Assembly: GCA_011109175.1 (NCBI GenBank)
Contig: RDEW01000001.1
Location: forward strand, 446,395-510,394
DNA: 64,000 bases
Direction: 5' to 3'
DNA from: Dicyema japonicum
Lineage: Eukaryota; Dicyemida; Rhombozoa; Dicyemidae
The notes beneath the pieces were generated by a model. The model searched no databases and had not been told where the DNA came from. It saw only the letters and a program-made list of their open reading frames with translations. The translations under genes and the position numbers were made by a program. Of the stretch, positions 1 to 64,000 are shown in pieces; the first letter of the stretch is position 1; every line of letters starts with the position of its first letter.

Positions 1-1000
1 CCATCTGTTCAATTCCAGTCTCACTCTGTCCCTCACACAGTTTCAACATTATTTGCCGTGCAGAGGCAAGTCCCTTCGTTTTCTCCTCTAAAGCAGTCTC
101 CACCTGCTGCTTCTCATTCGTCAGTTCCACCACTGCAGTCGTCAATTGAGTCACCTTGGTCTCTGTCAACGACAGCTTCTCCAAAAGCTACAATCAGGCA
201 ACACGTTTACTTGTGCCAAATTACATCCATCTGTCGCCTCCATCTGTCGCTTTAGAGTTTCCATGGTGTTCCTGGTCACCACTAGTTTGCGGTTTGTCTC
301 CGTTATCTCCCCTTGGATCACGGAAATAAGCTTGTCTTTCTCCGCAGCTATCTCATGACCGTTAAACGCCCTGAAATTCCCCCAAATTACATACTCAGAT
401 GCCTTCAACTTCCCCTCCAACTCAGTCACTTCACTCAGTAGTCTATTCACGGCACTCTGAGCCTCCTGTTCTGCATTCTTGGCCACATTTAGCTTCTTTC
501 TTAGCTCCATTTCAACAGCCACGTGATCAGCCGCAGCCTTAGCCATGTTGATCTCTATTCGTTCAATCTCTGACTCCAAAGAGCTGATTCTCCCCCGAAA
601 TGACTCTTCCACCCCCTTAGCAGCCTTTGAGCAAAAGACGAGTTCGTCCTGAGCATTTTCCAGCCTAGCCCGGAGAGATTTTATCTCCATTTTCACTACT
701 GTGAGAAATACTGTCTACTTTTGTTGATCTCAGAGTCTCTCTCTGCCTGTTTGAATACGTGAAACTCATTAAAGACACTCTCAGACAGAATCTAGGTTAA
801 CAAGAAGGACTACCTGTTCCCATTGGTCGGTTGGGAAATGACCCAGGAGAACATTCACGGTAGACTTGATTTGGTCTAGAGAAAAATCAGACTTCTGAAG
901 AATTCGAATGATTCTGTCGAGAGACACTTAAATTTTGATTAAATAATACTTTCTTCAGCGAGCACCTTGGTTTGTGGTGTGGAATTTGTGTTTTGATTGA
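1..1000 (-). CDS. Coiled-coil protein, possibly TPR/Megator nucleoporin (5' part, continues off the left edge)
   Basis: Five exons read in one frame once four GT-AG introns are removed: 188-210 (23 nt), 699-718 (20), 792-813 (22) and 927-949 (23). The protein starts with a short non-coiled segment (about 60 residues, including DQIKSTVNVLL and FNEFHVFKQAERDSE) and then becomes a long K/E/Q/L-rich coiled coil that is still open at position 1. The layout (short N-terminal helix, then continuous coiled coil) and weak similarity to the N-terminus of TPR suggest the nuclear-basket protein TPR/Megator, but any long coiled-coil scaffold would look alike. The start codon is not settled: an ATG is created exactly across the 927-949 intron, and the frame also stays open upstream to about 1166. 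Gene certain, identity weak. Confidence 0.6.
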
Positions 1001-2804
1001 TCGTAGAATTTTGGTTTGTTTTTCTTTTTTTCCGCCATTTCGAATTTTGGGTCTTTTTTCCGGCGTTTTGGAACCTCTGTGAAGAGTTTTCAATAGAATA
1101 TCTTAAGTAAGTTTGACCACAACTTGAAGAAGTAATAGTAGGTAGAAACAAGCAGAAATGATCCAATACCTAAAACAGCGAAAATTAAATTCTGGTCAAT
1201 CTGCATATGACTTGAATATTAAATATCGTAAACTAAAATTGTAACAATGTAGGTTAACCAACAAAAATATTATTTTAAAATTTAATTATTTTTAATTAAA
1301 ATAAATATTATGTCAATTACAATTTTTATTTTAATAATCGTTTTAATCATCATTATATTGAGTCAGTAAATGACCACAACTAATTGATGGTTTGTGGTGA
1401 GTCATATTTGATTACGCTGTTATAAATTTTCAGAAATTTGATAGTCATTTTATCAGCTTTACTTAGATAATTATCTTAAAATTCCTTCGCATGGCACATA
1501 ATAGATGAGGTTGTCTTTAATTCTTATTACCTCTTATAGCACACATCTTGTTGGTCAATGTGAGATTACGGTGGATCATTATTATATCTTGACATTTATA
1601 TGCTTGTCTTATTGATTTACCTAGTTATAATGTGCAATATTGCCCATGGTCTATTTTGCGGCAGAAACCCATTATGGTGGGGAATTAGTTTTAACACGTT
1701 CTTTGTTAATCAATATTGCACATTTACTGGAATATTAAAGACAATGATTAAGCTTAATAGTGACTCATTTGCATTAATGTTTTTATCTTAAGGTTATAAC
1801 AATTGGTCTCAGAGTATATAGACTGCACTAAGATATGGTCAATAGTCTGGAGTACATATCCTTTGAAATGATATTATTACTAAAATAAATAATAAATCTT
1901 AATATGTCACAGATTGTACAATATTAATTATGTTTTCTGCCAATTCAACTAAATGTATATTACTTTGTCCTCTGGGAGCATTCACTTTGGTTACTACTTT
2001 TCTGTTAGAAAATAATGATTAACATGGCATCATGCGGTTGGCCAATCCATAAAAGTGCAGGAAGCATTCAAAATTCAACTAATCCATTTTGCAAGATAGC
2101 CATTTAATAGGATACACGGCGATTATCTTGCTACTTGGTGTTGGCACTGGTCCCAAAACATATTTCCTTGGTCGAAACAAAAACACAAGAAAACTCTCAA
2201 TTAACGTCCCCCTTCACTGGTTATGGTTATAACAAATAAATTTGGTGGTCATTTCACTAATCCTGAATAGTCTCAAATACGAAGATACCCTTCGCCGGTT
2301 AAAAAAAGTGAGAAAGTTTCTATTTGGATATCCAATGAAAATACAAAATGGATAATATGTGTTCCACCTTGTTAATGCCCAACAATAAAAGCCAGAGTTT
2401 AAAGTCTGGAGCTATAAATAGACTCGAATCCTTTCTGCTTGAACGAAAATCATTTCAAAACATAAAATACATTTCTGACAAATTGGTTAAGATTTGAAAA
2501 GTTGTTCGGATCCTCAATTGGAATTTTCTGTCTCTATCATCAGCTTGTTCCCGCGAACTAATAGAGTCTCCCCAAGTGATCAAGTTCTTGAGAGAGGTAA
2601 AATTCTAAAGGACTGTAAAAAGCAGAAGGTTGTAGGCTATATATATAGAGATATTAATTAGAGTGAGAGACAAATGAAAGCTCGATATTCGTCTTTCTCT
2701 TCACAATATTTTACGTCCCCTTTGTGTCCAATCAGCAATCATAGCGTTTTTTAGGAATTCAAAAAATTTGGATTTCACTTATACAGTTTTTTAGTTTATG
2801 TCCT
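1001..2804. other. Intergenic, AT-rich; no gene recognised
   Basis: No protein similarity or clear exon chain seen. Positions 1251-1274 match, in inverted orientation, 55649-55672 (24 bp), followed in both places by AT-rich sequence. A plus-strand open frame at 1600-1791 has no recognisable content. Confidence 0.5.
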
Positions 2805-4690
2805 TCACCTATCAGCCGACTTTTTGAATGTTATGTTATCCAAATTAAGTCGTGTCCGACCTTTGGAGATCTCATGAGCCAATTTTCTCCACTCTCCCCG
2901 ATCCGTCGCAATTTGGAGTGGCCTTGATATAGGCATTCCTGTGACGTCTTCTACCGTGGATAGCCACCGAGTCCTCGGTCGACCAGGCCTTCTTTTCTCA
3001 GTAATATTGCTCAGCATAATAGTTCTTTCCACGGAGTCAGAGCGTACAACATGCCCAAAGAACACCAATCTGTGTTTTACGATTCTTCCTTCTAGCGAAA
3101 TGTCCGTCTCCACCTGTTTGATTACATCGGTGTTTGTTATTTTGGAAGTCCAAATAAACACCTCCAGCATTAAAGTTCAAAAGCATCAATTTTTCGTCTA
3201 TCCGCCTATTTCAGTATCCATGATTCTGCGCCGTATAGAAAAAACCGAAAACACGATTGCGTTAACCAGTCTGCATTTGGTCCATAAGCAAAAATTCTAT
3301 TCATTCTCAGAAAGGCGCCCCCTCTCCGTCTCATGGCAATTCGCCTCTTAATTTCCAAGCCTCTGTCACCATTCCGATTAATTAGACATCCCAGAAAGAC
3401 AACATTATCGGAACTCTCTATTGTCTCATTCTCAATTTTTAGTTCCATTATTCCATTATTACCAGTCGTCATAATTTTGGTCTTCTTGATATTTAACAAT
3501 AAACAAAGACGGTGCTCTCTTCTCTGAATCTTAGAATTAACTCCCTGAGGCCATCCTCTGTTTCAGCCAGTAAGGTTGTATCGTCAGCATAGCGCAATGG
3601 AGAATGTCTTTCTCCATAATCCACCGGACATTTGCTATATGGTCACGTGTGCCTCGTCCCTTCCTGAAACCTGCTTGGACATCAGGTAGAATCATTTTGG
3701 CATTTGGCATTAGACGATGTTGTATTATCTTTATAAGTATTTTGCTGACGTGGGGAATTAAGGCTATTGTACGATAGTTTGAACAGTCCTTGCTATCCCC
3801 TTTTTTCGGAATTGGAATAAATATAGATCTTTTCTATTCGCGTAGCCAAATACCAATTTCCCAAATTTTTTGACATAGACTGGTGATAGCTGTCACCGGT
3901 ATAGTAGTCTTCTTCATCCTTCCTAGATGCCATTTTGAATTCAGAGTTAAGTTTTCTTATCTCGTCTATATTCCCAGAGACTTTAGCAGCTTTACAAGCC
4001 TCAGCAATGTTTAGGGTGTTGACAGAGAGCTACTCAGAGCACTTGGCCGGCGTTTTGTATTTGACATGTTTTATTGCAGCCTTCATGATAACTGCATATC
4101 ATTCCATTATTCATCAGACATCTTCCGTTCAAATCCAGTAATCCAATATTGTGCTTAAATTCCATTGCCTATGCTGATGGTATGTTTGAGACATCGAATT
4201 TCTTTACTCGAGAGGTATTCAAATTGTTACTGAATTTCGTCCTAATTTTCGCAACAAGTAGCTGATAGTCTGTTTGCTTCTGGAGATGTTTTGAAGGCTG
4301 TTGTAAAGCTTTTCCAGCGTTTGGCGCACAAAATATAATCAATCTGGTTCTAGACATTCCATTAGGCGAGGTCCAAATATATAATCGTCGTTTGTGCCAT
4401 TTGAACCATGTGTTAGTTATCTGAAATCCATTTTCCTGACAGAATTGGACCAGTCGTTCCCCAGCATCATTTCTTTTCCCAAAACCAAAACTTCCACAAT
4501 ATCCGTATGTGGAATACATTCAACTTTTGAATTGAAATTCTTCATTATGTGGATTATGTCATTTTTTGGTAATGGGAGACACCCCCATTTGCTTACTTCA
4601 CAATCCTCTGATTTATCAACTGACAGCTTTAATGCCACTCCATCCTATATGAGTACAAGGATTGTTTGTCTCCATTCACATTAACAAAGC
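2805..4690 (-). mobile_element. RTE-like non-LTR retrotransposon, degenerate (LINE-R copy 1)
   Basis: Read on the minus strand, parts of an endonuclease (about 4640-4170, including SPNGMSRTRLI), the RT motifs VQAGFRKG (about 3690) and YADDTTL (about 3590), the RT thumb (FLGCLINRNGD, YGAESWILK) and the typical C-terminal tail (FFGHVVRSDS, KRRPGRPRTRW, GEWRKLAHEISKGRTRL) occur in order. The tail is characteristic of RTE-type elements often annotated 'craniofacial development protein 2-like'. Frames change several times, so the copy is dead. A second copy of the 3' end lies at 29441-29955 on the plus strand. Confidence 0.85.
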
Positions 4691-5165
4691 ATTCGATAAA
4701 AACTTGTCATTGGAAAGATTTTTGACACAAAATACACCCAAACTTGAAAATATTGTTGGATAATTTTCTCTCTTGAAGAGTTATCTGAGGGCATCTTAAA
4801 TCAAGATAACGACTACTAACAAACTGAGTACCCCATGGTTCTCAACTCTTTCCAAATCTTTTCAACCTATTCCTTCATGACCTACCATCTGACATGACGA
4901 GGACTTTTATCATACGCAATTGATTCGATCATCACAACACACAATTCATACTTCTAATGCCCAGATGAAAGTGAATATTATCCAGGATTGGTTGATTCCC
5001 AACCGCCTTACGACTTCAGCCACAATATACTTTATTCACTACAGACTGTCATTCCAGAGAATAACAGGAAATTTTTATTGGCTCTGTTCAGATACCTCAA
5101 TTCTTGGAGTAACATTCGACAGATTGTTAAATTTCAATTTGTTTTTCACGCCTGAAGGGCCTCCT
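4685..5165 (+). mobile_element. Jockey-like RT fragment (LINE-J)
   Basis: Short plus-strand pieces of an RT domain in order: KAFDK (about 4690), LFNLFLHDLPSD (about 4860), a broken YADD equivalent (LLSYAID), WLIPNRL and SILGVTFDRLLNF (about 5100). Frames are broken; fragment only. Confidence 0.7.
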
Positions 5166-6459
5166 CGTAACATTAATTGTGGTTTTGTTCTCATTAATCG
5201 ATATTATATATTTTATTAGTCTTCTTTCTATTGTTTGACCTCGTTCTTATTCGAAATTATTTTTTTCTCAAAATCGACTACTATATTTTCATGCCTATTT
5301 TCTATATCGATTAATTGACTCGGTTCTACGATAGCATCCTCCACCCTTAGTTTAACGAACCTGTTCTTGACTCGTTAATATGTAGTTGGACGATTGATAT
5401 TGGTTTTGCTTCCCGTCCTTCCAATTCTGTTTGAAACAAATAATTTTATTATTCCGTGATTAGCATAAACAACATCAAATTTTTAAAGAAATTAATTAAA
5501 TTACTAATCACAGTTAGCTAACAGCAATCTGGGATCATTAGGAAGCACATCCCAAAAACCTACTTTAACGTTGAATTCTAGTGATTCAGGGAAAACAGAG
5601 ATCTCGAACTTGTTTTTTCAGAGATAAATGATGTACACTGCGTATGTGTTTTTGATGCTCATTGGGAGTAACGATTATGAAATGCTGACATAGTCTTGCT
5701 CCAGTATTTTGCTATCTTCCCGTATGTCGTGAGTGAATACGAAATTGTGAAATCTTTCATCCAGATGCGATCAATTGGCAAACATGAGATTTTCCACCGT
5801 ATCCTTTAGGAGGAATAAAGGATCCTAAGGATGCGCCTGTGGTTAGTGGGTTGAGTAGTGGGAAGGCTTATTGCAATAGAGGTCCTCACCAATCCAACTT
5901 TCTGACCAATTAAACAGTTGTCTAATGGTCAATTAACCACTAATGTTTTGAGGCGATCACTGAATAAGCGTTATCGTCTCCCAGTGAGATAGTTAGTTAA
6001 GTAACCCCGGTCTCACTAACTTTTAGGAAAGGCTATTAAGTAGGATACAGCAAATGCCGGTCGCTCGCATAGATCTGTCAACTTTGGCGTGGTAGACGAA
6101 CAGTTTATAAGTTAAGAACATTCAAAAAAGTGATTTATTGTCAACTCTAAGAGGTTGAAAAAGGAACAGAGGACATCTTTTATATCAAACAGTATATGTG
6201 TGTATGTCGGAAAAGGGAGGTGGTGTACAAATCGTAGACGAGCCAGGTTGACAGAATGAATGCCCTGACTTAGGTTTCAGTGTATATGGACAATATGAGT
6301 AGGTTTTAAGTTATATATCTAATCTCCTATTCATTGTATATAGTTCGAGAGGAGATCATTTGCTCATTTAAAAGTGCTCTTGTGTTTGGAATGATGGTCA
6401 TTTACTCATAGATGGAAACCTCTCCTCTTCGTTTTTGATCGAATACGTCACACTCAATA
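5166..6459. other. Intergenic; nothing identified
   Basis: AT-rich. On the minus strand about 5430-5225 a frame with charged content (for example VKLRVEDAIVEPSQLIDIEN) has one internal stop and no recognisable family; it may be an exon or old TE sequence. Otherwise nothing seen. Confidence 0.4.
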
Positions 6460-7250
6460 TTATTATTATTATTACCCCCAGGATCACTGGGTCAAAGAGA
6501 AAGAAATAAAAGTTCTCATCTAACTAAGTGATCCCAGACCGACAAAGGTGAGGTCGAGAATCCTGAACACCTCTTCTCATTGGACATGGCATCGGCTCAA
6601 AATTTCTGTATGATTGTAGATAATTCGATAGTATTTGGAATAGAGGGCAGCTCGGTAGATTAGCCTCCTTTAATAGTTTCCGTTGTAGTTCGATTAAAAA
6701 GTTTTCAATGGGTTGGATATTGTGCTCTGGTCCAATTAACTTTATTGCAGTCTCCTCGATTGCGGATAATTTCAATGAGAAAGATCGTGACATCTGCATT
6801 TCCCATGAAGGACTTGCATACGTCATCGTTGGTCGGATAAATTGTTTGTATATCGTGGCAAGGATCCCAGTTTGATCTCTAAATATTTTTGAGAGCACTT
6901 TTAAAAATTCTCATTTTTTTCAGAGCAGAAGTTATTTTGTTTTCAACATGTCGGATATAGGTGAGTCCCTGATCAAAGGTTACTCCCAGAATCTTTGGTG
7001 TTTTGTTAATAGAGATAGCTTCGTTCTTCATAAAGACTTTGTTCGATACAGAGCTGTCTCTTATAGGTGGTAAACAGTGTGACAAAGGACTTTGCTGCTG
7101 ATGTGTCGAGTCTCCGCTTCGAGAGCCATAGTTCAAGGTTGTCGAGCATTTGTTGAGCGGACTCACAATAAGAAAAATCCTTCAATTTGTGGTATCTGAA
7201 AGATTTTATAATCAGTGATCCCAGTTACGCCCTGCTGGACGACCTTCTTC
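6460..7250 (-). mobile_element. Jockey-like LINE, 3' end of RT and 3' UTR (LINE-J)
   Basis: Minus-strand RT C-terminus: KILGVTFDQGLTYIRHV, then QFIRPTMTYASPSWEMQ, ending with MRRGVQDSRPHLCRSGIT at about 6524. The 3' UTR (about 6530-6461) ends in an (ATT)n tract, the insertion end. The same C-terminus and 3' UTR occur at 31461-31690. The UTR contains inverted arms (GGATCACT / AGTGATCC) that can pair. Confidence 0.85.
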
Positions 7251-7639
7251 TTTCCTTATCCCCTACGTGAGTTAGTCTAAAACTGAATTAATTAAAATCT
7301 TAATGGTTGAGGGGCTCTCTGTCTTCATTACCTAAGAATTGGATAGATTGGTGCCTGATTCCGAGTTGGCCTGATTTTTTTGATGTTCCCTTTGGTGATG
7401 GTATTCTAATGAGTGCTCTATCTATTAAAGAATCTTAATTCGATTTCCCGGAGACTTAAGCGTATTATGCCTATGTTGAGGTTTTTCGCGGCAATGCTCG
7501 CAGTTTATTCGAAGCTGAAGTCTGATTTGTTTTTGTTGACAGAATTTAATCATGAAATTGAATCTAACATAAATAAAATTAAGTTTAATCTAGGGAACTT
7601 AAATGAACAGGCTATGCTGGGATAACGTGATTAGCTAGT
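7251..7639. other. Intergenic; open frame without recognised family
   Basis: A plus-strand frame at 7413-7625 encodes a K/L/N-rich 70-residue stretch (for example ESNINKIKFNLGNLNEQ). It could be an exon, but no introns joining it to others were found. Confidence 0.3.
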
Positions 7640-9085
7640 TTGGTCTCGAATTGTTTTATTTTCATCATTTATGACAATAGCTATCGAAATGTGCTTTCAT
7701 CTTCGTTAATGCACGTCCGCGTTGCCAGTAAACAGTGTTTATGGTTTCTCCATCCCTTTTGTCGTCTTGCTCGCCATCTTCTGTATCCATCAATCTGCCC
7801 TCGATCACAGCATAATGTGTCATGGAAAGATAAACTCTTGGACGTCCTCTGAATTTAGAAAATTCAGTATGACCTAAAAATTCTTTCATGGCGAAAGAGT
7901 GTTTCTTCACCCATCCGTAGAATATGTCCAAAATGGCACAACGGGCGTCAAGTACGATCAGACTTATTTGGTACACAATTAGTCAGTCTGTATAATTTAT
8001 TGTTTTAGATTTTATTTAGGCAAGAGTATCCAAGAAGTTTTCTCAGTTGGCCTCTGTGAAATGAGTCGAGTTGTTCCATATCTTTCTTGATGTTCCCAGG
8101 TACCTGCATTGTACATGAAAACTGGTCGGAGAAATCCATTATATAAGCGTTACCTCATCTTAGCAGGGATTTGATTATTTCTCACCCAAATGGATTGTAA
8201 TTTTTTAGTGCTAATATCTTTCGCCGTTCTGAATCGCCAAGTAGAGATCTGAGTTTTCGGGTGTTCCTCCACTTATCAACGCGGGTAGGCATTCTTTCAA
8301 TAGTGGTTATTTCAGTTTTATCTTCATTGACTTTGAGAGACCATTTATTCGAGATTGTTTTCGCTTACTCCATAATAACATCTATAAATTCCCGATCTTC
8401 CGCGACGAAATCGACATCATCCGCCTAAATGAGTTCCATAAAGTGGTTGTCTAGACTTCCAATTTGTTATCTTAGATCTCTCAAAGCTACCTCCAGGTAG
8501 ATGATAAATAATACAGGTGATAGAGTGTCCCTTTGTATGGTTCCAAAATTGGTAGAAAATGGTCTAGACTCCTTAGAGCCTGACGAGTAGCTAAGTTTCA
8601 GATAATAGGATATGTATCATGCGCAGTCTGTTTTCTTCTATAACGTCTTTCATCAAAGTAATTTACTCCTGTTGATGCTGTCAAAAGCCTTTCTCATGTC
8701 GATTCCCAGGAAATGAATAGATCGATTGTACTTCTAACATATTGCAATCATCCAGCGATAGCTCCAGGCAACATCACCGTGGATCTTTCATGCCTAAAAC
8801 CACTGACCGCAAGAAAGATATCGACCGATGTTGATATACAGCCTCGAACAATAGTCGATAGAGTTTTTCTTAGATTGGTGACTAGCACAATAGGTCCTAA
8901 GCTTCGGAAGGGTCCCCGTCGTTTGCCCGATTTATGAACGGGTATTAATATCCCGGAACCTATTGGAAGCGGGTAGTGTAACGCAAAAGTCTTGTTCAGT
9001 ATTTGTGCCTAAAAGCTCGCTAGACTACTGGGAGCGTTTTGAGTAATTTCCCTGGGACTCCGTCACATCCTGTAGCTCTGTTATT
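7640..9085 (-). mobile_element. LINE-A copy, degenerate RT
   Basis: Minus-strand RT pieces in order: GILIPVHKSGKRRGP (about 8950), LGIDMRKAFDS (about 8700), ADDVDFVA (about 8430) and the LINE-A C-terminal block KFRGRPRVYL (about 7840). Several stops and frame changes. No endonuclease recognised. Confidence 0.75.
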
Positions 9086-9546
9086 GTTCATATGGTGGAA
9101 TGCTTCTAGGAACTCAGAATGTGTTACTTCGTTTGACAAGCTCAGTGGATGCCCAATAAATGTAGATGTATAGGTATCATCTGTTTGAAATTGTTTCTAA
9201 AGTTGTCAGCAAATTGTGAGGCTTTTTGTCTCTTAAAGACAGCCTACATCAACTCCGTAACGACCAGATCCTCGCACAGGGTGTTCTGTTTCGAACTCGC
9301 AGATTTTCCTCTAACATTAAGTAAAGCGATAGTAAAAGGCCCTGATCCAATAGAACTAGAGCATGTTTGAGACATAACAAAAAGAGGCACGTGACCACCT
9401 CAACCAATAATTCAATTAATCTTGAACCTAGATTCGTCACTTATTTATAATTTAAATAAAATCAATTTAAAAATATTTAAATTAATTAATTTTATATTAA
9501 TTGGGTCAGCTAATTTTAAAATAAAATTTATTCGTCGTGTATTCTG
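9086..9546. promoter_or_regulatory. Upstream region of the TMX gene
   Basis: Very AT-rich just before the start codon (about 9440-9540). No specific promoter element is claimed. Confidence 0.3.
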
Positions 9547-10321
9547 ATGATGTCCTTTCGTTTATTTGTTTTGATTTTACATTTTACCGCGTCTGCGACT
9601 ATAGAACTAACAGAGGACAACTGGCGACAAATACTTGAGGGAGAGTGGTTCATAAAATTGTACGAACCAAGCTAATATTTACAGATATGCGGATTACTGC
9701 CCAGCCTGTAATTCTCTTTGGTACGACTGGGTTAACCTGGATAAGGTAGGACCCGAATACGACTTTAAAACAGGACAGATTGACATTCAAAACGAATCAA
9801 GTAGTCCTCTCCATCATTCTAGAACTCGTGGTACGATTCATGGTGTCTTCCATCCCAAAAATATACCAGTTTTGTGATTTTCATTAATTTAGTGTTATTG
9901 ACGGCCAATTCAGACTATATTCTGGCCAACGAGACTCTGACTCCATGATTGACTATATCATCACTAAGAAGTGGAAGAATGAGACAAAAGTCGGCTATTT
10001 TATGTCCCCCAACTCTATTTTGTATTTTTAGAATGTTAGTTCTAGTATGGACGTGTTCACGGTGGTGGCTTCTGGAGTTGAAGTCCTAGAGGTATGATAT
10101 TTCTCAGTTTAGAATTTCCATTCTCATTATTTGGCTGATTATTGTCCATTTTATGTATTTTCTTCCGTGGTTACCTTTATGGGGTCCTTTTGCTGTTCCT
10201 GGTGCTCAATAAAGTGGGTTTGTTGTTGACTAGGTCGGTCGACTATTTGGATGAGAAGGAGACTGAGGAAGACGAGGAGGTTATTAATGATGATGGCTTT
10301 GAGATTATTGACAGTGATTGA
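9547..10321 (+). CDS. TMX1-like thioredoxin-related transmembrane protein
   Basis: Seven exons join in frame after removing GT-AG introns at 9660-9684 (25 nt), 9801-9822 (22), 9869-9892 (24), 10022-10039 or -10045 (18 or 24), 10092-10112 (21) and 10214-10233 (20). The product is about 213 residues: an N-terminal signal peptide (SFRLFVLILHFTASA), a thioredoxin fold with the TMX1-type active site CPAC in FIKLYADYCPACNSL, the cis-proline region RFMVSSIPKIYHVIDG, one hydrophobic transmembrane stretch (FYVFSSVVTFMGSFCC) and a short acidic cytosolic tail (EKETEEDEEVINDDG). TMX1/TMX4 proteins are ER membrane oxidoreductases that act on cysteine-containing membrane substrates. Two ATGs start the frame in tandem (9547, 9550). 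The fourth intron end is ambiguous: the 18-nt form aligns better with TMX1, the 24-nt form fits the local size range. An AATAAA lies 95 nt after the stop. Confidence 0.9.
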
Positions 10322-10415
10322 TTTATTTGTTATGGTTGGTAGTATATAAGTTTTGTTATATGTTGTCTAATCTGTTAGTGAACGATATTTGAAGTATGTT
10401 GGGTGGTTCCCTGTT

Positions 10416-10421
10416 AATAAA
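10416..10421 (+). promoter_or_regulatory. Polyadenylation signal AATAAA of the TMX gene
   Basis: AATAAA about 95 nt downstream of the TMX stop codon, at a normal distance for a metazoan 3' end. Confidence 0.55.
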
Positions 10422-10539
10422 ATGTGGTATAACTAGATATTATTTGGGTAGTGCAGATTACAACCTTTCAAAACTATTGTCCACCTTAAAAAATTAAAAT
10501 TAATTCCAAAGACCACTGTTAAACCGAAAAAAGTAACTA

Positions 10540-11400
10540 AGTGATCTCACGAATTGGATCAAGGCTCTCATCTTTGCTCGGTGTTGATCCCTTGAGCTTA
10601 CACAAGTTCGTTGCGGGCGAGCACTTCCTTTTTGGCATTGGTGTCCATTTTTGTTTTTTTCTATGGGAGTCGGTGATTTGATGATTTCCCCTGTATACCA
10701 TCTCTCAGTTATTTTGAAGGTCTTTTTCCGGGTTGCGGAGATTTTCTGGATGTTCGTATAAGAGGCCAGTGGTCCCCATGAAGTACATGCATATGAAATG
10801 CATGGTTCGATGTACTGTGAGAAGAGCGTTTTAAGTATAGGGTGATGTCCAATTTTCCATAGACCTGTTAGGCATTTCAGAAGGTAGATTTTCTTCTATA
10901 TTTGTTCAGCTCGTTAGTGACGTGTCTTGAAAAGTTCATGTGCGTATCGAAAGTCAGACCCAATATTTTTTGCCATTTGCTGAACGCCAATGCTCGTCCC
11001 TCCACAGTAACTTTTATTGTCCTGTTCGACAATCTTTTGTCTGAGGTATAGAGAGTTGTAACAGATTTTTCGGTATCGATTGACATCCGATTTTCATTGA
11101 ACCACTCGAGTAGTCGATCCATGTGGTGTTGTATTCTTTCCGTCGCTGTTTGGATGTTCTGATCCTGTGAGGATGAGACGATATCATCCGCATAAGCCAG
11201 AAGTAGGTCGTCTTCTCCATTCGGCGTCGGAATGGCATTCGTAAATAAATTGAATAGAAATGGTGATAGCGGCGAACCCTGGGGTACTCCATTCGGTAAT
11301 AAACGGGAGACAAAATGAATGTTTCCAATGCACACTCTACCTCTTCGTCCGCCAGCGTTTGAGGTTTTCAGGGATATCTGATTGATAAATCAATGACATC
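10540..11400 (-). mobile_element. Jockey-like LINE, RT 3' half (LINE-J)
   Basis: Minus-strand RT with GRRGRVCIGN, LLPNGVPQGSPLSPFLFNLF, LAYADDIVSSS, WFNENRMSIDTEKS and KILGLTFDTHMNFSRHV intact in one frame from 11335 to 10877, then a decayed C-terminus. 5'-truncated at about 11400, where a plus-strand LINE-A begins. Confidence 0.9.
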
Positions 11401-11404
11401 CTAG

Positions 11405-13075
11405 GCATAATAATAATCGATGAAAAGGACAAAGCAGCTACTATATCTGCTTATTACTATCATATGCTCAACTGGGACAACGAAATAGGCTATAAATTTG
11501 GTGCACAAGTCAAGCATGGTTTGGACATCCCAATAAACACACAAGAAACACTGGATGCAATTAAAAAATTGAAAAATGACAGATCGGCAGGACCAGAGAA
11601 TATCCCAGCCGAACTTATAAAGTATGCCCCAGTGAAGTTGGTAACAATCATTACCAATATACTCAACAAAATATTTGAAGAAAACACAACGTTAGACATT
11701 GGCAAGGGTTGGTTAATTCCACTGCAAAAACCGGGAAAATCCAAAGGGCCCCTTTCCAACCTAAGACCAATCATCCTACTAACTACGCTGCGAAAAATCT
11801 TGTCAATTACATTGGAAAGAATCAAAGACAAGGTGGAGTATTTTCTGTCACCAGGACAAAGTGGTTTCCGGTTAGACAGATCCACTGCCGATGTCATTTG
11901 GACACACAGATGGTCAAGTGCTCTATGCCAAAAATATAAAAAGTGCATAGATGTTCTCGGAATAGACATGTCCAGAGCGTTTGACTCAGTTCATAGAGGC
12001 AAACTTCTTGAAGTACTCACAAGCTTCCTAACAACGGATGATGTCAAAATTATACAAAAACTACTGCAGAATACGCAACTAGCAACCAAACTCGGAAAAA
12101 CTACTTCAGAATTCTTTTATACTTCACGTGGAATTCCGCAAGGAGACTCTTTGTCACCAGTTCTATTCATAATCTACCTGGAGGCTGCACTGAGAGATTT
12201 CAGGCCTTTAATTGAGAACAACAAAATAATCGAGTTAATATATGCAGACGATCTTGACTTTGTTTCTGAAGATGTTGAAATTCTTCATCACGTTCTCAAG
12301 AACTTACCAAATGATTTTCTAAATGGTTCTTTGTTGTCAACCAAGACAAAACTGAATATACAAAACTTGTACGAGTTGTACGCACTTACGATGAATCATG
12401 GAAAAGGCATAAAAAAGTTGGTTCACTACTTGGAGACTCAGAAGATGTTACCCACAGAAAAATCCTTTCCACTGCTGCATATAAAAAATTCTTAACTATC
12501 TGGCGTTCTAAGAAGAGCATAACTACGAATACAAAGCTAAAATTGTATAAAACATTCGTGGTTCCAGTCCTGACATACAACTGTGGGACATGGGGGATTA
12601 CGAAACGGGAAATGGACAATCTGGATCAATTTCATAGAAATCAACTAAGAAACATCTTGAGAATACATTTCCCGAAAAAGATATCAAATTCAGAACTGTA
12701 CAAAAGATGTGGCTTAAGGCCATTATCAGAGGAGATTCTCAAGGCTAGGTGGAGACTTTTTGGTCACATCTTACGAATGGATATGTTGACTCCACCAAAC
12801 ATTGCAATGGAGAACTATTTCGCACAACTGAAGGGATCATTCCGTGGCAGGCCTAGAGTGACGTTGCCTTCAGTACTAAATGATGACCTTATCCGAATAA
12901 ACAAAACTCTACGAAATGGTGAAGATCTTGACTCACTACGAGCAATGGCCCGGAACAGGAGAACATGGAAAAGGATGTGTGGGAGGATACTGGACGTGGC
13001 ACAAGGGGAACTTAATTAATCTAATTAATTTTTGATTTCCCGGGAGTGCTTAAAAAAATAAAATAAAAAAATAGC
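11405..13075 (+). mobile_element. LINE-A copy, nearly complete RT ORF, 5'-truncated
   Basis: The longest LINE-A reading frame. RT motifs: KSKGPLSNLRPIILL, LGIDMSRAFDSVHRGK, GIPQGDSLSPVLFIIYLEAA, IYADDLDFVSED. One frame shift near 12320 (before the FVVNQDKTEYTKL block) separates the first 11464-12495 frame from its continuation, which runs to the stop at 13019 through LYKTFVVPVLTYNCGTW, RWRLFGHILRMD, SFRGRPRVTLPSVL and a final LDSLRAMARNRRTWKRM block. No endonuclease is present; the copy begins inside the region before the RT. The A-rich 3' tail starts at about 13050. The clade is not assigned; the GRPR C-terminal domain is family-specific. Confidence 0.9.
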
Positions 13076-13097
13076 GGTAAACCTAGATTTCTAGCGT

Positions 13098-13745
13098 GAG
13101 TTATAGCATGGAAGATTATTTTGTTGCAATGGCTTCTTACAAGGGTTTAGTGAAAGATTGAGTTGAATATCAAACTTTAAAAGATGCTTTGCATAATCAA
13201 TTTCCCGAAAATCTTCCGAGGCACCGAAAATATAGGCTTGTAAAGAAGATAGAGAATTTTTCCATTATCAATGACAGGTATTGTAAATTTGCAATAATTT
13301 TAGACTGTATCTTAAATCAACTGATTCCAAGTTAGTCATATCCCTGGATAATGAAACCAAATGGAGCATGTTGAGAAATCGTTGCACGAGTTTTCACACG
13401 AAGGAGTCAATAAAATTGAGTAGAATGTCGACAAAGATACTTAACTGTAAAGAATGAGATTATCAGAAAAGTCATTCGAAATTGTGAAGTCTGCAAATTT
13501 TCGCGTCCTTTAAAAGTTCGTGATTTTTTATAATTGTAGATTGGAGATAAAAATCACCATGTGTTTGCTTCTCCAAATGAACGTTTTCAGGTAGATCTAA
13601 TAGACCTGAAAAAATTTTCAACATTAAATGAAAATTTCAAATGGATTTTAACGGTCATTGACATATATAGTAGGTTGGTTTTTTTTAATTTATAGATTCG
13701 CTTTTGTACGACCACTCTATAATAAGTCTGGTAAAGAAGTATGTG
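13098..13745 (+). pseudogene. Integrase remnant (Ginger/KRBA2-like) interrupted by three short introns
   Basis: A chain of plus-strand segments encodes an integrase N-terminal zinc-binding region (EKSLHEFSHEGVNKIE ... IRKVIRNCEVCKFSRP) and the start of the catalytic core (NERFQVDLIDLKKF, FKWILTVIDIYSRFAFVRPL, NKSGKEVCENL). The frame is restored by GT-AG introns of 26 nt (about 13278-13303), 24 nt (before IGDKNHH, about 13517-13540) and 22 nt (before FAFVRP, about 13674-13695). It also carries indels in the zinc region and an early stop, and is cut off by the LINE-A at 13746. The sequence resembles KRBA2/SCAND3-type and Ginger integrases more than LTR-element integrases. Introns of host size suggest either an intron-containing DNA transposon or a once host-adopted gene, now dead. 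Confidence 0.7.
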
Positions 13746-15172
13746 AAAACTTAAGATCTTTGTTCCGCTTGAATGGGCCGGCCCTGACCCCCTTTTTGAA
13801 AAAAATCGCTACACTAATAAATGAATTGTTTTCAACTAACTCAACTTTGCCCCTGGGAACGGGATTACTACAACCTATACAAAAACCCAATAAACCCAAA
13901 GGACCGGTTGAAAACTTACGACCTATTATATTATCAAATTCTCTACGGAAAGTCTTAGCTAACATTGTATTGGAACAAATAAAAGGACCCGCCTATGAAT
14001 ACCTACCCGAAAGTCAAAGTGGGTTCAGAGAAGGAAGATCAACAGCTGATGCAGTCTGGAGTCACAGATAGAGATGTGCAACACATCAAAGATATTGCAA
14101 TGCCACCCACATTCTGGGAATAGATCTATCAAAAGCCTTTGACTCGGTTAACAGCAAAAAATTGATGACAAAGCTGGAAGGGTTTATTGACGAATCGAGT
14201 CTAAGAATGATTCAAATCCTTCTATCTAACACAGAGCTCCTTGTGAGAGTTGGAAAAACCTACTCAAGAAAATTTGAAACAAACACAGGCACTCCTCAAG
14301 GAGACTCCCTCTCTCCGCTGCTATTCACAATATACTTGGAGGCCTCTATGAGGGAACTGAGACCATTATACCAAGGAAAAATAGAAGAAGTGATTTATGC
14401 TGATGATGTCGACCTAATTTCTGAAGACAAAGAACTCCTGGAGCATGTACTAGAAAAAGCACCAAATAGACTTGGGAAATGGTTTCTCACCGTGAACAGG
14501 GAAAAAAACAGAACGGACAGAAATAAGACGAATGAACAACTCACTCGAAGAAAATTGGAGACACATAAATAAACTTGGCTCTCTACTAGGAGATAGCGAA
14601 GACATCATACAGAGAAAAACATTGGTAAATGCGGTATTACACAGGTTGAAAAATCTTTGGCTAAAACGGATAGGGTACAACATAAAACAAAGGATTATGT
14701 TATACGACACATTCATCAAACCAATCCTATTATACAACTCTGGGACTTGGGCCACCTCTAAATAGGAATTGGAAAGGCTAGACTCATTTCACAGGAATCA
14801 TCTAAGAAACATAACTGGAATGTCCTGGCCATCCAAGATGTGTACACCATTAAGCCACGAGATCATTAGCTCTCGTTGGAGACTTTTTAGACATGTCCTG
14901 AGGTTGGACCCGATATCCCCTCCGAATATTGCAATGGAAGATTACTACTCCTCCAATGTAAAACGCTTTTGTGGAAGACCGAGAACTACCCTCTCGGTCG
15001 TTCTACAAAACGATCTGAAAGCCGTGAAGAAAACATTGGCATCTGGTGACGATCTGGATTCACTGAGAGACCTAGCAAAGAACAGAAGAGCTTGGAGCAA
15101 CCTAACTAATTCTCTTATATTTTTGGGCTATAAATATTATGGCTCTCGTGAAAGTGCTAATAATAATATCTG
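13746..15172 (+). mobile_element. LINE-A copy with intact 3' end
   Basis: RT motifs KPKGPVENLRPIIL, LGIDLSKAFDSVNSKK, GTPQGDSLSPLLFTIYLEA, IYADDVDLISED, then LYDTFIKPILLYNSGTW, RWRLFRHVLRLDP and CGRPRTTLSVVL. There are premature stops at about 14069 and 14764 and a frame shift near 14510. The 3' end (15125-15172) reads GGGCTATAAATATTATGGCT then CTCGTGAAAGTGC and a TAA repeat, almost the same as the 3' end of the SINE copies at 37191 and 43642. 5'-truncated where it meets the integrase remnant. Confidence 0.9.
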
Positions 15173-15184
15173 ATAGTAATTTTA

Positions 15185-15434
15185 TCAGATTGAAAAAAAA
15201 ACTATATTCATGGATGCTGAAAAATTTTAAATCAATCTCATTGAACTTATTGCTGTGAAAAAGGGATATCTTGCTCTACCTCCTACTCAAGTCAGCGTAG
15301 AAAGGCTGTTTTCTGGGCTAAAATTTATCAAATCAGACCTTCGAACTTCTATGAAGGAAGACCTGGTCGAAGCTATATTATTTCTAATAAATAATAGTTA
15401 AATTTTCTTTTATAAATGTTTTTTTCTGTTATTC
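15185..15434 (+). pseudogene. hAT transposase C-terminal dimerisation region
   Basis: One frame (about 15235-15400) encodes LIAVKKGYLALPPTQVSVE followed by RLFSGLKFIKSDLRTSMKED and LVEAILFLINN, then a stop. The P-x-S-V-E-R-L-F-S and L-x-x-x-x-x-x-x-L-I-L-L pattern is the hAT family dimerisation domain. The rest of the transposase is missing upstream, and the element's terminal repeat lies beyond an inserted LINE-A fragment (15446-15775). Confidence 0.8.
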
Positions 15435-15786
15435 TTACAACGTCTAATCGACATTATTGAATCAAGGTAGAGACTGTTCGGCCACGTGCTTAGAATGGAC
15501 ATAAACGCCCCTGCAAATATAATAATGGACAATTACTTTAACAACGAGAACAAACCATCATTCAGAGGAAGACCCAGAGTCACTCTACCTGTGGCTCTGA
15601 ACAAGGATCTTAATGGGATTAGAAGAAATCTTAAATCTGCAGAAGACCTAGAAGATCTAAGAACAGATGCGGAAAGCAGAGGGCGATGGAGACGCCTAGT
15701 GAAGCAGATTGTGAAACGTACGGGATCTTAGTTAATATAACGTTCTTTGGTTCTGTGAAAGTGCTTTAATAATAATTACAACGTCT
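15435..15786. repeat. 11-bp target-site duplication TTACAACGTCT flanking a LINE-A fragment
   Basis: TTACAACGTCT occurs at 15435-15445 and again at 15776-15786, exactly at the two ends of the LINE-A 3' fragment. This shows insertion by target-primed reverse transcription into the hAT sequence. Confidence 0.85.
15446..15775 (+). mobile_element. LINE-A 3' fragment inserted in a hAT element
   Basis: Encodes only the last part of LINE-A: RLFGHVLRMDINAPANIIMD, FRGRPRVTLPVALNKDL, LEDLRTDAESRGRWRRL, stop at 15729, then the family 3' tail (CTGTGAAAGTGCTTTAATAA). The coding part has no stop, so it is young. Severe 5' truncation is usual for LINEs. Confidence 0.92.
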
Positions 15787-15800
15787 GAATTGTTTATTTA

Positions 15801-15853
15801 ATAACCGGAGTCGGAACGGAGTCGTGCTATATTTTACCGACTCCACAGTCCTG
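15801..15853. repeat. hAT terminal inverted repeat end
   Basis: The sequence ends ...CCGACTCCACAGTCCTG; its reverse complement starts CAGGACTGTGGAGTCGGTAA, a common start for hAT termini, and internal sub-repeats of GGAGTCGG are present. It is probably the 3' terminus of the element whose transposase tail lies at 15235-15400. The other terminus was not found. Confidence 0.6.
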
Positions 15854-15859
15854 GTTTCA

Positions 15860-16110
15860 TCACTTCTTAAAAGTTTCTTCGCTTCGAGTGTATGGTGCTC
15901 ATACTTTAGGCCTTTTCTGATTAATGTAAGTAGTCCTCCACGTTTCTTAGTGCGGCAAGAGGCGTAGTATCTTTTGCTGATAGCTTCGATTCTTGGATGA
16001 GCACGATGTCAGCTTTAAGTTTAACAATCAGAGTTCTAAGTTCAATAATTTTGCCTTTTATTCAGTTCATATTTAGTTGTATAATGGAGATCCGGTCTAT
16101 GACTTGTGTA
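15860..16110 (-). mobile_element. Jockey-like LINE, start of the endonuclease domain (LINE-J)
   Basis: Minus strand reads ISIIQLNMN.IKGKIIELRTL and then VKLKADIVLIQESKLSAKDT, the N-terminal strand and metal-binding glutamate (IQESKL) of an APE-type endonuclease. Only the beginning of the domain remains. Confidence 0.7.
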
Positions 16111-16564
16111 GGTTAAAAATCCTAGAAGCTGTCGCCAGACCAGTAATCCTTGGAAATACTTTAGGAGCATTTTGAGCGCCTCCAGAATTGTTGCATCCGG
16201 TGAGCCACATGAGGCCACGCTAAGATTGTGTTTTAATTTTGTTTTATTAATAACCAAATAATTGTAGTTTGTGTTATAATTAATGGGTATCACACTTCAA
16301 ATAACAATAGATAATAATTAGTTCACATTGATTTGAATTTACTATATTAGCCATTCCAATATTAATGCTTCCATCACCACTTAGGAGAAGGGATAATTTA
16401 AGGTCAGACATCAAGAGAATACGATACTGAATTTATGAATGACTGAGAGTCAACAATATAGTTTTATGATCAAATATTTTAATATAAAAATATTTGAATT
16501 CTAGAGTGATCGATTTGTGATCGCATTAATTAAATAACTCAAACAATCCGAAATTTATTTTACG
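16111..16564. other. Intergenic, AT-rich; nothing identified
   Basis: No gene, repeat or signal recognised apart from a decayed 5' extension of the neighbouring LINE-J on the minus strand. Confidence 0.4.
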
Positions 16565-16775
16565 TAAGCCAGAAGATCTCAATGAAACTCTGGCCTTTTA
16601 ATTTCATCGATGAAATGCCCTGGAAATGGAAAAGAAACAAAGTGATCCCAACAAACTGCGGTTTAATACAAGTGAATAATTCCCTCAGAATCCAGCCTAG
16701 CAAGAAGAAAGTCCATTCTAAAATCCGAAGGGGCAATCCAAGTCAAACACGTGGAGGTAATAATAATGATTGTTG
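16565..16775 (+). mobile_element. Probable LINE-J 3' end fragment
   Basis: Open frame ending in QPSKKKVHSKIRRG and a terminal GGAGGTAATAATAATGA that matches the end of the LINE-J copy at about 31675-31690. Short and uncertain. Confidence 0.4.
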
Positions 16776-17107
16776 AGGCATCATTATAGCTGTTTTCTGA
16801 CATTTAGTGTGTTAGTCTTAAAAAAGTCTCCTTCCCAGACGAGATGACTGAGCAAAAGCCACTCTGTGTTGTCCACGAGATTAGAAAAACAAAGTCATCG
16901 AAATGCAGCTTATTTTAAAATCTATTTTATAACAGTTTAAATATTATATTTTCACGTTTTTATTCTTTTTCTCACGAATCCCCCACTCTTTTCTTCCTTG
17001 ATTCATAAGATAATGGAAACCCAAGATTTTAAACAAGGAGATCGTAAAATGCGGGTTATACTATAATAATAGTTTCACGTGGGAGAATTAAAAGAAATAT
17101 AAAATCG
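16776..17107. other. CEP135 downstream region
   Basis: AT-rich sequence after the CEP135 stop codon; no convincing AATAAA on the minus strand close to the stop. Confidence 0.3.
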
Positions 17108-20100
17108 TCAATCCATTCTTTGATTCATCGATTGTGGTCGTTCTGGTCTGAATTCGATCCCTCGTTGCCTCATCTCCTGCAGTGCCTTCTCCCTGCAATA
17201 CTTCCTATTACACAAACTTCATAAATCGCTCCAAACTTAATTGCTTTCTCATTTTCTGCAAATCTTCCCCAAGTCCGTCGCATGAGTCCCTTCCTATCTT
17301 CATCTCCCTAACCAAATCCTCACGACTATGAGAGAAAACCTCTACTTTTTAACAGTCAGCTGATTAACTCCTTCCTCTAAATTATGTATTCTCTCCTGCT
17401 TCTCTTCAATCGTTAAGTTTTGCCGGTAAATTTTGTCCCTTGCATTCTGGAGGGCGTCGTTCATGTCCTTCACTCTGATGTTCTCGTACTTCAGTCGACT
17501 TTGAAGTTGTTCAATCTCAGCCACATGCTCCCCCATCACTTCCTCCATCCTGTTCTGAGAACTTTCCCTTACGACAAGCTGTCCTTGTAGTCTATCTCTC
17601 CCAAACTGAGTTTCCCAGCCAAATCAGCTGCATTCTTCAAGTCAGACCGTAAATTATCATTCTCCCGTTCCATCGAGGCTAAACTGGTCTCCAATCTGCC
17701 GACTGAGTGCCTTAGTGTCTCCAATTCAACCTCCTGTTCGGTTATAGTCCTCAGATTCTGCATTAATGAACTGGCAAACTTGCTTGTTGTCAAATAGTGA
17801 TGATTCTATCCGATTCTGATACTCTACGTGGCATTGTTTATACTTCTGAATTTCCCCCACCATCTTATCCCTCTCAGTCCGTAGGTCCTCCACCTTCTCT
17901 ACCAGTTTGCTCTGTTCTGTGCGGAAGGCGTCCAATTGGTCATTTTTAGAGTAGAGGGATTTATTCATTGTCTCTATTTCGCTCTTCATGGATTCCATCT
18001 GTGTTTCCATGAGACCCACGTGCTCATTTGCTTCCCTTTTATCTTTCTCTAACTTCTTGGATCGTTTGATTAAGGCAGAAAGTTCATCCACTATCCTTTC
18101 ATTCTCACATGTAGCCTTCTGGTTGACTATTACAAATCTCTCGTTCTCATTGCAACTCATCTCCAATCGACGCCTCAAACAGTCCATCTCCTGGGAAACG
18201 GACGAAAGAGCCCGCTTAAGTTGTCTTTGAAGTTATACCAAAAGTATTACGATATCTCATTCTCAAGTGAGGACTGACATTTTTCTCCAATTTTTATCTG
18301 TTCTGTCTTTTCATTCACTTCATTAGTCAGTTGGTCGATTATGATTGCCTTTTCATCAATCTCAAGACTCAGTTTATAGTGCTCTTCATCCATTTGGCCA
18401 ATAGTCACCCTCATCTTATCCCCAAATTAGCGAAATCTGCAGAATTTGACGTTTCCCTCTCCAAGTGAACCCGCATTTCCGTTAGATCATCTTCCAACAT
18501 GTTGATTTCATCCTCTTTGGCAGTCAACTTTGTTCTAAGCTCTGATATAAACTGTTCTTGTCTGTTGGTCTCCTCCCTGCCTTCTATATTTACAAATACC
18601 TGAATTTTTCACGTTCCCTCTCAAGCACGTGTCTATCGTCCATTTCTTCCCTGCATCGATTCTCGGCTGTGACAAGCTGGTCGTTCAATCTTTCATTCTC
18701 CTTGTTCACTCTTTCAGTTTTTTCCCGCTCAATCTGTAACTCTACGTTTAGTCCTCGCAATTCTTTGTTGAGAGCCTCGTATTTGTCAGTCAAAGTCTAA
18801 TATACAGCAAAATATAGCCAACCTGAAAGTTAAACGTCAATTCCTTTATTCTTTCTTCATTTACCAGTTTCTAATATAACACACATGGGAACCTCTTCAA
18901 CGAGATCAACATCATGCGCAGCATTTACCCGCTCAACCTAAACTTCATGAGGAAAGAGTACCTTCAGTTCGTATAAACGGCGGTACTCCTCCTTCTCCTT
19001 CATTAAAGTGTCCACGTAAGATTGAATCTAAGAATAAGAAAGACTTAAACATTGAGAACTCGAGTCTCCAAACGACTAAGTAGTCCTTTCAACTCGTCCC
19101 TTTCCTGTCTGATCTGACAATAATCGGAAGAATCATTCGCATGAGATATAGCACGAGGTACATATTCAACCGACTTTTCCCGCTCTCTATGAATTTCATC
19201 TAATAACTGCCGCTCTTTTATTAGTGAAGATAACAAACCTCGACAAGTTTTCTGTTCGAGTCGATTGGAAAGCTGATTTTTGGATTCGTGGCATTTTTGC
19301 AGCATTTTAGACAATTCTACATTCTTTTCTCGTTCAGTGTCCAATTCATTTCTAATTTTATCTCCATTCCTAGCCAGCTCTTGATTTTCCTACAAAATCA
19401 TAAATACTATCAAACTTTAATCAAATCATCAAAGTGTTCCAAATCAATCCCCTCTCCAATCTTTGAGGCTGAACCGACTTAACTTCAGATTCTTCCCGGA
19501 TTCTAGCCGCATTCTTTCCAATCACTCTTTCTCGCTTCTCTGATCGAATAGACTTAATCTCCCGCTCTAGTTCGTGAATCTCGTGTAAGTATTTGTCCAT
19601 CTCAATCTTCCCTGCTGATATCAACTGATCCACCCGTAATTCTAGTTCTCTGTTTTGTTGCTCCAAATATTCAATCTATAATCAAAATCTCACATCACCT
19701 GTGTTGTCTGCTGTTGAATAATCTGGTCATTCGCCATTTTATCGGAGAAGGCAGGTCCAACCCCAAATTTGGTCAAATTTAGTCGCTCAATCTCAAGATC
19801 TCTAGCTTTCACCTTGGACATTAGATTCATCAAACTTGTCTGTCAAAATATTGATTTTCCTGTTCTAATTTATTAGTCTTATTTATCAGTTCAGCATTCT
19901 CAGCACTCAGTTGATCTATTCGAGAATCAGCAATCTGCATTAGATCTACGCCTTCTAGTTGTGGAGGACTACTAATGGTCTCCCAGTCGTCCAGTTTGTA
20001 TGAAATCTCCATCCTTTGTCGACAAAACCCCTTCTTATGCTTTGATGTGTGAACAGCGGCCTGAGAAAATCTCTCCTGGTAGTCCACCAGTTTAGCTAGC

Positions 20101-20562
20101 TTATTTTCACTTTCCTGTTCGATTTGTCTTAGTCTGAGCATGTACTGGTTGTTAAGGAACTTCAAATCTTCATTCTCGTGCTGCAGTTTTCGTAGAATTG
20201 CTCTAAATTCTTAAGTTTCGACTTGTAACAACCTTGTAATTTGTTTTCACAGTTTTCGTTTGCTTTGATGTGTCGATTCTGAAGCTCAGAGTTGGTTTTG
20301 GCTAATCGTTCATTCTCTGCTCTCAAATAGTCTGATGAATTCTCAGATGGGAGTAGATTTTGAGATGTTGGGAGGACCGGTGTGCTTTTAGCAGTCTATT
20401 TGTGAGGAATAAATAAACCCTAAGACTTTCTGTTGTCGCTATTAGGTCCCCGAATAGTTTTTCTACTAATGGGAGAGACTCTAATCCAAGACATTGTCTA
20501 TATCCTAACTGGTCTAACCGTTTTCTTAGGAGGACATAGCGGTCATCGCAACTTGTTGACAT
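17108..20562 (-). CDS. CEP135: CEP135 (BLD10) centriole assembly protein
   Basis: Eighteen exons join into one frame of about 1010 residues (human CEP135: 1140). The start MSTSCDDRY is followed by the diagnostic head RKRLDQLGYRQCLGLESLPL, then VEKLFGDLIATTESLR; later blocks DLKFLNNQYMLRL, CRQRMEI and LMQIADSRIDQL, RQERDELKGLL, and a C-terminus KEKALQEMRQRGI match the vertebrate protein in order. The rest is coiled coil. CEP135 sits in the cartwheel/pinhead region of centrioles and is needed for their assembly. Sixteen introns are GT-AG, 20-26 nt (for example 20396-20418, 20203-20222, 19676-19698, 18797-18822, 17758-17779, 17550-17572, 17326-17345). One junction near 18410-18470 has three in-frame solutions (26-nt GC-AG, 41-nt or 56-nt GT-AG). 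A further optional 24-nt intron may lie in the exon at 19051-19389. The gene appears intact. Confidence 0.95.
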
Positions 20563-20716
20563 TTCTGTCTCCTGGATACAATTTTATATTATTTCCTAAT
20601 TTTATATTATTTATTATTAACAATTTTATAAATATAATAAAAAATTTTGTGATGTGGTGCACTTACGTTTCAGCTGGAAATAATTTTGATTCTTGCGAAA
20701 TCAAAAAGCAAGAATA

Positions 20717-23450
20717 GTATGATGGAGGTAGGACAGTTATCTTTGGGGATGGATGACGCCACGAGAAATATTATTGTCAAAAACCATAATGGTGGTGATC
20801 ATGCAGTCCTAACCAATTTGTATTCCCTTTCGTTTATCATCTAAGATGCTACATGTGTCTCTGAAGCTGGATGGGTGTATGAGATAGTTTATGCTGCGAA
20901 ACAGAAGTTTGGGAGGATCCCTAGAGGCAGATGGAGCCTTATCCTTAATCAGTTCAATGCGAAATTTTCGAAGAGTTCAAATATGTGTCAGCTGAAAAAG
21001 ATGGTCAAACAAATAAAAGGGGATAAGATTGATGGAGTAGCAAAATGGTGTAAATATGGAAATTTCAGAAAGTGTATAGAACTTAAACTCCAAATTAAGG
21101 AAATTAAGTCATTCCCGAGGGATACTCGAAAACCATCATTTAGAAGTATGTCAGAGTTAATATCTAAATCTGCGATTTATTATATTACGAAAGATGACCT
21201 CCTCAAGATATTAATGAGATATCCCATATTATTTATGCAGTGTGCATATATGGTTTTAATTGTGTTGGTTAAATTTCAGAGTACGTGGTTGGAGAACGCT
21301 GAGAAGAAAATCTAAAACTGACGGCAGAACTAGAACCTGTCAATCGTTTTCCAGCCAGGCTCTCCCTGTGTTTGAAAAACAAAAGGTTGTGGATGTTCTT
21401 TGTGCCTATAGATACAAAAGGGAGAGCCAGGACTGATGCTCTACTACGTGACCTGGTCAGAGTTAAGAAAAAGCAAAATAGCTATACATATATGGTTTCG
21501 ATGATGAAGATTGTATGGCGTTCTGGGAACAATTGTGAAAAGAAATGAGATGTCCGTATAGAAAGTGTTGGTAAAGTAATACTGGTGTCGAGGGCATGTT
21601 TGCCAGAGATCACGAATGAAATTATCTTTGATGTTATTAAATGGCTCCCCGATTGGAATGAGTGAGGATGGCAATGGGTCATACAATTTATTAAGAAAAT
21701 GTGATCTTTACATGGTTTATGTACTGAGATTAATTTAATTAATTAATGGGGAATATATGAAAATTGGTCATACTGGAATAACCTATTTAATTCCTTAAAA
21801 GATGATTGTGAGACTCATAAAGACTAACTATAACGTTATGCCAACATTATATTACAAAATGTGCTAAACTCTCAGATTTTGTGGATGTGTTTGGGCTATT
21901 ATCTGACAATCAGCTGGGGACGAGGAAACATTGTCAGGACGCAAAGGAACAAGCCTTTATTAATCAATGCTTAAATAAGGAGTATGGAAACGCACTTTAT
22001 TCTGCTTGGGTTGATGTGAAGAAGGCCTGTAAATCTCTAGTTTGATGGAGGAATTGGCTATGTAAAGTTGGGACGTGGAATTCTGCAATGAGATTCATTA
22101 TCCCACTATTTGTTATAGTAATGGAACACCTGAGTAGGATCCCTAACTCTTTGTTCCCAATACTCCAAATTAATCAGGAGGATAACAATACTTATTCCAC
22201 CAATCATTTGTTTTATTGACGATCTAAAATTATTTGGACTAAAAGATACTGTTATTAAAATAATGGAAGTTGTTCGCGAGTTCTTTCATGTTGCCGACTT
22301 GGAGATAAATTCGGAAGTCAGCTTTTAATGTTAAAACATTATCATGGTGTGAGACTCTGGAAGGAGTGAATGGATATTGATATTTGAGTGTTTTTTGAAG
22401 ATGGGGAAGTAATGTTCTTAAGAATTAAGTTGTTAAGGATGTTTTAAAAAACTAAATTTTGCGAACTTATTTCATGCAATAAATGAATATGCGATTCTCC
22501 ACCTATTATATTGGACTAATTAACCTTATTATTTTGATGAACCGTCAAATACGGAAACTGCTTACGACCCTTAGGTCACCTCAAACCTGCAAATAAAGAG
22601 AGGTTATATTTATCAGGGAGACTTCTGGGAAAGGACTTGATCAGTCACTTTCAAAAGTGAACTGATGCTTTTCCAGTTCCATAAAAAATCAGGAAAAGTA
22701 GTCGGCTATATGTTTGCGGAGGTCGTAGATTACCTTTTGCGAGACAGGAATTTGTTCTTTTCTACGTCGGGGACATTATGTAACCATTGCAAGAAATACA
22801 AGAAGACTGTTGACCACCTGGATGTTAACAGTGATCATGTCCGAAGGCTCAACGAAGTTGCAAAATGCTTACATCTCCATCTATGCAGAGAATATGTAGT
22901 CAAAAAGGCTAGACAGTCGAAGGGACATTCAGTCGATTCTATCAACACAGAATGTTGAGATGAGAGTCTAACTGAAACGAAAGTACAGTTCAACAAACCA
23001 GATATCTTCTTATATAACAAGATCCAGAATTATATAAGTCTAATCCAAATGGGAATTACATCTCAGGGTCGCATAAAACAGGTGGAAGTAGAAAAAGTTG
23101 ACCTCATCGCAAGTGAGATTTCGCTTCTCTACGATTGTCAAGTAAAGAATATCTCACTGGTTTTGCCATGGGATGAAGTTGTTTCGAAATGGTCCAAAAA
23201 TTATATAGATAAACTATCTGTTGAAGGAGCAATGAAAACATACATCCATTAGTTTTGTTGAAAAGACTCTCGAAAGTATGCAAATTGAACAAAAACACGG
23301 GATTAAGGTTTCTGATGAAGAGTACATCTCTGCTACTTCTCAACTTGAGGAATGCCGTGAGGACATCCCACTGAACTCTAATAGAGATATTTCGACTGAT
23401 CCTGAGGTAGAGATTGGGAATAAGGAGTTGATTTGACACTCTTCTAAGAG
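20717..23450 (+). mobile_element. R4/NeSL-like LINE, full-length but heavily decayed (LINE-D copy 1)
   Basis: Begins with a region like the N-terminal ORF of LINE-D copy 2 (GRWSLILNQFNAKFSKSSNM, KKMVKQIKG). RT remnants include CQDAKEQAFINQCLNKEYGN and AWVDVKKA (about 21930-22030) and a FIDDLK equivalent near 22215. The C-terminal CCHC-type zinc region (CNHCKKYKKTVDHLD) and the restriction-enzyme-like endonuclease (KPDIFLYNK ... MGITSQGRIKQVEVEK) follow. The glutamate expected after the PD motif is replaced (SLIQMGI instead of IIEVGI). Dozens of stops make this an old copy. Confidence 0.85.
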
Positions 23451-23746
23451 AAAAGGAGGTATTACTAGCAATCTGGATTAAAATCCGCTTAATTGGATAA
23501 TTTACTCGTTTTGATTTGTTAATCGAATGCCGCTTCCCTCTGATGGCGTCATTGGATCCACCATACTGAGGAGATGCTCAATGCTTGGCCTGCATCAAGA
23601 GGATCCAACTATTCTTTGCCCAGTGGACAATGACGTTACCTGGAGACAAGTTCTGGAACGCTGGAACGATTCAGGATCAAGTAGTTAGTTTGGTTACCCT
23701 TGGTCTTTGGAATAATTTTAATTTAATATACTTCTTTATTCCTTAT

Positions 23747-23839
23747 GTTGTTATGGAGAACTAAGCACAACGAAAAGAAATGGAAAGCCGCTTTGAACAG
23801 TGCGAATAAAAACAACCTCGTTGTTATGGAGAACTAAGC
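23747..23839. repeat. Direct repeat of 20 bp, 73 bp apart
   Basis: GTTGTTATGGAGAACTAAGC occurs at 23747-23766 and 23820-23839. It could be a target-site duplication around a 53-bp insert or a local tandem duplication. Confidence 0.6.
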
Positions 23840-23869
23840 TTAAGAATATTCCCACTGTAACTACTTCTC

Positions 23870-24530
23870 CACATGTCAGGAATAAACCCCGACATACTTG
23901 TCGCCATAAGCAACAAACCTTACTCTAGATCTTTGGATGATCAACCAAAACACATGAGAATTAAAAAATGGCCGATCATTAAGTTATTGTAGATCTACAA
24001 TCAATTATGTGAAGAACACATTACCCAGGGAACAGATCTCAATAGCATTTTGGATCACTCACCATCAAGACGATAACCAAAAATAAACAAAATTCCAACA
24101 AAATTAAAATCCTTAATATATCCTCTACTGAAAAAGGATAAACCTTGTTCTTACCAGGCAATATCAATCTTGTTCGGACTGTCACAAAAACTGTAAAAAC
24201 TAGTCATCAACTAGATCACCCCATTCTTACAACTTCCCCTACTCCAAACTGGATTCAGGACACTCTATTCTAATCAAGAATTAATTCAATTTATCTCTGA
24301 CGGATTGAAATACGCAAAGCTACATGAGAGAATTGTGGTGGTCTCTTTAGACATCGAGAAAGTTTTTGACTCGGTTTGTTATGTAAAAAAAGATTAAGAG
24401 GATGTAAATACTGTCGACTATATTGACTTGTCCAGAAATACAAGAAGGGAGTATGTAATATACTGAAAGAGTATGTTAACCATAATAGTCACAGTTATCT
24501 TCACTGAATGTAATTAACAACTCTTTGTGC
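23870..24530 (+). mobile_element. Jockey-like LINE fragment, endonuclease tail and RT start (LINE-J)
   Basis: Plus-strand pieces: GINPDILVAISN (about 23880), IYPLLKKDKPCSYQAIS, LLQTGFRTLYSNQELIQFIS (about 24240) and VVVSLDIEKVFDSV (about 24335-24380). Broken frames, fragment only. Just upstream (23527-23690) a separate open stretch (DPTILCPVDNDVTWRQVLER) has no recognised family. Confidence 0.7.
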
Positions 24531-26194
24531 AAACGCTGGATTATTAAGTCATTAGAATCATTGTGTTCTCGCATTTTCTCACCTCTTATGTAAGATTTCT
24601 TATGGATAATCAAGATGTCTTTTGAGTCAGCAATTTCATCTTTATTAGGTCGTCGTTATGGACATCACTCATTCTAGTATTTGTTGTCAATATTAAACAT
24701 TTATTTAAATATTAATTTTGTTATAAAAATAAGCTGAAAATGAATTAATAACTGTGAATGTGACAGAGGACATTGGAGAGGATTCAATTGATTCAAGGAA
24801 ATAAAATTGGATACAAATAGATGCGATCGATTTTGATGAGGGGGATACTGTGCTCAAAATCAGAAAATGTGAAATTCTAAATGCCGATTACTTTAAAAAA
24901 TATAAAAATACAAAGGCTAAAAGAAATGGTGAAAATACAAAAACAGTCAAAGGACTACTAAACAATGCTCTCGGGGACGATCATCGACCAAGAAAGGAAT
25001 ACAATCATGACGACCGAAAAAGTAAACATTGTTTCTCAAAATTTCAAATGAATATTCGACATGAAGTCGACAATGTGATCGAACTATATTAATATAGAAA
25101 ACTCTATAGGACCACATCTGCTATTGGAAAATTCGATACGGGAAAATCAGCAGATGGTGAATTATTGAGTTGGCTACATTCATAATTATACCAACGAACT
25201 AGTTAGGTTGGATAAACTATACTTCATTGGAACTTTAATTTCAATACAGAAACCTGACAGGGAAGGTTAAATATTATAGCGACAATACGCAAAATTGATA
25301 TTCTGGCTGTTCTGGACAAAATCCAGGTTAATAAATTCCTATCCTTAAACTAAATTCTGCATTGGAAGGTTGAGCATAGATGAGGTATGGGTACATAGAT
25401 GGTTTATTGGTCTGTAAGTGTAAAACCTCTATTCACAACCTGAGAATAATCCCTTTAGGCGTTTGACACAATAAAATAAAAAGTTGTTTGACAGCTTCAT
25501 GGGTCTTGATTAGACACGTCTATAATCTTTATAAGACGTAGAAGATGAAGAACATGAAAATGCTGGCTATAATTGATATAAATTACAACGGATTATTCAA
25601 TAAGAATATCTTAAAGTATCTATGTTCAAATAATTAGACGATCCTGGTGTTTGTCAGGAGTGAGTTCCCAATCTGCAATTATATTCAATCCTGAATTTGT
25701 GTGTTAACATAATTTAGTGAATAAAAATTCGATGAAATTAGTGAATAAAGGAAACAGAAATTATACAGGTTATCTTTACATTGTTAATCGGTTTTACTAG
25801 TTACCCTCACTAACATGCAGGAGGTTAGATTCTATCAAACATCCACCGAGAGAGTACTGGGCCTTCCACAAGTCCCTGGTGGTCCTGTTTCGAATTGTCT
25901 TTTGGCAGTAGGAGACTTACTCTTATATAATAAGTAGGATTTTAATAATAATTCATGACAAAATAGGACAATTTTTTTAATTGACCTTATTAATAATTCA
26001 TTTAACTGAATTGTCACATATTCCCCCATCAAAGATGGGAATCAATCATAATAATAGAACACTCCTGTAAAAATCGCATACTTGCACATAATAAATCCAA
26101 GTGATAAACCATAGACTAATCAATACTTAACAATTGAACTTAATTATGTTTACCCAATCGAAAAAACACGGAATAAGGAAATTATCAATTCTAA
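24531..26194. other. Intergenic, AT-rich; no gene recognised
   Basis: A plus-strand frame at about 24800-25092 is rich in K, D and N (KNTKAKRNGENTKTVKGLLN) and might be an exon or a transposase N-terminus; no family recognised. Nothing else seen. Confidence 0.35.
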
Positions 26195-27548
26195 CTAAAG
26201 CTCAGGATTAGGTTCCTCAGTGACCTCACCATCTACTTCATTGTCTGAAACATCAGGTTTATCATATTCTTCTTCTTCTTCTTCTGACTCATCGTCTCCC
26301 TCTGTTGGATCTTTCTGACCAGCCAGATCATTAGCTGTGTTGAATTCCTATCAAATTAGGTCATTTATTCACATTATATCTAGGTCTCAATTCTCTAGCA
26401 ATTGAGAGAGCGTATTCAGCGTCATCTGTCACCAGAAAGTTCGAAAACACTGACCCTGACTGCACTTGCCACACTTCCAAAGCTAGTGACCCTAGTCTTT
26501 GCTTCAGAGACTCCTCATCAGCAATAAAGTCATCATTCTTTTTAAAAGGTCTAACCCATGGTCCCTTATAGTCGGGATTTTGAATGTTTCTTGGTTTCCA
26601 AGGTCCCTATTTGTCAACTAAACTCCCCACAATGTATTCTGGGTTTCTCATAGTTGGCCTCTCCCACTCTCCGTCATTTTCATCATCCCAATCCTCTGGT
26701 TTATTTGCATCTGTATCCGGAATGAACTCTTCCTCTACCCAATTATCAGGTTTTGTCGAATCCTTGTCTTCAATCATCTCCTCATCGACCCAATCCTCAG
26801 GCTTTACAGCGTCTTTGTCCTGGAATTCCCATCCATCTCAAACCTCAATAGTCTTTCCATCCATCCCAAAGTCCAAGTCCTCCCAAAGATCCCCACTGAC
26901 ATTTTCAGTTCCATCAACATACACTGAGTACTTTAAGTCCTTCGTAACCACCATCGTGTAAATATGCGACCCAGTTTGATCCTTAAAAATTCAAAATGAC
27001 AATCTTACATAATGTTCAAGTACACTGCGGCGTTCAAGGTTCTTCCCTTGTATCTAAAAATCACGTGGATTTTCTTATTGCCACCACATTTGTCAGGTCC
27101 TAGGGATTAAGGTGAAAACATACCGAACATAAAAATGTAAGGAGAATCAGAGTTGATATTTCGGAGGTCCGATCCTTCAGGGAAGACCTTCAAATAGGTT
27201 CCCCCACAATCAAGAGATTGTTTGTTGTGCACAGCATATTGCAGAACTAGGCCTTTCTCATCGAATTGGAGTGGCTGGTCGAATTTCAAAGAGGCAGTGT
27301 AAAATTTAGAGTCCTCACTCGTTTGGACACCTTCAGTGAGTTTTACCTTTACCAGAATCAGTCATATTATAGGTTTCGGTACCATTGAAAAATACTAATT
27401 TCCCGAAATCTGATTTTGCAGTCGAATAAATCCAATGCTGTTCAAAGTCAGCTAATAATTAATAATTTCTTTAACAATTTGGAGTGTATTCTAGGTAAAC
27501 AACCTCATGAGAGGCGGAAAAAAGGAAGAAGAGAGCGAATAATGTCAT
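26195..27548 (-). CDS. CALR: Calreticulin
   Basis: Eight exons give a frame of 388 residues after removal of introns at 27452-27475 (24 nt), 27331-27352 (22), 27100-27123 (24), 26982-27025 (44), 26820-26843 (24), 26607-26630 (24) and 26348-26372 (25). A signal peptide (MTLFALFFLFSASHE) precedes the lectin domain (SDFGKLVFFNGT, LDCGGTYLKVFPEG, FGPDKCGGNKKIHVIF; both conserved disulfide cysteines are present). The P-domain has three type-1 (DKDAVKPEDW, DKDSTKPDNW, DTDANKPEDW) and three type-2 repeats (GEWERPTMRNPEY, GPWKPRNIQNPDY, GPWVRP), the calreticulin number. LEVWQVQSGSVFSNFLVTDD and an acidic tail follow. No transmembrane helix is present, so this is not calnexin. It acts as an ER lectin chaperone and Ca2+ buffer. 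The C-terminus is EEPNPEL, not a standard KDEL/HDEL signal. Confidence 0.93.
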
Positions 27549-28019
27549 CTCATGAAACACGTATTATTATCTATTGATTAATAACAAAATAGGTTATCCA
27601 ATCTTTAGTCTTTTTAAATATAATTAAACTAATTTATATTATAATTATTATAATTAAGATTTCATATAGCATCGGTAAAATGTGTCTACTTAGTCGATCG
27701 TTTTTTACCTTTGCTTTGTCTTCATTTGTTTAATTGTGTCATCTCATGTGCTCCTCTTGTCTCTAGTGGTGTGGAAGCACTCGGTCAAAGAGAACTATCC
27801 CCTATTCTACTAGATGGATGGATTACCGCAACAGTGGTTTCGTAATGATTTGTACGCGCTTGGAAGGAATTGTCTCTCAGGTAACTGGATAGACTTGATT
27901 AGTTGTCATCTTCTCGTTGTATCTGTGGTTAACCAAAAATTGCGATATAGAATATATAAATTTATTTCAAACTCAAATACTAATCAAAGTTAGAAGAATC
28001 CAAAAAACTTATTAATTAG
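27549..28019. other. Intergenic; calreticulin upstream region
   Basis: AT-rich immediately upstream of the calreticulin start; nothing recognised in 27690-27950 although some frames are open. Confidence 0.35.
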
Positions 28020-28230
28020 TTAGTCTGATTAGTCTATAGTTGAGGGATTCTCCTCAATTGGATGATCATTTATCTTCCATGTGACTGGTGAGTCGAATGA
28101 TACTCCTAGGATCTTATGGATTCACATATAAGGAATAGGAATGTTTCCGAAGAGTATTTCGAGTCCACCTTTAAATATCCTGTCCGTAGTTAATACAGAC
28201 ATCAAATTTGCGGTCACACACCTGGTTGAG
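28020..28230 (-). mobile_element. Jockey-like LINE fragment (LINE-J)
   Basis: Minus strand reads SVLTTDRIFKGGLEILFGNI and KILGVSFDSPVTWKIND, the RT region after the YADD box. Only about 200 bp. Confidence 0.7.
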
Positions 28231-28315
28231 GTGTAACTAAACCACCAACACAGTCCTGGAAGAAGATTTTTCTTTTAATTTTTTGAATGACTAGCTTTTC
28301 CAGTTGCTTTGAAAT

Positions 28316-28960
28316 TAAAAAGTAAAAGCAAGAGTGAAGAAACTCAGGCCAGTAATTCTTATGAACAGCATACAGAATGTGCTTGCAATTATTACTCTAC
28401 AAAGGATAAAACCTCGTACTGAACAATTTTTATCCGAGTTCCACAGCGGCTTTTGAGAAGGAAGGTCGACTTCTGACATTGTGTGGAGACATAGATGTCG
28501 TTGTTCCACTATTCAAAGGTTTTAAAACGCGACAAACATTCTTGGAATTGATATGTCAAAAGCTTCTGACTCAATCAATCGTCAGAAATTGTTGGATGTC
28601 CTCACAGAATTCCTTGACGAATCTTCTAGCCGGATGGTCAGGGAACCTTTACCAGAAACTTACCTATCGGTCAGGGTACGGGACAAGTGCTCTAAACCAT
28701 TTGAAACAACATCTGGGACACCTCAAGGGGATCCGTTATCTCCCATACTATTTGTCATATTCCTGGAAGCTGCATTGAGGGAGCTAAAACCATATTATGA
28801 AGCAAAAAACCGATGTGATGGCTTATGCGGATGAAGTGGATTTCATTTCTCTCGACATGAATTCTCTGAAAAACCTATCGGAGGGGATGCCAAATAAACT
28901 TGCCGAGTGATTCCTCAATGTAAATGTGGAGAAAGCAGAAAAGTACCTTAGATTCAACAA
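28316..28960 (+). mobile_element. LINE-A RT fragment
   Basis: KKLRPVILMNSIQNVLAIIT, GRSTSDIVWRHR, LGIDMSKASDSINRQKLL, GTPQGDPLSPILFVIFLEA, MAYADEVDFIS in order on the plus strand, with a few stops. The RT core aspartate motif reads ADE instead of ADD, so the copy would be inactive. Confidence 0.88.
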
Positions 28961-29440
28961 AATGATAGTTCAAATCGTTTAAAAGATAAAAATAAAAATC
29001 TCAGAATATCCGAGTTAGTTTTAAAGTTCCAAAATTAAAATTGTGTCATGTAACCTGATATGACCTAATCCTTAATAGGTAGTCAGATTGAACCGACGAA
29101 AGGTCAAATCCAACCTGATAATTATTTTGTGCAGTAAAAAAATTTAACTATGTCAATGGTACCACATTCTCAGCACACAGTAGCTTTCAATGTAGCATTA
29201 CTTTCTGATTCTCAAGAAAACATCATTTGTTATCTTAATGTTCAGTCAATGTATGAAATTAGGATATATTTTGGAGATCATTCATGTAATGGAATACATA
29301 AATGTTCCTGCCCTTTCGTTGGTTTTCATGTAATCGTGGAAAAACTGCATACAATTGTAACTACAGACACATTATAAGACTAGCATTGGAATAGTCATCC
29401 AAGGTACTTCACCCTGGAGAGAAGTTAAATTTGTTGGCTA
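28961..29440. other. Intergenic; open frame of unknown nature
   Basis: A plus-strand 75-residue frame at 29150-29377 (with a Cys/His-containing stretch GIHKCSCPFVGFH) might be an exon or part of a transposon zinc finger; no family recognised. Confidence 0.3.
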
Positions 29441-29955
29441 CAATTGTAATAATGGAACTAAAAAATGAGATTAAGAAAATGGAGAGTTGCAATAAAATCC
29501 AGACTGGTTAATGCAATCGTGGTCCCGGTTTTTCTATACGGCGCGGAATCATAGATACTGAAAAAGGCGGATAGACGAAAAATTGATGCTTTTGAACTGT
29601 GGTGCTGGAGGAGGTTACTAAGAATCCCTTAGACTTCCAAAATAACAAACACCGATGAACTCAAACGGTTGGAGACGGACATTTCTCTAAAAGGAAGAAT
29701 CGTAAAACACAGATTGGCGTTTTTGGGCATGTTGTCCGCTCTGATTCCCTGGAAAGAACCATTATGCTGAGCAATATTACTGGAAAGAGAAGACCTGGTC
29801 GACCGAGGACACGGTGGCTATCTAAGTTGGAAGACGTCACGGGAATGCCTATATCAAGGTTACTCCAAATTGCAACGAATCGGGGAGAGTGGAGGAAACT
29901 TGTTCATGAGATCTCCAAAGGTCGGACACGATTTAATTGGGTAACATAACAATTG
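29441..29955 (+). mobile_element. RTE-like LINE 3' end (LINE-R copy 2)
   Basis: IKSRLVNAIVVPVFLYGAES, KKADRRKIDAFELWCWRRLL, LETDISLKGRIVKHRLAFLG, RRPGRPRTRWLSKLEDVTGM, GEWRKLVHEISKGRTRF. Same family as 2805-4690; shares the terminal sequence after the stop (ATAACA). Stops at the AES-x and IP-x positions and one frame change. Confidence 0.88.
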
Positions 29956-31005
29956 TAGGTGGTTTTCTCTACGAACAGATGCAAGTATTTATTAAGTATT
30001 TATTAATTTGCTTGGTAGTGTCTACGGACAAGCGCCAAACTTACGTTCTCAGTTCCTTCTACTGATCCTCTGCAGAAGGTTGAGTAGTTTTCGTTAATAA
30101 ACGTTTCTATCAATTATCCATAGGTTAATCAGTCGTGTGGTTATGCTGGTGACGTACTGATATGTATTCATCTCCTAAAGATAGAAACAACCTTTCGTCC
30201 CTCTTTTTGTCTGAATAGGTGAAATGAATGACTCAGAAGACAAAAACGAAGCGTCGGATACATTATGTTTAAAGTTATAAGAACTTGGGCAATTAATTAT
30301 TAAACGTTTAAATTAATAATTCCCACAATTACGTAACTACGAATCACTCAGGAAAACTACGAATTCGTTTATATTGAGATGGAGACTTCCGAGGTGTTGG
30401 AGACACCTTTCTCTTCAATATCGAACGAACGATCAGTTTTGACCACGTGTCGTAGTTTGGCGACCAATTAGTGAATGTTAGTCTAAATTATGTGAGGATA
30501 AATAAGAATATCAGTGCAAACGTTAAAATTTTATAAATTAACCTCACATAGCTCCGACATAAAAATTATCCTGAAAATTAGGTCAAGTGAAAAGAATTTG
30601 CTAATAAATGATTTCAAGTTAATGAAATCCGATTCCATAAAAAATGAAATTTGTATTAATCAATACATAAGTGTCAGAGATCACTTAGTTTAGGACATTC
30701 ATCACTTTACTGATTAGAGTTCTGAGAAGGGAAACTCCCAAATATTCAAGTGAATGGAAGATTTCAAGGCTAAGGTGAATCTTAAGAGGCTTATAGGACC
30801 AGAGATACACCAGACGTAAGCCGAAGAAAAATAATATCTTGCTAACCTTTGGTCTCCTTTGACTTCTTGGATGATGACATACTTAACATAATCAGGATAT
30901 TTTAGTGCAATCGCGATAGTTCAATAATCGAATTTGACAACCAAGATGGCTATACCAAAGTGTTAATTACATGGTGTTACCTTTGCTCACCTACGATACA
31001 CCTTC
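29956..31005. other. Intergenic, mostly unassigned
   Basis: AT-rich. A possible decayed RT box (SYAGDVLICIHLLKI at about 30140) hints at very old LINE sequence; otherwise nothing recognised. Confidence 0.35.
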
Positions 31006-31460
31006 CTGCTATTTTAGCGATGAAAGGGATCAGTGGAAATCCTGAATAAAGTTATAAGTACGGCATGTATAAAGAATTTATGGCTAAACACGAAAGTCAT
31101 CAGTAACAAACTAAGGATACTGTTGTATAACTCGGTTGTCAAACCTATACAACGCTGGGACTTGGGTACCTCACCATAGGAAGGGAAGAAACTGGACTCT
31201 CCAAAAAATCACTTGAAAAAGAGAGAGATCAGGCCTGTCGACCAGGTGTAAGCCAATAAGCCTGAGATAATAGAGTTTCTTTGAAGACTATTGGGCACAA
31301 TCTGAGAATGAAGTTGACATCCTCATCGAGGTAGGCCAAGAATGACTCTGCGGTCGTCGTCATACAAAAGGACTTGATAACCTTTAAAAAAAAATTGAAA
31401 ACCGCGATTTTAGCGGAAAAGTCGATATTCGGAGTCTTCACAAAATCCCTGGAATCCACC
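31006..31460 (+). mobile_element. LINE-A 3' fragment, decayed
   Basis: NLWLNTKVISNKLRILLYNS at about 31075-31135, LGTSP and a C-terminal block with GRPRMTL at about 31330, matching the LINE-A order. Several stops. Confidence 0.65.
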
Positions 31461-31690
31461 CAACCATTAATTAGCTTAGTGACTTCCTCAATTGCCTTCT
31501 TCCATACACTATCGAAATATCTACAATCATACAGAAATTTTGAGCCGATGCCACGTCCAATGAGAAGAGCTGTTCAGGATTCTCGACCCCGCCGAACTCG
31601 TCCTTTCCTTTGTCGTCTGGATCACTTAGTTAGTTGAGAACTTTTTATTTCTGTCTCTTTGACCCAGTGATCCTGGAGGTAATAATGACA
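31461..31690 (+). mobile_element. LINE-J 3' end
   Basis: YLQSYRNFEPMPRPMRRAVQ and LCRLDHLVS then stop; the C-terminus and the 3' UTR match 6461-6600. The UTR has inverted arms (TGGATCACT at 31619, AGTGATCC at about 31665) and ends in GGTAATAATGACAATAATAA. Confidence 0.85.
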
Positions 31691-31779
31691 ATAATAAATT
31701 ATTATTTATTTATTATTTAATAACCCCGAAAAGGGAACACCAAGAAAGAAGGAGTAATCCAACTAATTAAGTGAGTTGA

Positions 31780-34670
31780 ATTTTCTCGTGGCGTCATGTG
31801 GTTCACCTTTTGTGGTGGCGCTCAGTGTAATAATACACCAAAAAGAACCATTTGCTCTTCCCCATCCAGACTCTTATGCCTGGATGGTATACCTCAACTG
31901 GAAACTCGAGATGTTGTTTGCTCCCCTGGATTCTATTGCTTTCTGGAGATATTGAACAAAACCCCGGACCAAAACCCCTTGTTATTATGCAACTCAATGC
32001 TAACGGAATAAAAACAAAGATTCTGGAGTTACGATCTTTATTAACGAAGCACAAGATTGACATCTGCCTTATCTAGGAGTCAAAACTTTTTACAAAGAAT
32101 ACAACCCCACTTTTTCCTTGATACATCTCTATCAGAAAAGGCCGTATCGGACGTGGTGGCGGATTACTCTTATTAATAAAAACGGTTTATCTTCGACTAT
32201 GTAGCTCGCAAGTGGATGATTTAATTTTACACGACAAGACCGCGGAACAAATTTCTATTGATCTTATTAATAGGTCAGAACATCTTATTCTAATCAACTT
32301 TTACATTCCACCGCCGGGATCCTGTCCTAATAACTATGTTCCGAAGCTCGACAAACTACAAGAAATTCGAAATGTGTTACTATGTGGGGATTTCAATGAC
32401 AAACATCCGCATTGGCTTAGTACTCAGTCGGCAGACAAGAGGGGGAGTCTAATTATCGACTCTCTCAAAAAAATGGTGATTCTGAATCACCCGAATATGT
32501 TCACAAGGACATCTATCCGAAGAAATGACAACCCAACCTCCCCCGACATATCCATTGCTTCCTCTAGGATTGTCCCGAAGATTTCATGGAACGTCTCCTA
32601 GGATTTTTATAGTGATCATAATCCAATCATATTAAAACTGAGCCGATTCAATAACTCGCGTAGAATTAAAGCAACCTTCAAGGTCTACAAGAAAGCTGAC
32701 TGGTCGAATTTCAAGCTCTTCATTGACAATAACCTAATACACTTTGATCCCACCTCATTTTGCTCCATCGACAAAGCAGTGGACCATCTAAACCATGTAA
32801 TCCTTCAAGCTGAAAAGTTGTTTGTACCACGTGCAGTTTACAAATCCTACAAGCCTACTCTGGACTCGGAGACTCGTCTCCTCATCAAACAAAGAAACTC
32901 CCTGAAGATGAATCATCTGCAAACCTCTTCTGATTTGCAAAATATAAAATGCTTAAATCAGAGAAAAGAAAGATAGGGCGTGGAAGCGCCTATTATCATC
33001 TATTGGACATATGAAATCCACGAGTCTTTTATGGAAAACTATTCGTCGAATCAAGCTAAACTTATCAGATGAATCAGAATCTTTTTCTGCTCCAAATACT
33101 GTGCAAGCTAACAACCTAATGAAATATTACGCATCCATAAGCCACAAGGACTTCTCGAAATCCATTCTTGTCACTTTCGGAATTTAGTGCCTAAACCAAC
33201 TTCATGGATCAATCTGTTTACGCATGCCGAGGTCACACAGGCTATAAGATCGATGAAGAGATCTTTTACGTGTGGACCTGACGGCATCCCGGGAATTTTG
33301 TTAAAACACCTTGGTAATGCTGCAATCAATTCAATTACGTCAATTTTTAATTTGTCTTCTAACATGAACGTCATCCCATGCAAATGGAAAAACTCACTTA
33401 TAATACCGATCCTTAAACCAGGAAAACCGAAAACCTTACCTTCTTCCTACCGTCCAATTTCATTAACGTGCGCATTATCGCGCCTAATGGAGAAACTCGT
33501 ACTCTGGAAAATTAAACCCCATTTGCCCGACTGCCACTTTCAACATGGTTTCAAATGTGAGCGTTCAACTACGACACATTTGACTTCACTGTCTCAATTT
33601 ATATCAGAAGGGTTCAACGTAGCGAAACGCCATCTACGGACAATAATGGTTTCCTGGATATCCAGAAGGCGTTCGATTCTGTCTCGAGAATATTACTCAC
33701 GAAGAAGGTTTTTGACACCACCATTCAGACGGATTTGAAAGATGGATAGCCAATTTTCTCTCCGGAAGAAGAGGACGTGTCTGTATAGGCCACGCAAGAT
33801 CGAGGTCCCGTCTCCTACCAAATGGCGTCCCTCAAGGATCGCCCCTTCTCCGGCATTATTCAACTTGTTCCTCAACGATTTACCCTGCCCTGGAGGACCA
33901 GATTCAATGCTTCTCACTTATGCTGACGACCTAATCATCGCTAGCAGGAACAAATACGTGGGTACAGCAAAATCAGAGCTTCAGTCACATATTGACGACC
34001 TGGGAGCCTGGTTGAAGTTGAATCGTCTCTCCGTATCCAGGGACAAATCAACATATACAATCTTCACCACGGACAGAAAAGAAAAACATACACTTGATTT
34101 GAACATTTTGGAGACTCCTTACCACTACAGACTCGTCCAACTATCCTGGGAGTGACATTTGACCTTTGATGTCATTTTCTCAACATGTGAAGAACGTTAT
34201 GACAAAGGGTCTCAGGAAACTTAATATAATCAAACCGCTCTTGAAGTCAAACCTTCACAGGAATGCGCCCTCGTCGTGTTCAATCAACTCCTAAAACCGA
34301 CGATTGAGTACGCCTGTGCCTCATGGGCCTATGGAGCTTCGATATCAAATTCACTCAAGATCAATACCCTAATTGGAAAACTAGCACGTCAAACGAATCT
34401 ACCCCCGATCTTTTCCCTCCAATGCTTGACCACGCCGCAATCAAAAATAATGGCTCCGGCTTCATCTGTCTGTGTGGCCAAGAAACAAGTCGTTTCTTCC
34501 ATTCAAGGCTAAAGGCTTCAAATACTCGAAATTTGGGGAAAAACCCCACTCCTCTTCAAACCCTAATGAAAGATGATCGTCGTTTATTCAGGAAAGCCGT
34601 GGGTACTCTGGAGGAACACAGGAAAAACCTCTCGATCCTGTTGAGGCGTACCGGATCACAATAATAAATG
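31780..34670 (+). mobile_element. Jockey/CR1-like LINE with 2A-like peptide, APE endonuclease and RT (most complete LINE-J)
   Basis: In order: a short N-terminal frame with a 2A motif (31933-31971); endonuclease start VIMQLNANGIKTKILELRSL; endonuclease body NFYIPPPGSCPNNY, LLCGDFNDKHPHWLS, NPTSPDISIASS, DFYSDHNPI; RT from about 33187: MKRSFTCGPDGIPGILLKHL, YRPISLTCALSRLMEKLVLW, then a frame shift before FLDIQKAFDSV, RLLPNGVPQGS, MLLTYADDLIIASRN (about 33915), KLNRLSVSRDKSTYTIFTTD and a C-terminus ending at 34661 (AVGTLEEHRKN). Stop codons and several frame shifts make it inactive, but the full domain order is present. No separate ORF1 was seen. Confidence 0.93.
31933..31971 (+). other. 2A-like ribosome-skipping peptide (LLLSGDIEQNPGP)
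   Basis: Thirteen codons encode LLLSGDIEQNPGP, matching the D-(V/I)-E-x-N-P-G-P consensus where the ribosome skips the Gly-Pro bond. It lies directly before the endonuclease domain of the LINE-J element. N-terminal 2A sequences are known in some non-LTR elements of trypanosomes and echinoderms. The short upstream frame starts at 31852. Confidence 0.85.
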
Positions 34671-37178
34671 CCTCCTTCAGACCATCCGTGACCGCTATTA
34701 TAATTTAAAAATAATAATTAAATATAAATTTAAAGCCACTTTATTTAACCAACAATAAAAAGTTAATATTTAATAATCAACAACCTTCCTCGCCTGCCTG
34801 TTAGCCAGCCTCCTCAAGCAGGTTCGATACTGGTTGCAGAAACAACTCCAGAGCGCCTTGTCCAATTGAACTCTCTGCCTATATGGCCTCTCCGGGCTCT
34901 GCCTACTATACTCCAGTGTCAGGCTCTCTAGGGTCCGCTTTAATACAGTGGACTGTAGATAGGCCTGGAGCTTCCTATCTACCCCTAACTGCTTCAGATA
35001 ACCCTTGTAGTACTTTGTTGCAATTCCTTCCCACGTCATTATTATATGAATAACGAGGACCTTGCAACCAAGCATCTGCCCCATCTCGTTTGCAAGCAAG
35101 TCATACTTCCTTTTTTTCTCCACCTCCACAGTCTGCAAACGGTCTTGAGACGTAATGCCAACCTCTATGATAAGGACTTGGCCAGACTCCTTATCGTGTA
35201 CCACAATGTCTGGTTTATTGTGCTTGACTAGCACCGAGGTACGGATAACACTGTCTACCTTAATTTGGACCCTGGTGTTCTCTACTACAGATTGCACCTT
35301 ATGAGTCCGCAACTTTCTGGTGTGGCGAATACCATACTTATTGCATAGTAGAAGATGAAGACTCCTTACTACCTCGTTATGCCTCTACACATAGTCGTGG
35401 CAGAGCATGGATCCACATCGAGTGGCTAAATGATCAACCGACATGCTCCTTGACTTACAGTGGGGACATGTATTTGTTGATCGACCCCAAAAAATATTGC
35501 GGTCTTGCATATACGTGTACAACGCCTCCGATCGAGGTGAGTTGTCACCGTATTTTAGCCATATTGTCGACGACTTAAGGTCGACATGTGGGTTGTCCAA
35601 TGCTCTGAAGAGGACCTTATGAAGGCTTTTTAAGTTGATCTTTTCCATCAAATTATTATATTGTAATTCGATCAACGCCTTCACATTTACTAGCCCACCA
35701 TCATCAACACCATACTTAGCAGACAAAAAAGGTCTGATAGTGCCTAGGTGGGTTGCCCGTGTTTTCTCGGTCGTTATTATGGCGTGCTTCCTAGCAGACA
35801 CACTTGACCCAGCTATCAGGGTGTCGTGCATTCGCATTAGGATACGCTCACTTAGTTGGACTACTCCACACAGTCCACGGCCGAATTTATCACGGGGTAA
35901 ATATAGTCTCTCCTTATTGGCTGCCAACACATGGACATGGTTCTCTCTGAGTACTCCACGGATCATAACATCCATCTCATCATACTCTTTGGGCTCAAAC
36001 TCCACAACACCTATGTAGTAGTTTAGCAGCGAGACAGCATACTCATTTAATGCTAGGAACAAATTCCTTGCATTTAGAGACGTCTTACACAATAACGCTG
36101 CTCTTTTACGGATGCCTTCAGTAATTTGTCGCTTTGTCTCAGGCATTATAAGGGACTTTGGAGATTCGGTAACACCCAGATACTTATATCCTTCGTGTTC
36201 CTCTAGGACTCTTACTAACTCGCTACATACTTGCGTGTTAGTCGCAGACTTTGAATAAATCAAATCTAGCCTATACTCTCAAAGAATTCCCTGGCACAGA
36301 CTCCCATGGAGTAGAGCTCCTCGGCTGTTTGAGCATACATCTTCAGGTCATCGATAAAAAGAAGGTGATTTGTGCTAAAGCAACCCCTTCACAATGAACT
36401 GGTATTTGCTCAAACCGGTCATTGAGGCGGATACTCAATGGCTCCAAACAGATAATAAAGAGAAGCGGAGACATTATCCCCCTGAAAGATCCCCCTCTTA
36501 AGTTTTACCTCGCCTATCCGGTACCTATTATAGTTCAGATGAATTACTCCACCTATTCATCACAGCCACTACAAAGCTGATGAACCACACAGGCATACAC
36601 AGGCTGTGTAGGCACTCGACAAGGTAAGAATGATCAACTGAATCGTAAGCCTTCTTCACATCCACCCACATAGACAAATGTGAGTTTCCGTGAGACATAG
36701 AAAGGCATTTGTTGATCAAAGCCTGCTCTTTTGCCCCCTGACAATTTCGCACAGTACCCAACTAATTCTCGGAGAATCCCATTTGCTTCTACAAAGCTCC
36801 TGACCTCATTAGCCACCAATTTGGTCATCAGTTTATACAGGGTTGGCATGCAGGTTATCGGTCGATAATCTGCAGCAGATTGGGGTTGTCCAGCTTTGGG
36901 ATCAAAATAAGTTGTCCCTGTGCATGCCCAATCAGGAATCGTTTCCGGTTAGTGATGCTTTCTGTAATACACGACACATAGACTCGTGCGATGAAATGCA
37001 TCTTTTGATAAAGAAATTATAAACTTTATCGTCCCCGGTCGTTTTCCAATCAGGGAGATGTCTCACTACCGCCTCAAACTTCTTGCGGAAATCGAAAATT
37101 CCGCACAATTCCGCCAAGAAAAGAGCGGCGCTGTACGGGACATTCCACGCATTACCTCTGCGTGGTTTAGCCTCCCAC

Positions 37179-37520
37179 ATACTACCCATGGTGGCTTAGT
37201 GGTTAGGTGTCGGGCTTAAGTGGCTTAGGTTACGGGTTCGAATTTCGCTGCTGTTCACCTGGTGGAAGGTTCCACGCATCTACGATGCAGAAATGGTTTG
37301 ACGAGTGACGCCGTCATCAGTGAATACTCACTGCGGAACTGGATTGTCTAGAAAGGACACTCACACAAGAAAAAGAAAAAAGAAGTGAAGATCATTTCTT
37401 GGTTCTACGATTAGTTAAAATTAACTGTTCTTTACTTAAATGTGTGTCCTGCCTATGTGGAGCTATAAAATACTATGGCTCTCGTGAAAAGGCTTTATTA
37501 TTATATTATACTACCCCATG
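37179..37520. repeat. Target-site duplication around SINE copy 1
   Basis: ATACTACCCATG (37179-37190) before and ATACTACCCCATG (37508-37520) after the SINE differ by one base. The two flanks join the interrupted LINE-D coding sequence. Confidence 0.8.
37191..37507 (+). mobile_element. tRNA-derived SINE, copy 1 (317 bp)
   Basis: The 5' end is tRNA-like: box A TGGCTTAGTGG at 37192-37202 and box B GGTTCGAAT at 37235-37243, about 33 bp apart, as in an internal Pol III promoter. A non-tRNA body follows. The 3' end (about 37470-37507) reads GAGCTATAAAATACTATGGC then TCTCGTGAAAAGGCTTTATT and ends in an (ATT)n tract. This end matches the LINE-A 3' end at 15125-15172. It is inserted in LINE-D copy 2. 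Short AAG/AAAAG-rich stretch near 37370. Confidence 0.93.
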
Positions 37521-38829
37521 TGGAAAGCATTTCCGCGTCCTGCTGGGAACATACACTATGGCCATTTTCGTGTAGGCGGCGGTAAAACAATCTGCGATTA
37601 AACTTAAACAGATATTTTATCTCCTTCTCTTACACCGACTTTCATGTTTTTAGAGTTTCTTCTTATACACCATTATTGCCCCCTCTAATCCCACTTTGCC
37701 CTCCTCAACTCTTTGAGGTCCCGTTTGGGAACACGGAGTTTACTAATTAGCCTTTTACTAGAGGCGGTGCTTTTCTTCTAACCCCTCTCGCCACACTACT
37801 TATGTGCCCCTCCAGTGCTTCCAGCTCAGTCTGTCTCCAAGCAATCTTGGCACAGATCTGTTCCCTCCATTTACTGGGTAGTCTGGTGATCTGTGCTGCA
37901 TACAGCACTAGGGAGATGTCACCCAGTGACCCTACTGGCTTAGCCTCCATCGCATAAGCCACAGCCTTATTGATACAGGTTAACACTACTCCGTTAACTT
38001 TACAATGAGGGATCTTGCGGGTAAATCTACGGTCCTCAAGTGGGACATCTGCAGCTGCAGCGAGATTCCGCGCAAAGACCTCATAAACATGCTTGAGCTG
38101 CAACGTATCACAGCTCTGGTGCTCGTGCTCTCTTTGACAGTTGTGGTCATCTGGTCCCCGCCCATTTGAACCAGTACCCTCTTTGCCTACAGCCATTTTA
38201 TTGAGTTCACTCACAGATATAGCAGTACTGAATCTGCCACTGCAGAGTTTCGCCAAGTATGGCCAACCATTCCAGGGCATTCGGGATAGCCTGCTACGTA
38301 CCTGCAGGACTACCTGCCTCACCCATTCTTTTGGGTCAGCTGCCACAACGCTTTCGGATATGGCAAGAGTAATATTCATACCATCAGGTAACGCAAGTGA
38401 CCTTTCTCTTTTTTTCCTTTCAACATTTTTACCAACTTTGAGAGTTTTAACGCCACCGAAATATAAATTAATAAATTAATTAAAGTTACTTTGTGAGTAT
38501 CACGTGACTTATCAAATAATGACTATATTAGGATTACTTCCTTTGAACAATTTGAGTCTGTAATAAACGATCAATACATGTGAGTTCAATTATAATACTA
38601 GTGATCTTGTCATTATCTTCTTTACGTCCCCATAACTGGCCAGTGTCAGCAAATGAGGGATATTTTAACTGAACTAGACGAAGACAAGGTGATGTACAAC
38701 AGAGTCATCCTTGAAGTAGTCATCTGGTATCATTTCAGGTCCCTTCGGAGGAAATGATTCCTTTGTCTCAGAAATACTAAGTGAAGGTGGCCCCAACAGT
38801 GATATATGTCAGAGTTTGGGAATTTTGTT

Positions 38830-40910
38830 ATTAAAGGGTGGATTTGAATTTGACAGAGTGGAAGGTTTCGATACCTTCGACTGACTCCGTCTTCTCCCAC
38901 TCCCGTCTTTCCAAACTATCACGTCATCAGGCGCGACCGCCCAGCTGGGCGGGGTGGAGGACTGCTTACCCTTATCAAAAAAGAAATTCCGTACGCAAAC
39001 GAAACTTTTGTCAACCTCAAGTCTCCGACGTATATATTGGTATTTCAGTCAAGACAAGCATCGGAAACATAAACATATTGAATGTGTATGTGCCACCGCC
39101 CAACTCTTGCCCCAAGGAATTCAGGTTCTCCCTGTCAGACATCGACAAATCAAAAAATATGTTACTTTGTGGAGACCTAAACGCAAAGCATCCGACATGG
39201 TTCAAGAACCAACCATGCGATGTCAGAGGAAACCAATTGTTATCGAATCTGGATGACCTGATAATATTAAACAACCCTACATTCAATACAAGGATTCCCT
39301 ATAGAGCGAATGACATGACATCGTCCCCCGATCTTACTCTTGCCTCACCAAACATCGCAACATTAACAAAATGGACAGTACTATACGAGACCAGCAGTGA
39401 CCATAATCCCGTTATGATTACGTTTGAAGGAAGAGTGTCAATTGTAAAGAAACCTGTTTTATTTACCGACTACAAAAATGTCGACTGGAAAAAGTTCTCA
39501 AATTTTGTCGACTATTATCTACTTGACTTTCATTTATCCAATTTCAACTCCATCGATAAAGCACTACACTATTTTATTCCCTGTGGTCCGGACGGAATCC
39601 CTGCAATAGTTCTGAAAAACATAGGCCCCTATGCTATCATGGACCTCACAAAATTTTTCAACTTTTCAATCAACGAAAATTGTATTCCTTCCATATGGAA
39701 GCTATCAAACATACGACCTATTATGAAACCCGGGGGACCAAAGGGATCACCAGCCTCATACAGACCAATATCTCTCCTATGTGTTACATCAAAAGCTGAT
39801 TCTTGAACTAATCAAACCATACCTTCCTGATGCACCTTTTCAACACGGATTCAGAAAAAACTCCACAGAAACGCATCTTACATGCCTTACAAATTTCATC
39901 AAGGATGGACTAAAGCGCAAACCTCATCAGAAGTCTTTGTTATGCTCCATCGATATAGAAAAGGCTTTTGATACTTTCCCAAGAAAGTTTTTGATAAGGA
40001 AGATCTTTACGTCAAAAATTCCAAACAACCTGAAAATCTGGATCGCTAATTTCCTAAATGGAAGAAGAGGAAGAGTAACTGCTTGAAAAACTAGATCAGT
40101 GACCAAGTTCCTTCCAAATAAGATCCCTCAAGGATCTCCACTTTCACCACACCTATTCAACCTATTCCTCCCTTACCAGTGACGATACTCTGGTTTGACA
40201 TATGCGGATGATATAATCGTCGCAGTCAAAGAACAGTGCGTTAATACTGCTGTTTACCGGATACAAGCTTCATTGGAAGATCTGAACTGTTGGCTCGTTA
40301 AGAACATTCTACATACAAGTCTCGAAAAGTCTTATACAATAATTTTCACAACAAACAGAAGATTGACAAACTCCGCTTCATGTGTAGCCATAAATGGAAA
40401 CTCAATCCCCACGACCAACTCGGTCAAGATACTGGGCGTAACTTACGACCCACTCTTGACCTTCAGCAAACACATCGACAACGTCATCTCTTGGGCACAA
40501 CGAAAGCTAAATTTTGTTAAAACACTCCTTGGACAATATAATGAGTGTTTCAACTCAAATTTGGACTCGCTCTACGTGCAGTATATTCAACCGTCTCTAA
40601 CTTACGGGTGTGCAGCATGGGGAACCAACCTATCAAACAGGAATAAAGAAAAAATCAATACCTTCCAAAAAATAAGGCTTTGCAAAGGTTTTCTTGGACA
40701 CCTCTAAACCCTATACCCTTTGAGGAATTAGTGAGGAAAACCGGAGCCTTACTACCCTCCAAAAAAGTTAGAAAACCCCGCCCAATCCGGAAATGCGTTG
40801 GAACCCAGGAAGAACATCGAGCAAGAATGAGATGGCTACTCGAGGCGGCCGGAATCACCTGACGGCTATGTAGTTAATTAATTAATTTGTCGGTGATTTT
40901 TGGTTTTTAA
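38830..40910 (+). mobile_element. Jockey-like LINE with internal deletion (LINE-J)
   Basis: Endonuclease: INILNVYVPPPNSCPKEF, MLLCGDLNAKHPTWF, MTSSPDLTLASPNI, TSSDHNPVMITF. At about 39570 the frame passes straight from the end of the endonuclease linker (NSIDKALHYF) into the RT (IPCGPDGIPAIVLKNI), so several hundred bp are deleted without losing frame. RT continues with HQKSLLCSIDIEKAFDTF, NGRRGRVTA, KIPQGSPLSPHLFNLF, LTYADDIIVAVKEQ and a C-terminus ending at 40862 (GTQEEHRARM). One frame change at about 39800, stops near 40084 and 40180. 3' (TAA)n tail at about 40903. Confidence 0.92.
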
Positions 40911-41392
40911 TAATAATAATTTGAACCGAATAATCTTTATCATAAACAATCTTGTATAATTAATTGAGAAAATCTTTATTATAAACAATCTTTTAAAAGC
41001 CCCACTTCATGGCTATTCTTTCTCACAATAGCGTGCCAACTCGCTCGAATAGCCGACGTTCACTGAAATCGTCAGAACGGAATGAAATCTGACTACCAAG
41101 TCGAACAATAAATTCCTTTTCGAAAATCTCATGGTAACGCAAGTATCCTCAGCAAGTGGAATAAATTAATTCATCTGGTACGTCAGCATACTTATCTTAG
41201 CACATGAAGAATTTAAGATCAGAAAAAAGCACGATTCAAACCAGAATACTTCGACCAGGTTGAAAGCAATGTGGAATTAAACAAACAGCGAATCACAACA
41301 GAACTAACCACAACAGTCCGGTTCTAGAATGATTATTAACTGTTTTTATTTGGATTAAAATATATTTAATACAAATATAAATGAATAAAATT
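40911..41392. other. Intergenic; nothing identified
   Basis: AT-rich with no recognised feature. Confidence 0.4.
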
Positions 41393-41848
41393 TCATTTAG
41401 AATTCAAATCCATATTCATGGCTTTGTGGAACCCTTCCATAACATACTTTCTAGTCTCTTCATTAGCCATGAGTCGCTCAGTCTCAGATTGTATGTCCTT
41501 CTTCCCAATTACAAACTCTTTTTTATTATTTGGAGACAGTTGCCTCCATATTTTCTTTTTCTCCTTATGTAATACGACACAGACTCTTCCGCCAGATAAG
41601 AACTCGGAATAAAGTGAGAAATACCTTTATTGAACTTTTATTGGGTTCTACAGCACGTGAAAGCAAAATCTTTAGACTGTGGGAGTCCAATGACACTTCC
41701 ACTAGGTCGGGCTTGTTGTGGGTTAAAGATATTTTGTTTGAGTCATATTCGAAGTCTGGTTTAATGTAAATTTTTATCTGGTCTTCTGTTTGATCCCAAA
41801 CTTAAAAATAAGCAATATTATACAGTAAGATTTTATAGGATTATGCAT
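41393..41848 (-). CDS. CS-domain protein (NudC/p23-like co-chaperone fold)
   Basis: Three exons (41848-41824, 41800-41625, 41602-41393) separated by GT-AG introns of 23 and 22 nt give an intact 136-residue protein. The start MHNPIKSYFWDQTEDQIKIY has the CS-domain opening (W-x-Q-T-x-x-x-V/I-x-I). Further conserved spacing is seen in VEVSLDSHSLKILL, GGRVCVVLHKEKKKIWRQLS. A helical C-terminus (SETERLMANEETRKYVMEGF, HKAMNMDLNSK) resembles the NUDCD2/NudC tail. Such proteins act as HSP90-linked co-chaperones or in dynein regulation. Which subfamily it is cannot be settled by eye. It is isolated among transposons. Confidence 0.65.
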
Positions 41849-42219
41849 TTTGGATTAGTTCACGCAACACGAAACAAAGCAATACAGGTTTTTAAGTTTT
41901 GATAATTTATTTAAAATTAATTTTAATATGTTTTTAATTATTTTAATTTTATTACAAATTGATGAGATTTTGTCCTAATAAGATGAACAACACGCATAAA
42001 GTTTCTTGAAGTTTGCAGCAACTTTTTTTTACTTTAGGAAAGAGATTAAGAAGAGAGACAGTCGAATTAAAGCAAAAAACGACATTTTCCTCTTTAACAT
42101 ATCTGAAAAATCCTCGGGTGATTTTTGACATGCAAATGTTATTTACGCCTTATGTTAAAAGTTGTAGCCAGACACGAAACGAGGACTAAATGTCTCTCGT
42201 GGATGTGAACCTTCCTATG
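41849..42219. other. Upstream region of the CS-domain gene
   Basis: AT-rich, no feature recognised. Confidence 0.35.
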
Positions 42220-42550
42220 AAGAGTCTTCAGATCTTAGAGCTTAGCAGTTTCATTTTTATCCTAGACAAGTCATAGTTTAGCACAGTTGGTAAGGTTGTT
42301 CCCGTCTCTCTCAATAATTTTAAGTAATTGTGGCCGTGAAGTAATTCTCCATCTTATAGTTGGCGGTAGTTGAAGTATCCAACCGTAGAACATTTCCATA
42401 GAGTTTTAACCGGTCTTAGAGGATTATCTCCGACAGTTTTCTGACCTTGTTGAGGAGATCTATTTGTTAAATTCCTTCTTGTCCTCAATGACAATTTGTA
42501 GTCATGGCCAGTTGAGTACCAACTATCTCTAGGAGAAAACATTGTACGTT
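42220..42550 (-). mobile_element. LINE-A 3' fragment, decayed
   Basis: Minus strand contains ETGTTLPTVLNYDLSRIK-type sequence (GRPRTTLP..LN.DL block of LINE-A) at about 42295, preceded by decayed upstream residues. Weak, with stops. Confidence 0.5.
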
Positions 42551-43304
42551 AGAATCCAAATGCTTCGAATCCTTAATCCGTATGAACCAATGGAGGCGCA
42601 TCGGACAAAATGAAATCTCTGCTTGAGCAAGTTGGGATCACGTTTGTAGTTAGTTTGATGTTATCGTGGTCTTGGAAATTTCCTTTGACTGATCTTTACG
42701 AATACTGACCTTAAGTGCTTCCCTATTAGATTCATGAAAGTGACAGCTATTTTACGCGTACTACTTAATATCCGATGATCTCCTACAAGTTAGTAAAGTG
42801 TAGGTTACGTATCTAACGATCTTTTTTATTATCGTTGGTTTTTTTTCATTTTACGAGACTGAAAGTAAATAATTTCAGTAAAAATCTGTTGCGCTAAGTG
42901 TCCTCATTTTAGTTGGATATGACTCGTTTCCTTTCTTAGAAAACATTGAATTTTAAAAAATAATTTCAGGTGTCGAATCCTCCTTGCCTAAATTGGGGGA
43001 ACTTTGATAAGTCTGTCTTTATGAGTAACTGGACAGTTTGGATCTCATTTTTGATTATTTCCGAATTCAGGTACTTCCCTAATTCACGGAACACTTTCTT
43101 TCGGAATTAGATTTAATGAAATAATCGTTTGTGGAGTCTCGTGGGTGGTGGTTGTAGATTCTTTATAAAACTATCAAAATACGTTTAGAATAAACTTCTT
43201 TGAAATTCACATGAAAATATTCTGTAGCTCAGAGGTCAACACTTCAGAGGTTGCGTTACCAAGATTATAGAAGACTTGATCCAAAATCATCGAAAATATC
43301 GGTA
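42551..43304. other. Intergenic; nothing identified
   Basis: No gene or repeat recognised before the target-site duplication of SINE copy 2. Confidence 0.4.
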
Positions 43305-43660
43305 ACTTTGTGAAGAAAGCTTAATAATAACAGCCTATTCACGAGAGCCATAATATTTATAGCTCCGCATAGGCAGGACACACACTTTATTTAAGTAAAG
43401 AACAGTTAATTTTAACTAATCGTAAAACCAAGGAATGATCTTTACTTCTTTTTTTCTTTTTCTTGTGTGTGGGTCCTTTCTAGACAATCCAGTTCCGCAG
43501 TGAGTATCCACTGATGACGGCGTCACTCGTCAAACCCTTTTAGCATCGTAAATGCGTGGAACCTTCCACCAGGTGAACAACAGCAAGAATCGAACCCGTA
43601 ACCTAAGTCACTTTAGCCCGACACCTAACCACTATGTCACCCACTTTGTGAAGAAAGCTT
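43305..43660. repeat. 18-bp target-site duplication around SINE copy 2
   Basis: ACTTTGTGAAGAAAGCTT occurs at 43305-43322 and, without mismatch, at 43643-43660, exactly at the SINE ends. Confidence 0.95.
43323..43642 (-). mobile_element. tRNA-derived SINE, copy 2 (320 bp), reverse orientation
   Basis: Same element as 37191-37507 on the opposite strand. Box B GGTTCGATTC (reverse complement of 43588-43597) is perfect; box A is TGACATAGTGG. The 3' end gives GCTATAAATATTATGGCTCT and CGTGAATAGGCTGTTATTAT, which over its first 20 bases is identical to the LINE-A tail at 15128. It is flanked by an exact 18-bp duplication. Confidence 0.95.
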
Positions 43661-43689
43661 TTTTAGAATAAATGATAATTGTTTCCGCG

Positions 43690-44515
43690 ATGGAAGCCAA
43701 GAGACTAAAACGTCAGGAGCAAGTGCTCAGAACGAGTTATTCTAGGGTCCTCATTGTTTCTCTGTCGAGGGTAGTCTCCGAAAGATATCCATCTAGAAGA
43801 TCTTCTAACCAAAGATATCCAAGGCTTTAGTAGAGATGTGGTCATGTAATGCTTTAACTTGATCTTATCGAGAAGTGGCTGAGGATTTTCAGCCAATTCA
43901 CGAAACAAGTTAGTTATGGTCAAAATTATCTTTCTGCAGTTTTTTGTGTGAGTTAGAAAGGATGGTCTGGTTCCGTGTTTCGTTTAAAATTTTGAGATTA
44001 CTCATCATGAGGTTATCTTAAACGATGAGAATGGTGAATTCCCAGTGGAGGTGGTCGGATGGTGTGAATTAGTTGCATCCAGTAATCATTCGAAGAGTTC
44101 CATTTGGATACTTTGAAGTTTTTGGATGTTGCAGGCTTAGAGGAATGAGATCCAGGAGGGCTCATGTAGTTCAAGATGGTTCTGATATATCGTTTGTAGA
44201 TTATTCTGAAGGTTTACTTGTCCTGGCTGAGATAGAACCGGCCACCTCGCAAGTCTAAGGAATTGAAAGGGGAGGAGAGGTGATTGGTTAATAACTAAGA
44301 CTATGGAATCCAAGTGTGTATGAAGACGGGCTGGGGAAAAGTTAATGTTTCTATCCCTAGACGCGAAGATCAAGTAATCCGCATATACCAGCGTATCTTT
44401 CAGTTGGGGTATGCTACTCAGGTGGAGTTGAATAAAGCCAGAGAGAGGGCAGACCCTTGAGGGATACCGTGTGGGAAAATAGAGAAAGAGATTTCTTTGA
44501 CATAATAATAAAATT
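43690..44515 (-). mobile_element. LINE fragment of a second jockey-type group (LINE-J2)
   Basis: Minus strand: an IPQGSALSLALF box (about 44460), LVYADYLIFASRDRNINF (about 44385), and a C-terminal stretch reading LRMITGCN.FTPSDHLHWE (about 44080), the pattern L-x-x-x-T-G-C...T-P-x-x-H-L-H-x-E common near the end of jockey/CR1-like polymerases. Strongly decayed. Confidence 0.6.
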
Positions 44516-44834
44516 CTAGACTATTTGTTCAGATAAAATCAACTTTTTTTTTAATAAAAATATATAATTTAAGCATGTTTGTGAGTTTAAACGATTAAAA
44601 AACAGAATTGTCAATAATAAGATGATTGAATAAAGAAAAACAATCAAATCTATTTAATATGTAGCAATTCGTTGCAGTAACATGTTTTTAAAACGACGTG
44701 CCTACTCAACCAACAAAGTTAAAATTTTATAGTTCGTTATAAAACATTTTTCATTAAGGATTGTTGCATTCTTGTATTCACACAAAAGCTAAATATTAAA
44801 AATGATGCTCACTTTCAGTTATTAATTTTTTTTA

Positions 44835-45628
44835 TCTTTCACTCTTTTTTTTTTTTTAAACAAAAATTTATTAACAATAAAATATTATTTATTAACTATG
44901 GGGGAGAGCGGCTGCTGACATCACAGAGTAAGCGTTTCCGCGAACAACTGCGATACCAATTCTTTGCCTCAGCCAGACCGCTTCCCGCACGTCTTTCTTG
45001 CGGTGGGCCAACTTTCCCCGATTTCCTTTAGGAAAGAGGCTGTAATACTTCCAGCCGCACCAGACGTCTCGATTGCTACCGGTACAAAACGGTAGCGGTC
45101 TTCAATTTCGCCATATTTTTTAATTTTGATTTTCTCGGCCAGATCGGCTGCCGATCCAGCAGACTGCGCCGAGCTGAGCATCATCGAGTTCGAGAAAGAG
45201 TCCACAACAGTGCAGTCCCATACGAGCGATTTTCCCTCAGTGAACGGAAAGATAGTTAATCCATCCGGTCTTTTCCCATCTCCGCGGTCCAATCCCACAG
45301 GTTCCAATACTGCCGGGAAGCCTGCCGCTTCAAGAGCTCGAAAGACAATGTTGTTCATAGCAGCATGGCGGGGTGCTCTGCCCGCACTCCTTTTGCACGA
45401 GAGCGGGTGCAGCCCTTTGGCATCGACGATCCCTCCACAGCGACATTGGTGTTCGACGCAAACATCAGCTCCCAGGCGTTGTGCGATTCCAATCCGGAAT
45501 ACAGTCATCGTCCAATAGGGTCCCCATGGAGGAAGACGGGAGTGCATCCAGCCACGCTCCGCTCCATGGTTGGCGGCGGACACGAGGCATGCAAGACGAT
45601 GCTGGTTGGCCTCAGACTCTTTCACTCT
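44835..45628. repeat. 11-bp target-site duplication TCTTTCACTCT around a LINE-E copy
   Basis: TCTTTCACTCT at 44835-44845 and 45618-45628 flanks the LINE-E insertion exactly. Confidence 0.9.
44846..45617 (-). mobile_element. LINE-E 3' end with nuclease-like C-terminal domain, GC-richer than its surroundings
   Basis: A 218-residue frame (45625-44969) encodes [80 protein letters not shown] then DCTVVDSFSNS. The Cys/His cluster followed by RPD...W-D-x-T looks like a PD-(D/E)xK nuclease fold attached to RTs of this type. A frame shift near 44990 leads into the true end RIGIAVVRGNAYSVMSAAAL and a stop at 44893. A poly(A) tail (T-run at about 44846-44860 on the plus strand) and an exact duplication prove insertion by retrotransposition. 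GC content is clearly higher than the neighbourhood. Confidence 0.88.
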
Positions 45629-45629
45629 A

Positions 45630-45950
45630 AATAAAGAATCCCAAAATCACAGAAACTGATTGTGACAAACTTCAGGAGGAAAATCCGGCCGAAACTACGG
45701 AAACATACAAAAAGGTAGTGTTTTTCAATTTGCAGCGTTTGGATGAGTTCAATTTATCACGTATAAAACTACAACAAAAAATAGAAGAATTGAATTTAAC
45801 CAAGAAATTATATAGTTGAATGACTAACAATTATATCGACTTTAAATGGGATTTTGGAAACAAAAAGAAAACTACAAAGTCCCTCTAATTGGCCAACATT
45901 TAAATTAGACAATTCTCAAATTGGCTACAAATTAGTTAAAAAACATAAAT
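45630..45950 (+). CDS. Hypothetical coiled-coil exons (candidate gene)
   Basis: An open stretch NPKITETDCDKLQEENPAET, TETYKK is followed by a 21-nt GT-AG intron (about 45715-45735) and then by RLDEFNLSRIKLQQKIEELN, LTKKLY. A possible longer intron leads to a short final exon ending at a TAG near 45905. The upstream part was not found; a LINE-E is inserted directly before it. Low confidence. Confidence 0.3.
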
Positions 45951-45994
45951 TTATTTGTACTAATCTTTTTCAATTAATTAAAAAAAGCAGTAAC

Positions 45995-46060
45995 AGCGCT
46001 TCCGTGGAGTTATTGAGAAAGAAGCACCCTGCTCCACCACCGAACAAGCGGAACTTGACA
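45995..46060 (+). mobile_element. LINE-E fragment
   Basis: ASVELLRKKHPAPPPNK resembles the E-x-L-R-x-K-H-P-x-P-P block found upstream of the RT in this LINE group (compare LEQLRQK at about 51066). A short direct duplication GGAACTTGACAATGGTCC follows at about 46051 and 46069. Confidence 0.5.
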
Positions 46061-46079
46061 ATGGTCCCGGAACTTGACA

Positions 46080-46315
46080 ATGGTCCCTCGTCCTTGGGAG
46101 GAATTCGCTGATCAAATCACTTTCAGGATTCCACGGATTTTCAGGGATATCAATATTAGTTCGACATTACAAATGATGCTGCTCATCCGAGATACGAGAC
46201 CTTGTACCTCCTTCCCGCAATTACGGCATCTGGCTCGACTCCCGCTCTTTCCAGGAATAATACGTTTATCGAAGTGAACCCACAAGGCATCACGCTTTCT
46301 TCTAGACATTAAAAA
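46080..46315 (-). pseudogene. hAT-type BED zinc finger N-terminus
   Basis: Minus strand starts at 46309: MSRRKRDALWVHFDKRIIPG, then ARCRNCGKEVQGLVSRM, the W-x-x-F...C-x-x-C half of a BED finger. The expected H-L-x-x-C half appears in the next frame (HHL-x-CR), so a frame shift breaks the domain. Probably an old hAT transposase start. Confidence 0.6.
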
Positions 46316-46379
46316 TTTAAATAATTTTTTTGATTTTTTAATAATTTAAATCATTGATTTTTTTGATTAAAATCAAATG

Positions 46380-46530
46380 ATCCGTCTCGCGCCTACAGTT
46401 CCACAGCATTGGAAGCAAACTCGCCTCAAAAAGGTGCGAGCCACGGGAGGGACTCTGGTTGAGGCAGAGGCTCTAAATGGCGATTATCAGAGGAAACGCC
46501 TTCGCCATTCTGTCGCCCTAATTATTGTCT
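46380..46530 (+). mobile_element. LINE-E 3' terminal fragment
   Basis: LRQRL.MAIIRGNAFAILSP matches the LINE-E end (QRIGIAVVRGNAYSVMS) seen at 44893-44950. Locally GC-richer. Confidence 0.55.
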
Positions 46531-46639
46531 AAATTAATTTATTTGTTGTTAATAAAATGGCTGACATTAAAAAAATTAAAATTTTAAACTAAAAATTTTA
46601 CCATGTGTTCGAAAACTTCTCGTTGCAAGGTTTGATTGT

Positions 46640-46800
46640 TACCAAAAACTCGAAATTTTTAGATATAAAGATGAGAATAATACTACATCGTGCCAAACAA
46701 TCGCTCACAGATTTTCTGATTTATTTAATATTCGAATTTCAAGAAAAACAGTGATTCCCGAGAGTCCATATTAAAGATGCTTTGTTAAATGATGCACTAA
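46640..46800 (+). pseudogene. Pogo/Tigger-like transposase N-terminal HTH fragment
   Basis: RYKDENNTTSCQTIAHRFSD, LFNIRISRKTV resembles the CENP-B/Tigger N-terminal helix-turn-helix (I-A-x-x-F-S-x-L-F-x-I-x-I-S-R-x-T-V). Followed by stops. Confidence 0.5.
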
Positions 46801-46999
46801 TATCAAATAAAGCACAAAATAATACTGAAAAGTTATCAATTTGTCATTTCAAGAATTCAAAAGGAATTCTTAAAAAGAAATTAAAAACATTTCTTACAAG
46901 ATTCAAAAAGACATGGTTTTCGAATGCATAAATTACACGGGGAAATGATAACTAACAGGATTTGTACATCGATCGGGTTTCAATTGTTATGTACAAATA

Positions 47000-47160
47000 T
47001 GTCTCTTTATTATTTCCAATCAAAGAAAGAATAAAAATTAACCTGCACCATCTTAACGCTTGGATAATAGACAACCGGCTCATGGTGAATGCAGAAAAGT
47101 CATCCACGTCCTTTTTTACCTCTGACAAAATATTCTGTATCTACATTTGTTCTCTTCCAA
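47000..47160 (+). mobile_element. Jockey-like LINE sliver (LINE-J)
   Basis: RIKINLHHLNAWIIDNRLMV, NAEKSSTSFFTSDK: the W-x-x-x-N-R-L-x-x-x-x-x-K-S block after the YADD motif. About 130 bp only. Confidence 0.7.
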
Positions 47161-47689
47161 GAATATGTCCTAACCTCAGGACTGAACAGAAGCAACAATC
47201 CAGCTACTTCATTCTTTCATAGTAATTTGATTGTTTTGGAGTTATCTTGAATTAAATAATATAAAAGATAATCTGTAACCTAGTCATGCATTTGACTTGT
47301 TATCTCAGCTTGTCTTTCTCTACAAGCATCCCCCATATAGCACATGCGTCATCTTTTCCATGAATATTGTATTGAACAGGGAGAACTTAATTATATGAAC
47401 CGAAAGAAGCGTAATAATTTGAGTATCTGCAAAAAAGGGGACATCAGAGAGGCCTTAAAATAATCCCAAATATAGAACATCTCGTAAACCTCCACCAAAG
47501 TCAAGGGTCTTTTAATAAAAATTACTCTTTCAAGCTCCTATATCGTCAGCCAACATTCTCATAGAGTCTTCCGCGGTTTCAAATTCCTTTCAGCGTTTAG
47601 GTCATTATTCAGTACATCTGGAAGAGTTAATCTTTGTCTTCCACGAACACATCCATGTAAAGAAAACTAATCTATACAAAACAAATCCA
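47161..47689. other. Intergenic; nothing identified
   Basis: No recognised content. Confidence 0.35.
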
Positions 47690-48385
47690 ACGCATCTCCC
47701 TTACCTAGTAACTACCGTATAGCTATGAAAAAGACCAAATTTGTTGTTTGGGGTGAAAAATTTCATCAAATATTTATCGACGTTTAAGACAAAGATAGAA
47801 TCTGATTCTTTAATAAATTTAATTAAAAGTTTTGATTCGATTTTCAGGGTCATCAATCTCTCTATCACATCTGATTGTTGTTTCATGAGTTCAAGAGATT
47901 GTGAAATGATTCCTATTTCATCCCAAGACCTCTGAGAAAGTTCCTATGTTAAGGAGAACTATTCCAACTTCTCCCATTGTGTTTTCAAGTGTATATCTGT
48001 GATGATAGCCAACACATGAAGCACACGGAGAAAGAAAATCAAGGAGCGAAATGTCGGCCGCAAATCTGAGACAAAAGTCACCCTGAGGATACTTCTTCCA
48101 GCCTATATTGTTGAGTCTGACATTGAGAGTAAAGACTTTAGTGTTGAATCGTTGGTGCTTAAGATATCCCAATGCCTAAAGGCTGGCAAGAATCTCAGAA
48201 CGAAAAGTAACTTGGGGTTAAAAGAAAGAAGAATGACACCTGTGAATCAAGATCCTCAGCCTAGTAGAGTCCTTCGAGAAAAGATCACTCCTAAGACCCC
48301 AGTCATTAAAATAAACTTAAAGGAAAGACGATTCACCAACGTCAGTTATATTTGCATCAGTAAACTGATCTTTATTTTTATTTAT
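47690..48385. other. Region with exon-like open frames on both strands (one or two unknown genes)
   Basis: Minus strand 47930-47700 encodes a helical stretch (SWDEIGIISQSLELMKQQSD, VIERLMTLKIESKLLIKFIK) that could join upstream sequence through a 28-nt GT-AG intron. Plus strand about 48030-48383 encodes a basic stretch (ERNVGRKSETKVTLRILLPA, VESLVLKISQCLKAGKNLRT) ending after a 20-nt intron (48339-48358) with an immediate TAA. Both cannot be fully coding where they overlap. No family recognised. Confidence 0.35.
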
Positions 48386-48589
48386 TAACAGGCTTACAAT
48401 CTTTGATAAGCCCAGCACAAACAGTAATAACTAATTAATCAAAAAGTCTACTGGAGGGTTTTCCACAGCTGCAAGAAATGGAAGTCTTTCTTTGTTGATT
48501 CCGGATGGACTGTTTCTGTAGAAGTGGAAACTGAATGCACTTAACTAGTTGTTTACTTTAACTTCTTTCTCGGTGTATCTGGGGTTAAT

Positions 48590-49560
48590 AAATCAATTAA
48601 ATTATATTTAATCAAAAAAGGAACCCAAGAGAGAACGTCTGCCTGTGCCAACAAATTCCATCCTTCAATAGTTCATCACATTAGAGCTATCCTCTTGTAA
48701 TTTTCATCACACGTCCTACCATCGCGGACATCCCTTCATTCTTCGGCGGAGGTTTTCATAATAGTAATTTACACAGGTTGAGATGGTCAGAGAGAAAGCA
48801 GGAAAGATCTCTTTCAGCAACTGTGTAGTGCCAGAAGTACTTTTTGCCTCACGGACGGGATCTGATTGACGAGAATCGACCTTCGATGAAAAATCCATCT
48901 TTCTAAATTCGAACCCACGACTGTCAGATCCATGTCATCAGACGTTATGTTCATCCAAGGTCTAAGATGATTGATAACGAATTACAGATTTCGTCCGACC
49001 TCACCCGTAGCATTCAAGATGAGATATTTGATGTGACAGAGACGGAGTACATCAAATCCGTCGTTGCTGCGACTAAGTAGAATTCGGCCTTCGTTACGAG
49101 AAATCCAAGTTTCCAGAGATTGAACAATAGCCCGCAGGTCTTCTGATGCACCTTGATGTTTAGGCATCAACAAGCAAAAAGTATTCAAGTGATGGCAAAA
49201 CTATCATTATAGGTAAGAAGTCGGAGGGCGGTCCTCATGTCACAGTTTTAAGCCAATTCGTTCCTTGAGACCTGATTCCGGTCCGACTGAGCTTTTGGAG
49301 GGCAAGGTATATCCGAAATCACACGCTTGTCAGAAGAAATCTGCAAATGGAACTTTTATGATGTACCAGATTGATTTTCCAGACTGATCTAGCTCTTGTA
49401 GCCTCCAAGAAAATATGAGACAAAAAAACATCAACTACTGTCTATCTCAAAATAACAAGAGAAGATCGTTAATAAAACGGCTGAGGCTGGAAGAGGCCTC
49501 TTGTATTTCTGATGTGTGCTCATTTCTATGGAGGTGATTGAGTCTGGGCCCTTGGAGTTT
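48590..49560 (-). mobile_element. Possible old LINE remnant
   Basis: Minus-strand pieces TYNDSFAIT (cf. TYADDFAIT), ASEDLRAIVQSLETWISRNE and a decayed end (REAKSTSGTTQLLKEIFPAF) are arranged like an RT after its catalytic box. Weak. Confidence 0.35.
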
Positions 49561-50605
49561 AGTTGCGGGACATTGAGATTGGTTCTCTGATTTCATCCCA
49601 GGTAAATCTAGTCATATAATTTTTCGGTTTAATCCTCTGGTAGTAATTTTGGTTGGATATAGAAGATAATATTTCATTAAAGAGAATGAGGACTTTGGAT
49701 GAGTTTCTTTTGACATTATAGATTCTAGAGATATCAGCATTATCCTCGTAAGACTATTACTTTTTTAATCATTTTTTTATTTTTGTGTTTAAAAGAAAAA
49801 AAGAATTTTGCCCATTGTGGCGAATAATTTATCTTCTCCAAGATTGGTGCAATTACCGATGAAATAATCTCTTTGGAAGGCACGTGTCGTGATATTCTAT
49901 TAAAAGCTTTGCATATATCGATAGAGGTGGTTTATGGTTATTAAATTCATTGATAAAATTATTTTAGTCAGGTGGGGGTAGTTGAATGTTGTGGAAGAAA
50001 TCCATGTTGTGATTTTGATAGATTGATAAATTGGTAGATGTGGTTAAGCACAAATTTTGGATATGACAAAAAGAAGAAAAATAGGACAAAAAGATCTTGG
50101 ATCACGTGAACTTGTTCAATTTCAGAATAGGAATGATTGTTGACTATTTCCATAAGACGGGGATAAATACTTAGTCTAGAGAAGCAGTGAAAACTTTTTC
50201 GAGACCGCTTAGCCCTTTTGGGCAGAGGTAACTAAAAATTCAATTCAGTCCTTTAGATGACTTGTTTGTCATTTTTATTAACATCACACTTCCATTATAG
50301 TTATTTTAAGTTGGTATATTAATTTGATCTCCTGGTGTTGTGTGCTTTTGTGGTGCGTAATTGTATCGTAAATTGATAATTACCTCGGACCTGAACTAAG
50401 AATTACCACTGAACCTCATCATGGAGCGACGTAACATCATGGAGCAACACACATTATACTAAAGAGACTGGATATGACATGCTCTTCATGTGGTTGTGGA
50501 AATGCACGCAAATATGGGCTTTTATGCTGTCTTGTGGGGACTTTTCCACCTCGGATGTGTAAAGATGTCTCAGCAAACAGAATGCTCGCTCTACCTCAAT
50601 GATGT
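49561..50605. other. Intergenic; nothing identified
   Basis: AT-rich, no recognised gene or repeat. Confidence 0.4.
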
Positions 50606-50609
50606 GGAC

Positions 50610-51560
50610 TTCTCTTCTTGTCGGATCTAAGGAAAGCCATGAAGACTCCAATCAAAATCCAAAAACCCGTCCGGATCCCTACAGCTACATGTTTGGCCTC
50701 TGCAATTGAAGATGCTTTCACGTCCTACGACCAAGAGGCCTGGCTAAAATTCCTCAGTTTCGTCCCACTGGTACTCGGAATTCTATTTATCGATTCAAAA
50801 AAAGATCAACGGAACACAAGAGAAAGAACGACACTCGGGAACTCCCTTTCCTCGAAAATGAAGAACATCCAGGTTTTCAATACACATTGTCTCACCAAGA
50901 GGGAAGATGTCCTGAAACCAAAACACCCTGATGCCAATCCTCCGTTTTTTGAGTGGCCCGGACAAACTCCGAGAAAGAGTAAATCGTAAGCTTTTTGAAG
51001 GCGACGTCCGAGCGCCGTTGCGCGTGTTGCCAGCGACTATATAGTCTTGACCTGCGACGCCTGAAGTGCTCGAACAGCTCAGACAAAAAACATCCATTCC
51101 CCCGGCAGATTACCGCCCATTCGTGCTCCCGGGAAATGTGCCAAGGACGACCGTCACAGGAGGCGAAGTGTGTTGTGGCATTTCGTCGTTTGCTGTGAGT
51201 AGCAATGAAGGTCTTGATGGCCCGGTCACATCAAGGATCTCACGACTGGGGCTACTGCAGAAGCTTGCTGCAACCTTGTTAATCAATTACAAAACTGGTT
51301 ATACTTATTTTGAACGAAAATATTCCCCCTCAGCAAGGGAGCTTCTTTTCAGCGCATATCTACTGGCCTTCAAAAAACCCGAAGTTGGGGTCCGCCCTAT
51401 TTCAGAAAGCTGACAGCCAAAATCACATGCAGTATTGTCTGTCTAAGAATATCTGAAAAATTATCCTCCTCCAACTAGGGAGTCGGTTTAAAGAACGGAC
51501 TCTCGTTTCGATTATGAATTTGTTCGGAATCAGACAGACACGTGGCAGTGTGTGTCCCAT
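50610..51560 (+). mobile_element. LINE-E, N-terminal part and RT start
   Basis: EAWLKFLSFVPLVLGILFID, then RVNRKLFEGDVRAPLRVLPA, LEQLRQKTSIPPADYRPFVL, SNEGLDGPVTSRISRL, FSAYLLAFKKPEVGVRPIS, and RISEKLSSSN.GVGLKNG. This is the region before and at the beginning of the RT in the same group as 44846-45617. Two frame changes and stops. Confidence 0.8.
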
Positions 51561-52544
51561 GCTCTTCTATGGATGAATCGCAGATTGTGACGCACGGAGG
51601 AAACCAGATGACTCCTAGAACGCGATAAAAATTAAGAAATGACACTGGTTTATTGTTTGCTTAATGAGAATGAGACATCATCACAAACTATGGACTTCTT
51701 TTGACAAAACTGAACTCAGTGGTCCCCGTCGGATCGTTTATTTCTTCACGAGCTACGAATACCTAGGTATAGAATATCCCTAAGAAGGGAAGTCTATTTT
51801 AAATCAAAAAAATTATAGGCCGATTAGCTTTATTTGTAATATTTCAAACTTGAAATATAGAAAAAATGATTTCGATTGATTATCAAAATATATTTAAGAC
51901 GAACAGTTTCTTCTGGAGGATCAGTGATGTTACCACTGTTATGAAGGGATGCACTATAAAACTGGAGGAGCATTCGTTCAGTTTTGTGACTGAAAGATTC
52001 GACACCCTTCAAATTCATCTCTTGGGAGATAAAGTCTTTGTTTAACGCAAGTGCATGTAGTTGTCCCTAAGAATTTGGCTGATATTTTGTCGACATGTTA
52101 AAATTTTTCAATTCAATGTTGAAAGTGCATATTGCTATAAAAAAGTTTACCGAGTTTAAATTTTTGATTGGCGCAAATGTTTTTTCTTAGATCTTCATAA
52201 TTTCTCTAAAAAATTTTTATTCTAAAACTGTAATTATTCGATCTTGTTACTTTCGTAATACATTTTACTTTAGTCTCTAATGAATTGATGGGTAAATGTC
52301 GGTAAAAGAGAGTTGTTTGTTATGAGTTCTATGTGACAAATAAAAATTATGTTGTAGTGAATAACTCCAGATGACAGTCTTTATTAAAGCTTTGTTGATT
52401 TGGATTTTTAGAAGGTAAAAGTTATGATGGATGAAGGGAATAATAATAAGTTTAATATTGAACTTTAATGTTATGACGATATAAATGAATTATTACAAAA
52501 ATATAATGCGTTAAGTATATTATTCAGTAATTAAAAGTATTGGC
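51561..52544. other. Intergenic; upstream region of the 7TM receptor gene
   Basis: AT-rich, particularly from about 52090 onward; no recognised feature. Confidence 0.4.
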
Positions 52545-54497
52545 ATGTGGGGTATAATATTGATTGTGGGTTCAATGATTAAAATCTTAAATAATGGTTA
52601 CGATTTAATTATTTTAGTTGTTTGCTTCGATCATAGTGGCAAAGAAAAACTTAATGTTACTTGTAATAATGTGTAAATAATTCAGGTTTCAACGAAACTT
52701 TGAAATCCGTTTTATTATATGGGAAGAATATTGATGGACTGAAAGAAATTTTGTTGTCAGAGGTTGAATGATAAATTATTAGTAGAATTTAAAAAATGTA
52801 AAAAATCAACAAATTGGTTTAAAAACAAGTAATTTTTTGAATGACCACAATAACATCAATTTATACAAAGCCAATTGTATTTTACTGCATTTTTATGAAA
52901 TAACTGAAAGGTTTATAGTCGAATTCAAAGAATCTGTGAAATCATTTATGAATAATGAAATCCTATCAAAGGAATGTTTACTCAATATTTATGGTATTTG
53001 TTTTATGTATTATTAGATATATTTCAATCCGTCAATGTAATTGTCTAATTTACTTTAGTTTACTAATTCTGTCAAGATGATTGATCATAACATTGAGTCT
53101 GCCAAGAAAATACCCGATGACCACAAAATACAGTAGTTTTAATGTAATTTAGTTTATTTAATACTTTGACGAACATTAATGATGAAATACTAAATTTTGA
53201 ATATAGGGGAGATTCACTAACGATTGTTGATTTCGTTACTACAGATTCTTCAGTGGAAACATCAGTCTATGGAAATGTTATAAAAATAGAGTATTATACT
53301 AAAATAACATCACACGGTTGATCATATCATCTAATATTAGTGAGAGTTGTCACTGTACAATCTCAGGATGACATTTTCAAACAACTCTCACAACCGAAAA
53401 ATAAAGTAGATAATATTATAACCGACGTTACCTCCCTTAGTCTTAATACTTCCGCATTAATTACAATAAAATTTGCAATTCGACAAAAAAATAAAAGAGT
53501 ACATTACCTAACTTATATTAGGACAAACTCCAATGTATTTCTATTGGGCACATTGGAGATGATGTAATAGACGAAGGACTGCCAACTTTAAAGGATGGAA
53601 TGGCCACTTGTGTGTTTGACCATAACACTTCATTTGCTGTTTTATTTGTAAGACTTTATGTTACAAAAGAATCCTGATTTCGAATACAGTATCGACCACC
53701 CAGTGTCGTATGTTGTAATTATTGGAATGTCAATATCCTCAATCTCGATTATAATCTCAATTCTAATGTTTTTAAGACAACTCAAGTTTATCAAATTTTA
53801 AATTTTCAGAGTTCTAGTAAAATCAAATTTTCAGGTCATTTTGTTAAATCTTGAAATTTCCATGCTGCTGTTTTACATAACTTTTAGTTTGGGAATAATT
53901 TATCCCAAAAAGAAATCATATTTGGAGTGTTCATTTGTAGGAATGTTACTCCACTTTGAAATTCTGTCACAATTTATGTGGATGCTGACCGAGTCGGTCG
54001 TTCATTATCTAAAATTTGCAAAAGTCTTGGGAACTTGTAGTCATTTCATAGCAAAGTCGATGCTACTGAGTTGGGGTTGATTATTTTGTTTATTTTCTGG
54101 ATTGCCACTGCTCGTTAGTCTGTCAATATTACTTGTTAATAAAAGTAATTACCATTCGAATGGAAGATGCTTAATTTCAGGAATTGAGTTGAAATTGACG
54201 TTGATAGCCCCAGTTGTCGTCATCGTTCTTATCAATGTTGTTTTGTTTGCACTCATCTTTAAAACTTTAAAAAGTATAAAACATATTTCAAAAACCAAAT
54301 CAATTGAAAATAGAATTTTGATCTTTCTTTTTATATTTTCAGGTTTTTGTCGATTAATTTAAGGAATTCCCTGGATTCTTATCTTTTTTACCAAATTTGA
54401 CGAATCCAAAGTAGTTGATTATATTTTAAATATATTTATTTGTCCTCAAGGAATATTCGCTCTAATTCTAAACTTTTGTAATCGTCCTTCTAAATGA
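52545..54497 (+). CDS. Adhesion-type G-protein-coupled receptor (GAIN/GPS + 7TM)
   Basis: Thirteen exons join in frame from ATG 52545 to TGA 54497 (560 residues); introns lie at 52597-52617, 52663-52685, 52763-52785, 52994-53016, 53037-53058, 53133-53152, 53317-53340, 53499-53521, 53648-53669, 53786-53809, 54076-54099 and 54343-54363 (20-24 nt). A hydrophobic N-terminus (MWGIILIVGSMIKILNNVVC) can act as signal peptide. The ectodomain ends in a GPS-like motif, LQCISIGHIGDD ... TCVFDHNTSFAVLF (the usual ending is HLTSFAVL). Seven hydrophobic helices follow, e.g. TM1 YVVIIGMSISSISIIISILM, TM3 HFEILSQFMWMLTESVVHYL, TM4 SWGLPLLVSLSILLV, TM5 LIAPVVVIVLINVVLFALIF, TM7 ILNIFICPQGIFALILNFC. These match class B2 spacing. 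The ectodomain has no extra adhesion modules. The intron at 54076-54099 appears to be GT-TG. Ligand unknown. Confidence 0.88.
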
Positions 54498-55322
54498 CTT
54501 ACAATTTCATTTCTTATTATTTAATTACTAATAATAGTTGTAAAGGTCATCAAACAGCCAAACACGTTGAAAGGCTATTTCTGCGAATGTGACAATGGGA
54601 ACTTTTTGCGTATAATAATAAATTAAAAATAATCCTCATGTTCTATAGGGGCACAAAGATCCTATTATTGCTAACAACCAACTATTAATGTTCTGTTCAA
54701 TACGAATAATGCAATGACGGAATACTGTGTCATTCTGCCGCTCCTTTGAAATAAATCCATAATAAATATTAATAACAAAAATTTTCATTTGCGATCATCA
54801 CGATCATAAAAGATTTGAGTAAACCAGAATGGATCGAACTCTTCTATAATTCGCAAGAACAGAACAGAAGACAAGATATATTTTTTCAATAGGATGTATT
54901 TTACATCAGTTGTAGCGAGTCTCGATTGACATGACTTTAATTTTACAAAATTTATCTGATCGGCCTAAACTTTTATTTTTTAACAAACACAATAAAACAC
55001 GAAACAGCAATTCATTTCTATATTTATATATGACAGGTTATAGAAAATGTAAACAATTATAATATATACTTGTGGTTAATATGTTGGTTAAGGATAATAA
55101 TTGCAATATTAAATCAATAATAGCTTAATTGTTGAAAAGTCATTTTACATCTGTTAACAAGATAACTAAAATATATTTTCTGCAATCTAAAAACCAAAGG
55201 TACAAGAAAGTATTTGTAATAAGCCATTTGAACTTGTAAAATATTGATTGTTATGTCATAATATTATTTCCAATACTTTATTGACACGAACATCTCCAAA
55301 TCAATCAGGTCAAGAAAGTTAT
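54498..55322. other. Intergenic, AT-rich; nothing identified
   Basis: No recognised gene; ends at SINE copy 3. Confidence 0.4.
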
Positions 55323-55535
55323 AATAACACCAGCTCTTAAGAAATTCATAATACCTACGAATAAGAACACGTGCTTTATTTTAGAGTAAAGAACAATTAT
55401 CTCAACTAATCGTTGAAAAGGATCCAATGAATATTGTTTATTTTTTTGTCTCTGTAGACAATTCGGTTCAGCAGTGAGATGTTCACTGATGACAGAGTCA
55501 TTCGTTAAAATGAGTGGAAACTTCTATATTATATA
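55323..55535 (-). mobile_element. tRNA-derived SINE, copy 3 (decayed, tRNA part missing)
   Basis: Aligns by eye with the body and 3' end of SINE copy 2 in the same orientation: AATAACACC..., TTAGAGTAAAGAACAATTAT, CTCAACTAATCG, GTAGACAATTCGGTTCAGCA, GTGAGATGTTCACTGATGAC, AGAGTCATTCGTTAAA. Many substitutions and an old deletion of the tRNA-like 5' part. No duplication seen. Confidence 0.8.
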
Positions 55536-55648
55536 TAAAATATTCCATCACATCACGATACCTAATCTAGATACAACTACCATTAAATTTTAATTAAAAA
55601 ATAAATAATACTTAAATTTTCAGATTTTATATTAATTTTATTTAAATT

Positions 55649-55672
55649 AATAATATTTTTGTTGGTTAACCT
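55649..55672. repeat. 24-bp match to 1251-1274 in inverted orientation
   Basis: Reverse complement begins AGGTTAACCAACAAAAATAT and is the same as 1251-1274; AT-rich similarity continues. Possibly ends of a small transposon family. Confidence 0.55.
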
Positions 55673-55761
55673 AAAAATAAATAGCTTTTCAAACATGGTT
55701 TAATAGGCCGGTTATTTGTCACTGATAATCAGAATTATTTACTGTTTTTGTTGTAATAAAA

Positions 55762-56583
55762 ATGCTCAGTGATTCCAGCGAGTAAGCATATGATGATTTA
55801 TAACAATATTTTATTAAAAATATTTAAAATGTGAATAAACATGATTTTAGTTCAATTCAGCAGCCAATAAGAGAACTTTCAATCTTCGAACAGTACACAA
55901 TCGACTTTAATTCTATTTTTGGAGGTAATTTAACTTAGATTTAGTTTATATTTTGTTTCTCAATCTAAACTTACATAGATAAACGTTTATCGGAAAAAAA
56001 TGATGAAAAATTGGACCAGTCTTATCAAAACTTAAACAAAACTATAATGATGTTATTGGAATCTAAGCCGGAGGTATGATCGCGTACCAATTAAATATGC
56101 TTATTAGTACTGTGCTGTTCATTTCCGGTTAATTATAATCCGATTTTCTTTACTTTATCAACTTACAATTATGGTAGAAATTTGATGGAAATCAATATTC
56201 AGATCAGAATTGTTCTAATACTCACGTTTCCAATGATAGTGACGTCATTGATGACGATATTGTACCTCGTATTCTCCCTTTGTAATTCTTTTGCCTGATG
56301 TGATAGATACAGCTATATACATTTGGAGTTTTCGGTCTACTGCGTTAGTTCGACACTCAAAAGAAGACATTCACATTCTTCCTCACAAAAGAATAGGTCC
56401 AATTCTAAGTCTTCGGTATTACCTTTCTCCCACTAATAGCTAAAAGGTCAAATCCCCAAAACAGAATCTTTGAAGAATAATAGAATGCTGGGAAAATGCC
56501 GAAAAGTCTATGGAGTAGGGAGAAGGGATGCCTGGTGTAATCAGTGCAAGTGGAAGAAGGCGTGCTCACGTTTTGATCAATAA
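55762..56583 (+). CDS. C-clamp DNA-binding protein (ZNF395/ZNF704/SLC2A4RG-like)
   Basis: Six exons give an intact 181-residue frame from ATG 55762 to TAA 56583. Introns: 55782-55850 (69 nt), 55925-55978 (54), 56074-56177 (104), 56282-56306 (25) and 56416-56439 (24), all GT-AG. The C-terminus reads [20 protein letters not shown] followed by WKKACSRF, the C-clamp with four cysteines that ends ZNF395, ZNF704 and SLC2A4RG (C-R-K-V-Y-G...W-C-x-x-C-x-W-K-K-A-C-x-R-F). That module binds GC-rich DNA. A serine/basic region ([17 protein letters not shown]) precedes it and the N-terminus is acidic/helical ([20 protein letters not shown]). The C2H2 finger of the vertebrate proteins was not found. Its first three introns are longer than elsewhere in the window. 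Confidence 0.85.
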
Positions 56584-57064
56584 TATTATTTTACAAAAAT
56601 ATTTAGATTTAATTATTTTACAAGATTAAGTGTAATATTGTATTAAAGTTAGTTAAATCGGATTAATGCGTACTATTTGTTCTAATTACATTGATTACGT
56701 CAAACCAATGATGAATTCTTTTATCGATTAATAATGAAACTATAAGAAAATTAACTCTTTTTAGCAGCACCGAATATACCCCATGAACTTAAATACGCCT
56801 CTAATGTTCAAGTAATGTCTTAAGGGATTCATAAACTTGACCACCAAATCTAAAATCAAATTTTCATTTTTGGATTAACAAATTTTTGGAATTCAGCATA
56901 TTTCTTAGACGAGTAAGCCAAGTGGGTAATTATTAGAATATTGAGGTGTGACGTACATCATTTCTTTTGTTTTTATTTTTTCGTAGGTAACGTCAGAAAT
57001 ATTGTAGAAACCTTATTCAGGGGATGAAAATATGTAAAATTGTAAGATTATTGAAAATTAGTAA
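56584..57064. other. Intergenic; possibly decayed 18S upstream of the rRNA fragment
   Basis: AT-rich; the last 70 bp may be decayed 18S sequence but could not be aligned reliably. Confidence 0.35.
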
Positions 57065-57315
57065 AATGGCAACACAGAAAACGTCACCCTGACCGAACAC
57101 AGTAAGGATTGGCAGATTAATAACTTTTTCTTTATACTGTGGGTACAGGCTCCGTTGTTGGTTGGTGGAGTGATCTCTCTGGTTAATTCCGATAACGGAC
57201 GAGACTAAACCTACCTACTAGTTGTTCAACTTCTTAGAGAGATCAGTGTTTAAAACACTTGAATGTGAGCAATAACAGGTCTGTGATTGCCCTTTGACGT
57301 TCGGGGCTGCACGCA
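57065..57315 (+). rRNA. 18S rRNA fragment (3' third, partial)
   Basis: Recognisable universal 18S stretches in the right order: CACAGTAAGGATTGGCAGAT, CTGTGGGT, GTTGGTTGGTGGAGTGAT, CTCTGGTTAATTCCGATAAC, CAACTTCTTAGAGAGAT, GAGCAATAACAGGTCTGTGA, CGGGGCTGCACGC. The fragment covers only about 250 nt of an 18S gene and breaks off where the next helix should begin; LINE-E sequence follows about 150 bp later. It is either a pseudogene fragment or a remnant of an rDNA unit. It differs from the usual metazoan sequence at several places. Confidence 0.88.
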
Positions 57316-57459
57316 GCTAAGAAAGCATTAGATGTCTTGTTTGGAAAAGTAAGCTAAACCTTAAAATTTTTTTGTGACGGGAATCAAGGCTTGTAATTTC
57401 ACGCGACTTGTTGTGGTATTGAAAAAGATTAACTCTACGTAATCCTTCTGAACAAATAT

Positions 57460-58685
57460 ATGAGTTAATTTCAAACGTGACACACGAAGACTTCTGATCA
57501 GGATTCCCAAAGATGGCCGTTTATCTGTCGCGAACTGTCTATACGAGTGTATTGAAGGGCAGTCTCTTCGGCCGACTCTAAGGATTGGGTAAGATTATTT
57601 TACTTCGCTCCAAACACAAAATGCATACTCAATAAGAGGGGGAAAGAAGAGAAATCACTCAAGTCAATAGTAAAAGAAAATATCCACACATTATCCACTA
57701 AGAACTTATTTGTTGACTCTTAATGCACAGGTACAGATTCCAAAACTATGAGAAGCAAACATCGATTGTCTCGGACAAACAAAGATTACGAAATGCAATA
57801 CGTCGAAAGCTTTCTGTAGATGGAATCTGTGCGGCCGTACACTTACTATAGTGAAACAGGACTTGTTGATATTGACCCGGATATATGAAATTTAAATATG
57901 AGGATCTCAGATATGAGAGATTTAATAAAAGTTGAACTACTCAAGCTTTTATATCTACTCCGATGTTCACCCTGCTACGAACAATACGACACTCTACTTT
58001 CAATATACAAATCTCTCAAGCAAACTGTTGAGTCACTAATTAACGTCCGCTTCGACGAACTTGGTTGGAAACAATGTAAGCTTCCCTCTGGATTTGTGGT
58101 GTCGGTCTGAGATCGGCGCTGGAGGTTGCGTACCCGACATATCTATCGTCTCTCTCAAGCTGCAGCCATTTGACACGGCAAGTCCTTCATAACACTATTG
58201 GACTTCGCTGGAATGAGTCATTTGACGAAGCTTGTAGGAAATTGAACGGGTCCGGACTCAAAATCCCCGAAGACACAACAAAGAAAAGTAATTGGGATAA
58301 CATTGTCTGCTCCAAAATTTTGGAAGACCTTAAAAAAGAAGCAAATCAACATCGTCTGGCTTGTTTGGTGTCAGCTTCAAGTAGAGGGAGTGGAACATGG
58401 CTTGGTGCAATACCTTGCCCAAACCTCAGGACCTTTCTGGACGACGATTCTTTGAGGATTGGAATCTGAGAAAGGCTGGGACTAGACGTTTGCCAGGAGC
58501 ACCGATGCCGATGCGGGAAAACAGTCGATGCGAAGGGATTGCACCCGCTGTCCTGCAGAAGAAGCGCCGGAAGGGGACCACGTCATGCTGCTCTGAACGA
58601 TGTGATCGTCAGAACTCTGAAGGCTACAGTCTTCTCAGCACAGCTTGAACCAGTTTTGAGGTCACTCGACGAAAAACCAAGCCAA
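57460..58685 (+). mobile_element. LINE-E, N-terminal segment joined to C-terminal segment (internal deletion)
   Basis: 57590-57840: WVRLFYFAPNTKCILNKRGK then QRLRNAIRRKLSVDGICAAV, the part before the RT. From about 57900 the sequence jumps to the end of the element: LPSGFVVSV-type block, [60 protein letters not shown]. The whole RT core is missing. Matches the C-terminal domain of 44846-45617. Some stops and frame changes. Confidence 0.85.
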
Positions 58686-59144
58686 CAGCAATAAGGCGAA
58701 CTCCCCCCTCTTATCGAATGCGATTAACTTTGCGGAGAACATGACGTGTCGAATTGCTTCTGGAAAGCATCCTGTTGATTAGTTTGGTGATAGCTAACAC
58801 AAGCCGGACGCCAGAGTTGCTCGTTTTTTGAGCAATGAAGTCTTTGAAGTGTCCCGGGCGGAGCCCATCTAGTCCTCAAGTGCTGTTCGCGAAAAAAGAG
58901 AGAATTACATTTTTACGTCCTCTTCAGAAACAAGTAGATTTGGTAATTGTCCAAGGCAAGGTGAGATCTGCTAGTCATTTGGAGGACTAGGGTTTCACTC
59001 AACGAGCCGCGTAGAAGTGTTCGGATAATTCTGATCTGCAAGAATCTTTACGGCCGCACAGATTCCATCTACAGAAAGCTTTCGAGTTATTGCATTTCGT
59101 AATCTTTGTTTGTTCGAGACAATCGATGTTTGTTTCTCATAGTT
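57744..59144. repeat. Inverted repeat, two 96-bp arms
   Basis: 57744-57839 and 59049-59144 are inverted copies of the LINE-E segment encoding QRLRNAI-RKLSVDGICAA, differing at only a few bases. They enclose about 1.2 kb of LINE-E sequence and could form a hairpin. Confidence 0.85.
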
Positions 59145-59155
59145 TTAAACAACTA
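58686..59155 (-). mobile_element. LINE-E, N-terminal part and RT start, opposite orientation
   Basis: Minus strand: QRLRNAITRKLSVDGICAAV, KILADQNYPNTSTRLVE, then GLRPGHFKDFIAQ, SNSGVRLVLAITKLINRML. This is the segment that normally leads into the RT; it lies head to head with 57460-58685. Confidence 0.75.
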
Positions 59156-59249
59156 TAACCAATCCCACCGATTTCTTTGTGTCTTCCTAACCATGCGCTG
59201 ACTTACTTCAACTTTTTCCAATGAAAAATGTATTTTAATGCTTATCATC

Positions 59250-60190
59250 CTGCATGGTTTTCCTTCAAGAAACCTAATTAACATGGAATGCAAATTCTGC
59301 ATGGAGGACTTAGTTATTCTGAATAATCATGTTCTCATACTCGTTGTGCTCTACGTTTAGATCATCCTAATACTTCCCCTGGTATTTCCCTCTGTTCTCA
59401 AAGTATCGCTCTCGACGCTCAATGGGATGTCCTTTATGATCTCCCAACTAACCACAACCCGAATTACTTCAACCATCAACCTACGAAGAGGGGGATCACA
59501 AAGACGAATATAAACTATAAACTTAGAAAGTGAAATTCTTACAGAAACGAGTGTATTCAAAGACTTTTTTGTGCTTTTTTCCGTTCTTTTGATTCTGCTG
59601 TCGAGTTCTTCACAAAATGTACTGTAATTGCTGCAGACAAAAATTTTATTCCTCGTGGTTTCATAGCTAATAGCGGCCTAATATTTCCTCCTGAATTTAT
59701 TAATATTTTTAAAGAACGCAGGAAAATCGAATATCTCATGCCGTTTGAAATTATGGTTTCCTTGGTCGTTCGTTTATCATGTCAAACTACTCTCATACCG
59801 ATACCTTCCAGACGTCGTTCCTCAAGGTTCGGTACTATCTCCAACCTTGTTTAATTTTCATATAGCAAGCTTGTTTAATTCTCAACAAACCAGGACACAC
59901 ATCTTTCTTATGCCAATGATATCATAACTGTCTCTCGCCACCGCGACGTAACCGTTGCTTTCATGGTCCTGCAAAACATATGTGACAAAATTTATTTTTG
60001 AATATACCAAAATCCCCTCACCCCTTCAAACAAAAAGTCACCAATAACGCTTTTCACTACAGACCGTCGTCAATTCAGCTTGAAACCAACGTTATTTATG
60101 AACAACGTTCTCCTTTCTGTGGTTAAAAACTCTGAAATTGTGGGATATATACTATGGAGAGATTGTAGGATATACAGTGGAGTAAAGGTT
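59250..60190 (+). mobile_element. LINE-J2 fragment, endonuclease end and RT
   Basis: DHPNTSPGISLCSQSIALDA, LYDLPTNHNPNY, DKNFIPRGFI, then DVVPQGSVLSPTLFNFHIAS, SYANDIITVSRHRDVTVAF. The order fits an APE-type element. The catalytic box reads YAND rather than YADD, and frames are broken. Confidence 0.7.
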
Positions 60191-60234
60191 GTATTTTAAT
60201 CTAAATCTTTTAAAGTTTGACGATCAAGGTCGGG

Positions 60235-60722
60235 ATCAATAAATTTTTCGAATCGTAAACTTAAAAGTGAAAAAAATCTTAAGAAATTAAGAGTTGCTAA
60301 TTCTTGAAAATCTAAAAAAGTGACTAATTCCTAAATTTTTAGTAAAATTAAAAAAAATCAAATTTGTGTACGATCTGAAAGTCTTTTACTTTTTACGTGA
60401 AGGAATTCTGGGACGCCTGTCTCAGCGATGTACTTCCTACATGTTGGAAAGAGGGGGTTGATAACTTAATATGTACCCTCAGGGTTAACATGAAACGTAT
60501 TTTAGCATCCTATTGCACTCTATATAAACTTATCGGTGATCCTGCCGAGTTGAGTTTACACTTTAATCAAAAGAACGAACGGTGTAACATAAATCAACTT
60601 TGCGAAATACAGATGGGTTAAATAGAACCCTCAATGATCCATCCTTTTCTTTACAGCAAATATGCGAGAAATATGTATTAACGGAAATTTACGGTAAAAA
60701 CCAAGACACTAGCAAAAATTAA
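60235..60722 (+). CDS. Hypothetical multi-exon gene (candidate)
   Basis: Five segments join in one frame after removal of introns 60267-60291 (25 nt), 60320-60342 (23), 60397-60425 (29) and 60584-60612 (29), all GT-AG, ending at a TAA at 60720. The two best exons read DVLPTCWKEGVDNLICTLRV, NMKRILASYCTLYKLIGDPA, ELSLHFNQKNER, then YGLNRTLNDPSFSLQQICEK, YVLTEIYGKNQDTSKN. No family recognised. The 5' end is unresolved and the first small exons may be chance joins. Confidence 0.42.
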
Positions 60723-61079
60723 TTAGAGTAATTTAGATTTTCGAGAAGATAGTAAATTCGTTAATTATCTATGTTTTTCGTGTTATCAGACAAAAAATGA
60801 CAGTGGCAGTGTGATAGTCAAATCCACAGCTAAATAAGGTGAATGACAGTATATCAACTACGTTATCTGGTCCTAATTGAAGTATAATAATGTAGTTTCT
60901 ACAATCTTTGATGGGGGCTACCCATGGTTCTAATTAATGGAGACATAAGAATTTGCATAGTTTTAAAACTTTTAAGTGGTACATCCAGGAAAGAAAAAGA
61001 AATTGAGTTATCTTTTATAGAACTTACAATCTGCCTGTAAAAAATTTTTGTTTCCAAAGATAATTGATTTCAAATTTCT
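60723..61079. other. Intergenic; nothing identified
   Basis: AT-rich, no recognised feature. Confidence 0.4.
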
Positions 61080-61690
61080 TCAAACATAAAAGCCGCTTGT
61101 TGTCCATTGCTGCACAACCGTTTCACCACGGAATCGAGACTCAATCCGAGGCAGGAAAATAAGATTGAGTTGACAAAAGCACGGCAGCTTGCGAGGGACG
61201 ACAGGTAGCATGGAGTGACCAAATGGCAGAAGAAATCACACCAAACCTTATAGGAAGCTTTTTTTGGGACCAGCCAGTGCTGTAAAATCTGATATTGAGG
61301 ATTTCTTCAGTCATCTGATGAGATCTTCCAGAGTTTAAAGTCTTTCTTGCATGAGTCGGAACGAGACATGAGTCGGAAAGAGTAGACCTTTCTCCTCATA
61401 AACTTTTCCACCCAGGACAAGAATAGAAGTCATCCAAGGAGAACCGTACCTCGCATCAGAAAAGAAGGACTCAGGCTTTTTCGACAATAGAAAACTCGTC
61501 TGGCTTGAAAGCTAACATTTATGATTTCTCTTCCGCATATTAACTTGCAGATCGAGTTCTCACAACGGGAATAGCGATTTCCAGAGAGTCGATAATCGAG
61601 GCATCTCCACCAATCGTTCCGTCGTCGGCGTACCAAATATTAAGAGAGGCCGATATCTTTTGAATAAAGTGGTAAATGGAGTGTATTAAG
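61080..61690 (-). mobile_element. LINE-E RT fragment
   Basis: Minus strand: IWYADDGTIGGDASIIDSLE (about 61650), the Y-x-D-D-G-T-x-G-G-D catalytic box of this LINE group, followed by IINVSFQARRVFYCRK and later LPIRFG (about 61260). Strongly decayed. Confidence 0.75.
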
Positions 61691-62020
61691 TTGTTTAACA
61701 CCAAGCAGATTCGACAATGTGATCTCCAAAGACAAGGGAACTCTCAAATCCAAATTTATTAATGAATTTAGTTAATTATTTATTCTATTATTGTTGATAT
61801 GTCAAGATCACTCAAAGTCGATAAATTTGTTTTGTATTTATTTCTATTGAATTTTTCTAAATTTCGCTGTCCAAACTCAATGCTATAGTGCCTTCTCACT
61901 TTCTAATAATAAATCACAAGCAAACCGGCCCTTTTATTTTATTTCTGAGGAGGATTTTGTATTTAAGGTTATCCTCCTCATTTTCCTCCATTTCAATTAC
62001 CTCCCTATTCCTATTGTGAA
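61691..62020. other. NHE downstream region
   Basis: AT-rich sequence between the LINE-E fragment and the exchanger stop codon; nothing specific seen. Confidence 0.35.
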
Positions 62021-63833
62021 TCATAAAATATGCTTTTTTATGTTGTATCTACCAATATTGTCAATTCGAGAATTTTTCAAATATATGACTGCGTCCTGTA
62101 GGTCCATCCTGTAGTTGGTCTTGAAGAGATATTTCTCACGTGTCAAGGGAGCCTCTCGTTGGAAGTAAGGAGCAATGTAATAGTAGTTGATGAACTCAAA
62201 TCTGCAGTAAATGATATTTATACTTGTCCTTTAAATAGTTATTCCCCTTCTCCCCCGTGATTCCCTCAATGGCAGCCATCATGTGATCAGTCACTCTCAA
62301 ATTGAGCTCCTCAAACATTGACATGGTCATTTCCTTACGTTTAACCACGTGGAGAAAGTTAACCAGAGGTTTTATGGTGATCCCCTGAACTGAATACAAC
62401 TCCAACCTGTAAAAAGACGGTAAAGTAAATGAGACATAGCGTAGCACTAAGCATTGAGCGTTTGCTGACTATAATGTCTTCATTGAGGAGTGAGACGAGA
62501 CTGAAGGCCACAGCACCTCGGAGTCCTCCATAGGCCATAATGAACTGCTCATTAACTTTGATTTTGGAGACTCTAAAGTGGTTAATGATCATAGTGAGGA
62601 TGATCACCCCCAGAGACCGATACAGGAGGCAGAAGACAATCACAAAGACAATAAAGTAAGCGTCCCACTGAAGAGTTTCATTGGCAGTGGAAATCCCCAG
62701 GAAGACGAAAATGATGGTTTCTGAGAGATTGCTCAGGACTTTACTGAAATATTTAACAGTGACCAGGGAAGTCTCAGCAATATTCTCATTAACGTGTATT
62801 TTCATAGTCATGGCAGCAAAGACAATCCTAATAATTAAAATTGTCAATTTACGCTAAAATCCCAGAAAGACGGATTGTATCTGCCAGGAGGTAGCACAGA
62901 TATGGGAGAAGGATCACTATAACTGGTTCGATTATCAATATCTTTGAGGTATATTTAGTGAGGAAGGCAGTGAGCATCCCAAAGATTACTCCAAACACAA
63001 TTCCGAATATACTGGTCGTAAAGAACGAACCAATTCCGCTGATAATGTCAACGGCAATGATTTTTTTGATCACAGTAAAGTCATTGAATATGTTATAGAG
63101 CACCTGAATTGGTATTAAACGCAGAAAACCACGGAAATTGCGTCATTTAGAAGAGATTCTCCAAATACAATAATGTAGAGGTCCTCGTTAACGTGGACTT
63201 CCTCAAAAATTGCTAAAACCGCGACGGGGTCCACAGCGGAGATGATTGAGCCAAACAGAAAGGCGTCAAGGAATGGAAGAGGGTATTTGAATAGTCCAAG
63301 CTTATATATCCCATAGAGAGATCCCCCTGAGGATGTTGATAGAGGACAAACCAATTGTAAAAGCGTTGAACAGAGTAGCGATGATGGCGTAGGTTAGAAT
63401 AGTTCCAATATTACGGAAAACGCGTCAACCGCATAAAAAAACCCGGCATCGAAGGCAATAGCTGGGAGAAGAAAAAGAAAAAACGTATCAGCGCTGAAAA
63501 TGTGATGAATCCCCACTTCAGCATTTTTAGACAAGAGAAAGAAGAGTCCAATAATGAGGCCAAGGATGAGGAGGAGGGAACTCTCAGGGACTGCATTTGG
63601 CAGTTTGGGGATAATGTGGAATACTAAATTATTAATATTGGTTAATTGAATGATAATTGTCAATCAAAGTACCTATTCTGGCCATACTAGTGACGAATAT
63701 CCAAATCCCAATTATAAATGTCACTGATTTCTGAAAAATTCCAGTGGAAGATTTGAAATCGTTTGTCGGTGTCATCATTGGTACAAATTATTGCAGAAAA
63801 GAGAACATTTGCAATTAACACTATTATTAACAT
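62021..63833 (-). CDS. NHE-type Na+/H+ exchanger (SLC9A family), with apparent frame breaks
   Basis: Exons join through GT-AG introns at 63624-63672 (49 nt), 63327-63351 (25), 63104-63129 (26), 62828-62852 (25), 62385-62406 (22) and 62202-62223 (22). Conserved NHE blocks appear in order: [146 protein letters not shown]. About 12 transmembrane helices can be drawn. The cytosolic tail is short (about 140 residues). NHEs exchange Na+ for H+ across plasma or organelle membranes. Two places break the frame: near 63727 (between FHWNFSEIS and [10 protein letters not shown]) and near 63420 (VDAF to FRNIGT; one T appears missing). They may be sequencing errors or real decay. An alternative start (63778) avoids the first break. 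Confidence 0.88.
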
Positions 63834-64000
63834 TAAGTTAAATATGAATTTATTAATTTTATTATCAATAATACATTTTTTAATTTAATAATAAATTAAT
63901 AATTTATTAATTAAAGAGTCAAAAATTATTTATTTTATTCGCCCATCTAACTCAATATTATCTTTTGTGTCCAACCTCTATGGCCTGTATAGGTTGTTCA
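63834..64000 (-). promoter_or_regulatory. Upstream region of the NHE gene
   Basis: Extremely AT-rich (63834-63945) directly upstream of the exchanger start; likely contains the promoter, but no defined element is claimed. Confidence 0.3.

Follow-up and report, generated by a model that had tools for sequence, protein, structure and literature searches.

A table of 58 SINE/LINE pairs has been published (PMC3747384), and the systems nearest to the present one include several with an RTE LINE. The HaSE1 SINE of Helicoverpa armigera, an invertebrate tRNA-type SINE, carries the tail of the RTE LINE HaRTE1.1 of the same genome; the likeness to our case is one of arrangement, by description, and the accessible part of that report mentions no RNA fold (PMC3272025). 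The tobacco TS SINE and a potato RTE LINE have a 3′ end in common and carry a trinucleotide repeat, as here, but the common part extends over about 100 nt and both elements end in TTG repeats, unlike here (PMC3747384). In a further published RTE LINE/SINE pair, with (CAA)n and (ACCTTT)n, the excerpted account describes a common tail and a differing end repeat, which is also the situation here, the repeats being (AAT)n and (TTA)n.

The window analysed comprises 64,000 nt of Dicyema japonicum (GCA_011109175.1, contig RDEW01000001.1, positions 446,395 to 510,394, forward strand; positions below are those of the window). Two SINE copies were found where the original prediction had placed them: copy 1, which is of the young subfamily and consists of a head (box A and box B), body, tail and (TTA)n, at about 37188–37507 on the plus strand, and copy 2 (old subfamily) on the minus strand, listed at 43323–43642 and recovered at about 43641–43323. 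The two are 91% identical across 321 nt and belong to a large family, with more than 300 SINE-type tails counted. The target-site duplications (TSDs) claimed for both copies were recovered as well, ATACTACCC at 37179–37187 (5′) and 37508–37516 (3′; both plus strand) for copy 1 and ACTTTGTGAAGAAAGCTT at 43305–43322 (3′ end) and 43643–43660 (5′ end; both minus strand) for copy 2. A Pol III box pair had also been claimed, and the young consensus has box A TGGCTTAGTGGT and box B GGTTCGAATCT at a spacing of 43 nt with 2 mismatches in total to the box consensus sequences; of 3000 shuffled versions of the SINE consensus, 0 had as few as 2 mismatches. In the old consensus row, cut at its 5′ end so that it begins within box A, there are 5 mismatches. 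The term 'tRNA-derived' stands as far as the boxes go, but ARAGORN detected no tRNA in 18 SINE loci or in the window, and Rfam gave no match at E ≤ 1 for the single SINE copy searched. As the boxes are present but the head is not alignable to a tRNA, the SINE was classed as Pol III-type; from its sequence a tRNA origin is likely and transcription by Pol III would be expected. A literature text search with a 21-base word of the SINE returned no paper. A diverged SINE, about 71% identical to the centre of the family and with an unrecognisable tail, lies at 55374–55509. The bipartite RTE-SINE of hagfish, described as the 5′ end of an RTE plus the RTE tail (PMC7245038), was considered as a model and rejected for LINE-A, the SINE body having no convincing LINE-A match.

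The LINE-A copy in the window (13779–15168, plus strand) comes from an RTE-like LINE, of which it covers the RT and C-terminal regions; it is frame-broken, 5′-truncated from about 13779, and has no TSD that passed. Its tail and (AAT)n occupy 15127–15168, where the basal stem described below lacks its 5′ strand; also absent is the stretch just 5′ of the tail that reads TGCACATGCGG in most other copies. Elsewhere in the genome LINE-A is about 3.03 kb long, with 5′ boundaries that agree within 14 nt in four copies. The reverse transcriptase domain was clearly matched (RVT_1, 4e-33 in copy L032 and 1.5e-27 in a second copy). The endonuclease matched PF03372 at E 7.8e-5 with 23.0 bits, below the Pfam cut-off of 24.5, and three other endonuclease pieces gave no match, no match and 0.0068; no solved structure matched the endonuclease at 0.001, and the C-terminal 225 aa matched no Pfam domain. 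At the 3′ end the stop codon TAA is followed by 25 nt and (AAT)n, that is, by a very short 3′ UTR and an AT-rich short repeat as in RTE elements (PMC1291365). By its sequence, LINE-A is RTE-like, with a length near 3 kb. No long open frame was listed for LINE-A among the 150 of 5616 candidates scored, the longest being 408 aa among the listed matches with at least 75% identity; the ORF of HmRTE-e01 is given as 990 aa in PMC2887409, and sister families of LINE-A have listed open frames near 964–1013 aa. The description of the window as a complete pair with both members visible is therefore not supported as worded, since the LINE-A copy is a broken fragment and no long-frame LINE-A was listed among the candidates scored.

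The window LINE-A copy (end near 15168) and SINE copy 2 have 26 exact bases, GCTATAAATATTATGGCTCTCGTGAA, in common, and this 26-mer was found at 918 places in the genome at ≤2 mismatches (reversed control, 0). Aligned with the LINE-A tail, the SINE consensus sequences match over 40–41 nt at 88–92.5%, a piece of about 40 nt that contains the LINE-A stop codon. The tail is the sole strong match between SINE and LINE-A (E 1.6e-12 for the old and 2.9e-9 for the young subfamily; next-best matches, 0.009 and 0.12). It had been claimed that the last 45 bp are nearly the same; this is correct up to GTGAA, but beyond it the final hexamer and the repeat are not the same, LINE-A terminating in AGTGCT(AAT)n and the SINE in AAGGCT(TTA)n, and in other copies the common piece is about 40 nt. 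When 60 exact tail places were examined, 40 were SINE-type and 20 LINE-type on reading (41 and 19 by automatic sorting, which put locus L118 with the SINEs); these were 60 of the first 65 places listed, and the ratio tilts slightly to the SINE because four LINE-A places and one window SINE were left out. BLAST of the upstream sequence agreed with the tail type in 58 of the 60, one of which (L092) matched both elements, and gave no match for L070 and L102. Genome-wide, 130 LINE-type tails were counted, and 20 of 30 LINE-A loci reach the common 3′ end in unbroken LINE context, the LINE sequence being lost before the tail in the remaining 10; the tail is thus present in LINE-A copies outside the window.

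The consensus tails of the SINE and LINE-A are predicted to form the same bulged hairpin, in which a basal stem of 4 bp leads, past a bulge rich in purines on the 3′ side, into an inner stem; the short repeat follows. In the SINE copies the corresponding stretch of the consensus fold (GCCT/AGGC) is at 37451–37493 (copy 1, plus strand) and 43333–43374 (copy 2, minus strand). The LINE-A centroid fold is identical to the MFE fold of the old SINE, and all 17 pairs are standard in both. Within the predicted hairpin the consensus sequences differ at five positions, and pairing is kept throughout, in two cases by double compensation (GCAC/GUGC versus GCCU/AGGC). Five random substitutions kept all pairs in 0.85% of trials, and in 0.04% with two double changes as well. 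The difference in the terminal hexamer fits this compensatory pairing. By a criterion written after the folds were seen, the architecture was predicted in 9 of the 10 RTE-like families entered (LINE-A included) and in both SINE subfamilies, and in 27–52 of 400 shuffles each; family F fails, and in family D the stem is shifted. When some flanking bases are added, the MFE fold of A2 departs from the hairpin, as does that of a further LINE-B copy (L224, z −1.0), and of two folds with swapped tails one retains the basal stem in distorted form. A literature search recognised no RTE 3′ hairpin in the texts available, which is no proof of absence.

For the sites of insertion, TSDs were found in 48 of 73 SINE and 19 of 45 LINE loci (swapped-flank controls, on average 1.8 and 3.2, by which roughly 3 of the LINE duplications could be spurious); 38 of 111 SINE candidates without clear ends had been dropped, and doubtful rows (L030, L190, L035, L043 and L129) were removed by hand before sites were counted. 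SINE and LINE insertions have a similar RTE-style site pattern. T was found at −10 in 30 of 46 SINE sites and at −8 in 11 of 16 LINE sites, each the strongest of four positions inspected. Between −13 and −7, TT was present in 29/43 SINE and 13/16 LINE sites (19/33 and 6/10 further upstream) and TTT in 19/43 and 10/16 (7/33 and 2/10). The (CAA)n/(ACCTTT)n pair is described with a T-stretch about 10 nt 5′ of the TSD start and with LINE TSDs that begin with A, as here; its SINE TSDs begin with T, whereas here the SINE duplications begin with A in 24 and T in 22 cases and the LINE duplications with A in 14 of 16 (Fisher 0.017). TSD starts continue the element's own repeat for a mean of 2.58 bases (null 0.91 for SINE and 0.90 for LINE; reached in 0 and 3 of 20000 resamples), counted in the 38/46 SINE and 12/16 LINE rows with a tail ending in phase; the leftmost-TSD rule favours own-repeat bases, and the null takes account of it. 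Whether pairing of the tail repeat with the site explains why LINE and SINE sites differ was considered, and the idea was half borne out: LINE sites match AAT over TTA by 13 to 1, but SINE sites match TTA over AAT by just 22 to 17.

We conclude, with a probability of about 0.8, that the SINE, a retroposon of Pol III type, has the 3′ end of the RTE-like LINE-A and is mobilised by RTE-type machinery through the hairpin and not through the terminal repeat. The SINE RNA would end in a copy of the LINE-A 3′ end and would fold into the basal stem, bulge, inner stem and repeat given above; an RTE-type endonuclease/RT may bind this hairpin, nick the DNA at a site starting with A or T and T-rich about 8–11 nt upstream, prime on the repeat end and copy SINE or LINE RNA, the former in trans. 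The enzyme presumably comes from LINE-A or from a sister family. Evidence that speaks against this reading is the differing hexamer and repeat, the younger look of the SINE beside a LINE-A with no long frame among the copies listed, the endonuclease match below the cut-off, and the folds that depart from the hairpin.

About ten RTE-like families, labelled by their 3′ ends, were distinguished in the genome, and two of them besides LINE-A are seen in the window on the plus strand: LINE-B at 11389–13060 (span of the RT and C-terminal regions, not outer boundaries), with a predicted 3′ hairpin (GCAC/GTGC, stop codon within) at 12999–13049, and a short 5′-truncated copy of family H at 15446–15775, which ends in GTGAAAGTGCTTT(AAT)n, is flanked by TTACAACGTCT at 15435–15445 and 15776–15786, and is without the GCAC stem strand. 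One branch of the preferred explanation, to which we give somewhat over a third of the weight, is that the present driver is a sister family with long frames that recognises the fold, the SINE having outlived LINE-A. By divergence the SINE looks younger than LINE-A (young SINE copies, near identical, mean 0.6% from consensus; LINE-A copies, median 3.3%; best-scoring copies of each). Open frames of 883–1013 aa are listed in several sister families (984 aa in a second listing), and the family at C2:435722 (L220) has the same predicted hairpin with GCAC/GUGC; against this, LINEs known as stringent are strict for their own tail according to PMC4176376, and the frame lengths are as listed and may include masked bases, listed values of 4810, 7573 and 12291 being impossible for one gene; the second listing scored 150 of 5616 candidates. 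A further, tentative and rather doubtful extension is that the RTE-like LINEs of this genome are recognised by the shape of one bulged hairpin through the stop codon, and that the SINE counterfeits this shape with compensatory pairs of its own and so would not be bound to match the LINE in the terminus or the repeat; it would now be driven by sister RTE families after the decay of LINE-A, and the end repeat would do no more than tune where the nick is used within the A/T site.

It is unlikely that the real partner is a different LINE, extinct or outside the assembly, that ends in AAGGCT(TTA)n and of which LINE-A is just a cousin. Such a partner would account for the terminal hexamer and repeat of the SINE and for young SINEs beside a LINE-A with no long frame listed among the candidates scored, and 3′ ends were read for part of the listed RTE-like families; but searches with swapped ends showed that hexamer and repeat of LINE and SINE almost never mix, LINE upstream sequence with a SINE end being found at 0 places and 1 place, the latter proving to be LINE-A in decayed form with an (AAT)n end. 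Moreover, the hexamer difference is in keeping with compensatory pairing, and the other RTE-like ends read, mostly with TAA/AAT-type or A-rich repeats (TAAC in family F), fit the SINE tail less well by eye than LINE-A does. That LINE-A took its tail from the SINE by secondary insertion, for which one chimera speaks (L092: LINE-A, SINE 3′ part, LINE-A tail, 4-nt overlap at the first joint), or that the likeness is chance, is highly improbable, because the tail ends 20 of 30 loci in unbroken LINE context and in many copies directly continues the LINE reading frame including the stop codon, related hairpins terminate other RTE-like families, and the reversed pattern was not found.

The choice of template RNA by RTE reverse transcriptases has, to our knowledge, been studied far less than that by R2 and L2. 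This genome supplies about ten RTE-like families beside a SINE whose predicted hairpin is similar, with natural compensatory variants, and the end repeats AAT and TTA are naturally swapped while the rest of the tail is nearly unchanged; how the hairpin is recognised and what the terminal repeat does are therefore directly testable. In zebrafish LINEs and UnaL2 the LINE protein recognises a stem-loop of the 3′ tail, and such tails are common to SINEs (PMC4176376); that recognition is experimental and concerns other LINEs, whereas here the LINE is RTE-like and a different hairpin is predicted. The compensatory hairpin described in PMC3747384 belongs to plant L1 LINEs. SINE/LINE pairs with a common tail are thus already known, and here the matched base-pair changes of the predicted hairpin can be read directly.

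The 26-mer GCTATAAATATTATGGCTCTCGTGAA, taken from the shared tail, was located at 918 genomic places with at most 2 mismatches (reversed control: 0), in agreement with the original prediction that the SINE and LINE-A have a common 3' end. Of 100 exact places listed, 60 were fetched and typed as SINE (40/60) or LINE (20/60), and the call agreed with BLAST of the upstream sequence in 58 of the 60; upstream BLAST gave no match for L102, which reads as a SINE remnant, and for L070, which matched LINE-A in a separate comparison. Genome-wide, 130 LINE-type and 178 old-SINE-type ends (≤1 mismatch over 35 nt for both) and 139 young-SINE-type ends (≤2 mismatches over 33 nt) were counted. The LINE-A tail is common to both elements and is not a SINE insertion.

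LINE-A is present in the window as a broken, 5'-truncated fragment (13779–15168) and measures about 3.03 kb elsewhere in the genome; in a comparison of four copies the 5' boundaries fell within 14 nt of one another. It contains an RT domain; the endonuclease match was weak (weaker or absent in other pieces), no match to the endonuclease was obtained among solved structures, and RNase H was not found. A short RTE-like copy of family H (15435–15786, duplication TTACAACGTCT) lies ~270 nt past the LINE-A end, and the stretch between them resembles a hAT transposase end. The 3' end of LINE-A was present in 20 of 30 fetched loci, some with small differences and one (L053) without the repeat; in the remaining 10 the LINE sequence was lost before the tail. 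The shared block includes the LINE-A stop codon (GCA CAT GCG GGG CTA TAA, then ATATTATGGCTCTCGTGAAAGTGCT, then (AAT)n), leaving a short 3' UTR with trinucleotide repeats that fits RTE LINEs as described in PMC1291365 and PMC2887409.

SINE copy 1 (~37188–37507, + strand, young subfamily) and copy 2 (~43641–43323, − strand, older subfamily) each have their own TSD and are 91% identical across 321 nt. The window lies within contig C1 of a 64.7 Mb genome in 191 contigs, in which a first look gave 2322 SINE candidates; at least 40 are near full length and 95–100% identical to copy 1 (40 scored among the 2322). Mean divergence from consensus was 0.6% for the young subfamily (30 best copies) and median divergence 6.6% for the old one (41 rows, one mis-sorted and several partial), and the two consensus sequences differ by 5.4%. 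A diverged sequence at window 55374–55509 (− strand), ~71% like the SINE centre and without recognisable tail, may be an old relative or remnant. Older relatives with other tails were seen at L005:1201–1443, L059:1–256 (tail e.g. GGAGCTATAGCTAATATG..AAAGTGCATTATTA) and L007:1877–2130, which suggests that the SINE tail changed stepwise. Open frames at 34773–36278 and 44972–45646 (both − strand) had no Pfam match and resemble C-terminal parts of site-specific-type LINEs; a sodium/proton exchanger gene piece was identified at 62362–62853 (− strand; PF00999, 1e-17).

The two termini are distinct and hardly mix: LINE-A ends in ATGCGGG..GTGAA-AGTGCT(AAT)n and the SINE in ATGCGGA..GTGAA-AAGGCT followed by (TTA)n or, in some copies, by A-runs. 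Two pattern searches for swapped ends gave 0 and 1 places for LINE upstream with SINE end and 0 and 0 for the converse; the two gapped patterns among these were at noise level (control matches 1 and 3), and the sole swapped place belongs to a LINE-A copy that has decayed and in which (AAT)n follows AAGGCT. Compensatory pairing in a predicted hairpin would account for the difference. Unconstrained folding gave essentially one hairpin for LINE-A, old SINE and young SINE (−17.5, −18.8 and −18.9 kcal/mol; z against shuffles −3.5, −3.7 and −4.2), the LINE-A centroid being identical to the old SINE MFE. Inside the hairpin the consensus sequences of LINE-A and old SINE show five differences, namely two double compensations that turn the basal stem from GCAC/GUGC into GCCU/AGGC (A-U to C-G and C-G to U-A) and one G-U to A-U change. 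All 17 pairs of the LINE-A centroid remain standard across them (16/17 when measured on LINE-A's own MFE), an outcome reached by 0.85% of random five-substitution sets and, with two double changes, by 0.04%. Among fetched copies with exact core, the exact basal stem was present in 31/38 of LINE type and 87/101 of SINE type. Two artificial tail swaps folded at −16.5 and −15.0, one losing the basal stem and the other keeping a distorted stem. No description of such a hairpin in RTE LINEs was found in the literature searched.

Further RTE-like 3' ends were collected from twenty fetched sequences, from flanks of fetched loci and from the window, and ten LINE families defined by 3' end (A, A2, B, C, E, F, H, I, J, K) were entered in an architecture test; family D (stem shifted) and pieces starting inside the hairpin (L206–L209, L211, L214, L219, L223, L225) were left out. 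The architecture was present in 9/10; the exception, family F, has too short an inner helix, and GCUC/GAGC in the basal stem of F adds another compensated variant. Shuffled interiors satisfied the criterion in 27–52 of 400, and single families had fold z from −1.0 to −3.7. Since the criterion was defined post hoc, after folds had been seen, and the families are related, the 9/10 result is support and not a clean test. When a few flanking bases are included, two folds depart from the architecture: the MFE structure of A2 and that of another LINE-B copy, L224. At roughly 80% probability, RTE-type machinery would mobilise the SINE through this hairpin, a confidence lowered slightly by these two folds and by the weak endonuclease matches.

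The longest LINE-A open frame was 408 aa among listed matches of at least 75% identity (150 of 5616 candidates scored), and sister families have listed open frames of 883–1013 aa (lengths as listed, without a masked-base check). Either an intact LINE-A copy exists outside the listed matches, or the hairpin is recognised by the enzyme of a sister family; L220, from a sister family with a long open frame, has the same predicted hairpin. More than two dozen RTE-like places of equal score, 58% identical to LINE-B and many with long open frames (e.g. C1:2214106, C2:3310 and C62:614445), look like a recent burst. One chimera (L092, C45:513395–513755) joins LINE-A 2580–2769, SINE 210–312 and LINE-A 2995–3044, with TTGG common to LINE-A and SINE at the first joint; this single case may be explained by one RT switching templates, and insertion plus deletion is a possible alternative.

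Among copies with both ends found, TSDs passed in 48/73 for the SINE and 19/45 for the LINE, against 1.8 and 3.2 in controls with swapped flanks. After five doubtful rows were dropped, all 46 SINE and 16 LINE sites began with A or T, and upstream T was enriched; of the positions examined, the strongest were −10 for the SINE (30/46, p = 4e-6) and −8 for the LINE (11/16, p = 0.003). The original observation was right, and the predicted pairing of the SINE with LINE-A was right in essence, with two details wrong. The two elements are a further SINE/RTE-like pair, a kind already known, whose tail structure is unusually readable. The site pattern is similar to the Tn-TA signature known from Bov-B and Sauria SINEs, for which PMC13295347 gives A as the first base for the LINE and T for the SINE; here the LINE began with A in 14/16 sites, and the SINE was split 24 A to 22 T.
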